Positions 1 to 43,254 of a stretch of DNA of 43,254 nt are shown piece after piece. The position numbers and the translations under genes were made by a program. The stretch is from Carboxylicivirga marina (GTDB taxonomy: Bacteria > Bacteroidota > Bacteroidia > Bacteroidales > Marinilabiliaceae). The notes under the pieces were generated by a model. It worked only from the letters and a program-made list of their open reading frames with translations. It did not search any database and was not told where the DNA came from. Position 1 is the stretch's first letter; each line of letters starts with the position of its first letter. The DNA lies in NCBI RefSeq assembly GCF_016612505.1, contig NZ_JAENRR010000044.1:1-43254 (forward strand), in the 5' to 3' direction.

Positions 1-156
1 TTCGGCTGATTTTATCGCCTGAAAATACTAATACACATCTGTATGTCAAAGTTTTAATTTATAGAAGTCCCCTTAAGAGGTATACTGTTTTTTTTTATTA
101 TTATTTTCCTGGATAAAGTCTGGTGATTATTGTTCTGTAATGTGCTGGACAGACTG

Positions 157-1755
157 CTAATCAATGTTTTGGCTTTTACTTAACGATAATTGCTCACGCT
201 CACCAAGTAGTTTGAAAGCATCGTAAACATTAACGATACCGCCACTTTTTGAGAGGGTTGAAAACTTAACTTTTTTCCGCTTTTCGCCTGACAGGCTCGG
301 GATAAGCACCTTCTTAGGTTTTTTAACCTTGTAGGCGCTATCCATGATAATTGCGATTAATTCATCGGTTGATAACTCAGGGTAATATGATAGAATAAGT
401 GCTGCAACTCCAGAGATAACAGGAGCGGCAATACTGGTTCCGCTTGTTTTCAGATAGGCATCACGCTCATCTAAGGAGATAACGTCAACACCAGGGGCAA
501 AAATATCAACGTGATTTTCGCCGTAGTTAGAGAAGATGCCAGCGAGTTCTTCGTCCAGCTTCATTTGGGTAGCGCCCACATTTAACCAGTTGTAAGGTTC
601 CGAATTATCAAGGTACTTGTCGCTCGGAAAGCGTTCGTTTACATCCAGGTTTTCGCCCTTATTGCCGGCGCCATGAACCAATAGAACACCTTTTTCTTCA
701 GCATATTTAACAGCGATATCTACAAACTCTTTTTGAGGCGAAAGGTCCTTGCTAAAACTCATGTTAATAATATCAGCACCGTTATCAACGGCATACATGA
801 TGGCTAAGGCCACATCTTTATCTCGTTCATCACCTTTAGGTGTGGAGCGTAATACCATTATTTTCACATGGCTGGCAATGCCATCAATACCAATGCCGTT
901 GTGGCGATTAGCAGCTATAACACCTGCCACCGATGTGCCGTGATAAGCTTCCGGACCAGCGACATCATTATTGCCATAATACTTGTCTTCTATATTTAGA
1001 GGGTCGTCGCCAACTAGCTCTCTTGGGTTGAAGTTCATGTTTAAATAATAATCCAAGTACACAGCATTATTTTCCAGCAAACGATTAATCATAGCATCGT
1101 TGACCCCTTGTGCGTATTTTTTCTCTAAAAAGCTCTTAGCCTTTAGCACCGCCTCATTATTTGATTTTACCTTTAATAAATCTTCATGCGACTGTACCTC
1201 AATGCTTGTGTGTTCCTTTATCAGAGAATTGGATTTATCCCACATGGCTTTAAACTGCGTATAGTCCTTTTTTTGAGCCAGTCGTTTTTTTAATTCGCGC
1301 TCATATAATTCTTTGGCCCTGGCATAATCCTTATGGTTGGCATCGTTAGACTTTACAATACGTGTATACTCCAGGTTCTCGTAATAAACGTTTTTGCCAT
1401 CGGCATTGCCAATGAAATTCCATCCATTAATATCATCGATATAACCATTGGCATCATCGTCAATGCCATTGTCGGGTATCTCATCGGTGTTAATCCATAT
1501 TTTTCCTTCTAGATCTTTGTGGTGAATATCAACACCACCATCAATAACAGCTACCACCACCGTCTTTTTCGGCGTGAGGCCACTGAGCAGATCGCTATAG
1601 GTTTTATCAATGCTGGAGCCAATTATATTATCGCTCGAATAGTCTTTGTTATACCAATTGATATAATGTGGTTCAAAGTCATCAATCGATTGTTTTTGAG
1701 CCAAACAATTTCCTGCTATCAGGAAAGAACAAAAGAGGCTTAGTACGTTTTTCAT
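157..1755 (-). CDS. Secreted S8 (subtilisin-like) serine protease
   Basis: 532 aa. Residues 1-19 form a signal peptide ending at CLAQ, so the enzyme is exported. The catalytic triad is visible in the usual order: Asp72 in VVVAVIDGGVDIHHKD, His272 in YHGTSVAGVIAANRHNG, and Ser441 in TSGTSIAAPVISG; Asn365 in GAGNKG fits the oxyanion-hole Asn. A long charged, probably helical insertion (about residues 125-240, rich in K/E/R) separates the Asp and His motifs, larger than in classical subtilisins. There is no recognisable C-terminal sorting domain. It is the last gene of a minus-strand run of envelope proteins. The family assignment is firm; the substrate is unknown. Substrates could be environmental proteins or other cell-surface proteins. 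Confidence 0.93.
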   Translation of the reverse strand: MKNVLSLFCSFLIAGNCLAQKQSIDDFEPHYINWYNKDYSSDNIIGSSIDKTYSDLLSGLTPKKTVVVAVIDGGVDIHHKDLEGKIWINTDEIPDNGIDDDANGYIDDINGWNFIGNADGKNVYYENLEYTRIVKSNDANHKDYARAKELYERELKKRLAQKKDYTQFKAMWDKSNSLIKEHTSIEVQSHEDLLKVKSNNEAVLKAKSFLEKKYAQGVNDAMINRLLENNAVYLDYYLNMNFNPRELVGDDPLNIEDKYYGNNDVAGPEAYHGTSVAGVIAANRHNGIGIDGIASHVKIMVLRSTPKGDERDKDVALAIMYAVDNGADIINMSFSKDLSPQKEFVDIAVKYAEEKGVLLVHGAGNKGENLDVNERFPSDKYLDNSEPYNWLNVGATQMKLDEELAGIFSNYGENHVDIFAPGVDVISLDERDAYLKTSGTSIAAPVISGVAALILSYYPELSTDELIAIIMDSAYKVKKPKKVLIPSLSGEKRKKVKFSTLSKSGGIVNVYDAFKLLGEREQLSLSKSQNID

Positions 1756-1797
1756 AAGGGTTGTTTGTTTTAATGCATGTTATTTTGTTGAAAGAGA

Positions 1798-1814
1798 CGT
1801 AGCGAGACGCTACG
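1798..1814. repeat. Short perfect palindrome, copy 1
   Basis: CGTAGCG-AGA-CGCTACG, a 7-bp perfect stem with a 3-nt loop, 14 nt downstream of the stop codon of the 1828-2571 lipoprotein gene. The same palindrome with a longer stem occurs at 3768-3790. No clear T-run follows on either strand, so it is more like a REP-type dispersed palindrome than a typical intrinsic terminator. Confidence 0.6.
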
Positions 1815-1827
1815 CTGGGCAGCGGTA

Positions 1828-2571
1828 TTAATTACTTCTCTCTATTTCACTTAATTCAAAGGTGATAGTGTTGTTTTGAGCTAAACTGTAGTTGGCGCTT
1901 ACCGAGCCTTTAGAAGTACCATTTTCTGCTGAAGTAACTGTCCAGGTTTCTTTCCAAGGTTCGGCTGTATAGATTTCAAGATTATCATTAACCAGTTTGG
2001 CAGTAACCAATACGATTGTTTTCTGTGTTTCATTTTGTTGACTTCCATGCCACAGGCCATTTTCATCTTTGTCATAGAAATAAAACGTACCGTTACAGAA
2101 CACTTCTTCATTAATGTAAGACGTAAATTGATAGGATTTATCCAATGGAATGCCCTCTTTTCGTGCTTCAAAAGTGATGGTGCTATTTTGTGCCAGACTA
2201 TAACTGGCAGTTACCGTACCACTTGCTATTTCATTCTTTATTGAAGTAACTTTCCAGGTTTCGTTCCATGGTGCAGCCGTGTATACCTCCAGGGTGTCAT
2301 TAAGCACTTGGGCAGTAACAATGGTTTCTTTTTGCGTGGTCTCATTTTTTTGAATACCATGCCAAACTCCCTTCTCATCAATTTTGTCAAATACAAATAT
2401 TCCACGACAGAAGAATTTCCCGTTCACCTGAGAAGCAAATTGGTAATTTTGATTTAACTCAATGGCATTATAATTTGTTTGTACCTTGCATGTCAAAACA
2501 AGTAATAGAGCAGGAAGTATAAGAAGGACTTTTTTAAAGGATGAGGTGTTTTGTTTAACTGGTTTCATCAT
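1828..2571 (-). CDS. Lipoprotein with two tandem homologous domains, function unknown
   Basis: 247 aa. After a basic N-terminus there is a hydrophobic segment (about 14-27) and a lipobox-like LVLTC, with Cys28 as probable lipidation site. The rest is an internal duplication: residues about 38-138 and 139-243 align along their whole length. Shared landmarks are YQF, FC.G.F.F..D..G.WHG.Q.NET, VTA..(V/L)ND.LE(V/I)YTA.PW.ETW.VTS and YSLAQN.TITFE. The aromatic and Thr-rich pattern suggests a beta-sandwich or lipocalin-like fold, but I do not recognise the family. It lies 72 nt upstream (in transcription sense) of the S8 protease gene and 29 nt downstream of the DUF4349 gene, so the three may be co-transcribed. 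Confidence 0.8.
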   Translation of the reverse strand: MMKPVKQNTSSFKKVLLILPALLLVLTCKVQTNYNAIELNQNYQFASQVNGKFFCRGIFVFDKIDEKGVWHGIQKNETTQKETIVTAQVLNDTLEVYTAAPWNETWKVTSIKNEIASGTVTASYSLAQNSTITFEARKEGIPLDKSYQFTSYINEEVFCNGTFYFYDKDENGLWHGSQQNETQKTIVLVTAKLVNDNLEIYTAEPWKETWTVTSAENGTSKGSVSANYSLAQNNTITFELSEIERSN

Positions 2572-2600
2572 GTTTTTGTTTTAAAGTTATTGTTATCAGC

Positions 2601-3452
2601 TTATTTTGTTAGCGCTTTCTTTCGTTTTATCTTTCGATAGAAGTATATGATTAGCAGACCAATAATCCAGAATGGCCAAAACTTTGTTAGGAGAAGTAAA
2701 AAATCGATGAATCCAAACCACCCTTTGGATAACGATTGTTTGATCCTTTCAGAGAATTTATCTCTTTGGGCAGGGTTATATTTGAATTCCTTTTGTTTAC
2801 GAATATTTAATCTAAGTGTACTGTAGTCCACCAAATCACCTAAGTATTTGAGTCGTCCTGTTGTACTTTCAATTTCTTCTTCTAACCGGCGTATCTTTTC
2901 TTCAATCGCTAAGATTTCTTTAATAGTTTGGGCTTTCTTTAATAAGTCCTGATACCTTTTTAGATAAGCACGTTTATTTTGAAGCCTTGTTTCCAAGTCA
3001 ATAAACTGATCTGTTACATCTCGTGCATCAATCTCTTTGTAAAGTATCTCGCCTTTAGTTCTTTCAATAGCAGTAATAAAGCCTTCGAAAGTAGAAGATG
3101 GTATTCTAATTGTGAGGTTATAGGATGATTCCCAATCCGTATTATTTAGCTTTTCATTTGAGTAGTAGGCTTTATGGTTCTCAACAAGAGAATCAACTCT
3201 TGCTTTTGCTAATTTCAGGTCTGAAACCTTAACGCCAATTCTACCATCCTTAATGATTTTCTTTTTTATAATTTCTTTGGTTGTAATTGGAGGCGCTGGA
3301 GGGGGAGGAGGCGCTACAGATGCTTGTCTGGTTATTGGAGCAATTTCCTCTTCCATAAATGAGTCAGCACCGTTATAACCTTTCAATGATGGTTCTTGAT
3401 GACACGATGTGATTATGACGGTTAGAATGATTAATTGAATTACTTTTTTCAT
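2601..3452 (-). CDS. DUF4349 family lipoprotein
   Basis: 283 aa. Signal peptide with lipobox ITSC (Cys17), then a Pro-rich linker (APPPPPAPP, about 47-55). Residues about 62-235 match DUF4349: IIKDGRIGVKVSDL, a beta-rich segment with TIRIPSSTFEGFI, then TDQFIDLETRLQNKRAYLKRYQDLL leading into a long coiled coil (about 165-205). A strongly hydrophobic helix (FWPFWIIGLLIIYFYRK) ends the protein, followed by lysines. The protein would therefore be anchored both by lipid and by a C-terminal membrane segment, as is common in this family. No enzymatic function is known for DUF4349; a structural envelope role is likely. Confidence 0.88.
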   Translation of the reverse strand: MKKVIQLIILTVIITSCHQEPSLKGYNGADSFMEEEIAPITRQASVAPPPPPAPPITTKEIIKKKIIKDGRIGVKVSDLKLAKARVDSLVENHKAYYSNEKLNNTDWESSYNLTIRIPSSTFEGFITAIERTKGEILYKEIDARDVTDQFIDLETRLQNKRAYLKRYQDLLKKAQTIKEILAIEEKIRRLEEEIESTTGRLKYLGDLVDYSTLRLNIRKQKEFKYNPAQRDKFSERIKQSLSKGWFGFIDFLLLLTKFWPFWIIGLLIIYFYRKIKRKKALTK

Positions 3453-3482
3453 GGTTTGGAATGATGTTTTGATGATTGTTAT

Positions 3483-3686
3483 TTATTGCAGCTTTGACCA
3501 AAATGTCTCGTCATTGGTTAAGAAATACATATCCCGATGTTTCCATTCAAGTTTTTGATTTAGTGTATATTTATTTGGGTTGTAATTGCTTGGATATAGC
3601 TCTACATATGTTTTTCTTTTATTGGATGTCTCATATCCACTTTCACTATTTAATGGGGTGGAAAAACGATATAAATTCTTAGTCAT
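3483..3686 (-). CDS. Possible small hypothetical protein or gene remnant
   Basis: 67 codons between the DUF4349 gene and the 285-aa membrane protein gene, on the same strand as both. The translation is rich in Tyr, Asn and Lys and looks protein-like (for example KRKTYVELYPSNYN and QKLEWKHRDMYFL), but it has no signal peptide, no recognisable domain and no ribosome binding site. It may be the C-terminal remnant of a larger gene. Without homologues it cannot be separated from chance in an AT-rich gap. The rest of this 330-bp gap shows nothing apart from the palindrome at its left end. Confidence 0.3.
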   Translation of the reverse strand: MTKNLYRFSTPLNSESGYETSNKRKTYVELYPSNYNPNKYTLNQKLEWKHRDMYFLTNDETFWSKLQ

Positions 3687-3767
3687 GTACTTGTAAAGGT
3701 ATTTATTTCCTCTTGCCAGTTTAGTATTTGATAGTATTCTTTATTCAACTGTATGCTTGTTTTAAGA

Positions 3768-3790
3768 CGACGTAGCGTGACGCTACGTCG
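3768..3790. repeat. Short perfect palindrome, copy 2
   Basis: CGACGTAGCG-TGA-CGCTACGTCG, a 10-bp perfect stem with a 3-nt loop. It contains the stop codon of the gene at 3783-4640, so the last two codons and the stop of that gene are part of the palindrome. The core is the same as at 1798-1814. Both copies sit at the 3' ends of minus-strand genes. Confidence 0.65.
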
Positions 3791-4640
3791 AACTATGGGC
3801 TTGTAGGCTGAAGCGTTTGTAGAATATTTCAAACGGCGTTTTCTCTTCATTAACTAAATCAAAAGGAATTTTAGCCAACTCAGCATCAAACCATATTTCC
3901 CGCACTTTTGACAATGAGATATTGCCTGACTTACTTAAATGAACATGAGGATAGTGAATGCCAAAGTTCTTATTGTTTCTAAAGCTTCCAATAAAATCAT
4001 CGTTGGTAGTATCATTATCGATTTTACAGATAAAATCCTCCATTGCGATACGTTGATTCTGACAGAAAGCGATGACGGCCGATGGCTGTTTATATTTCAT
4101 TGATTCATCATCTAACCACCAGACCAGGGAGATGAAATCAGAAAATGTACTATTCTTTACTTCTAATATATGCCAACTTTCGCGCTTTAATATAGAGAGA
4201 ACTTCAATTTGAAGACTATTCTCTCCAGCAAAAATCTTATCCCAGTCCTCAGATATTTTCTCATACAAGGTATTGAGATCAACAACATCATTGTTATCTC
4301 TTTTATTAACTTTTATATACTCATCAACTGATAGACCTGAATCAATATAGTTATCAAGTTCTTCAAACGAAGCATCTGTACCATCTTGACCCAGAAAACG
4401 CTTTATCTTCCTTATAATATATTCTTCATCTGTATCCTTGATGAAGATATAAGTACGGTAATAGCTAAAGTTAATTGGTTTCCAATTGGAATCTTTATCT
4501 GGTTCTGGTTGAACCATATGGTGGTATGACTTTTTCTTAAAAGATCTGCTTAACTTGGCATAAAGCACATACAATAAAAAAAATACGCCATATACGCCTG
4601 CTACAGCCAAAATTCCTATTAATATATCTATTAGAGTCAT
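3783..4640 (-). CDS. Membrane-anchored hypothetical protein
   Basis: 285 aa. One N-terminal transmembrane helix (about residues 5-29, IDILIGILAVAGVYGVFFLL) is followed by basic residues and a soluble acidic domain to the C-terminus, so the bulk is probably cytoplasmic. Features of the soluble part include a run around EEYIIRKIKRFLGQDG, ESWHILEVKNSTFSDFISLVWWLDDE and FGIHYPHVHLSKSGNISLS. I do not recognise the family. The two C-terminal codons before the stop lie in a palindromic repeat, so the natural C-terminus may have been altered by repeat insertion. Confidence 0.72.
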   Translation of the reverse strand: MTLIDILIGILAVAGVYGVFFLLYVLYAKLSRSFKKKSYHHMVQPEPDKDSNWKPINFSYYRTYIFIKDTDEEYIIRKIKRFLGQDGTDASFEELDNYIDSGLSVDEYIKVNKRDNNDVVDLNTLYEKISEDWDKIFAGENSLQIEVLSILKRESWHILEVKNSTFSDFISLVWWLDDESMKYKQPSAVIAFCQNQRIAMEDFICKIDNDTTNDDFIGSFRNNKNFGIHYPHVHLSKSGNISLSKVREIWFDAELAKIPFDLVNEEKTPFEIFYKRFSLQAHSST

Positions 4641-4677
4641 GTGTATTTACCTTATTTACCGCGTGTTGTAAACCGTT

Positions 4678-5067
4678 TTATTCTTCTTTAATTCGTTTTT
4701 CAGTCTTAAAGTATTTGTAGGTTGATGCTAAAGACTCCCAATCACTAATTTCTTTCATAATTAAGCTGTCCGAATCTAGTTTTAGCAATTCATATTTTCT
4801 GTTTCCTAAAGTAAGTTCTTTAAGGCTTAACTGATATTGTGCGTCGTAGCTTTGCGGTCCTTGTTTAACTTTAATAGTCCCATCTTCTTTAAACATCAAA
4901 AGAACTTCAATTGGTTCATTATTTGAAATTCCAATCTGGATTTGGGGGTCTGCACGTTTTTCTTCTACTCTTTCCCAAGTGCCAGTTATCTGATTTTTCT
5001 CTTGATGGTCACAAGATGCAAAGGTTATTGCAGTAAAAATGGCAACTACGATTATTAGTCTTTTCAT
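4678..5067 (-). CDS. Small lipocalin-like lipoprotein
   Basis: 129 aa. Signal peptide with lipobox FASC (Cys19). The mature part starts with ITGTWERVEEK and continues with LMFKEDGTIKVKQG and YQLSLKELTLGNRKYELLKLDSDSLIMKE. This is the pattern of the many small Bacteroidota lipoproteins with a lipocalin-like (DUF4488/DUF5004-like) beta-barrel: a GTW motif, then F..DGT, then a strand series ending in L..L..D.L. It would sit on the periplasmic face of a membrane. It lies 37 nt upstream of the membrane-anchored unknown in the same direction. No specific function can be assigned. Confidence 0.75.
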   Translation of the reverse strand: MKRLIIVVAIFTAITFASCDHQEKNQITGTWERVEEKRADPQIQIGISNNEPIEVLLMFKEDGTIKVKQGPQSYDAQYQLSLKELTLGNRKYELLKLDSDSLIMKEISDWESLASTYKYFKTEKRIKEE

Positions 5068-5697
5068 TTCAAGTATTGATTATATTTCTGTTTTACTACG
5101 TTATGCAGAATGCTTTAACTATTTCTACCCGCACATTTATGCCCTATATATCTCCGATAAGCATTGTCAATATGCCTATACAGACGTATATAAACATATA
5201 TCGGCACCATTATGCAGATACATTTATTTTCCCTATTGATTTACCGCCCTGCTAACGCTCACATTATCCCCGGATGGGGGCGGCTTTTCCCGATTAGTGC
5301 TTACTAAAATAGCTTTTTTATGTTGGCTTCTATCATTTTGTTGATTAAATTCTTCAATTTGTTGGTCGGGAATTGTAAATGTTGGATGGGTAAATGGTAG
5401 GTATGAAATAGGTAGTGTCAAAAGATAGTTGCAGCTAAAATACTTTGAAACCAAAGCCAACACTAATACCGATTATTCAATGAAATAAGCCTTATCTTAA
5501 ACTTCGTTTGGCCAAGTCTCTTCATTGATATATCGGCATTTACTCCCGTTTTAAACGGGACAAGCTATTGTAAATCCAAGTTTCGCTTAAGGCTCAACTT
5601 GAACAACAATTGGTATAAGTTGAATTTGAGAGTTGCAATGTGAAATATTTTTAAAATCCTTGATTTTACTATCCCGCAGAGGTTTTCAATAGTTCTC

Positions 5698-5778
5698 GTG
5701 CAATTTAATTAAGTCATCGTACAAAAAAAATTAAGACATCTTGCAAAAAAATAAAGCCATCGGATAGCCAGGGACACA
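5698..5778 (-). mobile_element. Probable relic of an IS21-family terminus
   Basis: Read on the minus strand from 5778, the sequence starts TGTGTCCCTGGCTATC and is followed by three adjacent imperfect repeats of 21-22 bp: 5741-5761, 5719-5740 and 5698-5718. Each begins GATG and carries a T-rich centre ending in TTGCA/TTGTAC. A TGT tip followed by several about 20-bp repeats is the hallmark of IS21-type left ends, where the transposase binds. No istA or istB reading frame follows, so this would be a solo end. A fourth partial copy of the repeat (about 5780-5796) lies outside the tip. The family assignment rests on layout only. Confidence 0.45.
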
Positions 5779-5792
5779 TTTCGTGCAATTAA

Positions 5793-5894
5793 TTAAACTT
5801 TTCGTTTTATTTTTCTGACTTTGGGATTAAGTATTGGCAGCTCTCGGGCTAATATTTGCATTTTTCGTTCATTTAAATAATCTACTCGCGCCAT
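5793..5894 (-). CDS. 33-aa ORF, possible remnant
   Basis: ATG at 5894, stop at 5793. The peptide is very basic (starts MARVDYLNERKMQILARELP and ends KIKRKV). It ends 15 bp outside the putative IS tip at 5778, reading towards it. It could be the tail of a disrupted gene or a small DNA-binding remnant. There is no recognised family. An upstream in-frame extension of 13 codons reaches a TGA without another ATG. Confidence 0.2.
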   Translation of the reverse strand: MARVDYLNERKMQILARELPILNPKVRKIKRKV

Positions 5895-6097
5895 TGTATT
5901 AGTGTATTGTGCAAAATAGTTGATTGTTCGTCAAGATTATCCGTTTCAATCAAATATTAGAAAGCTAAATGTAGTATAATCTTAAAATTTACGAGCCTAT
6001 GTAAGTGATAGAAAATCAGATGTTATTATGGGACCGAAAAAACATACTTACGTTTTTTTATTTACAGATTCTAAAAATCAAAAATGGACGTTATCAT

Positions 6098-6454
6098 TCA
6101 TTGCACAAACAATATTTCAACCCTTCGGTTGGCTTTGCGACCCGCCTCTGTATCATTGTCGTCAATGGGCTGTGATTCGCCAAAGTATTGGATGGCTATT
6201 CGCTCATTTGATATATGATGTTGAACCATAAAGGTTTTTACCGCCTGTGCCCGCAGACGAGAGAGTTCCTGGTTGCTGTCAGAACTTCCAATATTGTCGG
6301 TATGACCGTGAATCTCAATTTTTAAACTACTTTGTTTATTCATGAGCTTCACTAGCCTAAGCATTTCACTCTTCGATATATCGAGTAAGTCGGCCTTGCC
6401 CGATTCAAAAAGTATATTATTAAGTGCGATGGTTGATGAGTGGTGAAGTGGCAT
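6098..6454 (-). pseudogene. OmpA C-terminal (peptidoglycan-binding) domain fragment
   Basis: 118 codons covering nearly a whole OmpA-like domain: IALNNILFESGKADLL, then IEIHGHTDNIGSSDSNQELS, RLRAQAVKTFM, YFGESQP.DDNDTEAGRKANRRVEI. These are the residues that normally contact diaminopimelate of peptidoglycan. There is no signal peptide, and an in-frame TAG sits directly before the ATG. Upstream of it the same frame continues only about 18 codons to another stop. OmpA-like proteins in Bacteroidota normally carry an N-terminal export signal and often TPR/PEGA-type domains, so this is most likely the surviving 3' end of a degraded gene. A functional stand-alone domain is less likely because it would not be exported. 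Confidence 0.65.
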
Positions 6455-7136
6455 CTAATCATGGCTGACCCATATGGGAACATTAGATATTCCTGTGGAC
6501 AAAATTGAACTCTAACAGCTATCAATGGTATGGCATTCGTGGTTTTTTTGAAAAACTCTTCGGCATGCTTGCGATCATTCATTGGCATTGCTTTGTATCT
6601 GCTTCGGGTTCTCATTGTTACTTCTTCGTTTCTGTTTCGGGGCATCTTCGCACCTGCAGCGGTACAACTACGCTTCCAGCGAGGTTGAGCCGCAGCAGAC
6701 TACTAGTTGGTACAACGTAACTACCAGTGAGAGTTGAAGGGAATGTCGGATTGGAGACCTATCAGGTCTGTGGGGGCAGGCGTGTGTATTACTTAAATAA
6801 CGCAGAACCCCCATCGCCTTCGGCACTTGCCAATTTGTGTTTGTTTTTAATGGTATTAGCGAAACTTCGTTTTCCCCCGGTGGAAGATGATTGCAGCTGT
6901 GAATTTTTTCGTCATGTTAATCAATGCTCTCCCTGATGGTCAACGATCTGCTCTCTTCAGTTTAAGTGAACATTTGAACTGTTAAACAACTGCAAAAAGG
7001 GCAAATACTTATTGAAGATGGATTAGAAATAATGGTTTGTTATCCCTAAAGGTTGTTGGCCAAATAATTACACTTGAGAGTTTGAGATGAACACCGTAAC
7101 TTGCCAGATCTATTTTTTAATATAAACCGTTGAGTT
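6455..7136. other. Intergenic region upstream of the kelch gene
   Basis: About 680 bp without an intact gene. The left part (6455-6650) has a minus-strand frame with protein-like stretches (for example MNDRKHAEEFFKKTTN) that I cannot identify; it may be remnant coding sequence adjoining the OmpA fragment. From about 6755 to 6929 it contains sequence repeated on the other side of the kelch gene, listed separately. The remaining 200 bp before the kelch start show no promoter that I can support. Confidence 0.5.
6808..6929 (+). repeat. 122-bp direct repeat, left copy flanking the kelch gene
   Basis: 122 bp, matching 8766-8887 with four mismatches that I can count (about 97% identity) and no gaps. 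Directly before it, 6755-6807 (ending in CTTAAATAACGCAGAA) resembles 8895-8956, which lies just after the right copy. The two sides are therefore overlapping, shifted copies of one longer repeat. Together they bracket the kelch/T9SS gene in direct orientation. Confidence 0.85.
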
Positions 7137-8660
7137 ATGAGAAACAATTACACTTTTAAAAAAGGACTAAGTCCGTTAATGTGGCTTAGCTTATTATTCT
7201 TTGTACCATTACTCGTTCAAGGGCAGATGCATCATAAAGAGGCCTGGAAGCAAGTAACAGACGATGCACAATGGTCTCCAAGAGCCGGATTACAAATTGT
7301 TCACCTGAATAATAATCTTTATGTGCTGGGGGGGCGAACCCCTATTCAATCAGATATTCCGGGTGACAGTGAGATATGGGGGGATGTTTGGAAAAGCAAT
7401 CTTAAAGGTAAAAAGTGGAAGAGAATACTTGAAACAAATGATCAGGATCATTGGCCGGCACGTGCCTATTTTAGTGCTTTTAGCAAAGGTAAATATATGT
7501 ATGTTGTTGGTGGGCAAAACTTTAATCCATTCGGCCCCTCCACTTTCTTTAACGATGTGTGGCGTAGTAAAGACGGCGTCAAATGGAAGAAGATGACTAA
7601 AGATAATGATGATAATATTTGGGTAGGACGCGCCGGATTAAGTTGCTTTGTCTTCAACAATGAGATATATGTACTGGGTGGTTCTAAAAATGATGACAGT
7701 GCAGTAGTTGGTGGCCCTCCGAAGCGTATATATTTTAAAGATATTTGGAAGTCAAAAGACGGTAAACATTGGGAATTAGTGACAGATGATCCGGGTTGGG
7801 AGCCTCGTGCTGGTATGCGTACCGTTGTGAAGGGAAAATTCATTTATATGATGGGTGGAGAGCGTGGCTTTACCCCTGAGGAAAAAGGTGAAGATCCTCC
7901 ATATTACAATGATGTATGGCAAAGTAGCGATGGCAAAAACTGGACAAAAATGATTGATCATGCGCCTTGGTCTGCACGTCCCGGATTTGAAGTATTACTT
8001 TATAACAAGCATTTTGTATTATTTGGAGGGTTTAACCTGGATCCAGAATTCAATGTCGATCCAGATTATACCAAAGGAGAACAATATTCTGCCAAACCCA
8101 ATAATCCAATGGATATTTGGATGAGTCGTGATGGGAAAAAGTGGATTCAGCTTCCTGGTTCTCCCTGGAATGCTAAGGAGCCGATGGATGTTAAATATGA
8201 TTTCCATGCGATTGTGGTACCTGAGTCAAAAAGAAACAGAAGCAAATCGATTATGACGGTTGGCGGAGACCGTGAAACCTTTGATTTCAGAGATCCATTC
8301 AATTACCTGAATGTAGACAATGATGTGTGGCGTTTTTACCCGAATACCAGTATTCGTCATCATGTTCATGATAAAGTACATGAGGTTGTGAAACTCTTTA
8401 AGCGTGCTTATCCAAATCCTTTTGTACATGATTGCACATTCGAATACCATTTGCCTGAAGATGGTCATTTAGCGATTCATATTTATGACGTTGCGGGTAA
8501 CTTAATTCAGACCTTATGTGATAAACACCATGTCAAAGGCGAGTATAAGTTCGTTTGGAATGGTAGGGATATTAGTGGAAAAACAGCACGAAAAGGCATG
8601 TATTTTGTAAAAATGACCTATCAAAATAAAACCGATGCAAATATAGTTATTAAGAAATAA
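7137..8660 (+). CDS. Secreted kelch-repeat protein with type IX sorting domain
   Basis: 507 aa. Signal peptide at residues 1-30 (hydrophobic LMWLSLLFFVPLL, ending VQGQ). Five blades of a kelch-like propeller follow, each with a hydrophobic stretch ending in GG (LYVLGG, MYVVGG, IYVLGG, IYMMGG, FVLFGG) and a D(V/I)W.S.DGK.W motif between. Residues about 422-507 form a FlgD-Ig-like C-terminal domain (YPNPF, then LPEDGHLAIHIYDVAGNLIQ, GRDISGKTARKGMYFVKM), the type A sorting signal recognised by the T9SS. The protein should cross the outer membrane and be released or attached to the surface. Ligand or substrate is unknown. The gene stands alone between 122-bp direct repeats, in a stretch otherwise composed of repeats and gene remnants. 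Confidence 0.9.
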   Translation: MRNNYTFKKGLSPLMWLSLLFFVPLLVQGQMHHKEAWKQVTDDAQWSPRAGLQIVHLNNNLYVLGGRTPIQSDIPGDSEIWGDVWKSNLKGKKWKRILETNDQDHWPARAYFSAFSKGKYMYVVGGQNFNPFGPSTFFNDVWRSKDGVKWKKMTKDNDDNIWVGRAGLSCFVFNNEIYVLGGSKNDDSAVVGGPPKRIYFKDIWKSKDGKHWELVTDDPGWEPRAGMRTVVKGKFIYMMGGERGFTPEEKGEDPPYYNDVWQSSDGKNWTKMIDHAPWSARPGFEVLLYNKHFVLFGGFNLDPEFNVDPDYTKGEQYSAKPNNPMDIWMSRDGKKWIQLPGSPWNAKEPMDVKYDFHAIVVPESKRNRSKSIMTVGGDRETFDFRDPFNYLNVDNDVWRFYPNTSIRHHVHDKVHEVVKLFKRAYPNPFVHDCTFEYHLPEDGHLAIHIYDVAGNLIQTLCDKHHVKGEYKFVWNGRDISGKTARKGMYFVKMTYQNKTDANIVIKK

Positions 8661-8765
8661 GGATAGTAGAAGTTAGTTTGATGACTGTTAGTCAGGTGGA
8701 TGGGGTGTCAGTAAAGATGCCCCATCTATTTTTCTTACAGGGCATAGGTGGGGCTGTAGAAAATG

Positions 8766-8887
8766 CCCCCATCGCCTCCGGCACTTGCCAATTTGTGTTT
8801 GTTTTTAATGGTATTAGCGAAACTTCGTTTTCCCCCAGTGGAAGATTATTGCAGCTGTGAATTTTTTCGTCCTGTTAATCAATGCTC
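8766..8887 (+). repeat. 122-bp direct repeat, right copy flanking the kelch gene
   Basis: Partner of 6808-6929, same orientation, four mismatches in 122 bp. It lies 105 bp after the kelch stop codon and runs into the sequence (8895-8956) that resembles 6755-6807. The right end leads within about 70 bp into the mosaic repeat array. Confidence 0.85.
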
Positions 8888-9047
8888 CACTTGGGGAGCT
8901 GTCCGCAGGACTGTGGGGCGGGAGTAATTAGCGCTTAAATAACATAGAACCTCCATTGGTACTGCACCATCCTGGCAAAGACAGGCCAACACACTTTCAA
9001 AACACTGTTTTGATAGAGGAATGAGCCTGACGATATTTACAAGGATT

Positions 9048-9599
9048 CTGACATCAGCAACGCAACTTGGGCCCCACTTGATGAAGCGTAGGAAATGAAA
9101 GATTTGGAGCATGTAAAGGGAATCTTTAAATTTTTCCCGTAGCAAGTCAATAGTGGGTAAGTGAGTGCTGTAGTCAGCGGGGTTTTTCGTTAGTATTTGT
9201 TCACAATAGTTTAATATTTAATGGAGTTCACGATTTCCACTTCGTTTCAATTGCCCTGCAGCAAAAAGTAACTCTGGTTTGGGCGAAACGCCAATTCTTA
9301 CTTCCTTTTGCATTGCCCAAAAGGAACAATCCCGTTCATGATTTTTGTGGATTTTAAAACTAAAATCCTACAAAATCGATGTCGGGCCTAGTCTGGCAAA
9401 ATGTCCCTCACGCTCAAACTAATTTCTATACATCTAATAAAAGTAAAGCCTTTTATCAAAGGCAAAAGCAAGCTCCTTTAAAGAAGTATCACGAAATTAG
9501 TTTTTCACCCCACCACTGGCTCTATTGCCAGACAGGCCACCGCGCTGTCAAAACGCTGTTTTGATTGGTGCATGAAAAGACGATAATTTCCAAGGGGTT
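9048..9599 (+). repeat. Array 1 unit 1, type D leader with type A right half (552 bp)
   Basis: The leader (to 9162) has a Bacteroidota-repeat sequence unlike array 2 leaders. It is followed by the junction word, a spacer containing TTCACGATTTCCACTT (shared with type B units), the hairpin TTGC-CCTGCA-GCAA, and then type A sequence including the CATTGCC-loop hairpin. A 56-bp palindrome (9331-9386) interrupts the type A part. The right half, 9388-9599, matches 41556-41767 closely. Confidence 0.8.
9331..9386. repeat. 56-bp imperfect palindrome inserted in a repeat unit
   Basis: From CCCG to CGGG; the arms GTGGATTTTA and TAAAATCCTAC pair around an AAAC loop, with a few bulges further out. In both type A units of array 2 the same place (after AAAAGGAACAA, before CTAGTCTGGCAAA) has only four or five bases. 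The palindrome is therefore an insertion in this copy, resembling a miniature inverted-repeat element. No target duplication is obvious. Confidence 0.65.
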
Positions 9600-10041
9600 C
9601 TGACATCAGCAACTTAGATGGGCACCTTTCAATCGAATTGAACGTAGAATAAAAAGCTGTTTGAGACCGATGACTATCGGTTGAGTTCTTTTAATTCAGT
9701 GAATAAGATTAGAAAGGTCATCGAGTGCTGTAGTCAGCGGACTTTTTGTATACTTTCTCGACTGTAGGAGAAAGTATAAGCCCTCGCGGCTAGAGCGAAC
9801 GCCTTATCAGGCAGATTTTCTTTTACCATTGCTGTAAAAGAAACAAAAGATCTATCCGGAAAGAATGCCCTCCCGCTCTTATCTCTTCTCAATAATTCTA
9901 ATGAAGTAAGATGTTTTTCAAACATAAAGGCAAGCCCCTTCATTGAATTATTAGTAGAAGAGACAATTCACTCCATATCTGGCCTCCACTTTCCGGCGGG
10001 CTATCGCGCCATCCAAAAAAACCGTTGAATTCCCTAGGGTT
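9600..10041 (+). repeat. Array 1 unit 2, type C (442 bp)
   Basis: Same length as the type C unit in array 2 (42140-42581) and closely matching it throughout. Structure: leader 9600-9722; junction word 9723-9740; hairpin TATACTTTCTC/GAGAAAGTATA (9749-9759/9768-9778) with loop GACTGTAG; a GCG-rich stretch; hairpin TTTCTTTTAC/GTAAAAGAAA (9817-9826/9834-9843) with loop CATTGCT; then ACAAAAGATCTATCCGG and the right end. Confidence 0.82.
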
Positions 10042-10330
10042 CTGACATAAGCAACGTAACTTGGGACCCACTTGATGAAGCGTAGGAGATGAAAGATTTG
10101 GAGCACGTAAAGGGAATCTTTAAATCTTTCCCGTAGCAAGTCAATAGTGGGTAAGTGAGTGCTGCAGTCAGCGGGGTTTTTCGTTAGTATTTGTTCACAA
10201 TAGTTTAATATTTAATGGAGTTCACGATTTCCACTTCGTTTCAATTGCCCTGTAGCAAAAAGTAACTCAGGTTTGGGCGAAGCGCCAATTCTTACTTCCT
10301 TTTGCATTGCCAAAAGGAAATAAAGTCTAG
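10042..10330 (+). repeat. Array 1 unit 3, truncated type D
   Basis: Matches 9048-9330 at roughly 96% identity, including leader, junction word, the TTCACGATTTCCACTT spacer and the CATTGC-loop hairpin. It breaks off right after the hairpin (AAAAGGAAATAAAGTCTAG), just short of the MscS stop codon at 10346. The right half of the unit is missing. Confidence 0.8.
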
Positions 10331-10345
10331 TTCCATTGATGCTTC

Positions 10346-12748
10346 TTAATCTTTATCCTTTATAATATGAATATCCCTCTGTGGGAACGGAATCGATATA
10401 CCTTCCTTATTCAATGCATCATACACCATTTGAGTGACTTCACTTCTGATTTCCAGAATATTTGGAAGGTTCGAAATCCAAAACAGCAGTTTAAAGTCCA
10501 ATGAACTTTCACCCATGTTTATAAAGAGCACTGTTGGGGCAGGTATCTTAAGAATGTCTTCGTGTGATTTCAGTACCTCTTGAAGGATGTTACTCACTCT
10601 TTCAGCATCTGAGCCATAGGCAACACCAACAATAATTTCCAGGCGTCGAAGTTGGTCAGAGTGGGTCCAGTTAATCACTTCATTGGATATTAGCTGGCCA
10701 TTTGGTACAATCACTTCTGCTCCGTCAAAGGTACGTACAATGCTCGAACGAATACCAATTGACTTGACTTTGCCGAGTAATTCGCCTACTTCAATGGTGT
10801 CGTTGATCTTTATGGGACGTTCAAAGAGTAAGATTAATCCGGATACGAGGTTGTTAAAGATATTTTGCAGACCAAAACCAATACCAACACCAAAGGCACC
10901 AATCAAAACAGCAAAATTCTGCATGGGAATACCAGCTGTATAAATGGCAAATGAGACACCAATGGTTATCAGGCTATACTTGGCTAACAAGGCGATGGTA
11001 TGCGGCAGTCCCTGGCCCATTTTGGTGCGCGCCAAAAGGTCTTCCTCTAAGAGTGTTTTTATCACATTGGAAACAAAAATAGATAATGATAAGACGATAA
11101 TGAGCATGATGATGTCTCCCAGCGAGAAACTCATGTTTTCACCAATTTCAAAGTTGTAAATGATCACCTCTTTGATGAATGAAACCACATTATCGCCCAT
11201 ATTAAAAGTTTCTAATATGGAATAAATGGCCAATAGCTGTGCCGTGAAGGTTAAGCCTTTTATAAGTTTGTTTTTAATGCTTTGGCCATAAAACTGAAAA
11301 ACTTTGAGGTTGGATTTACTGAGTTTTTTGAATGCTATTTCGAGTAAGCCATTGGCAATTAATAAGGATACAAATAGCAGTGCAAGGGTATAAGTGTTGG
11401 TAAGAATAGAGCTGACAATTAACTCCATTAAAACCACAAAGCCCAAAAAGCCAAGTATTAAAACCAATGCCAATGTCATCAATGATATAGTGAGTGTTTT
11501 GCTTAGTATAGTGCCAAACACCTTCCTTTTAAAAGGGTAGCTATTAATAAAATTGCGTAAACGAAATACAACCATAAACTCCAATATCACTGCCATAAAC
11601 AAGAAGACTTTGTATATCATGTGATTGGGCGGAAATAAATTGACAAATGATTGGGCTATAACCAACACAAACAATATTAGAATGGCAAAGAACAATTTGC
11701 GATCGAGCAAACGATGCAGGATAATGGCCAGAGGCACACATATAATGACGCGCATGGCATCTTTAAAGAGCAAAGGCTGGTTAGGGAATATTACAGCCGA
11801 TAACCATATGATTAAAACAAAAGCAGTGCTTTTATAGGCCGATAGGATTCGAATAAATTGTTTTTCGAAATAACTGTCAGTTACCGTGTCGGTATGGCTA
11901 TAGGCCGCTTTTTTAACTTGTCGGAAAGCCATCATACCAATGGCCATAATAATCAGTAGCAGAAAACCGCTCGTGCTGTTCGTAGAAAGGTAATCAGCCA
12001 GAAATCGAGATTCAATGATGATGCTTTTTTTCAATTCATGATATGCCGAACGATATTGGTAGCCATCAATCAGTTTACCATATACTATTTTACTTCGTGC
12101 AAATACATTATTCTCTTCATCATCAATCCTTATCTGAATCATTTCAAGCATGGTTGTTAGCTCAGATACATCGAATATGGCTTTATCCTGAAGGACCAGT
12201 AACTCGCTTCTATGATGTATTAACTTATTGAGTATGCTATCTTTAACAATGCTTACCCGTTGAATATTTACATTAACCACGCTATCAACTTCTTCATCAC
12301 CTAAGCCCTTAGCTATTTCAATCCATTCGTTCTCAATATCCTTTACCTTTAAGGTTTTAGCCTCAATTTCTTCAAGGCTTTGCGACATGTTATTTTCAAT
12401 GGATTGTGTTTGTTTAAGGCGTTGTTCCCAATAGGTCTTTTTATTGATGAGGTGCCGTAGATTAAATATTTTTAGATTAACCTGCTTTTCATTGATAAGC
12501 ATGCTGTCAATAATATCCAGCTTTAGCAGGTTGCTCTGAATTAGCTGATTAAACTTTGCTTCGCTTAATATGGATTTATTAATTCTATTTAGCTCGGCTA
12601 TTGAAGCGGCACTTTTGCTGGGTATTTCAATAACATCAACTTGTTGATGAACAATCGTATCAGTGGCTTCTTCTTGCTGTGTTTGAGCAATGCCTATATT
12701 GTAGCTAATAGCTAATGTCAAAAGTGCAATCAGTCGAAGTGGCTTCAT
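10346..12748 (-). CDS. MscS-family mechanosensitive channel
   Basis: 800 aa, long type (MscK/MscM-like layout rather than the 286-aa MscS). Signal peptide to about residue 21. A periplasmic, helical/coiled-coil domain spans about 30-250. About eight to eleven hydrophobic helices follow from about 258. The conserved pore helix and beta domain are clear: IGAFGVGIGFGLQNIFNNLVSGLILLFERPI, then DTIEVGELLGKVKSIGIRSSIVRTFDGAEVIVPNG and ISNEVINWT. The C-terminal alpha/beta part ends at IPFPQRDIHI. It sits in the inner membrane and should open on membrane tension during osmotic downshock. The 245-aa gene lies 36 nt upstream in the same direction, so the pair may be one transcript. The 3' end adjoins repeat array 1. 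Confidence 0.93.
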   Translation of the reverse strand: MKPLRLIALLTLAISYNIGIAQTQQEEATDTIVHQQVDVIEIPSKSAASIAELNRINKSILSEAKFNQLIQSNLLKLDIIDSMLINEKQVNLKIFNLRHLINKKTYWEQRLKQTQSIENNMSQSLEEIEAKTLKVKDIENEWIEIAKGLGDEEVDSVVNVNIQRVSIVKDSILNKLIHHRSELLVLQDKAIFDVSELTTMLEMIQIRIDDEENNVFARSKIVYGKLIDGYQYRSAYHELKKSIIIESRFLADYLSTNSTSGFLLLIIMAIGMMAFRQVKKAAYSHTDTVTDSYFEKQFIRILSAYKSTAFVLIIWLSAVIFPNQPLLFKDAMRVIICVPLAIILHRLLDRKLFFAILILFVLVIAQSFVNLFPPNHMIYKVFLFMAVILEFMVVFRLRNFINSYPFKRKVFGTILSKTLTISLMTLALVLILGFLGFVVLMELIVSSILTNTYTLALLFVSLLIANGLLEIAFKKLSKSNLKVFQFYGQSIKNKLIKGLTFTAQLLAIYSILETFNMGDNVVSFIKEVIIYNFEIGENMSFSLGDIIMLIIVLSLSIFVSNVIKTLLEEDLLARTKMGQGLPHTIALLAKYSLITIGVSFAIYTAGIPMQNFAVLIGAFGVGIGFGLQNIFNNLVSGLILLFERPIKINDTIEVGELLGKVKSIGIRSSIVRTFDGAEVIVPNGQLISNEVINWTHSDQLRRLEIIVGVAYGSDAERVSNILQEVLKSHEDILKIPAPTVLFINMGESSLDFKLLFWISNLPNILEIRSEVTQMVYDALNKEGISIPFPQRDIHIIKDKD

Positions 12749-12784
12749 AGGTTTTGGTTTGTTATAGCGTAATCAATACAGATT

Positions 12785-13522
12785 CTATAGAATTTTGTTA
12801 AACTGGCTGCGTATCATTTTCCATTCTTTGTCAGTCATGATATGCGTTAAGTCAAAATAGGTTTTCTTAAACTGTTCATTAAAATCAATCCTTATTTGAA
12901 TGATCTCATTTCGGATATTAAGCATTTCTTCATCGCTCGAGTCGTATTTTATTAAATGATTGTTCAGTTCCTTTCTTTTGGCCACAAATGCATCCAGCGT
13001 ATAGTTCAGGTGTTCTTCAAAACTCTTAATAATCAATTTAGCCGATGGATTCATTCCCTTTTTTAATATCATTTTTTCGACCTTATTATGCAATTTATTA
13101 AAACGTTTGTCAAGTTGTTTACGCTTTTTTACGAAAGATTTTTCATGTTTTTCAATGGTTTTATCAATGTCTTTCACTGATTCTTTCCACTGTTGGGGTG
13201 TAAACTCTGCCTTTAGTGTTTTTCGCCTCACGTTTGAAAGGCTGTCCAGTGTTTTAAAACCTGATATTCTTTTTGCAAAAAAAGCATCAAATTGCTCTTT
13301 CTTAAGGTCTTTCCTAAGTCTTTGTTTTTGAAAGCTTTTAACGCGCTTATGATGTTTTTTATAAAACTCTTTGGCTTCAGCTTCATAGCTGTCGAGCCCT
13401 TCTAAAACAATGGTCTTTGAAACGTTATCGAGGTTTCGCTTGGCATATTTCTCAATGGGAGGCATCATAAAGTCATCTTGTCCGCCGCCAAAGAATAAGG
13501 AAATTAAAAGTGCGATTATCAT
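12785..13522 (-). CDS. Charged helical hypothetical protein, Spy/CpxP-like pattern
   Basis: 245 aa. A short hydrophobic N-terminus (MIIALLISLFFGGG) could be a weak signal or membrane anchor. The remainder is almost entirely helical and very rich in Lys, Glu and Phe, with predicted coiled coil (for example KHEKSFVKKRKQLDKRFNKLHNKVEKM). Two related motifs, FTPQQWKESVKDIDKTIEKHE and MTDKEWKMIRSQFNKIL, resemble the LT..Q....I repeats of periplasmic Spy/CpxP-like chaperones, but the similarity is only of pattern. It lies directly upstream of the MscS gene in the same direction. A role in envelope stress is a guess from this context. Confidence 0.7.
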   Translation of the reverse strand: MIIALLISLFFGGGQDDFMMPPIEKYAKRNLDNVSKTIVLEGLDSYEAEAKEFYKKHHKRVKSFQKQRLRKDLKKEQFDAFFAKRISGFKTLDSLSNVRRKTLKAEFTPQQWKESVKDIDKTIEKHEKSFVKKRKQLDKRFNKLHNKVEKMILKKGMNPSAKLIIKSFEEHLNYTLDAFVAKRKELNNHLIKYDSSDEEMLNIRNEIIQIRIDFNEQFKKTYFDLTHIMTDKEWKMIRSQFNKIL

Positions 13523-13612
13523 ATTATCTGATTATCAGTGTAGATTATGCTTATTAAACTATTAAACAGGGGTATGTGTTCAGCTTATTTTTTTATTTTC
13601 AATCAATAGCGT

Positions 13613-13850
13613 CCTAAACGATTTTATTCAAGGCTCTAAACATCATGTTACGAACCGGCCTCAGCCGGTAAACAAAAAAACAAGTTTGATTTGACGGTTA
13701 AGAATCGTTTTCTGTGTGAGCGAAGCGAGTTTAAACGATTTCAGTCAAAGAACTGTAGTTTTATGAGTGAAGCAGGTGCAGCCTTGATGCTTTTTCCTTA
13801 GTTTTTGTCATCAAGAACAAAAATGAAAAGCCTGTCCGGCTGGAGGATAA
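13613..13850 (+). repeat. Solo relative of the mosaic hairpin repeat
   Basis: This fills most of the 409-bp gap before the xdhC-like gene. The order of signals is the same as in the array units: CTGTAG (13753-13758), a GTGAAGCAGGTGCAG stretch, a hairpin TTTTTGT/ACAAAAA (13802-13808/13817-13823) with a loop starting CAT, then AAAAGCCTGTCCGG, which matches AAAAGATCTATCCGG of type C. A GAGCGAAGCGAG motif lies before it. The primary sequence differs otherwise, so homology is argued from order and structure. Nothing else is seen in 13523-13931. Confidence 0.5.
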
Positions 13851-13931
13851 TGGTTGTTAATATCAGATTTTTGTTTACCCACTATAATCCATATAGAAAG
13901 ACTATCTTTAAAGGTACTCAACAAATCAGTT

Positions 13932-15548
13932 ATGCTCAATATCTATCAAAGTCTGCTCAAATTTATTAACGATGGTGATTCAGTTATTTTGGGAACCTTA
14001 GTAGTTAAGAAAGGCTCTGCGCCGCAAATACCTGGTTCATCTGCTATCTTTAATGCGAAAGGTTTGCTGACCGGAACTTTGGGTGGTGGGATTTTGGAGG
14101 CGGAAGCCGAAAGGTTGGTGACCGCACCATCTGCTGGCATAAACTTGTTTCGTACCATTAAATATAATGCGAAAATTGAAGATGATACTGGAGCCATATG
14201 CGGTGGTGAAGCGAGTTTTATTCTCGATTTTTCACCCCAAAAGCATAGTCATGTATTTGAACAAATGCACCAATCTTTATCGAATGGTTTATCTGGATAC
14301 TTGATAACGTTTATTGAAAAGAATCATAACATTAAACGCTATTGGCTGCAAGAAAAGGATCCAATAAGTGATGAGCTAATCAAGTTTCGAAATGACATAG
14401 TCAATTGTAATAAACAGCAGGCTGTTGTGACTTACCAACTAGAAAATGGGTATTTAATGATTGAATTGTTACAAGCTGCTCCTCGTTTAATAATAATAGG
14501 TGGTGGGCATATCGGACAAGCTCTGTGTCATTATGGTCATATGTTAGGTTTTGAGGTGACTGTATTGGATAACAGACCAGAATATGTCAGGGCTGAAATG
14601 TTTAAGGAAGCCAAACAATTACTAATTGGGGATTTAACAGATAGTATGCAGGCATTGAAATTAAAGCCGGATGCTTATGTTGTCATCGTTACGCAGGGGC
14701 ATAAAACCGATTATGCCGCATTGCTTGCCTGTCTTCAAGCTGATGTTGCCTATCTTGGAATGATCGGTAGTAAACGAAAGGTGAAGCTCATAAAAGAAGA
14801 TTTATTGAAGAAAAAGTTTTCTACGCAATCGGAGCTTGATACTATATATTCGCCTATTGGCTTGGATATTGGCGCTAAAACGGTGCCCGAAATAGCCTTA
14901 AGTATCGCTGCAGAGCTGGTTCAGGTGCGTCGCTCTAAAAAAGTTAGGAATGATGTGGCGATGATCATCCTGGGAGCTGGTAAAAGCTCACGCATGAAAC
15001 AAGTTAAAATGCTTCTGCCGTTTAATAACGAAACCATTATTGAATCAGTAGTTCAAACGGCCCTGAATTCAAAGGCATCACATACTATTGTGGTTACCGG
15101 TGCATATGAAAAGCAGATATCTCAACAGATTAAGCATTTGCCTGTAAAGGTGTGTTATAATGCTGATTTCGAGCAGGGGATGCTCTCTTCGGTGCAATGC
15201 GGCGTTAACAATGCCGATGCATTTGAAGCATTTATGGTATTACCAGGCGATCAGCCGCTGGTTAAGGCATCCACAATCGATCGCCTTATTGATGCTTGGC
15301 GCAGAAGTGATAAAGGCTTGGTTATTCCAACTTTCAATGGTAAAAAAGGGCATCCGGTATTAATCCATCATCGATATAAAGAACAAATCAATCACTTGGA
15401 TTCTAACATCGGGCTACGGCAGCTTTTTCATGAACATACTGACGATATTCTTTATGTAGAGATTGATTCAGAAGAGGTATTGATGGATTTGGATAAGCCA
15501 GATGATTATAAGAAGGCCTTAAAATGGGATGCTAAATCTAAAAAATAA
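13932..15548 (+). CDS. XdhC/CoxI protein fused to MocA-like nucleotidyltransferase
   Basis: 538 aa from the ATG at 13932; the open frame extends 26 codons upstream to a TTG, but XdhC homology begins only after MLNIYQSLLKF. Domains: XdhC/CoxI N-terminal part (about 3-70, with VVKKGSAPQIPGSS and GTLGGGILEAEAERL); Rossmann domain (about 187-325, GGGHIGQALCHYG with the GGG at 190-192); NTP-transferase domain (about 343-535, ILGAGKSSRMKQVKMLLPF and VLPGDQPLV). XdhC proteins bind molybdenum cofactor and deliver its mature form to xanthine-dehydrogenase-type enzymes; MocA-type enzymes add CMP to make the dinucleotide form. One chain would thus make and hand over the cofactor. The target apoenzyme subunits are encoded just downstream. 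Confidence 0.9.
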   Translation: MLNIYQSLLKFINDGDSVILGTLVVKKGSAPQIPGSSAIFNAKGLLTGTLGGGILEAEAERLVTAPSAGINLFRTIKYNAKIEDDTGAICGGEASFILDFSPQKHSHVFEQMHQSLSNGLSGYLITFIEKNHNIKRYWLQEKDPISDELIKFRNDIVNCNKQQAVVTYQLENGYLMIELLQAAPRLIIIGGGHIGQALCHYGHMLGFEVTVLDNRPEYVRAEMFKEAKQLLIGDLTDSMQALKLKPDAYVVIVTQGHKTDYAALLACLQADVAYLGMIGSKRKVKLIKEDLLKKKFSTQSELDTIYSPIGLDIGAKTVPEIALSIAAELVQVRRSKKVRNDVAMIILGAGKSSRMKQVKMLLPFNNETIIESVVQTALNSKASHTIVVTGAYEKQISQQIKHLPVKVCYNADFEQGMLSSVQCGVNNADAFEAFMVLPGDQPLVKASTIDRLIDAWRRSDKGLVIPTFNGKKGHPVLIHHRYKEQINHLDSNIGLRQLFHEHTDDILYVEIDSEEVLMDLDKPDDYKKALKWDAKSKK

Positions 15549-15631
15549 CCAACAATCGGCTGTATGTAATTGGATTGTTAATTGCTTAATGGTTAACTTT
15601 ATGTCATTGGTTTCATATCACTTAGTCGCTT

Positions 15632-16117
15632 ATGATTTCCCGGATCAATTGTTTTATGTGCCTGATTGTGCTGCTTGTTTTGGCAAGCTTTGTATCGTAT
15701 CAGCAATCATCAATCCCATTAGAGGAGCAGTTAGATGCCATCTTTGAATGTGATCGCTTTAAGGTGACCATTCCTCACCACGGCGGTTATGCAGCCAGCA
15801 TTTTCGGCAAAGGTATTTTACGTCTTCAACGGCAGAAAAGCGATTCGACATACCTGGTTTGTTATAAAGATGCCATTGACAAACGTAAGTTAGAATTTAC
15901 CATTGATGAAAAAGAGTATGGTAAGTTTAAAGACTTGTTTCTGAGGCTGATTGACATTCATAACCCTTCAAAGAAACTTTCGGGTAATTGCCTCACCATT
16001 GACCACAATTACATCTTGGAAGCAACAAAGCATACGTTGGTTATTAAGCCAGATAAAGGGCAGACTGAGTCAAATTGTTTGATTAATTGGATATATAATA
16101 AGGAACTAAATAATTAG
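15632..16117 (+). CDS. Hypothetical exported protein in molybdoenzyme locus
   Basis: 161 aa. N-terminal hydrophobic segment (about 8-22, FMCLIVLLVLASFVSY) suggests export. The remainder is a compact mixed domain with HHGGYAASIFGKGILRL, YLVCYKDAID and a C-terminal CLINWIY. I do not recognise the family. It lies 83 nt after the XdhC fusion and 46 nt before the 2Fe-2S subunit, all in the same direction, so it is probably in the same transcription unit. The function may be independent: similar small proteins with HGG.G...G..L are scattered among Bacteroidota. Confidence 0.65.
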   Translation: MISRINCFMCLIVLLVLASFVSYQQSSIPLEEQLDAIFECDRFKVTIPHHGGYAASIFGKGILRLQRQKSDSTYLVCYKDAIDKRKLEFTIDEKEYGKFKDLFLRLIDIHNPSKKLSGNCLTIDHNYILEATKHTLVIKPDKGQTESNCLINWIYNKELNN

Positions 16118-16163
16118 CTATCTTACGTTATTAATTTACCAGATAAACTGAAAACCTTGCATT

Positions 16164-16640
16164 ATGGAACAAATTTCATTCACGCTTAATAATAAAACCG
16201 TTAATGTGGATTCTGATCCCAATGATCTTTTATTATGGGTTTTGCGGACCAAGCTTGGACTAACAGGTACAAAATATGGATGTGGTATCGGTTTTTGCGG
16301 TTCATGCACCATTCTAGTTGATGGTGAAGCCATGCGTTCATGTGGGATGGCTGTTAGTGAAGTAGAAGGCAAGCAGGTTACCACTATTGAAGGTTTGGCA
16401 GTAGGCAACAAGCTTCACCCTGTACAAGAATCGTTTGTGATGCACGATGCGCAGCAATGTGGCTACTGTACACCCGGTATGATAATGAATGCTGTGGGCT
16501 TGCTCAATAATAACCCTAATCCGAGCCGAGAAGATATTATAGCCGGGATGAATGATAATCTGTGTAGATGTGGCTCGTATGGAAGAATTGCTGATGCAGT
16601 TGAATCAGCTGCTCAAAAAATGAATGGAGGGCATGAGTGA
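16164..16640 (+). CDS. 2Fe-2S subunit of a molybdenum hydroxylase
   Basis: 158 aa, the usual length for CoxS/IorA-type small subunits. The N-terminal plant-ferredoxin-like cluster is given by GCGIGFCGSCTILVDGEA and the later Cys in MRSCGM; the C-terminal helical cluster by QCGYCTPGMIM and NLCRCGSYGRI. All eight expected cysteines are present. It passes electrons from the molybdenum site to the acceptor. The stop codon overlaps the next gene's ATG by one base (TGATG), so the two subunits are translationally coupled. Confidence 0.95.
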   Translation: MEQISFTLNNKTVNVDSDPNDLLLWVLRTKLGLTGTKYGCGIGFCGSCTILVDGEAMRSCGMAVSEVEGKQVTTIEGLAVGNKLHPVQESFVMHDAQQCGYCTPGMIMNAVGLLNNNPNPSREDIIAGMNDNLCRCGSYGRIADAVESAAQKMNGGHE

Positions 16641-18784
16641 TGAATGAAAAACAGATAAACAAACTCTATTTTGGTGATGTCGATCGTCCTGTACGAAGCA
16701 TGGATCGCCGTAACTTTATAAAGAAGCTGGGTGGTGGTTTAATTATCGTCTTTTCTTTAAGTACCCAGGCTTTTAAGTCAAGGTCGGAAGATGATCATGA
16801 TAAAAGAAGCGATGAGGAACTAGACCTCAATGCCTACCTGAGAATAAAGGAGGATGGCACCGTAGATTGCTATACAGGTAAAATTGAAATGGGACAGGGC
16901 ATCATCACGTCACTGGCTCAGGTATTGTCAGAAGAACTGGAAGTGCCTATGAATACCATTAATATGGTGATGGGCGATACCGATTTGTGTCCATACGACG
17001 CGGGCACCTGGGGTTCGTTAACCACGCGCTTTTTCGATCCGCTTCTTAGAGCAGCTGCTGTAGAGGCCAAAGGCGAATTGCTTAAGATGGGTGCTGCTAA
17101 ATTGAGGTGTCAAGAAAGTGAGTTGCTTAATAAAGGCGGATTTGTCATTTCGAAAACGAATTCTGCACAACGGGTTAGCTATGCTGAGTTAACAAAAGGG
17201 GAGAAGATTGTCAAAACCATCAGTTCACCACCCATTCTTAAAAAAGCCAAAGATTTTAAGACCATCGGTCAGCCAATCATTAGCACCGATGCCATAAAAA
17301 AAGTAAGCGGACAAGCAATTTATACCTCCGATATCCAATTGCCTGGAATGCTATACGCCTATATAAAAAGACCGCCGGCCCATGGAGCACAACTAAAATC
17401 AGTGGATATAACCAGGGCTAAAACTTTAAAAGGTATCACCATTATCAATGAAGATGGCCTGATTGCTGCCTTACATGAAGATCTGCTAATGGCAGAGGAG
17501 GCCATGGTGAAGATAAAAGCTGAATGGGATATACCAGCTGCTAAGGCTGATAGTGAAAGCATTTTTGACCATATATTGACAACCGCTACTAATAGCAGAA
17601 CAACTGAAGAGAAAGGCGATTTGTCTATCGGCTTTGAACAGTCAGAACAAATTATAGAAGCAACATATTTAGATGGCTATAAAGCGCATGCATCCATCGA
17701 AACACATGCGGCAACAGCCCAGTTTGAGGGAGATAAACTCGTGATGTGGGCTTCCACGCAAACACCTTTTGGAACCAGGGAAGCTGTAGCGAATGCGTTG
17801 AATATGCCTATTGATAAGGTACACATAAAGCAGGTTTTCATAGGTGGTGGATTTGGCGGTAAAATATATAACCAACAAGCCATTGAATGTGCTAAATTGA
17901 CAAAGATTAGTGGTAAGCCGGTTCAGGTAGCCTGGTCGCGCCGCGAAGAGTTTATGTACGACTGTTTTCGTCCTGCTGCGGTAATAAAGGTAAAAGCTGG
18001 TTTACAAGGTGGTGGTAAGTTAAAGGCCTGGAGTTTTGATGTTTATTGTGCAGGACCAAGAGGGACGCAGGATTTTTACAATGTGCCGAATGTGAAAACA
18101 CAGATATTCAGAGGTAAAGAAGTTCATCCGTTCGCTACAGGAGCCTGGCGTGCACCTGGTAATAACACAACTACTTTTGCTCGTGAGTCACACATCGATG
18201 TTTTAGCGCACAGTATCGGGATGGATCCCATAGAGTTCAGATTACTTAATGCTGAAGATCTGAAAATTAAACGAACCATTAAACTGGCAACAGATACCTT
18301 TGGCTATAAAAAGGCCCAAACGGGAACTAATCGTGGTTGTGGTATGGCCATTGGTACCGATGCTGGTACTATTGTTGTGTTAATAGCTGAGGTAGAAGTG
18401 AATCCTGCAACAGGTGTTGTAACACCATTAAGAATGGTTTGTGCCCAGGATATGGGACAAGTCGTTAATCCGCATGGCGCAATTGTTCAGACCGAAGGTG
18501 GTTTAACCATGGGCTTAGGTTATGCATTATATGAAGATGTTGAATTTAACTGGGGCACTGTTGAAACTCAGAATTTTGATTCTTACGAGATAACAAAAAT
18601 GGCGGTTACGCCACCAATAGAATGTGTGTTTGCTGATGATATGGATTCACCACCACAAGGAGGCGGAGAACCTGCCATTGTAACTGTTGGAGGAGCTATC
18701 GCAAATGCTGTTTTCCATGCCTGTGGAGCCCGGGTGAAGCAGATGCCTGTAACACCTCAGCGAATATTGGAGGCATTAAGGTAA
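16640..18784 (+). CDS. Molybdopterin-binding subunit, isoquinoline oxidoreductase-like, Tat-exported
   Basis: 714 aa from ATG 16640; a GTG one codon earlier is the alternative. MDRRNFIKKLGGGLIIVFSL (from residue 21) is a twin-arginine signal, so the folded holoenzyme is probably sent to the periplasm. Xanthine-oxidase-family motifs follow: GKIEMGQGIITSLAQVLSEE, a VSGQAIYTSDIQLPGMLYA hammerhead domain start, GGGFGGKIYNQ, GAWRAPGNN, and near the end PPQGGGEPAI, whose Glu is the expected catalytic base. Together with the small subunit this is the two-subunit layout of IorAB/aldehyde-dehydrogenase types. No FAD subunit is encoded nearby, so electrons probably go to a cytochrome or other periplasmic acceptor. 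The substrate (aldehyde or N-heterocycle) cannot be read from sequence. Confidence 0.93.
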   Translation: MNEKQINKLYFGDVDRPVRSMDRRNFIKKLGGGLIIVFSLSTQAFKSRSEDDHDKRSDEELDLNAYLRIKEDGTVDCYTGKIEMGQGIITSLAQVLSEELEVPMNTINMVMGDTDLCPYDAGTWGSLTTRFFDPLLRAAAVEAKGELLKMGAAKLRCQESELLNKGGFVISKTNSAQRVSYAELTKGEKIVKTISSPPILKKAKDFKTIGQPIISTDAIKKVSGQAIYTSDIQLPGMLYAYIKRPPAHGAQLKSVDITRAKTLKGITIINEDGLIAALHEDLLMAEEAMVKIKAEWDIPAAKADSESIFDHILTTATNSRTTEEKGDLSIGFEQSEQIIEATYLDGYKAHASIETHAATAQFEGDKLVMWASTQTPFGTREAVANALNMPIDKVHIKQVFIGGGFGGKIYNQQAIECAKLTKISGKPVQVAWSRREEFMYDCFRPAAVIKVKAGLQGGGKLKAWSFDVYCAGPRGTQDFYNVPNVKTQIFRGKEVHPFATGAWRAPGNNTTTFARESHIDVLAHSIGMDPIEFRLLNAEDLKIKRTIKLATDTFGYKKAQTGTNRGCGMAIGTDAGTIVVLIAEVEVNPATGVVTPLRMVCAQDMGQVVNPHGAIVQTEGGLTMGLGYALYEDVEFNWGTVETQNFDSYEITKMAVTPPIECVFADDMDSPPQGGGEPAIVTVGGAIANAVFHACGARVKQMPVTPQRILEALR

Positions 18785-18793
18785 TTAATTATA

Positions 18794-18824
18794 AAAGGCT
18801 GTTAGCTATACGTTAACAGCCTTT
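18794..18824. terminator. Bidirectional hairpin terminator
   Basis: AAAGGCTGTTA (18794-18804) pairs perfectly with TAACAGCCTTT (18814-18824) around a 9-nt loop. It follows the molybdoenzyme stop codon by 9 nt and includes the stop codon of the convergent minus-strand fragment. On the minus strand TTTTATAATT follows, fitting a U-tract. Confidence 0.75.
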
Positions 18825-19214
18825 GGTATTATTCTGAAAGAAACTATCGGACAGATCTAAGTAATCTAATTCCTGAGACAGCTCAAATTGCAAATTATAT
18901 CCTTTGGGTATGGTGATATTGCCATCGCCACCTAAGAGTGAAACGGCACCCATTGTAGCTGCCCCTCTGCCAGCTCCTTTGCCACCATTGTAAACAGCTC
19001 CAACGCCTGCGCCAACTGCTACATTTCTAGCTGTTTTCCTTCCTTGACCTTCCGAAGCAGCAACAGTGATGGCCGAGCTGGAAATGTCAAGGTACTCATT
19101 GCCTTTCTGAATTTTAGTTATGACCAAATTAACATCAGCTTTTCCGGCAATTCGACCTGCCGTTGTTGTAGAAATAACTTGTCCCATAACTTTTGTACCT
19201 GCCGGAAGCCTGTA
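18813..19214 (-). pseudogene. 5'-truncated glycine-zipper protein gene
   Basis: The first ATG (19187) gives 124 aa starting MGQVISTTTAGRIAGKADVN, but the same frame continues nine codons upstream as YRLPAGTKV before a TAA at 19215-19217. Proteins of this type normally have a signal peptide, then a strand reading LPAGT.V.G.V...... GR..GKA, a second strand set, a glycine-zipper helix pair (here VAVGAGVGAVYNGGKGAGRG) and a final IP.G..L.F.L strand. All but the export signal is present. The upstream sequence is immediately the terminator hairpin at 19220-19247, leaving no room for the missing 5' end. Most likely a remnant; translation from 19187 as a cytoplasmic protein is possible but would be pointless for this fold. 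Confidence 0.6.
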
Positions 19215-19219
19215 TTAAT

Positions 19220-19247
19220 TCAGGGACTGAAATGCTTCAGTCCCTGA
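19220..19247. terminator. Strong hairpin terminator
   Basis: TCAGGGACTGAA (19220-19231) pairs perfectly with TTCAGTCCCTGA (19236-19247) around the loop ATGC. It lies 12 nt after the stop of the minus-strand BNR/VPS10 gene. A T-rich run (ATATTTTTGTGTTT) lies on the plus-strand side, so it may act in either direction. Confidence 0.7.
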
Positions 19248-19258
19248 TATTTTTGTGT

Positions 19259-22200
19259 TTATGGTAAAGGCATACCTTCCACCCATGGACCATCATTGGC
19301 CAATAGAAGGTTCATAATTTGTACAAACTCAGTATCAAGCATTTTCTTAACACTGTCTTTAACTTCTGCCATTGCTTTCTGTGCATAAACGAGGTTTTGC
19401 TTCTGAGTGGCAGTTGGCCCGTAGGTATTATTGGCAACATTGGTTGATGCTGCTTGTATTCGGCTATTGATAGATGGCTTAGTTTTTTCACCAACCAGGT
19501 TTTTACTGGCATTTCCATTCAATTTTTCATCGATTTCAAATAGCTGTTGCTTTAAAGCATGTAGCCTGCTTTCTAGTTCACCACTTTCCAACTTTGAGTT
19601 TTGGGCCGATAACTCGAAGGCTTGAATTTGTTTGAAAGCCTTATTAACACTGCTGTTGATAGCCGATATCTCTTTTTGAGTATTTTGAAGATCTGTAATA
19701 TAGGCGTTAATCTCACTTTCAGGCAGGGCTTCAAGGTAGCCTTTATAAAGTGGTGCCACTTCAAAACTAATATCGGATGATAAGGGACTAATTATACCAT
19801 TCTCTTCTTTTGAAAGCGTGGCCAAATAAGTGCCTGATGGCGCCAGATAACCGCTTCGGCTATTATTTGCTTTTTGCCCTGGAGCAATGGTTCTCATTGG
19901 TGCGTAACGTAAATCCCAGGCCACCCTGTGAAAACCTTTCCCAAGGGGAGCACGTAATCGTCTGATGACATCTCCACTTTCGTCTTTAATCGTTAGCCAA
20001 ATCTTAATGCTATCTTGTCTTCGCTCTGCTTCCAGTTGTTCCCAACCAGGAAAGGCTACTGCATCGCCTTTCTTAAGGGCTTTCTTCTCTTCTTTTTGTC
20101 GCAGTTCACTTAGTAGTTTGTCATCATCCTTTAGATAATAGGTGAAAACGGCACCAAAATCAGGATTAGGTGATGAAAAGAACCCAGCACCTTGCGAACC
20201 TTTACCTCTCATTGTCATGCCCGGGCGCGGAATATACTTTAATGCTTTACGAGTGGAGAAGAGAATGGCATTTTCATTTAGTCGTTCTTCAGAAATATCC
20301 CTTAGAGCTGAGTAATCATCCAAAACAAAGAATCCACGTCCAAATGAGGCGGCCACCAAGTCATTTTCACGCCGCTGAATGGCTAAATCTCTGAAAGAAA
20401 TTGTTGGTACATTTCCTTTTAGCTTAATCCAATTGTCTCCGCCATTAATTGTAAAGTAAAGACCAAATTCGGTTCCAATAAAACATAAGTTTGAATTGAT
20501 GTGATCTTGTACAAATCTCCAAACCAATGTTTTGTCAGGTAAATCTCCACTAATGGATTTCCATGATTTTCCCTTATCAGTACTTTTCAAAATGTAGGGA
20601 TTAAAATCACCAAACTTGTGATTGTCCAGTGAGATATAAACCGTATTGGCATCAAATAAATCTGCTTTGATATCATTCACGAAGGCTGTTTCTGGTACGC
20701 CAGGCAGTTTGTCAACTGTTATCGTTCGCCAGTTTTCACCACCATCGTCCGTCATACTTATCTGCCCATCGTCGGTACCCGCATATATTAGGCCCTCCTG
20801 CAAAGGAGACTCAGCCAGTGATGTAATGGTATTATAGGTCGACATGGCATAAAAATCCCAGGCATTATCCCAACTTTGGGTACTGCCCATAATTGGCAAA
20901 CTCATTCGTTCCTCATTTTTGGTCAAATCACCAGAAATAGCCGTCCAGCTATCGCCACGATTATCAGAACGCCAAACACGTTGAGAGGCAAAATACAAGC
21001 GTGTTGATTGATGAGGACTCACGAGGATAGGAGCATCCCAGTTATAGCGCTCAAAAGGATCGCCTTCGAGCGGTTGAGGTTGTATGTGAACTATCTCACC
21101 GTTTGTTTTATCAACGCGTACTAGGTTTCCTTCCTGCCATTCGTTATAAATGATGTTGGGATTACCAGGTTCAGTAGCTGGTTGATGGCCATCGGCAAAC
21201 AGGGTTAAATACCAGTCGGCATTTGTAATACCATTGGCTTTATCGGTGCGTGACGGACCGCCTTGCGTATTGTTGTCTTGTGTACCACCATAGATGTGAT
21301 AAAAAGGTTCAGCATCGTCCACAGCTACTTTGTAAAACTGTGTAACCGGTAGGTTTGAAACGTATTTCCAGTTACGTGTGGCATCAAAGGTTTCATATAA
21401 GCCACCATCTGTTCCAACCAATAAATAATTTGGGTCGTTCTTTTTAAAGGCTATTGAGTGATTATCCGAATGCTTGTGTTCTTCGGCCATGCGCTTAAAT
21501 GTTTTTCCTCCGTCTGTAGATATCTGCATTCTCACATCCACCAGATAAAGCTTGTCGAATTGATGAGGGCATGCATACAACTCCTGGTAATAGTGCGGGC
21601 CAGTAGCACCAGATACAGCATTGGACATTTTCGACCACGATGCACCTTTGTTGGATGAGCGAAATAATCCACCTTTACGATGGTTCAATTCAATGGCTGC
21701 ATACACCACGTCAGGCTGTTGTGGCGATATAGCTAATCCTATTTTCGCCAAATTGCCAGTAGGAAGACCTTTTGAGAGCTTTTGCCAATTGTCTCCACCA
21801 TCATCGGAGCGATAGATAGCGGTTCCGGGGCCACCACCCATATAAGCTGCCACATTTCGGTGGCGCTGCCAGGTTGCAGCATACAAAACATTAGGATTTC
21901 TTGGGTCAATTAACAAATCAGTGGCTCCAACCCACTCATTATCACCCAAAGTTTGTTTCCAGTTTAGGCCACCGTCGGTAGATTTGTAGATGCCGCGTTC
22001 ACCACCCTTATTCCATAATGGACCTTGTGCAGCAACCCAAATAGTATTTGAATTTTCAGGATGTACAATGATCTTAGAAATGTGCTGTGACTCTTTGAGT
22101 CCCATATTTTTCCATGTGGCACCATCATCTTCACTTTTGTAAATACCATCACCAAAGCTAACATGGCGACCGCCCACATTTTCTCCGGTTCCAAGCCATA

Positions 22201-22519
22201 TCACATGGGGGTTATTCGAATCAATAGTGATGCATCCGGTTGAATAGACATTTTGATTATCAAAAATAGGTTGCCAGGTGGTACCTGCATTTACCGTTTT
22301 CCAAACACCGCCAGAGCCAACGGCTACGTACCAGGTATTTTCATTACACGGGTGGATAGCCACATCGGCTATACGCCCAGACATTAGAGCAGGTCCAATG
22401 TTACGCAGTTTTAATCCGGCAAAAGTGGTGTCGTTTAATAATGATTGTGCTGTTATCGAAATAGAGGTGTACAGCAGCATCAATAAAAGGATGGATCCTT
22501 TTGTTTTGATTCTTTTCAT
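19259..22519 (-). CDS. Large BNR/VPS10-type beta-propeller exoprotein
   Basis: 1086 aa. Signal peptide 1-24 (LLLMLLYTSISITAQ). Residues about 35-730 carry many BNR/sortilin-type repeats of the form S.DGG..W..., such as GGVWKTVNAGTTWQPIFDN, GIYKSTDGGLNWKQTLG, AIYRSDDGGDNWQKLSKG and QISMTDDGGENWRTI; this is the ten-bladed VPS10/sortilin-like propeller. A C-terminal part (about 840-1080) has a FlgD-like beta segment (VIRRLRAPLGKGFHRVAWDLRYAP) and a helical tail. Similar proteins of about 1,000-1,100 aa are very common in Bacteroidota and are often named glycosyl hydrolase or sialidase, but no catalytic residues for that are evident. No T9SS signal is seen. It probably works in the periplasm or at the surface; function unknown. 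Confidence 0.88.
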   Translation of the reverse strand: MKRIKTKGSILLLMLLYTSISITAQSLLNDTTFAGLKLRNIGPALMSGRIADVAIHPCNENTWYVAVGSGGVWKTVNAGTTWQPIFDNQNVYSTGCITIDSNNPHVIWLGTGENVGGRHVSFGDGIYKSEDDGATWKNMGLKESQHISKIIVHPENSNTIWVAAQGPLWNKGGERGIYKSTDGGLNWKQTLGDNEWVGATDLLIDPRNPNVLYAATWQRHRNVAAYMGGGPGTAIYRSDDGGDNWQKLSKGLPTGNLAKIGLAISPQQPDVVYAAIELNHRKGGLFRSSNKGASWSKMSNAVSGATGPHYYQELYACPHQFDKLYLVDVRMQISTDGGKTFKRMAEEHKHSDNHSIAFKKNDPNYLLVGTDGGLYETFDATRNWKYVSNLPVTQFYKVAVDDAEPFYHIYGGTQDNNTQGGPSRTDKANGITNADWYLTLFADGHQPATEPGNPNIIYNEWQEGNLVRVDKTNGEIVHIQPQPLEGDPFERYNWDAPILVSPHQSTRLYFASQRVWRSDNRGDSWTAISGDLTKNEERMSLPIMGSTQSWDNAWDFYAMSTYNTITSLAESPLQEGLIYAGTDDGQISMTDDGGENWRTITVDKLPGVPETAFVNDIKADLFDANTVYISLDNHKFGDFNPYILKSTDKGKSWKSISGDLPDKTLVWRFVQDHINSNLCFIGTEFGLYFTINGGDNWIKLKGNVPTISFRDLAIQRRENDLVAASFGRGFFVLDDYSALRDISEERLNENAILFSTRKALKYIPRPGMTMRGKGSQGAGFFSSPNPDFGAVFTYYLKDDDKLLSELRQKEEKKALKKGDAVAFPGWEQLEAERRQDSIKIWLTIKDESGDVIRRLRAPLGKGFHRVAWDLRYAPMRTIAPGQKANNSRSGYLAPSGTYLATLSKEENGIISPLSSDISFEVAPLYKGYLEALPESEINAYITDLQNTQKEISAINSSVNKAFKQIQAFELSAQNSKLESGELESRLHALKQQLFEIDEKLNGNASKNLVGEKTKPSINSRIQAASTNVANNTYGPTATQKQNLVYAQKAMAEVKDSVKKMLDTEFVQIMNLLLANDGPWVEGMPLP

Positions 22520-22777
22520 GGTTTGTGTATTGGTGATAATGTAATTTAAATATACATGAAATATATTTAAATATAGAGGGGTGAGTTGGTAATGATGTGT
22601 TTTTATAGTGTCGACTGTGTGTTTAAGTGGGGTATGTTCTTGAATAAATGCAATATAATTACTTGATAATGGCTATTTGTGTGATTAACTTAAATAGGTT
22701 AAAAATCAGCATTAATATAAATGAAAACGCCCCACATTCGATTTGAAGTGGGGCGTTTAATGTCATATTCAATATGT
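22520..22777. other. Gap between two minus-strand genes
   Basis: 258 bp with low GC. It holds the terminator of the downstream-reading S9 peptidase gene at 22725-22758 and presumably the promoter of the BNR gene. Several TATATTTA/TATATTTC words near 22540-22575 on the minus strand resemble the TAnnTTTG -7 element with one or two mismatches, but I cannot single one out. Confidence 0.4.
22725..22758 (-). terminator. Rho-independent terminator of the S9 peptidase gene
   Basis: AAACGCCCCAC (22725-22735) pairs perfectly with GTGGGGCGTTT (22748-22758), 12-nt loop, 19 nt past the stop codon at 22778. On the minus strand the stem is followed by TTCATTTATATT, a modest U-tract. Confidence 0.82.
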
Positions 22778-25117
22778 TTATGGCAGATCTAAATCCACGT
22801 TATTTCTATAATCACCAATTAAATGCTCTGAGAAATGATACCAAATCATCTTTTCAAAATAAGGTGAGTACTGGGAGAAACCGTGTCGCACATTAGGAAT
22901 AATCATAAAGTCAAATCGTTTGCGTGCATCCATTAATGCTTTTACCACGCGCATGGTATTAGCGGGGTGAACATTGTTATCAATCTCACCATGTACCAAC
23001 ATTAAGTGTCCTTTCAGGTTTTTAGCAATTGAAGGATTGGTAGGTATTTTGCTTTTAAAGCTAATTTCATAATCATCTTCTGGTGCCTCCACCTTTGTTG
23101 AATCTTTAACTTCCTCTTTTTTCTTAATCTTTTTCTTCACCTCTTTAACACCATGATGTGTTTCACCCCACCATTTGTTATAGATGTTGTTGTCATGGTT
23201 TCCTGCTGATGAAACAGCTGCTTTGTAAAAGTCAGGGTAGGCAAACATGGCCGCTGTTGACATAAAGCCACCACCACTATGGCCGAAAATACCCACTTTA
23301 TTGATGTCGATAAAATCATAGCGATTGGCCAATTGTTGCAGGGCAAACATATCATCTTTCAAAGCATAATCGCGCAGATTGTCATAACCATAAGTGTGGT
23401 AATATTTATGACGCTTTGGGCTTCCGCCACGGTGACCAACTGAAACAACTACAAAACCGAGTTGTGCCAGTGCAGTATTGTATCGGGCAGTGACAGTAAA
23501 GTCGCGCACAACAGCCTCTGTTTGTGGGCCAGGATACACATACGATATAACCGGGTATTTCTTTGTTGAATCAAAATCAAATGGTTTCCAGATTACTCCA
23601 TGCAAGTCAGTAACTCCATCATCTGCTTTTACTTTGAATTTTTCAGGGAAACTCCATCCTAATTCTTTTACACGCGATAAGTCCATGGTCTCCAACTCCA
23701 TGATTACGGTACCACTTTTATCGCGTACCACTGCTTTTGGTGCCTGATCAACTCGCGAATAGTTATTCACAAAGTAGTTGGCATGTTTATCTGTTTTTGG
23801 CATGCTAAAACGATGGTTGGCTTCTTCAGGTGTTATAATGCGCGTTTCACTACCGTCAAAGTTGGTGCTGTAGAATATATCGTAATAAGGGTCAAAACTT
23901 TTTTCTTTTCCATACGCGGGATAATATAAGGTGTTGGATGCTGTATCGATACGGGCTACCTGACCAACTACATAATTGCCTTTAGTAATCTGATTTTTAA
24001 GCTGACCATCAGTATCGTAGCGGTAAAGTTGTCCCCAGCCAGTTCGTTCAGACCACCAGATGAATTCCTCACCTTCGTTAATGATATGTAGCTGATTCAT
24101 CTGATCGTTAAAGTAAGGTTTTGATTTCTCACTAAATAACGGTTTTACATCTCCGTTATTCGTATTGACTTTCACTACTTCTAACTCATCGCAGGTGCGT
24201 TTTTTACGAATAACAAATAAGTTATCTGAGGTCTTTCTGGGACGATAGGTTCTGATGCTTTGATCTTTCCATTTATCAAGGTTTGGCTTGACCCATTCCT
24301 TTGAAGCAAGATCGTATATTTCAAGGTGTGAGACGCCGATATGCTCATCGCCGGGCATGGCATATTTATAGGTTTCAACAGTTGGACGTGGATTAGCGGC
24401 TGAGTTAATAACTGCCATCTCTTTCACTTTTCGCATATCGTATCGAAGTGTATAAAACTTCTTTTCGTCTTTAAACCAGTAAACTCTTGTTTTAAGTCGC
24501 TTGTCAGAAGCTGTATCGCCACCCTTGCTTTGATAGCTAAACCAGCGTTCGCCCTCAGTTGTTAATTGAATTTCTGTACTATCTGTATCATCAGCACGTA
24601 GCATGTACAAGTTGTGTTGACGAGCAAATACAATATATGTACTATCTGGAGAGTAGCTTTTCCAGGTATCTTTCTTTTCCTTTTTGACAGTATCAATCTT
24701 ACTGACCCATTTTGTCTCAGTATTGTATTTGAATTTTAAGTCATCCATTTCAAAAGTGAAACTGGATTGGCTGTTTTTTTCAAATTCAATCTTTTTTATT
24801 GGCAGGTCGTTAACATTATAGGGTTTGTGAGTAATGGCTGTTACCTTCGAGGCCAGGTCATTATTATCAAACAGAGGCTTCTTTGTTCGTTTATCAGGGT
24901 CAACGAACCAAAAGTTATTACCGTCAGCTGTTTTGTAGCTGTACCAGAACAAGTGACTGTTTTCAATCCAGTTTGGGTTTACACGACTCGAGCCTAAATA
25001 TTTCTTGACATTGTTTTGGGTAAACTTATTGGCCTGCTCAAAGTTGGCCTTCTGTGCAAATGGTGAAAAATTGGCTAAAGCAATAAAACACCACAGTAAG
25101 AGTAAGTATTTCTTCAT
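22778..25117 (-). CDS. Dipeptidyl-peptidase IV-like S9 serine peptidase
   Basis: 779 aa. Signal peptide 1-21 (LLLLWCFIALANFSPFAQ). Residues about 90-490 form the DPPIV-type N-terminal propeller (WKSYSPDSTYIVFARQHNLYML, EEFIWWSERTGWGQLYRYD). The alpha/beta-hydrolase domain follows, with Ser614 in GHSGGGF, Asp713 in GEIDNNVHP and His745 in VRHGFS. It should cleave dipeptides or short peptides in the periplasm. A Lys/Glu-rich insert (about 658-683, KKKIKKKEEVK) lies in the hydrolase domain between Ser and Asp and is unusual. The gene is monocistronic, with its own terminator. Confidence 0.93.
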   Translation of the reverse strand: MKKYLLLLWCFIALANFSPFAQKANFEQANKFTQNNVKKYLGSSRVNPNWIENSHLFWYSYKTADGNNFWFVDPDKRTKKPLFDNNDLASKVTAITHKPYNVNDLPIKKIEFEKNSQSSFTFEMDDLKFKYNTETKWVSKIDTVKKEKKDTWKSYSPDSTYIVFARQHNLYMLRADDTDSTEIQLTTEGERWFSYQSKGGDTASDKRLKTRVYWFKDEKKFYTLRYDMRKVKEMAVINSAANPRPTVETYKYAMPGDEHIGVSHLEIYDLASKEWVKPNLDKWKDQSIRTYRPRKTSDNLFVIRKKRTCDELEVVKVNTNNGDVKPLFSEKSKPYFNDQMNQLHIINEGEEFIWWSERTGWGQLYRYDTDGQLKNQITKGNYVVGQVARIDTASNTLYYPAYGKEKSFDPYYDIFYSTNFDGSETRIITPEEANHRFSMPKTDKHANYFVNNYSRVDQAPKAVVRDKSGTVIMELETMDLSRVKELGWSFPEKFKVKADDGVTDLHGVIWKPFDFDSTKKYPVISYVYPGPQTEAVVRDFTVTARYNTALAQLGFVVVSVGHRGGSPKRHKYYHTYGYDNLRDYALKDDMFALQQLANRYDFIDINKVGIFGHSGGGFMSTAAMFAYPDFYKAAVSSAGNHDNNIYNKWWGETHHGVKEVKKKIKKKEEVKDSTKVEAPEDDYEISFKSKIPTNPSIAKNLKGHLMLVHGEIDNNVHPANTMRVVKALMDARKRFDFMIIPNVRHGFSQYSPYFEKMIWYHFSEHLIGDYRNNVDLDLP

Positions 25118-25430
25118 GGAAATATGATTAATGTGTGAAATACGAAAATAAACAATCTTTTGATATTTGTTATATGATATTTATCTCGTTAACTAGTGCT
25201 TAACACGAATTGCTGATGTAGCTTGAATTATTAGAATTATTTAATTTGTTAAGCAATGTCTTTATAAGGCGCTTTTCACGATAAATAAGGTAATCCTTCA
25301 TTAAAAAAACAATGACTGAAGCATTACATAATGCTTGCAATAGTGACGATAAGGTCTTATTTTACAAAGCCCAATGAGCATGGTTATGCTTGATGTTGAA
25401 AAAGGGTAATTATAAAAAGAAAGATATAAA
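25118..25430. other. Divergent intergenic region
   Basis: 313 bp between the start of the S9 peptidase gene (minus) and the start of the PhzF gene (plus), so it must carry both promoters. Apart from one candidate for phzF (25335-25365) I see no operator, riboswitch or small gene. Confidence 0.5.
25335..25365 (+). promoter_or_regulatory. Candidate promoter of the PhzF gene
   Basis: TTG (25335-25337), 20-nt spacer, TATTTTAC (25358-25365). This fits the Bacteroidota layout TTG/N17-23/TAnnTTTG in spacing, but the last two bases of the -7 element do not match. It would give a 5' leader of about 60 nt. Confidence 0.25.
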
Positions 25431-26219
25431 ATGAAACTTCCTATATATCAGATTGACGCTTTTACTGACGAGATTTTTGGTGGTAACCCGGCTTGTGTAG
25501 TGCCTTTGCAAGATTGGTTACCCGATGAGTTGCTCTTAAAAATTGCAAAGGAGAACGCGGTGGCCGAAACGGCTTTTTTTGTAATGGGTAAGAGTAGTAT
25601 ACACCTTCGTTGGTTTACACCTGATTTGGAAATGGATTTATGTGGACATGCTACACTTGCTACCGCTTATGTGCTTAAAGTACATTTAGATTATGAACCT
25701 GAAGTGATTGTATTTGATACATTAAGCGGAGAGTTAAAAGTTGAGTGCCATGCTGATATGCTTACTTTGGATTTTCCTACTCGTGAGCCTGTTAGAGCCG
25801 AACTGCCACAGGCAATAAAAGAAGCCATTAGTACTCAGCCCGATGCAGTTCTGGTAGCCCGAGATTATGTATTGGTATATCCATCGCAAAGTATGGTTGA
25901 GAATATTCAAATTGACCGTCACAAATTTGATGAAATCGATTTAGGAACGGGTGGCGTTATCGTGACTTCCAAAGGCACACAATGCGATTTTGTATCACGA
26001 TTTTTTACTCCTCAAGCTACTATCTTAGAAGATCCTGTGACCGGATCAGCGCATTGTTCATTAATTCCTTATTGGAGCAAGAAGCTTAATAAACAAGACC
26101 TGGTGGCCATGCAGTTATCAGATCGAAAAGGAACCCTGTATTGCCACAACAATGGAAAACGCGTGCAAATAAGCGGAAAGGCCCGTACTTTTATGGTAGG
26201 TCATATTTGGGTGGATTAA
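25431..26219 (+). CDS. PhzF-family isomerase/epimerase
   Basis: 262 aa, the normal family length. Two-lobed diaminopimelate-epimerase-like fold motifs are present: IYQIDAFTDEIFGGNPACVV at the N-terminus, Glu46 in ENAVAETAFF (equivalent of the catalytic Glu of PhzF), LRWFTPDLEMDLCGHATLATA, and EDPVTGSAHCSLIPYW in the second lobe. Family members catalyse isomerisation of small hydrophobic or aromatic substrates. No phenazine biosynthesis genes are nearby, so involvement in phenazine formation is very unlikely and the substrate is unknown. It is probably cytoplasmic and monocistronic. Confidence 0.93.
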   Translation: MKLPIYQIDAFTDEIFGGNPACVVPLQDWLPDELLLKIAKENAVAETAFFVMGKSSIHLRWFTPDLEMDLCGHATLATAYVLKVHLDYEPEVIVFDTLSGELKVECHADMLTLDFPTREPVRAELPQAIKEAISTQPDAVLVARDYVLVYPSQSMVENIQIDRHKFDEIDLGTGGVIVTSKGTQCDFVSRFFTPQATILEDPVTGSAHCSLIPYWSKKLNKQDLVAMQLSDRKGTLYCHNNGKRVQISGKARTFMVGHIWVD

Positions 26220-26279
26220 TAAGCACCTATTGTCAATACGTATTGAGTATGTGTGATGCCGAAATAATTTGATTAATAT

Positions 26280-26310
26280 TTGGATTCTTCATACGCATGG
26301 GTTACTTTCG
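26280..26310 (+). promoter_or_regulatory. Candidate promoter of the sensor kinase gene
   Basis: TTG (26280-26282), 20-nt spacer, TACTTTCG (26303-26310), one mismatch to TAnnTTTG. The ATG follows 72 nt downstream. Confidence 0.4.
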
Positions 26311-26381
26311 TTTTGTCCCGTTTAATAACTTGGTTTTCAGCATCTGATTGAGTAAATTTATATGCAACTAACCTGGTTATA

Positions 26382-29300
26382 ATGAATAAAATTAGCTTTA
26401 TAGCAACTCTTCTAATGGTTGTTAGTTGGTGCATGGCCCAGAATTCACCCATGCGCTTTCAAAGTATTACCATTAATGACGGTCTTTCTCTTAGCTCGGT
26501 ATATTGTATTGCCAAGGATAGCAAAGGTTTTATGTGGTTTGGAACCGAAGATGGTCTCAACCGATTTGATGGTTACAAGTTCGAAATATATCGTACTGAT
26601 GTGAAGAATCCTAATAGTATTTGTTACAAATGGATAGAGCACATTGAAGAAGATGAAGCAGGTATGTTGTGGTTTGGTTCTCGTAACGGATTATCACACT
26701 TTAATCCTGTTACAAAAACCTTTAAGAACTTTCATAGTCGACAGGAAAATTCAATTCAAAATGATACCGTTACTTCTTTGGTGTCATATGATTCTGAGGT
26801 TTATGTAGGAACAAAACAAGGTTTGTCCGTTTTTAATACTGCAAGCTTATCTTGTGCCACCTACAAAGGTATTGATGGTGTAAATACCATAATTAAAACT
26901 GAAAAAGGCATACTCATTGCAGCTTCCAATGGTTTGTTTCAATTAAGTAAGAACAATGAACTAACAATGTTATGTGATTTCAATGTTCGCGATGTCAGCA
27001 TTCTTGATGAGTTAATAGTTTGTGCCCATATGTCAGGCATTCAAGTGTTTGATTGTAAAAGTGAAGAATGGACCATTCCTCATCTGAAAGATAAATTATC
27101 TGATATTGAAAGTATTGAAGTGGATAAAAAAGGGCGCATATGGATAAATGCGCAGAATGGTCTGTGGCTGTATAATTTATCGACAAAGAGTTTGAAAAAG
27201 ATTATCGATACACAGCAAACGAGTAATAGCCTGGCCATCAATAGTAGTAAGGTTCTTTATATTGATGACCATGCTAATGTATGGTACGCCACGCATGGCG
27301 ATGGACTTTTTATTATCAACCATCAACTGGAAGTAACGAAATGCGTGCACAATCCCACCGATAAAGAAAGCATTAATCAAAATGCGTTTAACTGTATTTA
27401 TGCTGACACAGTAACCGGAAATATTTGGTTGGGAACATATGGTGCAGGAATAAATATTTATCATCCGGCGGCTAACAAATTTGACTTACTCAAGCACAAT
27501 CCTTTGAATGAAAATAGTTTGCCAAGTAATTTTATTTGGTCAATATTTGAAACGAAGGATAGCTGCCTATGGATTGGTACGAATGACAAAGGAGTGTGCC
27601 ACTATTGTCCGAAAGCTGATAAATATACTTCCTTTGAGCATCAACCAAATAATAGTTATTCTTTATCGAATAATTCGATTCGTGAGGTATTTGAAGACAG
27701 TGATGCCACTATTTGGCTAGGAACTGACGGAGGAGGTCTTAACCGTTACAATCCATCCACAAGGAGCTTTACCAGGTATGTATATGATAAAGAAGATGAG
27801 CGGTCGATTTCGGATAACTCAGTAAGAGTTGTGTTTGAAGATAGTGGCGGTCAAATGTGGGTTGGTACCCGAAATGGGCTCAACTTATTTGATAAGGAAA
27901 AGGGGTACTTTAAACGCTTTATTCATCAGCCAGACGATCCCGCCTCTTTATCGCATAACTTTGTCTATGCCAGTATTATTGAAAGTAAAGATGGCGCATT
28001 GTGGATAGGGACATATGGTGGTGGTCTTAACCGATTGAATCTTCAAGATTACAAATTTAAGCATTATACAAACGATGGGGAAGAAGGGAAGAGGCTGAGT
28101 AATAACATTGTATTTAGTGTATACGAAGATGAGAACGGTTTTATTTGGGTTGGAACCAATGAAGGACTGAATATTCTGAATCCGACAACAGGAGATGTGA
28201 AAATATTGGGATTGAAAGATGGCTTGCCAAATGAGGTGATATACAGCATTCTTCCTGATGGAATGGGAAATGTATGGCTAAGTACGAACCATGGAATTTG
28301 TCGCATTAACCAAAAAACACTGAAATGTGTAACATACGATGTGAGTGATGGATTACAAAGCAATGAGTTTAATGGAGGAGCTTTTCATAGTGGTAGGTCA
28401 GGGCGATTGTATTTTGGAGGCGTTTACGGATTGAATATTCTTAATCCGGAAATATTGCAAACGAATACGACGGTTAGTCAGCCTGTTATTACCCGATTAG
28501 AAGTATTAGGCAATGTGGTTGATGTATCGGGTTTGGCACAAAATAAATCAGTAGTAGAACAGGATAGCCAGGTTGTGATGCCCACCGATATTAGCTATAC
28601 CAAACACATCACACTCGATTACGAGCAGCGCTTTTTTGCGCTTGAGTTTTCGGGTTTAAACCATTTGTTTCCGGGGAAAACGCATTATGCTTTTCAACTA
28701 TCACCAATGGATAAAAAATGGAATAAGGCTGGTCTTCGTAACTATGTGTCATTTGCCAATGTAAAGCCGGGCGATTACCAGTTTAAAGTAGTTAGTACCA
28801 ATAGTGACGGGGTATGGAGTGATAAAGTTGCAACACTTGGTATAACGATTCGTCCACCTTTCTGGCAAACTACCTGGTTTATTTTCTTGGAGATAGCTTT
28901 GTTGTTGGTACTCATTAGTTTTGGATATTGGTTTTTGTTGAAAATAAAGACCAATAAACTGTTGCGTGCTCAAAACGAACGAATCAAAAATGCAAATGCG
29001 CTATTGCATCGATCTGAAGAAAACCTGCGGCATATGAATATCACTAAAGATAAATTCTTCTCCATTATTTCGCATGACTTAAAAAATCCATTTACCAGTT
29101 TAATGTCTATTAGCTCTATGCTTGATGAGAATTATCAATATGCCGAGGAAGATGATAAACGTGATGCTGTGAAAAGAATCAATCACTCGGTCAAAAATAT
29201 TTATTTACTACTTGAGAATTTACTTACATGGTCGCGTTCACAGCGTGGTAAGATCTGTTTTCAGAAAAAGGATTTTAACCTGTCAGTATTAATTTCTGAA

Positions 29301-29717
29301 AACATTAACCTTTATAAAGCAGCTGCCGACAAAAAAGGTATACAGTTTATCAACGAGGTAAATGAAGAAGTGATTGCCATTGGAGATAGAAACACCATCA
29401 ATACTATTATTCGTAACCTGTCGGGCAATGCGATTAAGTTTACACCATCTGGTGGCAAAATCAAATATACAATCATAAAAGAGGATGGGTTCTGGAAAGT
29501 ATCTATTCAGGATTCAGGAGTTGGTATAAAAGGCGATGATCAGGAACGTTTATTCTGCATTGATAAAAAGCTGAAGACAGATGGTACTGATGGTGAGAAA
29601 GGAACAGGACTTGGATTAATTATCTGTAAAGAATTTGCTGAGAAAAATGGGGGAGAGATCGGCGTTATGAGTCAGTCAGGTACAGGATCAACGTTTTGGT
29701 TTACTGTCAAAGCATGA
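26382..29717 (+). CDS. Two-component sensor kinase with periplasmic beta-propeller sensor
   Basis: 1111 aa. Signal peptide 1-19. Residues about 20-700 consist of Reg_prop repeats (for example GFMWFGTEDGLNRFDGYKFEIY, TIWLGTDGGGLNRYNPSTRSF, QMWVGTRNGLNLFD) forming two seven-bladed propellers. A Y_Y_Y domain follows (about 745-825, ending VATLGITIRPPFWQT), then one transmembrane helix (about 832-855), a HisKA domain with phospho-acceptor His898 (IISHDLKNPF) and a HATPase domain with N, G1 and G2 boxes (NLSGNAIKF, DSGVGI, GTGLGL). Such sensors usually detect oligosaccharides in the periplasm. Unlike typical hybrid systems, the protein ends after the ATPase domain: there is no receiver and no AraC domain. 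No response-regulator gene adjoins, so the partner is elsewhere. Confidence 0.93.
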   Translation: MNKISFIATLLMVVSWCMAQNSPMRFQSITINDGLSLSSVYCIAKDSKGFMWFGTEDGLNRFDGYKFEIYRTDVKNPNSICYKWIEHIEEDEAGMLWFGSRNGLSHFNPVTKTFKNFHSRQENSIQNDTVTSLVSYDSEVYVGTKQGLSVFNTASLSCATYKGIDGVNTIIKTEKGILIAASNGLFQLSKNNELTMLCDFNVRDVSILDELIVCAHMSGIQVFDCKSEEWTIPHLKDKLSDIESIEVDKKGRIWINAQNGLWLYNLSTKSLKKIIDTQQTSNSLAINSSKVLYIDDHANVWYATHGDGLFIINHQLEVTKCVHNPTDKESINQNAFNCIYADTVTGNIWLGTYGAGINIYHPAANKFDLLKHNPLNENSLPSNFIWSIFETKDSCLWIGTNDKGVCHYCPKADKYTSFEHQPNNSYSLSNNSIREVFEDSDATIWLGTDGGGLNRYNPSTRSFTRYVYDKEDERSISDNSVRVVFEDSGGQMWVGTRNGLNLFDKEKGYFKRFIHQPDDPASLSHNFVYASIIESKDGALWIGTYGGGLNRLNLQDYKFKHYTNDGEEGKRLSNNIVFSVYEDENGFIWVGTNEGLNILNPTTGDVKILGLKDGLPNEVIYSILPDGMGNVWLSTNHGICRINQKTLKCVTYDVSDGLQSNEFNGGAFHSGRSGRLYFGGVYGLNILNPEILQTNTTVSQPVITRLEVLGNVVDVSGLAQNKSVVEQDSQVVMPTDISYTKHITLDYEQRFFALEFSGLNHLFPGKTHYAFQLSPMDKKWNKAGLRNYVSFANVKPGDYQFKVVSTNSDGVWSDKVATLGITIRPPFWQTTWFIFLEIALLLVLISFGYWFLLKIKTNKLLRAQNERIKNANALLHRSEENLRHMNITKDKFFSIISHDLKNPFTSLMSISSMLDENYQYAEEDDKRDAVKRINHSVKNIYLLLENLLTWSRSQRGKICFQKKDFNLSVLISENINLYKAAADKKGIQFINEVNEEVIAIGDRNTINTIIRNLSGNAIKFTPSGGKIKYTIIKEDGFWKVSIQDSGVGIKGDDQERLFCIDKKLKTDGTDGEKGTGLGLIICKEFAEKNGGEIGVMSQSGTGSTFWFTVKA

Positions 29718-29757
29718 AATTGCTAAGTAAATTGTCAATAAACTTTTCGGCACAATT

Positions 29758-29785
29758 TTGGTTTATCCTAAAAAGACTATTTTTG
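29758..29785 (+). promoter_or_regulatory. Promoter of the peptide deformylase gene
   Basis: TTG (29758-29760), 17-nt spacer and TATTTTTG (29778-29785), a full match to the Bacteroidota -7 consensus TAnnTTTG. Transcription should start near 29792, leaving a leader of only about 20 nt before the ATG at 29812. This is the best promoter match I found in the window. Confidence 0.6.
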
Positions 29786-29811
29786 CAGCGGAAAAATCAA
29801 AACAGAGATAA

Positions 29812-30393
29812 ATGGCATTAGCGATTACAGCATATGGCACCAAAGTGCTTCGTAAGGTGTGCGACGAGATTACTAAAGATTACGATGGGCTTCAGGCACT
29901 TATTGATAGCATGTGGGAAACGATGTACGAAGCTGGTGGTGTAGGTTTGGCTGCTCCTCAAGTCAATAAAGCCATCCGATTATTTACAGTAGATACTGTG
30001 CAAGTGTTTGAGGGGATGAATGATGAAGACAAGGAAGACTTGTTTGAAGATGAAGCACCGGTAAAAGAAACGTTTATTAATGCACAAATTGTTGGTGAGT
30101 CGGAAGAAGTATGGGCTGATAATGAAGGTTGCCTTAGCTTGCCTGACCTGAGTGGTGAAGTGGAACGCCCATGGGCTATTGAAATTGAATATTACGATAA
30201 AGATTTTAATAAGCAGTCAAAAACGTTTTCTGGTTATAATGCCCGTGTTATTCAGCACGAATATGATCACACCGAAGGTATTTTGTATGTCGATCATTTA
30301 TCGGGTATTGCCAAGCGATTGATAAAAGGAAAATTGAACAAAATTGCAGAAGGAAAAGTGGCACCGCGCTATCGTATGCGTTTTGCTAAATAA
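29812..30393 (+). CDS. def: Peptide deformylase
   Basis: 193 aa. The three signature motifs are complete: GGVGLAAPQV (43-52), EGCLSLP (105-111, metal ligand Cys107) and QHEYDH (148-153, ligands His149 and His153 with Glu150 as catalytic base). It removes the N-formyl group from nascent proteins in the cytoplasm. An acidic insert (about 67-82, EGMNDEDKEDLFEDE) between motifs 1 and 2 is typical of Bacteroidota enzymes. Its own promoter and terminator make it a single-gene transcript. Confidence 0.97.
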   Translation: MALAITAYGTKVLRKVCDEITKDYDGLQALIDSMWETMYEAGGVGLAAPQVNKAIRLFTVDTVQVFEGMNDEDKEDLFEDEAPVKETFINAQIVGESEEVWADNEGCLSLPDLSGEVERPWAIEIEYYDKDFNKQSKTFSGYNARVIQHEYDHTEGILYVDHLSGIAKRLIKGKLNKIAEGKVAPRYRMRFAK

Positions 30394-30409
30394 GGATATA
30401 AAGTACCCC

Positions 30410-30447
30410 AAAAATGGCCTTAATTCATGCGAGTTAAGGCCATTTTT
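30410..30447 (+). terminator. Rho-independent terminator of def
   Basis: AAAAATGGCCTTAA (30410-30423) pairs perfectly with TTAAGGCCATTTTT (30434-30447) around a 10-nt loop; the stem ends in a T-run. It begins 17 nt after the stop codon. Confidence 0.9.
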
Positions 30448-30544
30448 GTATTTACTCACTTCGTTTAATGCATCATGTCAACCGTTTGATGCCAAAGAAT
30501 AGCAGCTTCAGGCAAATAACACCTATGTGCCCTTGGTTATCTAA

Positions 30545-30552
30545 TACTTTTG
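30545..30552 (+). promoter_or_regulatory. Candidate -7 element for the RND efflux operon
   Basis: TACTTTTG matches TAnnTTTG exactly and lies 58 nt before the adaptor ATG at 30610. I do not see a TTG at the expected -33 distance, so the operon may need an activator, for example the LytTR regulator encoded downstream. Confidence 0.35.
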
Positions 30553-30609
30553 TGAATGGAATTAATCTGTTTATAAAGGAAATAAGAAAACTAACAGGAT
30601 ATTAAAATC

Positions 30610-31662
30610 ATGAGAAAACAAACATTACCGTTGATAACAGCACTTGTATTAGTGGCAATAAGTATGGTTAGCTGTGGCTCAAAAGGTGAAGCAAAACAAA
30701 CGCCAGCACGTTATGTAAAGGTGGAACAACTTGGGGGAAATAATAATAACGAAGAACTTATATTCCATGGCCAGCTAAAAGAGAAGAAAGAAGTTAGCAT
30801 TGCCTTTAAGGTAGGCGGTCAGGTATATAATGTATTGGTTGATGAAGGTGATTATGTGAAAAAAAATCAGGTGATTGCACGCATTGATCCTCGCGATTAT
30901 AAAATTCAGTTACAGTCTGCTAAAGCACAGTTTATTCAGGTAGAAGGCGAATATGCTCGCTATAAGGAGTTGTATAAAAAGAACAAACTTCCGATTAACA
31001 CACTTGAGAAAATGGAAGCTGGTTATTTAGCTGCCAAAAGTGGCTGCGAAGCAGCACAAAATGCCTTGAACGATACTGAGTTAAAAGCGCCTTTTGAAGG
31101 TTATATCTACCGCAAGAATATTAGCAATTTTGAAAACGTAGCTCCAGGTCAATCGATTTTTGCTTTGCTTGATGTTAGTCATCTCGAAGTACATTTTAGT
31201 CTTCCTGAAAGCAAGGTGTCAACAGCTAAGCGATTTAAAGATATTGAATGTGATGTGCAAACAGCAGGGCTTTATGGTGTAAAAGCCGAAGTGTTATCGG
31301 TAAACGAAAAAGCCAATGGAAACGACATGTTTGATGTGCGCTTGATGGTGAATAATAACAAAGACAACGTGCTTAAACCAGGTATGTCGGTTAAGGTTCG
31401 TATTCAATTACCTGATGAAACAGGAAGTGGTGTAATGGTGCCTCTTGAAGCTATTTTTCAGAATGAAGGAAAATCCTATGTGTGGGTGTTTAATCGTCAA
31501 AATTCGGTGGTAAACAAGAAAGCCATTCAGATTAGTAAACTAAAGAACAATGGTATGATGTCGGTTTCATCTGGATTAAGCGGAAAAGAAACGGTTGTAA
31601 TTGCAGGTGTTTATAGCCTAACAGATAATCAGCCCGTAAAAGTACTAAACAACAAACTCTAA
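30610..31662 (+). CDS. RND efflux periplasmic adaptor (membrane fusion) lipoprotein
   Basis: 350 aa. Lipobox SMVSC (Cys22) after a signal peptide. The HlyD/AcrA layout follows: barrel-sandwich half (SIAFKVGGQVYNVLVDEGDYVKKNQVIARI), alpha-hairpin about 95-155, second half-motif (LKAPFEGYIYRKNISNFENVAPGQSIFALLD), beta-barrel and membrane-proximal domain. It should bridge the inner-membrane pump and TolC. The pump gene starts 13 nt after its stop. Regulation is likely as one operon with the two following genes. Confidence 0.94.
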   Translation: MRKQTLPLITALVLVAISMVSCGSKGEAKQTPARYVKVEQLGGNNNNEELIFHGQLKEKKEVSIAFKVGGQVYNVLVDEGDYVKKNQVIARIDPRDYKIQLQSAKAQFIQVEGEYARYKELYKKNKLPINTLEKMEAGYLAAKSGCEAAQNALNDTELKAPFEGYIYRKNISNFENVAPGQSIFALLDVSHLEVHFSLPESKVSTAKRFKDIECDVQTAGLYGVKAEVLSVNEKANGNDMFDVRLMVNNNKDNVLKPGMSVKVRIQLPDETGSGVMVPLEAIFQNEGKSYVWVFNRQNSVVNKKAIQISKLKNNGMMSVSSGLSGKETVVIAGVYSLTDNQPVKVLNNKL

Positions 31663-31675
31663 AGCTCATATCAAT

Positions 31676-34600
31676 ATGTTAGAAAAGATTTTATCTCAAA
31701 AAGCATTTTTGAGCTTTATTTTTGTGGCCATACTTGTCGGAGGATTAGTATCCTATGATTCGATGGGTAAGCTTGAAGATCCTGAGATACCGGTAAAAGC
31801 GGCAGTAATTATAACACAATATCCGGGTGCATCGGCCGATGAGGTGGATCGCGAAGTAACCGATGTACTTGAAAAGGCGATTCAACGTTTAGAGAATATC
31901 GATTTCCTTGAATCACGTTCTATTCCAGGAATGTCAGAAATAACCATCAATATAAAGTCAGGTGTAAGGTCAGAGGAGCTACCACAGCTTTGGGATCATA
32001 TGCGTCGAAAAATATATGATGTAAGAGGCAGCTTGCCAGCAGGTGCCCGCGAGCCCATTATCAACGATGATTTTGGTGATGTGTCAGGTATTTTTCTGGC
32101 GGTGTCTAATGATGGCTATGCCTATCATGAGTTCCAGGATTATGTTGATGAACTAAAAAAAGAATTGCAGCTGGTTGAGGGTGTTAAGCGAATTGAAGTA
32201 TTTGGTAAGCGCACCGAAGTGGTTAATATCAGCTTTGATAATGAGTACTTTGCTTCTTTAGGTATTAACCCAATGATGATTTTCCAGGCGTTTAATGATC
32301 AGGGAGTCATCGTTAACCCAGGTACCTTTACAGCAGGTAGTGAACGTATCCGGGTAAGCATTGGTAATAAATTCCAGACCATTGATGAAATTCGCGACTT
32401 TGAGGTGAAGCTTCCCAATGGAGGACGTTACCGTTTAGGGCAAGTAGCCAAGGTCGAGCGTGAGTTTTATGAGCCAGAATTACAAAAGTTGAAGTTCAAT
32501 GGTCGTGAGTCTATTGGTTTAGCGCTTTCGATGGAAAGTGGGGGTAATGTGATTGTATTGGGTGAAGCTGTTGAAAAGCGCTTAGCCGAACTGCAGCAAG
32601 ATTTACCGATTGGTATTGAAACGCATAAAATATTTTATCAGCATAATAATGTGGAGGAATCGATTGATAACTTTATTGTTAATCTGATTGAATCCATTGT
32701 TATTGTAATCGTTGTCCTTCTTATTTTTATGGGCATGCGAGCTGGCTTGTTAATTGCCAGTGGGCTCGTATTTACAATTCTTACAACATTCATACTAATG
32801 GCGGGTATGGATATTGAATTACACCGCGTGTCGTTGGCAGCCATTATTATTGCCATGGGTATGTTGGTTGATAATGCCATTGTTATTGCCGATGGTATCC
32901 TCATTGATTTAGATAGAGGCATGGAGCGCAAAAAGGCCTTTACGAATACAGCTAAGAAATCGGCTATACCGCTATTAGGAGCAACCATGGTAGCCATTTT
33001 GGCTTTTATGCCTTTAGCTTTTAACAGTACTGCAGCCGGTGAATTTTTACGTCCCCTGTTTTGGGTATTAGCTTTGTCCTTATTTGCCAGCTGGGTGTTG
33101 GCCATGGTTCAAACCCCCTTTCATGCGCAGTATTTTTATAAAAAGCGCAAGAAAAAGAGTATGGGTGACGATGAGCATGATCCATACGGCGGTCGTTTCT
33201 ATCAAATCTTTGGTAAGTTTATAAAGTTTGCTTTATGGCACAAATCATTAACAGTAATCGCAACAGCTGTTGTTTTGGTACTGGCCTTCTGGTCTTTCCA
33301 ATTTGTTAAACAAGATTTTTTCCCCGGAGCAACCTATGATCAATTTATTTTAGAATATCGTTTGCCCGAGGGACAGGACATTTCTAAAGTAGAAGCAGAT
33401 TTAGAACAGATACAGGAAGAACTGAACGAATGGGATAATATCAACTATATCGTTACCGGTTTAGGAAGTACGCCTGTGCGTTATACTTTAATGCGTCCGG
33501 TTAACGGATTGAGCCTGAGTTATGGCGAGTTGATTATCAGTATAAACAATGCAGAGCTAAAAGATGAAACGATTGCTCAAATTCAGGACTATGTCATTAA
33601 GAATTATCCACAATCATTTGCCAGGGTAAGAGAATACATGGCGATTGGTGGTGATTTTAAAATAGAAGCAAAATTTACAGGTCCTGATGCCAGTGTGTTA
33701 CGGGAATTGGCCGAGCAAGCTAATCAAGTGATGCGTGAAGAGCCAAAAGCGGCTTTTGTAACACAAAACTGGCGTAATTCAGTGAAGGTACTAACACCTG
33801 TTTATTCGCAGGATAATGCTCGTGAATTAATGGTGAGTCGTTCTGATGTAGCCAATGCCCTGGCCATTGCTTCAAGTGGAATGCCGGTGGGGGTATTTTA
33901 TAACGGAGACTACCAGTTGCCGGTAATGCTTAAGCTCGATAAAACCATTAGTGACGACATGGGGCAGCTGGCTTCGGTGCCTGTTTGGTCTGGTTTGCCA
34001 CAAAGTGTCGCCCTTAGTCAGTTGGTTGATTCAATTGATGTACGTTGGGAAAATAGCATGATTCGTCGTTATGACGGACAGCGTGCCATTAAAGCGCAAT
34101 GCGACCCTATTGCTGGTGTGGCACCTCCTGAGTTGTTAATCGAATTGAAAGATAAAGTAGAAGCCATTCCATTACCAGAAGGATATAAGTTAGAGTGGCT
34201 TGGCGATTACAAAAGTAGCAATGAAGCCAACGAAGGATTGGCCGAAAATATGCCATTGGCTGCCTTATTAATATTGGTGATTATCATTGGTTTATTTAAT
34301 AACTTCAGACAACCAATAATCATTCTGTCATTAATGCCATTGGCTTTTATTGGAGTGATACTAGGTTTTCTTGCAACAGGTTTCTACTTCTCATTCTTCT
34401 CGGTAATTGGTACGCTTGGTTTAATGGGTATGATGATAAAAAATGCGGTGGTTCTGCTTGATGAAATCAACCTGCAGATATCGCAAGGTAAAAATAAGCT
34501 CAATGCTATTATTGACTCAACCTTGTCGAGGGTACGTCCGGTAATGATGGCATCATTAACAACCATTCTGGGGATGTTACCATTGGCTTTTGACGATATG

Positions 34601-34756
34601 TTTAAAACCATGGCTGTTGCGATTATGTTCGGCTTGCTGGTTGGTACGGTCATTACACTTATTGTTATTCCGGTACTGTATGCTGTGTTGTATAAGGTAA
34701 ACACTAAAAGCTTGCATTGTGATGATAAGCAGGAAGTGAAAAAAATAGCAGAATAA
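31676..34756 (+). CDS. RND efflux pump, inner-membrane permease
   Basis: 1026 aa with the twelve-helix AcrB/HAE1 layout: first helix at 10-28, large porter domain, helices 2-6 (about 330-475), helix 7 about 520-540, second porter domain, and helices 8-12 to residue 1010. The proton-relay helix 4 reads IIAMGMLVDNAIVIADG, with Asp-Asn in place of the usual Asp-Asp pair, as in TriC-like pumps; helix 10 has the conserved Lys in MMIKNAVVLLDE. It uses the proton gradient to export toxic compounds; the substrate range cannot be deduced. It lies between adaptor and TolC genes. Confidence 0.95.
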   Translation: MLEKILSQKAFLSFIFVAILVGGLVSYDSMGKLEDPEIPVKAAVIITQYPGASADEVDREVTDVLEKAIQRLENIDFLESRSIPGMSEITINIKSGVRSEELPQLWDHMRRKIYDVRGSLPAGAREPIINDDFGDVSGIFLAVSNDGYAYHEFQDYVDELKKELQLVEGVKRIEVFGKRTEVVNISFDNEYFASLGINPMMIFQAFNDQGVIVNPGTFTAGSERIRVSIGNKFQTIDEIRDFEVKLPNGGRYRLGQVAKVEREFYEPELQKLKFNGRESIGLALSMESGGNVIVLGEAVEKRLAELQQDLPIGIETHKIFYQHNNVEESIDNFIVNLIESIVIVIVVLLIFMGMRAGLLIASGLVFTILTTFILMAGMDIELHRVSLAAIIIAMGMLVDNAIVIADGILIDLDRGMERKKAFTNTAKKSAIPLLGATMVAILAFMPLAFNSTAAGEFLRPLFWVLALSLFASWVLAMVQTPFHAQYFYKKRKKKSMGDDEHDPYGGRFYQIFGKFIKFALWHKSLTVIATAVVLVLAFWSFQFVKQDFFPGATYDQFILEYRLPEGQDISKVEADLEQIQEELNEWDNINYIVTGLGSTPVRYTLMRPVNGLSLSYGELIISINNAELKDETIAQIQDYVIKNYPQSFARVREYMAIGGDFKIEAKFTGPDASVLRELAEQANQVMREEPKAAFVTQNWRNSVKVLTPVYSQDNARELMVSRSDVANALAIASSGMPVGVFYNGDYQLPVMLKLDKTISDDMGQLASVPVWSGLPQSVALSQLVDSIDVRWENSMIRRYDGQRAIKAQCDPIAGVAPPELLIELKDKVEAIPLPEGYKLEWLGDYKSSNEANEGLAENMPLAALLILVIIIGLFNNFRQPIIILSLMPLAFIGVILGFLATGFYFSFFSVIGTLGLMGMMIKNAVVLLDEINLQISQGKNKLNAIIDSTLSRVRPVMMASLTTILGMLPLAFDDMFKTMAVAIMFGLLVGTVITLIVIPVLYAVLYKVNTKSLHCDDKQEVKKIAE

Positions 34757-34782
34757 TCGATTTTTCATGTATAGGTTAGTAG

Positions 34783-34821
34783 TAGGAGCTGCTGTTTGTA
34801 ACGGCATTTTGGCAGCTCCTA
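34783..34821 (+). terminator. Hairpin within the efflux operon, between pump and TolC genes
   Basis: TAGGAGCTGC (34783-34792) pairs perfectly with GCAGCTCCTA (34812-34821), 19-nt loop, followed by TTTT. It lies 27 nt after the pump stop and 46 nt before the TolC start. It looks like an intrinsic terminator or attenuator that could lower expression of the downstream genes or protect the 3' end of the upstream message. Confidence 0.6.
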
Positions 34822-34866
34822 TTTTAAGCCAAAAAGGACTGATTAAAAAGACTTTAAAACTATAAA

Positions 34867-36231
34867 ATGAGACACTATATATTAATTGTATTAGGATTAT
34901 TGATTGGCAGTAATGTCAGTGCTCAACAACAAATATCCTTGTCTGAGAGCCGTCAGATGGCTCTGGACTACAATAAGTCGTTAAAGTCGGCCAAGCTTAG
35001 GCACCACGAAGCGGAAGCTCAACAAAAAGAAGCGCGTACCGCTTATTTGCCTAAGATTAGCGGAACGGCCTCAGCGACCTACCTGCCATCAATGGATGAT
35101 ATTGCCATACCCGGCTTTGAATTGCCGGTAATGGACGGTGCCGGTAACGAAACTGGTAATACTGTTGGTTTTCCAGGTATGAGCATAGGTACTGAAAAGT
35201 TACAATACTACAATGGACAGCTTGCAGCACAAGTCCCTATTTATCTGGGAGGGCAAGTGCGATATGCCAATCAAATGGCCGATAAAGGTGTTGAGATGGC
35301 TGGCCAGGCGTATCAATTACAAAGCGATGAGGTGGTTTATAATACCGATAATGCCTATTGGCAACTGGTAGCTTTCAAAGAGCAACTTAAAGTAGCTTAC
35401 AAGTACTTTGAAATGCTTGATTCGCTTGAACAGCAAATGAAAGACATGTACGAACTGGGTTTGACACCCAAAAGTGAGCAGCTGATTGTAACCGTTCAGA
35501 AAAATGAAGCTCAATTGAACCTCATGAAGGCCGAAAATGCCTATAAAATTATGAAAATGAACCTGTGTCAGATTGTGGGACTTGATTTGAATACAGATAT
35601 TGAAGTGGCCGATTCATTGGTTGCCGAACCAGATTTAATTGTGATGAGCAACAGTGTTGAGCAGGCTTTGTATAATCGTAATGAATTAAAGTTGCTGGAT
35701 GGTCAGCTGAGCATATCGGAGCTTGAGAAAAAAAGTGTGATGAGTGCCTACAAACCGCAGTTAGGTGCACAGGTAAGTTACGGTTATATGGAAATACCTG
35801 ACTTAGTGGATGGGCAATCATTAACACAGGCCTCGGCACAATTATCCATTCCACTGGTTCACTGGCGTGAGAAAAAACACAAAAAAGATGCGGCTCGTTT
35901 ACGTATTGAGCAAGCACGTCTTCAGTTAGATGAATCAAAGGAGTTTGTGCAGCTTGAAGTGCAGCAATACATTATTCAGGTTAATGAGGCCTACGAGTCC
36001 ATCATTTTAGCCGATAAAAGTCGTGATGAAGCCATTGAGTCATTAGAAGAGGTGCAAGCCAGTTTTGATGCCGGTTTAAATACCACAACAGATGTGTTAA
36101 ATGCTCAGGCATCGTGGTTAAGTGCCAATGCCAGCTTCTTAAATGCTTTGGCAAGCTATGAAGTCGCAAAGTCAGCATACTATAAAGGTATTGGTCAGCT
36201 TAACCTGGTTTTGGCCGATAGCAATCAATAG
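34867..36231 (+). CDS. TolC-family outer membrane efflux protein
   Basis: 454 aa. Signal peptide 1-19 (LIVLGLLIGSNVSAQ). Two OEP repeats, each with long heptad-patterned helices: ISLSESRQMALDYNKSLKSAKLRHHEAEAQQ at the start of repeat 1 and NSVEQALYNRNELKLLDGQLSISELEKKSV at the start of repeat 2; the usual DVLNAQASWLSANASFL comes near the C-terminus. It forms the trimeric channel through outer membrane and periplasm for the preceding pump. A hairpin separates it from the pump gene, so its level may be set separately. Confidence 0.94.
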   Translation: MRHYILIVLGLLIGSNVSAQQQISLSESRQMALDYNKSLKSAKLRHHEAEAQQKEARTAYLPKISGTASATYLPSMDDIAIPGFELPVMDGAGNETGNTVGFPGMSIGTEKLQYYNGQLAAQVPIYLGGQVRYANQMADKGVEMAGQAYQLQSDEVVYNTDNAYWQLVAFKEQLKVAYKYFEMLDSLEQQMKDMYELGLTPKSEQLIVTVQKNEAQLNLMKAENAYKIMKMNLCQIVGLDLNTDIEVADSLVAEPDLIVMSNSVEQALYNRNELKLLDGQLSISELEKKSVMSAYKPQLGAQVSYGYMEIPDLVDGQSLTQASAQLSIPLVHWREKKHKKDAARLRIEQARLQLDESKEFVQLEVQQYIIQVNEAYESIILADKSRDEAIESLEEVQASFDAGLNTTTDVLNAQASWLSANASFLNALASYEVAKSAYYKGIGQLNLVLADSNQ

Positions 36232-36320
36232 TGTTTCTCAATAGGTGGTGGCTCGTTTTAAAAAGTTAAAAGGAGTCATTACCTTTAGCACGTTACTTAG
36301 GGTGGATAAAATTGTTGGAG

Positions 36321-37406
36321 ATGAAAAAGTTTGATGCTTGTTATAATGATAAATTCCTAAAAGGTAAACCAATCCTCTTTGTGAATTATAAAACCAGGTT
36401 TCTGTTTGAATTCTTATTAGGAGTGGTTTATTATGCCATTTTAACAACAACCTTATTTGTTGATGAAGAGCCTGATTGGAAGGGTTTTGTGTTTTCTGTT
36501 TGGCTGTTCTTTTTTATCGCTGAAGGAATATTCGCCTGTAATAAAATCATTGCTTGCAAACACCCCTGGCACACGCATACCAGAGGACGTATCATTATTT
36601 TGCTTTGTTTTTCGGCAATTTGGTTCTACGTTGCTATTGTGATGGCTCACCTTGTTAAACCCTGGTTAGAAGAAGGAGAACCATTAACAGATATGGCCTA
36701 TAATGTGGCGCTCGTTATTTCAATGTTGTTTGTTACCATTTATGTAGTACTCTTATTTGCTTATAACTATCATCAAAGTCTGAGCGTTGTTATGATAGAA
36801 AACGAGCGCTTGCAGCAAGATAAACTTAAGCAAGACTATAGGGCATTGCAAGATCAGATTAATCCTCATTTTTTATTTAATAACCTGAGTACACTTATTG
36901 CCATCATCAGGCAAGACAAAGATGCAGCTATTCGTTTTGCCATCAATTTTTCCGATGTTTATCGTTATGTATTGCAAAGCAACAAGCACACATCCATAAA
37001 ACTGTCGGAAGAAATGAACTTTATGAAAGCATTTGGTTCTTTGCATAAAGAACGGCTTCGCGATGGTCTGATAGCTGAGATAAATATCGAAGAAAAATAC
37101 CATGATTGGTACTTACCACCTTTAAGTCTTCAGTTACTGGTTGAGAATGCCGTTAAACACAATGTGGCAACCAAGGCTTCACCATTAACTATTAAAGTAT
37201 ATACCGAAAACGGAAGCTTGATTATATGGAACTCCATTAATTCTAAATCAACGACTTATTCGACCAATACCGGTTTGAGTAACCTTAAGAAACGATACGA
37301 GATCCTGACCGACGAAAAGATTGTTATTGAGAAAGGTGATACAAGTTTTAAAGTAGAGCTGCCTTTGATAAAGCAAATGGGTGATAAACAGATTAATGAA
37401 AGCTAA
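36321..37406 (+). CDS. LytS-type sensor histidine kinase
   Basis: 361 aa from ATG 36321, directly preceded by GGAG; the open frame extends three codons further to TTG. Four transmembrane helices lie in about 20-155 (for example FLLGVVYYAILTTTLF, AIWFYVAIVMAHLV), without a large periplasmic domain. A His_kinase domain follows, with His183 in QDQINPHFLFNNLSTLI and a HATPase domain (LVENAVKHNVATK, GLSNLKKRY). This family signals to LytTR regulators, and one is encoded immediately downstream. It may sense membrane perturbation or a small amphipathic molecule. Position after the efflux operon suggests it controls the pump. Confidence 0.93.
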   Translation: MKKFDACYNDKFLKGKPILFVNYKTRFLFEFLLGVVYYAILTTTLFVDEEPDWKGFVFSVWLFFFIAEGIFACNKIIACKHPWHTHTRGRIIILLCFSAIWFYVAIVMAHLVKPWLEEGEPLTDMAYNVALVISMLFVTIYVVLLFAYNYHQSLSVVMIENERLQQDKLKQDYRALQDQINPHFLFNNLSTLIAIIRQDKDAAIRFAINFSDVYRYVLQSNKHTSIKLSEEMNFMKAFGSLHKERLRDGLIAEINIEEKYHDWYLPPLSLQLLVENAVKHNVATKASPLTIKVYTENGSLIIWNSINSKSTTYSTNTGLSNLKKRYEILTDEKIVIEKGDTSFKVELPLIKQMGDKQINES

Positions 37407-37407
37407 T

Positions 37408-38208
37408 ATGGATGTAAATTTTATTATAGTTGAAGATGAAATTCATAGTGGTGAGATGCTACGCGATATGATAGCTGATTATCGTCCGGAGTGGAAATTG
37501 CAAGCTATGCTGCAAAGTATTAGCGAAACAGTTGATTACCTGACAAACAACGAACACCCGCAAATAATATTTTTAGATATTGAATTAGCTGATGGCAACT
37601 GTTTTTCAATATTTGAGCAGATAGAAGTAAAGGAAAGTGGCATTGTTTTTACAACAGCTTATAACGAACATGCTCTTAAAGCCTTTAACTTAAATAGTAT
37701 TGATTATCTATTAAAACCAATTAAACAGGAAGAATTAGAACGTGCGATTGGCAAGTTTGAGATGGCAGTTGACTTCATTTTGCAACAGCATGAAAAGGAA
37801 GAGACTAACAAAACTAATGATATTGACTACGAGGAACTGGCACGTTCGATAGCTAAAACACAAGGCGGCTACCGTAAGCGTTTTCTTATTTCAAAGCGCG
37901 AATCATTCTTCAAGCTTGGCGTTGAAGATGTTGCTTATTTTTATTTCGATGCCCGTGTGACGTTTGCAGTTACTTTTGACGGTCGCCAGCACATACTAAG
38001 TCAATCGCTTGATAAACTGGAAGAGGAACTTGACCCTGAAATGTTCTTCCGAAGCAATCGCCAAACCATTGTAAATGTGGAAGGTATTGATAAGTTTGAA
38101 AGCTATTTCAGTGGCAAGCTGGTTGTTAAGCTGGTTAATAACCTGAATGATAAAATCATGATTAGTCGTGCAAAGGCCGGTGCTTTTAAAGATTGGATGA
38201 ATCATTGA
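37408..38208 (+). CDS. LytTR-family response regulator
   Basis: 266 aa from ATG 37408, one base after the kinase stop; upstream in-frame starts at 37396 (ATG) and 37381 (GTG) overlap the kinase gene and are possible. Receiver domain 1-120 with acidic pocket VEDE, phospho-acceptor Asp57 in IIFLDIELADG, and the conserved Thr and Lys (TTAYNEHALKAF, DYLLKPI). The LytTR DNA-binding domain occupies about 160-262 (RFLISKRESFFKLGVEDVAYFYFDARVTFAVT, FFRSNRQTIVNVEGID). It should bind paired direct repeats upstream of targets. The kinase-regulator pair is one transcript, probably with the efflux operon as target. Confidence 0.94.
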   Translation: MDVNFIIVEDEIHSGEMLRDMIADYRPEWKLQAMLQSISETVDYLTNNEHPQIIFLDIELADGNCFSIFEQIEVKESGIVFTTAYNEHALKAFNLNSIDYLLKPIKQEELERAIGKFEMAVDFILQQHEKEETNKTNDIDYEELARSIAKTQGGYRKRFLISKRESFFKLGVEDVAYFYFDARVTFAVTFDGRQHILSQSLDKLEEELDPEMFFRSNRQTIVNVEGIDKFESYFSGKLVVKLVNNLNDKIMISRAKAGAFKDWMNH

Positions 38209-38421
38209 TTAGTCCGAAGTCATAAGTCCGAAGTGATTGACAGTTTGATTAAAGTTTATGAGTTGAAATGTTGAAATTATACTCACTCGCTGGCGCTAAT
38301 TTGTAATTAGTGCCTTTTGAGCAAGTTTGTATCTGTGCTATTCAACAAATTCTCATTTCTTTAAGCTTTTCTACTATTCTCACCATTCTCTTTTGTAAGT
38401 TTGCAAACAAATACTTCATGA
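38209..38421. other. Gap with candidate promoter
   Basis: 213 bp. It starts with a small direct repeat (AGTCCGAAGT, twice within 30 bp). TAAGTTTG at 38396-38403 matches TAnnTTTG exactly and ends 18 nt before the next ATG, but no TTG lies at the -33 distance. No gene is visible. Confidence 0.4.
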
Positions 38422-38892
38422 ATGGAAAACAATGATATATTACGCCGATTACGATTTACTTTAAGCCTTGATGATGATAAAATGATTGCTTTGTTTGGAT
38501 TGGGCAATCTGAAAGTTGACAGGGCCGCTGTAAGCAATTGGTTAAAGCGCGATGGTGATGAGTATTTCATTGAGATGAGCGACAAAGAGCTTGCTTCTTT
38601 TTTCAATGGCCTAATAGTCGACAAGCGAGGCAGACAAGAGGGCCGCGAGCCCATTGCTGAAGAGCGTTTAAACAATAACCTTATACTAAAGAAACTAAAA
38701 ATAGCCTTGAGCCTTACTTCCGATGATATTGTTGAGGCTTTCCAGCTCATTGACAAACGCATAACCACAAGTGAGATTGGTGCTTTTCTTCGTAATCCAA
38801 ATCATAGTAAATACCGCGAGTTTAACGGACAGTATTTACGAAACCTCTTAAATGGTTTACAGGCCAAATATGTTACTAAGAAGGATCGTTAA
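38422..38892 (+). CDS. DUF1456 family protein (YehS-like)
   Basis: 156 aa, the family length. Two DUF1456 repeats can be aligned: residues 3-66 (NDILRRLRFTLSLDDDKMIALFGL, ELASFFNGLIVDKRG) and 84-150 (NLILKKLKIALSLTSDDIVEAFQL, LRNLLNGLQAKY). Both consist of a helix pair, an acidic D.. segment and a C-terminal (L/F)LNGL helix. A highly basic linker, DKRGRQEGREPIAEERLNNN, joins them and is strongly conserved in this family. Cytoplasmic; the function is unknown, though the helical repeats resemble DNA-binding folds. It appears to be monocistronic. Confidence 0.92.
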   Translation: MENNDILRRLRFTLSLDDDKMIALFGLGNLKVDRAAVSNWLKRDGDEYFIEMSDKELASFFNGLIVDKRGRQEGREPIAEERLNNNLILKKLKIALSLTSDDIVEAFQLIDKRITTSEIGAFLRNPNHSKYREFNGQYLRNLLNGLQAKYVTKKDR

Positions 38893-39044
38893 TAGCGAAT
38901 TTATTTCATGAAATGTGAATGAGAAATTGAAAGTGGATAGGTCTATCTAAGTATTTGCTTTTTAAACATTGACTTCTTCCTTCAGTTCTAATATGTTGCT
39001 CATATAATTACATATTCGTTATATTGCAGTACAATTCTAACTCT

Positions 39045-40121
39045 ATGAAACGAAACAAGAAAAGCATACTGCGTAAGCTATTCATTTATATGATGGGATT
39101 TGGCATAACAATGGGATTTATTTTTCCGGTGTATGCCAATTTTTTTGTTGAATGGAAAGAAGGTTTTTTTCCTTACTTTTTGGCAGGTTGTATCATGGCC
39201 GGCATAACCGTAGGTGTGGTCAGTTTCTGGTTTGTTAAAGTGATATTGATTAAGCAACTACTTAAGATGTCAAGTATTGCAGCGAATATTTCTAAGCGTG
39301 ATATTTCTAATAAGTTAGATATTAAAAGCAATGACGCTGTTGGAGATATTGCTGATGGCTTTAATATGGCCATTGAGAGATTGAATGAATTTGTTGAAGA
39401 AATAAAAGTCATTTCCGGTACTGCCAGTAATTTAAGCGGAGACCGTACTAATGTCGATGGGTCTATCAATCATTTAAACACAACACTTGAGCAAGTAACA
39501 TCATCGGTGCATAATGCCAATGAACATTCTAAAACCATACAGGAAAAAGTAATGAGTAGTAAACACTCATTAAAAGCCACCACCAGCAATTTGGAAAATA
39601 CATCGGAGAGCATCAAAGGGTTTTCGGCAACAGTCGAAAAACTAAGCACGCATGTGGAAGAAATTAACCGGATTGTTCTGCTTATTAAAGAAATTGCTAT
39701 TCAAACCAATTTACTGGCTTTAAATGCTGGAATTGAAGCTGCTAAAGCGGGTATTCACGGGCGTAGTTTTTCTGTGGTAGCCACCGAAGTGCGGGATTTA
39801 TCTGTGAGTATTTCATCGTCGGTTAATGAGGTGGAAAGTATTTTTAATTCACTAAATGAGGAATTAAGTCGAACCGAACAAGTGAATCAGATTATTGTAT
39901 CTCAATTCGATGAGAATATGGCGCAGAGCAAAACGTTTCAAGATGTGTTTGCTGCCATTGAGTATGCATCACAGGCCAACCTTGAAGAAGGTCATCAGTT
40001 GTCGGCAGCTATAGGTAACTTAAACAATAGTGTAAATACCATAAACGGTGCATTTGAGTCATTTTCGCAATACATGTATGATTTGAATGAAACAATTGGC
40101 TTATATAAAACGGCCAATTAA
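39045..40121 (+). CDS. Methyl-accepting chemotaxis-like protein without sensor domain
   Basis: 358 aa from ATG 39045; a TTG seven codons upstream is unlikely. Two transmembrane helices (about 13-32 and 44-66) are separated by only about 12 residues, so there is no periplasmic ligand-binding domain. A HAMP-like stretch follows (about 67-120, [17 protein letters not shown]), then a methyl-accepting signalling coiled coil with the hairpin tip [37 protein letters not shown]. The tip is less conserved than in true chemoreceptors (N-A-G-I-E, S-F-S-V). No che genes are present nearby. It may signal membrane state or respond through HAMP. Monocistronic. Confidence 0.9.
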
Positions 40122-40197
40122 TTGCGTCAAAAATAGGGCCGACATACTGAAATACTAAATTTGGTTTAAGCACTTATCAAAATAATGGCAGGCCATT

Positions 40198-40221
40198 AAA
40201 AAAGGTGCCATTTCTGGCACC
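40198..40221 (-). terminator. Rho-independent terminator of the TonB-domain gene
   Basis: On the minus strand GGTGCCA (complement of 40215-40221) and TGGCACC pair around GAAA, followed by TTTTTT (complement of 40198-40203). It lies 26 nt past the stop codon at 40247 and 77 nt from the convergent chemoreceptor stop. Confidence 0.85.
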
Positions 40222-40246
40222 CTTATGTAGTTGATTTTACTTAATG

Positions 40247-41002
40247 TTATTCTAATGTGATGACTGCTAAAAGAATATCATTAGCCAATGATTCTTCAAG
40301 TTTGATATGGCGCACAAGGTCAAGATACTCGTCAAGATGTTGTCGCATTAAATCATTTTGTCCTTTCAATTCAAATACTTTAGCCTGCCAAAAGGTGATG
40401 GAAGCATCATTGGGCTTGTATTGTTCGGCCATAGAAAGGTACTTTTGTGCACTGTTTACCTTACGCTTTGTTTTTTTATCAGCCATAGCCTCATTAGAAT
40501 TATTGCCTTCAATATTCATTACCTGCACAATTCGGTGGGTTGCTTCATCCAGGTAATCAATGGCTATTTCGTTGTGACTAGCATTGCCAGGGATATCAAA
40601 TTTAACATACACGGTTTTGTCCATAGCACTTGTTACACCGTTAATCTTACCGGCCCGCCACATGCTTTTACTTTGGTTAACAACTTTGAGCACTGCTTCA
40701 TCAAAGGTTTGTGATACTGAATTGCTTATCATGATATTGGATATGCTGCCATCTGCTTCAACAATGAAGTCGACAGCCACAATACCTTCTTCTTCAAGAT
40801 AATCGTAACGTGAGAGGTACTTTAGCTCTTTTTGCAAGTGCTCAGTAAAGTTCTGCGATGCGGGATTTTCTGATTTAGTTTCGCCAATAAACACAGGAGC
40901 CTCGATGCGTGTTTCTTCTATAAACTTCTGCTTCATTTCTTCTTGTGCTACAACACCTACTGTAAGCATTAATAACACCACTACTAAATTGACCTTTTTC
41001 AT
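40247..41002 (-). CDS. TonB C-terminal-domain protein
   Basis: 251 aa. Signal peptide 1-19 (LVVVLLMLTVGVVAQ). Residues about 50-138 match the TonB C-terminal fold: YLEEEGIVAVDFIVEADGSISNIMISNSVSQTFDEAVLKVVNQSKSMWRAGKIN, then VYVKFDIPG. Residues about 175-250 are helical and resemble one or two TPR units (AQKYLSMAEQYKPNDASITFWQAKVFELKGQND). There is no N-terminal anchor to bind ExbB/ExbD and no Pro-rich spanner, so it is not a normal energy transducer but one of the many Bacteroidota exported proteins that reuse the domain. Its role is unknown. It has its own terminator. Confidence 0.88.
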   Translation of the reverse strand: MKKVNLVVVLLMLTVGVVAQEEMKQKFIEETRIEAPVFIGETKSENPASQNFTEHLQKELKYLSRYDYLEEEGIVAVDFIVEADGSISNIMISNSVSQTFDEAVLKVVNQSKSMWRAGKINGVTSAMDKTVYVKFDIPGNASHNEIAIDYLDEATHRIVQVMNIEGNNSNEAMADKKTKRKVNSAQKYLSMAEQYKPNDASITFWQAKVFELKGQNDLMRQHLDEYLDLVRHIKLEESLANDILLAVITLE

Positions 41003-41265
41003 GGCTAAATGTTTAATTGGTTAATGCACGTCAGGCGTTCAAAGTTTAGGCCACAAAGCTTAACAAACAGTATCATAAAGCATGAATGATTTTGGCATAC
41101 TTTTTAAATAGGTAAAAGCGTACTTAAATGAACGGAATGTGTTCGATAATGAACAGAAAGCTGTTTTGTACATACTTATTAAGTATGTTTTTTGATTTAA
41201 TTAAATCCATATCTGACGCTATATCAGGTGTGGTTATTTATGTAGTATCAAATATTTACTGCACT
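41003..41265. other. Upstream region of the TonB-domain gene
   Basis: 263 AT-rich bases between the TonB-domain gene start and repeat array 2. It must hold the promoter for the minus-strand gene. TAAGCTTTG and TAAACTTTG occur on the minus strand but have one base too many for TAnnTTTG. No gene is supported; a chance plus-strand frame runs from here into the array. Confidence 0.4.
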
Positions 41266-41317
41266 TCAATCAACTTGTTTCGAGTGGTGCATGAAAAGAC
41301 GATAATTTCCAAGTGTT

Positions 41318-41768
41318 CTGACATCAGCAACGCAGATGGGTACCTTTCAATCGAAGTGAACGAAGAATTAAAAGCTGTTTGAGACCGATGATAATCGGGT
41401 GAGTTCTTTTAATTCAGTGAATGAGATTAGAAAGGTCATCGAGTGCTGCCGTCAGCGGGGTTTTTCGTTAGTTTTTTTCCTGAAGAAAAAAGTAACTCGG
41501 GTTTGGGCGAAGCGCCAATTCTTATTTCCTTTTGCATTGCCCAAAAGGAACAAAAGTCTAGTCTGGCAAAATGTCCCTCGCGCTCAAACTAATTTCTATA
41601 CATCTAATAAAAGTAAAGCCTTTTATCAAAGGCAAAAGCAAGCTCCTTTTAAGAAGTATCACGAAATTAGTTTTTCACCCCACCACTGGCTCCATTGCCA
41701 GACAGGCCACCGCGCTGTCAAAACGCTGTTTTGAATGGTGCATGAAAAGACGATAATTTCCAAAGGGC
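41318..41768 (+). repeat. Array 2 unit 1, type A (451 bp)
   Basis: Leader, junction word 41441-41458, hairpin TTTTTTC/GAAAAAA (41473-41479/41485-41491) with loop CTGAA, small GGCG-AAG-CGCC hairpin, hairpin TTCCTTTTG/CAAAAGGAA (41526-41534/41542-41550) with loop CATTGCC, then GCCTTT-TATC-AAAGGC, CTGGC-TCCATT-GCCAG, GACAG/CTGTC and CAAAAC-GCT-GTTTTG hairpins in the right half. Its frame can be read as protein (…VWAKRQFLFPFALPKRNK…), which I consider spurious. Confidence 0.82.
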
Positions 41769-42139
41769 CTGACCTCAGCAACGTAGATGGGTACCTTTCA
41801 AGCGAAGTGAACGTAGAATTAAAAGCTGTTTGTAGATTACTGCTGTTTTATGAATAATACCTTCAACTCCCTAGTGCCGGGAAGGCATTCCCATTTTTTA
41901 GAAAAACGGGAAACAAAAACCTTATTGAAAGAGGTGATTGCTGCGCATCAGAGTTGGATTTATTGCTACAGGCTTCCCTTCTCCTTCGTCGAAGCCGCAT
42001 TTGTTCATTTGTTTTTGTTTTTATGTATTCACGATTTCCACTTTGTTCCAATTCGCAATATCCACTCTTATCACTTCCTTTCAATGATTCGAAACCTTGT
42101 TTCGAGTGGTGCATGAAAAGACGATAATTTCCAAGGGTT
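41769..42139 (+). repeat. Array 2 unit 2, type B (371 bp)
   Basis: Leader, then a type B core with the hairpin TTCCCaTTTTT/AAAAAcGGGAA (41888-41898/41902-41912), followed by ACAAAAACC as in the other types. The right part contains TTCACGATTTCCACTT, shared with type D, and ends TTTCGAGTGGTGCATG. No junction word. From 41765 to 41998 it is identical to 42578-42811. Confidence 0.82.
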
Positions 42140-42581
42140 CTGACATCAGCAACGTAGATGGTAACCTTTCAATCGAAGTGAACGTAGAATTAAAAGCTGT
42201 TTGAAACCGATGACAATCGGGTGAGTTCTTTTAATTCAGAGAATGAGATTAGAAAAGGTCATCGAGTGCTGTCGTCAGCGGACTCTTTGTATACTTTCTC
42301 GACTGTAGGAGAAAGTATAAGCCCTCGCGGCTTTAGCGAACGCCTTATCAGGCAGATTTTCTTTTACCATTGCTGTAAAAGAAACAAAAGATCTAGCCGT
42401 AAAGAATACCCACGCGCTCTTATCTCTTCTCAATAATTCTAATGAAGTAAGATGTTTTTCAAACATAAAGGCAAGCCCCTTCATTGAATTATTAGATGAA
42501 AAGACAATTCACTCCATCACTGGCCGTCACTTTCCGACAGGCCAACGCGCCACCCAAGAACCCGTTGAATTTACAGGGGGC
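42140..42581 (+). repeat. Array 2 unit 3, type C (442 bp)
   Basis: Same length as 9600-10041 and closely similar along all of it. Both main hairpins are unchanged (TATACTTTCTC/GAGAAAGTATA and TTTCTTTTAC/GTAAAAGAAA), while differences cluster in the GCG stretch and after GATCTA. Confidence 0.82.
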
Positions 42582-42902
42582 CTGACCTCAGCAACGTAGA
42601 TGGGTACCTTTCAAGCGAAGTGAACGTAGAATTAAAAGCTGTTTGTAGATTACTGCTGTTTTATGAATAATACCTTCAACTCCCTAGTGCCGGGAAGGCA
42701 TTCCCATTTTTTAGAAAAACGGGAAACAAAAACCTTATTGAAAGAGGTGATTGCTGCGCATCAGAGTTGGATTTATTGCTACAGGCTTCCCTTCTCCTTC
42801 GTCGAAGCCGCCATTCCGCAATATCCACTCTTATCACTTCCTTTCAATGATTCGAAACCTTGTTTCGAGTGGTGCATGAAAAGACGATAATTTCCAAGGG
42901 TT
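42582..42902 (+). repeat. Array 2 unit 4, type B with 50-bp deletion (321 bp)
   Basis: Like unit 2 but lacking about 50 bp (the segment from ATTTGTTCATTTG to the TTCCACTTTGTTCC region). The remainder is identical apart from one base near the joint. Shows that the units duplicate recently and lose internal segments. Confidence 0.82.
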
Positions 42903-43254
42903 CTGACATCAGCAACGTAGATGGTAACCTTTCAATCGAAGTGAGCGTAGAATTAAAAGCTGTTTGAAACCGATGATAATCGGGTGAGTTCTTTTAATTC
43001 AGTGAATAAGATTAGAAAGGTCATCGAGTGCTGTAGTCAGCGGGGTTTTTCGTTAGTTTTTTTCCTGAAGAAAAAAGTAACTCGGGTTTGGGCGAAGCGC
43101 CAATTCTTATTTCCTTTTGCATTGCCCAAAAGGAACAAAACTCTAGTCTGGCAAAATGTCCCTCGCGCTCAAACTAGTTTCTATACATCTAATAAAAGTA
43201 AAGCCTTTTATCAAAGGCAAAAGCAAGCTCCTTTTAAGAAGTATCACGAAATTA
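42903..43254 (+). repeat. Array 2 unit 5, type A, incomplete at window end
   Basis: Leader, junction word 43026-43043 and type A core, matching unit 1 with only a few differences through the last base of the window. Confidence 0.8.

Follow-up and report, generated by a model that had tools for sequence, protein, structure and literature searches.

Introduction

Neisserial intergenic mosaic elements (NIME) are mosaics of repeat blocks set in arrays. Pneumococcal BOX elements are modular, interspersed and MITE-like, with a variable number of internal modules and stem-loop folds (PMC3049150), and in BIMEs the REPs alternate in orientation, go with RAYTs and form mosaics of repeat blocks in arrays (PMC2817692). 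BrickBuilt, from the Bacteroidota species Porphyromonas gingivalis, is a MITE holding a tandem array with a leader and a tail (PMC4596501).

Here we analyze a window of 43,254 nucleotides, the whole of one contig (C145) of Carboxylicivirga marina. It ends in a tandem array, called array 1, whose units combine a large hairpin domain (D1), smaller hairpins (HP2, HP3, HP4) and a second folded domain (D2). By its behavior, this family is closest to mosaic interspersed repeats. It shares with BOX the character of modular, interspersed, MITE-like folded repeats, but boxB modules repeat inside one element of 67-637 bp, whereas here whole units of ~480 bp repeat and core variants are swapped between them. 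Mosaic repeat-block arrays are likewise common to BIMEs and NIME; unlike BIMEs, array 1 has its five units all pointing along the + strand, and its genome showed no link with RAYTs (0 of 5 Y1_Tnp loci). BrickBuilt offers a tandem array with leader and tail, but one made of 23-nucleotide minisatellite repeats. Finally, separate copies of D1 resemble ISAs1-type MITEs in their CAGGG/CACGG ends, their 10-bp duplications, their length of ~260 bp and the lack of a transposase gene. They differ from them in that the D1 family carries a large conserved, covarying fold, that the array edges lack such ends and that no ISAs1 transposase was recognized in the genome of the window.

We propose, with a probability of roughly 0.68, that array 1 arose by tandem expansion, at this place, of a mosaic repeat family that is non-coding, dispersed in the genome and linked to ISAs1-type MITEs. 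The analysis provides a concrete anatomy, with covariation, for a hairpin-rich repeat family of the Marinilabiliaceae, to which Carboxylicivirga belongs, and of more distant members of the order. This family matched no Rfam or Pfam family at the cut-offs, and part of it is tied to ISAs1-type transposition. No description of it was found among the publications listed.

Results

Organization of the array

Array 1 consists of five units in the order I-II-I-II-I, all on the + strand, and the contig stops within the fifth (Table 1). With boundaries that we drew from the repeat matches, units U1 to U4 measure 453, 369, 472 and 291 bp, and U5 at least 396 bp. The copy spacings of 822 and 763 bp seen in array 1 result from this order of units. 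A preliminary description of the same DNA had reported at least five same-orientation units with a common leader and right end and three fillings (A, B and C), which the unit-to-unit comparison confirmed.

Table 1. Features of the repeat family located in the window. R1 is a covariance model of D1, and R2 a longer model covering D1, HP2 and HP3.
Feature	Position	Strand	Basis
Tandem array 1 (U1-U5; U5 cut by the contig end)	41274..43254	+	repeat comparison
U1, type I, A-type core	41274..41726	+	repeat comparison
U2, type II (B): 5' half of D1 joined to the B core; without the 3' half of D1, HP2 and HP3	41727..42095	+	repeat comparison and by eye
U3, type I, C-type core	42096..42567	+	repeat comparison
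U4, type II (B), shortened	42568..42858	+	repeat comparison
U5, type I, A-type core, cut at the contig end	42859..43254	+	repeat comparison
D1 hairpin domain of U1, closing helix CTGAC-AT-CAGCA ... TGCTG-NN-GTCAG	41318..41458	+	R1 119.8 bits; fold
D1 hairpin domain of U3	42140..42281	+	R1 122.7 bits
D1 hairpin domain of U5	42903..43043	+	R1 118.9 bits
HP2 and HP3 hairpins of U1	41459..41510	+	R2 match 41318-41510; pair counts
HP2 and HP3 hairpins of U3	42282..42339	+	R2 match 42140-42339
HP4 hairpin of U1 (CCTTTTG...CAAAAGG)	41525..41550	+	sequence; fold
D2 domain of U1, closed after CTAG by the helix TCTGGCAA/TTGCCAGA	41558..41706	+	helix listing; alignment fold
D2 domain of U3, C-type; closing helix CCGTAAAG/CTTTCCGA with two mismatches	42393..42544	+	alignment fold
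Linker hairpin CAAAACgctGTTTTG at the U1/U2 junction	41719..41733	+	sequence
Tandem array 2, same family; D1 at 9048-9180, 9600-9740 and 10042-10174	8979..10331	+	limits are those of the matching blocks; R1
Divergent single D1-HP2-HP3 relative	13655..13848	+	R2 30.8 bits, E 5.4e-5

A full unit is about 480 bp long and carries its parts in the order HP4 - D2 - linker hairpin - D1 - HP2 - HP3, and the single copies L040 and L042 show the same order, with CTAG between HP4 and D2. U1 and U5 are 97.0% identical over 396 bp, and U2 and U4 98.8% over 244 bp plus 100% over a further 42 bp. U1 and U3 are still 77.0% identical over 461 bp, which makes A and C homologous variants of a single type I unit; A/C chimaeric cores are present on two other contigs, C33 and C190. 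The B (type II) units look, by eye, like a deletion form. The three fillings initially described under the name of interchangeable cores are thus real, but A and C are not unrelated cores: they are diverged variants of one folded domain, recombined as a mosaic. For this reason, and because D1 is spread over its own and related genomes, the comparison with a cassette array made in the preliminary description is not supported.

Two kinds of insertion were noticed in copies of the family. At 9217-9252 and 10211-10246 of the window and at 7502-7537 of locus L033, the 5' arm of HP2 is interrupted by a short separate repeat, TTCACGATTTCCACTT, that is also found within the B core. An A+T-rich insertion of ~45 bp lies in the tip of D1 in the copies at 4888-5066 and 5378-5556 of L034 and at 3397-3578 of L040, apparently leaving the lower helix in place.

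A conserved and covarying fold

Each of twelve copies with widely differing sequences forms a long, interrupted helix when folded. D1 is mostly closed by CYGAC-NN-MAGCA/TGCTK-NN-GTCRG and is paired otherwise in some copies, for example at 8445 of L034 and 4108 of L035. Loop sequences recur among the copies, many of which have a tip resembling GCGNAGC, a stable hairpin.

We measured covariation in two alignments. In A4, made of 33 chosen D1-HP2-HP3 sequences, 95.2% of the cells are paired and 32 of the 41 pairs show double changes. The A4 covariation score is 0.571, against 0.190 +/- 0.010 for shuffled alignments and at most 0.126 for slid structures, the consensus structure being derived from A4 itself, which favors it over its slid versions. 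One of the five measures, the number of further pair types, does not exceed that of the shuffles (65 against 63.9, a value reached by 199 of 500 shuffles). The other alignment, A3, contains 72 R1 matches (70 distinct rows) and scores 0.522 against 0.186 when shuffled, its rows being fitted to the covariance model and hence leaning to it.

Regarding D2, its closing helix after CTAG was found in five complementary versions (TCTGGCAA/TTGCCAGA, CCGGAAAG/CTTTCCGG, TCGGAAAG/CTTTCCGA, TCTCATTG/CAATGAGA and TCCAATAG/CTATTGGA) in a listing of 19 rows that kept only helices with at least six complementary bases, so that helix-breaking copies, U3 among them, are absent from it; three rows on L046, L139 and L222 were set aside as unrelated places. 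RNAalifold applied to 14 chosen D2 copies, U3 included (alignment A5), gave double changes at seven of nine closing pairs, two of the nine being broken in U3 of array 1. The compensatory changes exceed both the shuffled and the slid controls, which is what characterizes a conserved-structure element, whether RNA or DNA hairpin. From this strong covariation we infer that the paired shape is under selection or continually corrected.

Copies in the same genome and in its relatives

The first 830 bases of array 1 (units 1 and 2) have 64 matches in the genome, the array itself counted, corresponding to further arrays and fragments. R1 gave 50 matches there (E <= 5e-4), the weakest of which include the half-D1 of B units. 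They form 29 clusters; ten hold at least two matches, two hold five, and one of these ten is a pair situated in a prophage-like block on contig C22. With its 50 D1 matches in 29 clusters, its A/C chimaeras and its B form, the family displays the dispersed modular units and exchangeable modules of BOX- and NIME-like mosaics.

R1 matches were obtained in 14 of 35 genomes, namely the genome of the window, 11 of the other 13 belonging to the genus, and single genomes from two more genera of the family. Through the whole order, R2 at E <= 1e-5 reached at least 25 of 393 genomes, the genome of the window included, a lower bound since six candidates were scored per genome; 13 of these loci were inspected by eye. 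When GTDB species genomes were scanned for a pattern, the 20 stretches obtained all belonged to Carboxylicivirga, Saccharicrinis, Plebeiobacterium or Labilibacter. Plasmid and phage records gave no DNA-similarity match at E 1e-5, and viral contigs no stretch with the exact pattern. Array 1 is not unique, and the preliminary description had noted neither the further matches in its genome nor the second array in the very same window.

Link with ISAs1-type elements

Inverted ends of the CAGGG/CACGG type, for example CACGGCAATCGCATTTAA or CAGGGAAATCGCTTTAA, border several single D1-HP2-HP3 copies and delimit an element of ~260 bp. When 24 hand-chosen copies were compared using an end template taken from ends already seen, the flanking 10-mers agreed at eight or more of ten places in 10 copies, against 0 of 552 mismatched left/right control pairs. 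Six of these 10 copies come from the genome of the window, three from Carboxylicivirga sp. M1479 (two of them as G007, probably the same strain) and one from Labilibacter marinus. The duplication is exact over 10 bp at L157, L143 and L236, as well as at L156 if the end is shifted by one base. The other 14 copies have no duplication at the fixed position, and some of them lack one recognizable end.

The ISAs1 transposase model NF033564 has matches in 12 of 60 genomes, nine of them above the cut-off, and none in the genome of the window. A single match to PF13808 was found in the latter; it is below the cut-off and lies in a transposase gene without ISAs1-like ends, so that we rejected this gene as the partner transposase. 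Seven ISAs1 loci of related genomes were examined. Three of them (L285, L286 and L287) have CAGGG ends and, by eye, exact 10-bp duplications (TTATAATGAG, ATAGAGATAA and ACCATCCGAA); L298 has CAGGG ends and no exact duplication; the remaining three are partial or without a clear end pair. The ends read for instance CAGGGCAAACGCATTAAAA in L287 and CAGGGTCAACGCATTTAAA in L285. With their related inverted ends and the same duplication length of 10 bp, the separate D1-HP2-HP3 copies sit in ISAs1-type MITEs.

The arrays behave differently. Three array edges were available, the right edge of array 1 being beyond the contig, and their best matches to the end template cover 9-13 of 18 places; in 300 random windows the mean is 10.4 and the maximum 13. 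These random-level matches led us to reject ISAs1-like ends for the arrays, and no target duplication was found around the arrays. The preliminary description had named a match to a known transposable element as one of the findings that would overturn it: such a match exists for the separate D1-HP2-HP3 copies, with their ISAs1-type ends and 10-bp duplications, but not for the array unit.

The inverted ends of an element of ~227 bp at about 1344-1571 of L169 (G000:C143) resemble those of the D1 MITEs, but its contig is devoid of any D1 match, which indicates that such ends also carry other cargo.

Genomic neighborhoods

Array 2 lies between a gene for a kelch-repeat protein (7137-8660) and a gene for an MscS-type channel (10346-12748). 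No D1 was found in the 13 loci (L242-L254) surrounding matches to this channel gene in other genomes of the genus, seven of which are likely orthologues with 46-57% identity; an exact empty site for array 2 was not obtained because the nearest orthologues are only that similar. Among 42 chosen D1 copies, 28 have co-directional neighbors, 8 convergent, 5 divergent and 1 undetermined.

D1 copies were also observed inside a prophage-like block, at 1766-2567 of L177, 2048-3000 of L153 and 1960-2146 of L182, where they are antisense to the genes of the block. These genes encode a DUF5675 protein, a holin-like protein (phrog_3427) and proteins of 64 and 251 amino acids, the families having been tested on L177 and the rest read by eye. 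At all three loci, which belong to two genomes (C22 and C6 of the genome of the window, and G009), a D1 adjoins the holin-like gene on its 5' side; the second D1 copy present in L177 and L153 occupies different places. L152 (G010) has flanks similar to those of these loci.

Discussion

According to the reading that we favor, the full ~480-bp unit can fold as a single strand into HP4, a closed D2, the linker hairpin, the long D1 hairpin, HP2 and HP3. Its D1-HP2-HP3 half is also carried by non-autonomous elements (MITEs) of ~260 bp, whose ends and duplications resemble those of ISAs1 and which were presumably moved in trans, in the past, by an ISAs1-type transposase, none being recognized in the present genome. 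The arrays would have grown through unequal recombination or crossing-over and gene conversion between copies, rather than by cassette capture, as suggested by the alternation of type I and type II units, by the chimaeric A/C cores and by the B units, which look like a deletion form.

On the other hand, one could wonder whether the fold is more than a passenger. A tentative proposal, distinctly less probable than the preceding one, is that D1-HP2-HP3, with D2 as a second domain, belongs to an undescribed and widespread structured nucleic-acid family and is itself the functional unit, as RNA or as protein-bound DNA hairpin, riding different MITE ends, the prophage-like block and the arrays. If this were true, the array of the window would serve as a platform, for expression or for binding, made of exchangeable folded domains.

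A rival reading, which we consider unlikely, is that D1-HP2-HP3 (and D2) is a transcribed functional structured RNA with a role, for example, in regulation, processing or termination, the MITE ends being just one route of spread. Supporting this idea, covariation is strong, loop sequences recur, and the core stays similar while the ends differ among classes. Three loci in two genomes have D1 next to the same holin-like gene, on its 5' side, and the upstream neighbor of D1 is on the same strand in 27 of 41 cases (25 of 42 for the downstream neighbor), a weak bias. However, D1 is antisense beside this holin-like gene, and B units are kept despite the loss of half of D1. Nor does any Rfam family reach the threshold: Rfam 15 gave no match at gathering score on the window, a further search returned six matches far below gathering scores to unrelated families, and five loci gave none at E <= 0.1.

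The type of base change bears more directly on this question. One-sided (G-U) changes number 24 against 303 double changes in A4 (ratio 0.08) and 62 against 389 in A3 (0.16), in D1 copies that are not independent of one another; so low a ratio is expected for Watson-Crick-only pairing. In RNase P RNA, taken as a control, the ratio is 1.44 for 26 sequences of the order and 1.17 for 18 of the family, with alignments that are poor and unmatched to ours, RNAalifold giving only 28 and 25 pairs and the mean identity being 0.53 and 0.59 against 0.65 for A4 and 0.62 for A3. The control comprised 30 loci, of which three at contig edges (L257, L258 and L281) and the weak L284 were dropped to leave the 26. 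DNA pairing, or the correction of one arm by its partner, accounts better for the rarity of one-sided changes than an ordinary RNA does. Yet the closest copies lean the other way, G-U changes outnumbering mismatches (132 against 97) among A3 copies at least 90% identical, as an RNA would have it. Compared with RNase P RNA, this rarity provides a measurable test of whether RNA function or DNA-hairpin maintenance lies behind covariation in dispersed bacterial repeats.

DNA hairpins bring to mind REP elements. A single-stranded DNA hairpin of the REP kind, mobilized or maintained by a RAYT/TnpA-REP (Y1) transposase, would be consistent with dispersed hairpins, few G-U pairs and the GCGNAGC-like tips of many copies. 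Also in its favor, a published TnpA-REP subclass of Bacteroidetes, 2.6, has on its flanks 'atypical secondary structures' that are present in further copies in the rest of the genome (PMC6006769). The MITE form, however, possesses inverted ends and 10-bp target duplications, which Y1 transposition is not known to make. In the genome of the window, none of the five Y1_Tnp loci has an R2 match, which led us to reject a RAYT association there. Moreover, the Y1/RAYT-like transposase genes of L219 and L220 (G000:C174 and C99) are bordered, by eye, by other short palindromes, of the GGAACGGTTCC type and of the AACAGGTTT..AAACCTGTT type, apparently REP-like systems separate from the D1 family. We thus regard a REP-like origin as very improbable.

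Still less credible is a gene-cassette-like or CRISPR-like array, which the constant ends, variable middles and single orientation could evoke. The A and C middles are homologous, as judged from U1 and U3, and share a covarying closing helix, the units contain no credible ORFs and they are also found singly. As for CRISPR, units of 291-472 bp with homologous middles are far from short identical repeats separated by unique spacers.

Finally, diverged protein-coding repeats can practically be dismissed: eight ORFs of 61-111 amino acids do overlap array 1, but none of them has a Pfam match above the cut-off, and in the four with copies elsewhere indels break the frame in 7 of 10, 6 of 8, 3 of 5 and 14 of 15 copies, with substitutions over all codon positions and no third-position excess. 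The initial opinion that this stretch holds no credible gene is thereby upheld, as is the view that no named family fits it, no Rfam or Pfam family being reached at cut-off.

Beside the local expansion of ISAs1-linked repeats that we favor for array 1, one neighborhood in a related genome is worth recording. At 1428-3611 of L138 (G007:C39), a D1 copy lies ~0.9 kb from a gene for an inovirus-like replication protein (PF23343, phrog_3419), and more D1 copies occur between the downstream genes, which include, by eye, an ORF resembling a nucleotide-sugar dehydrogenase.
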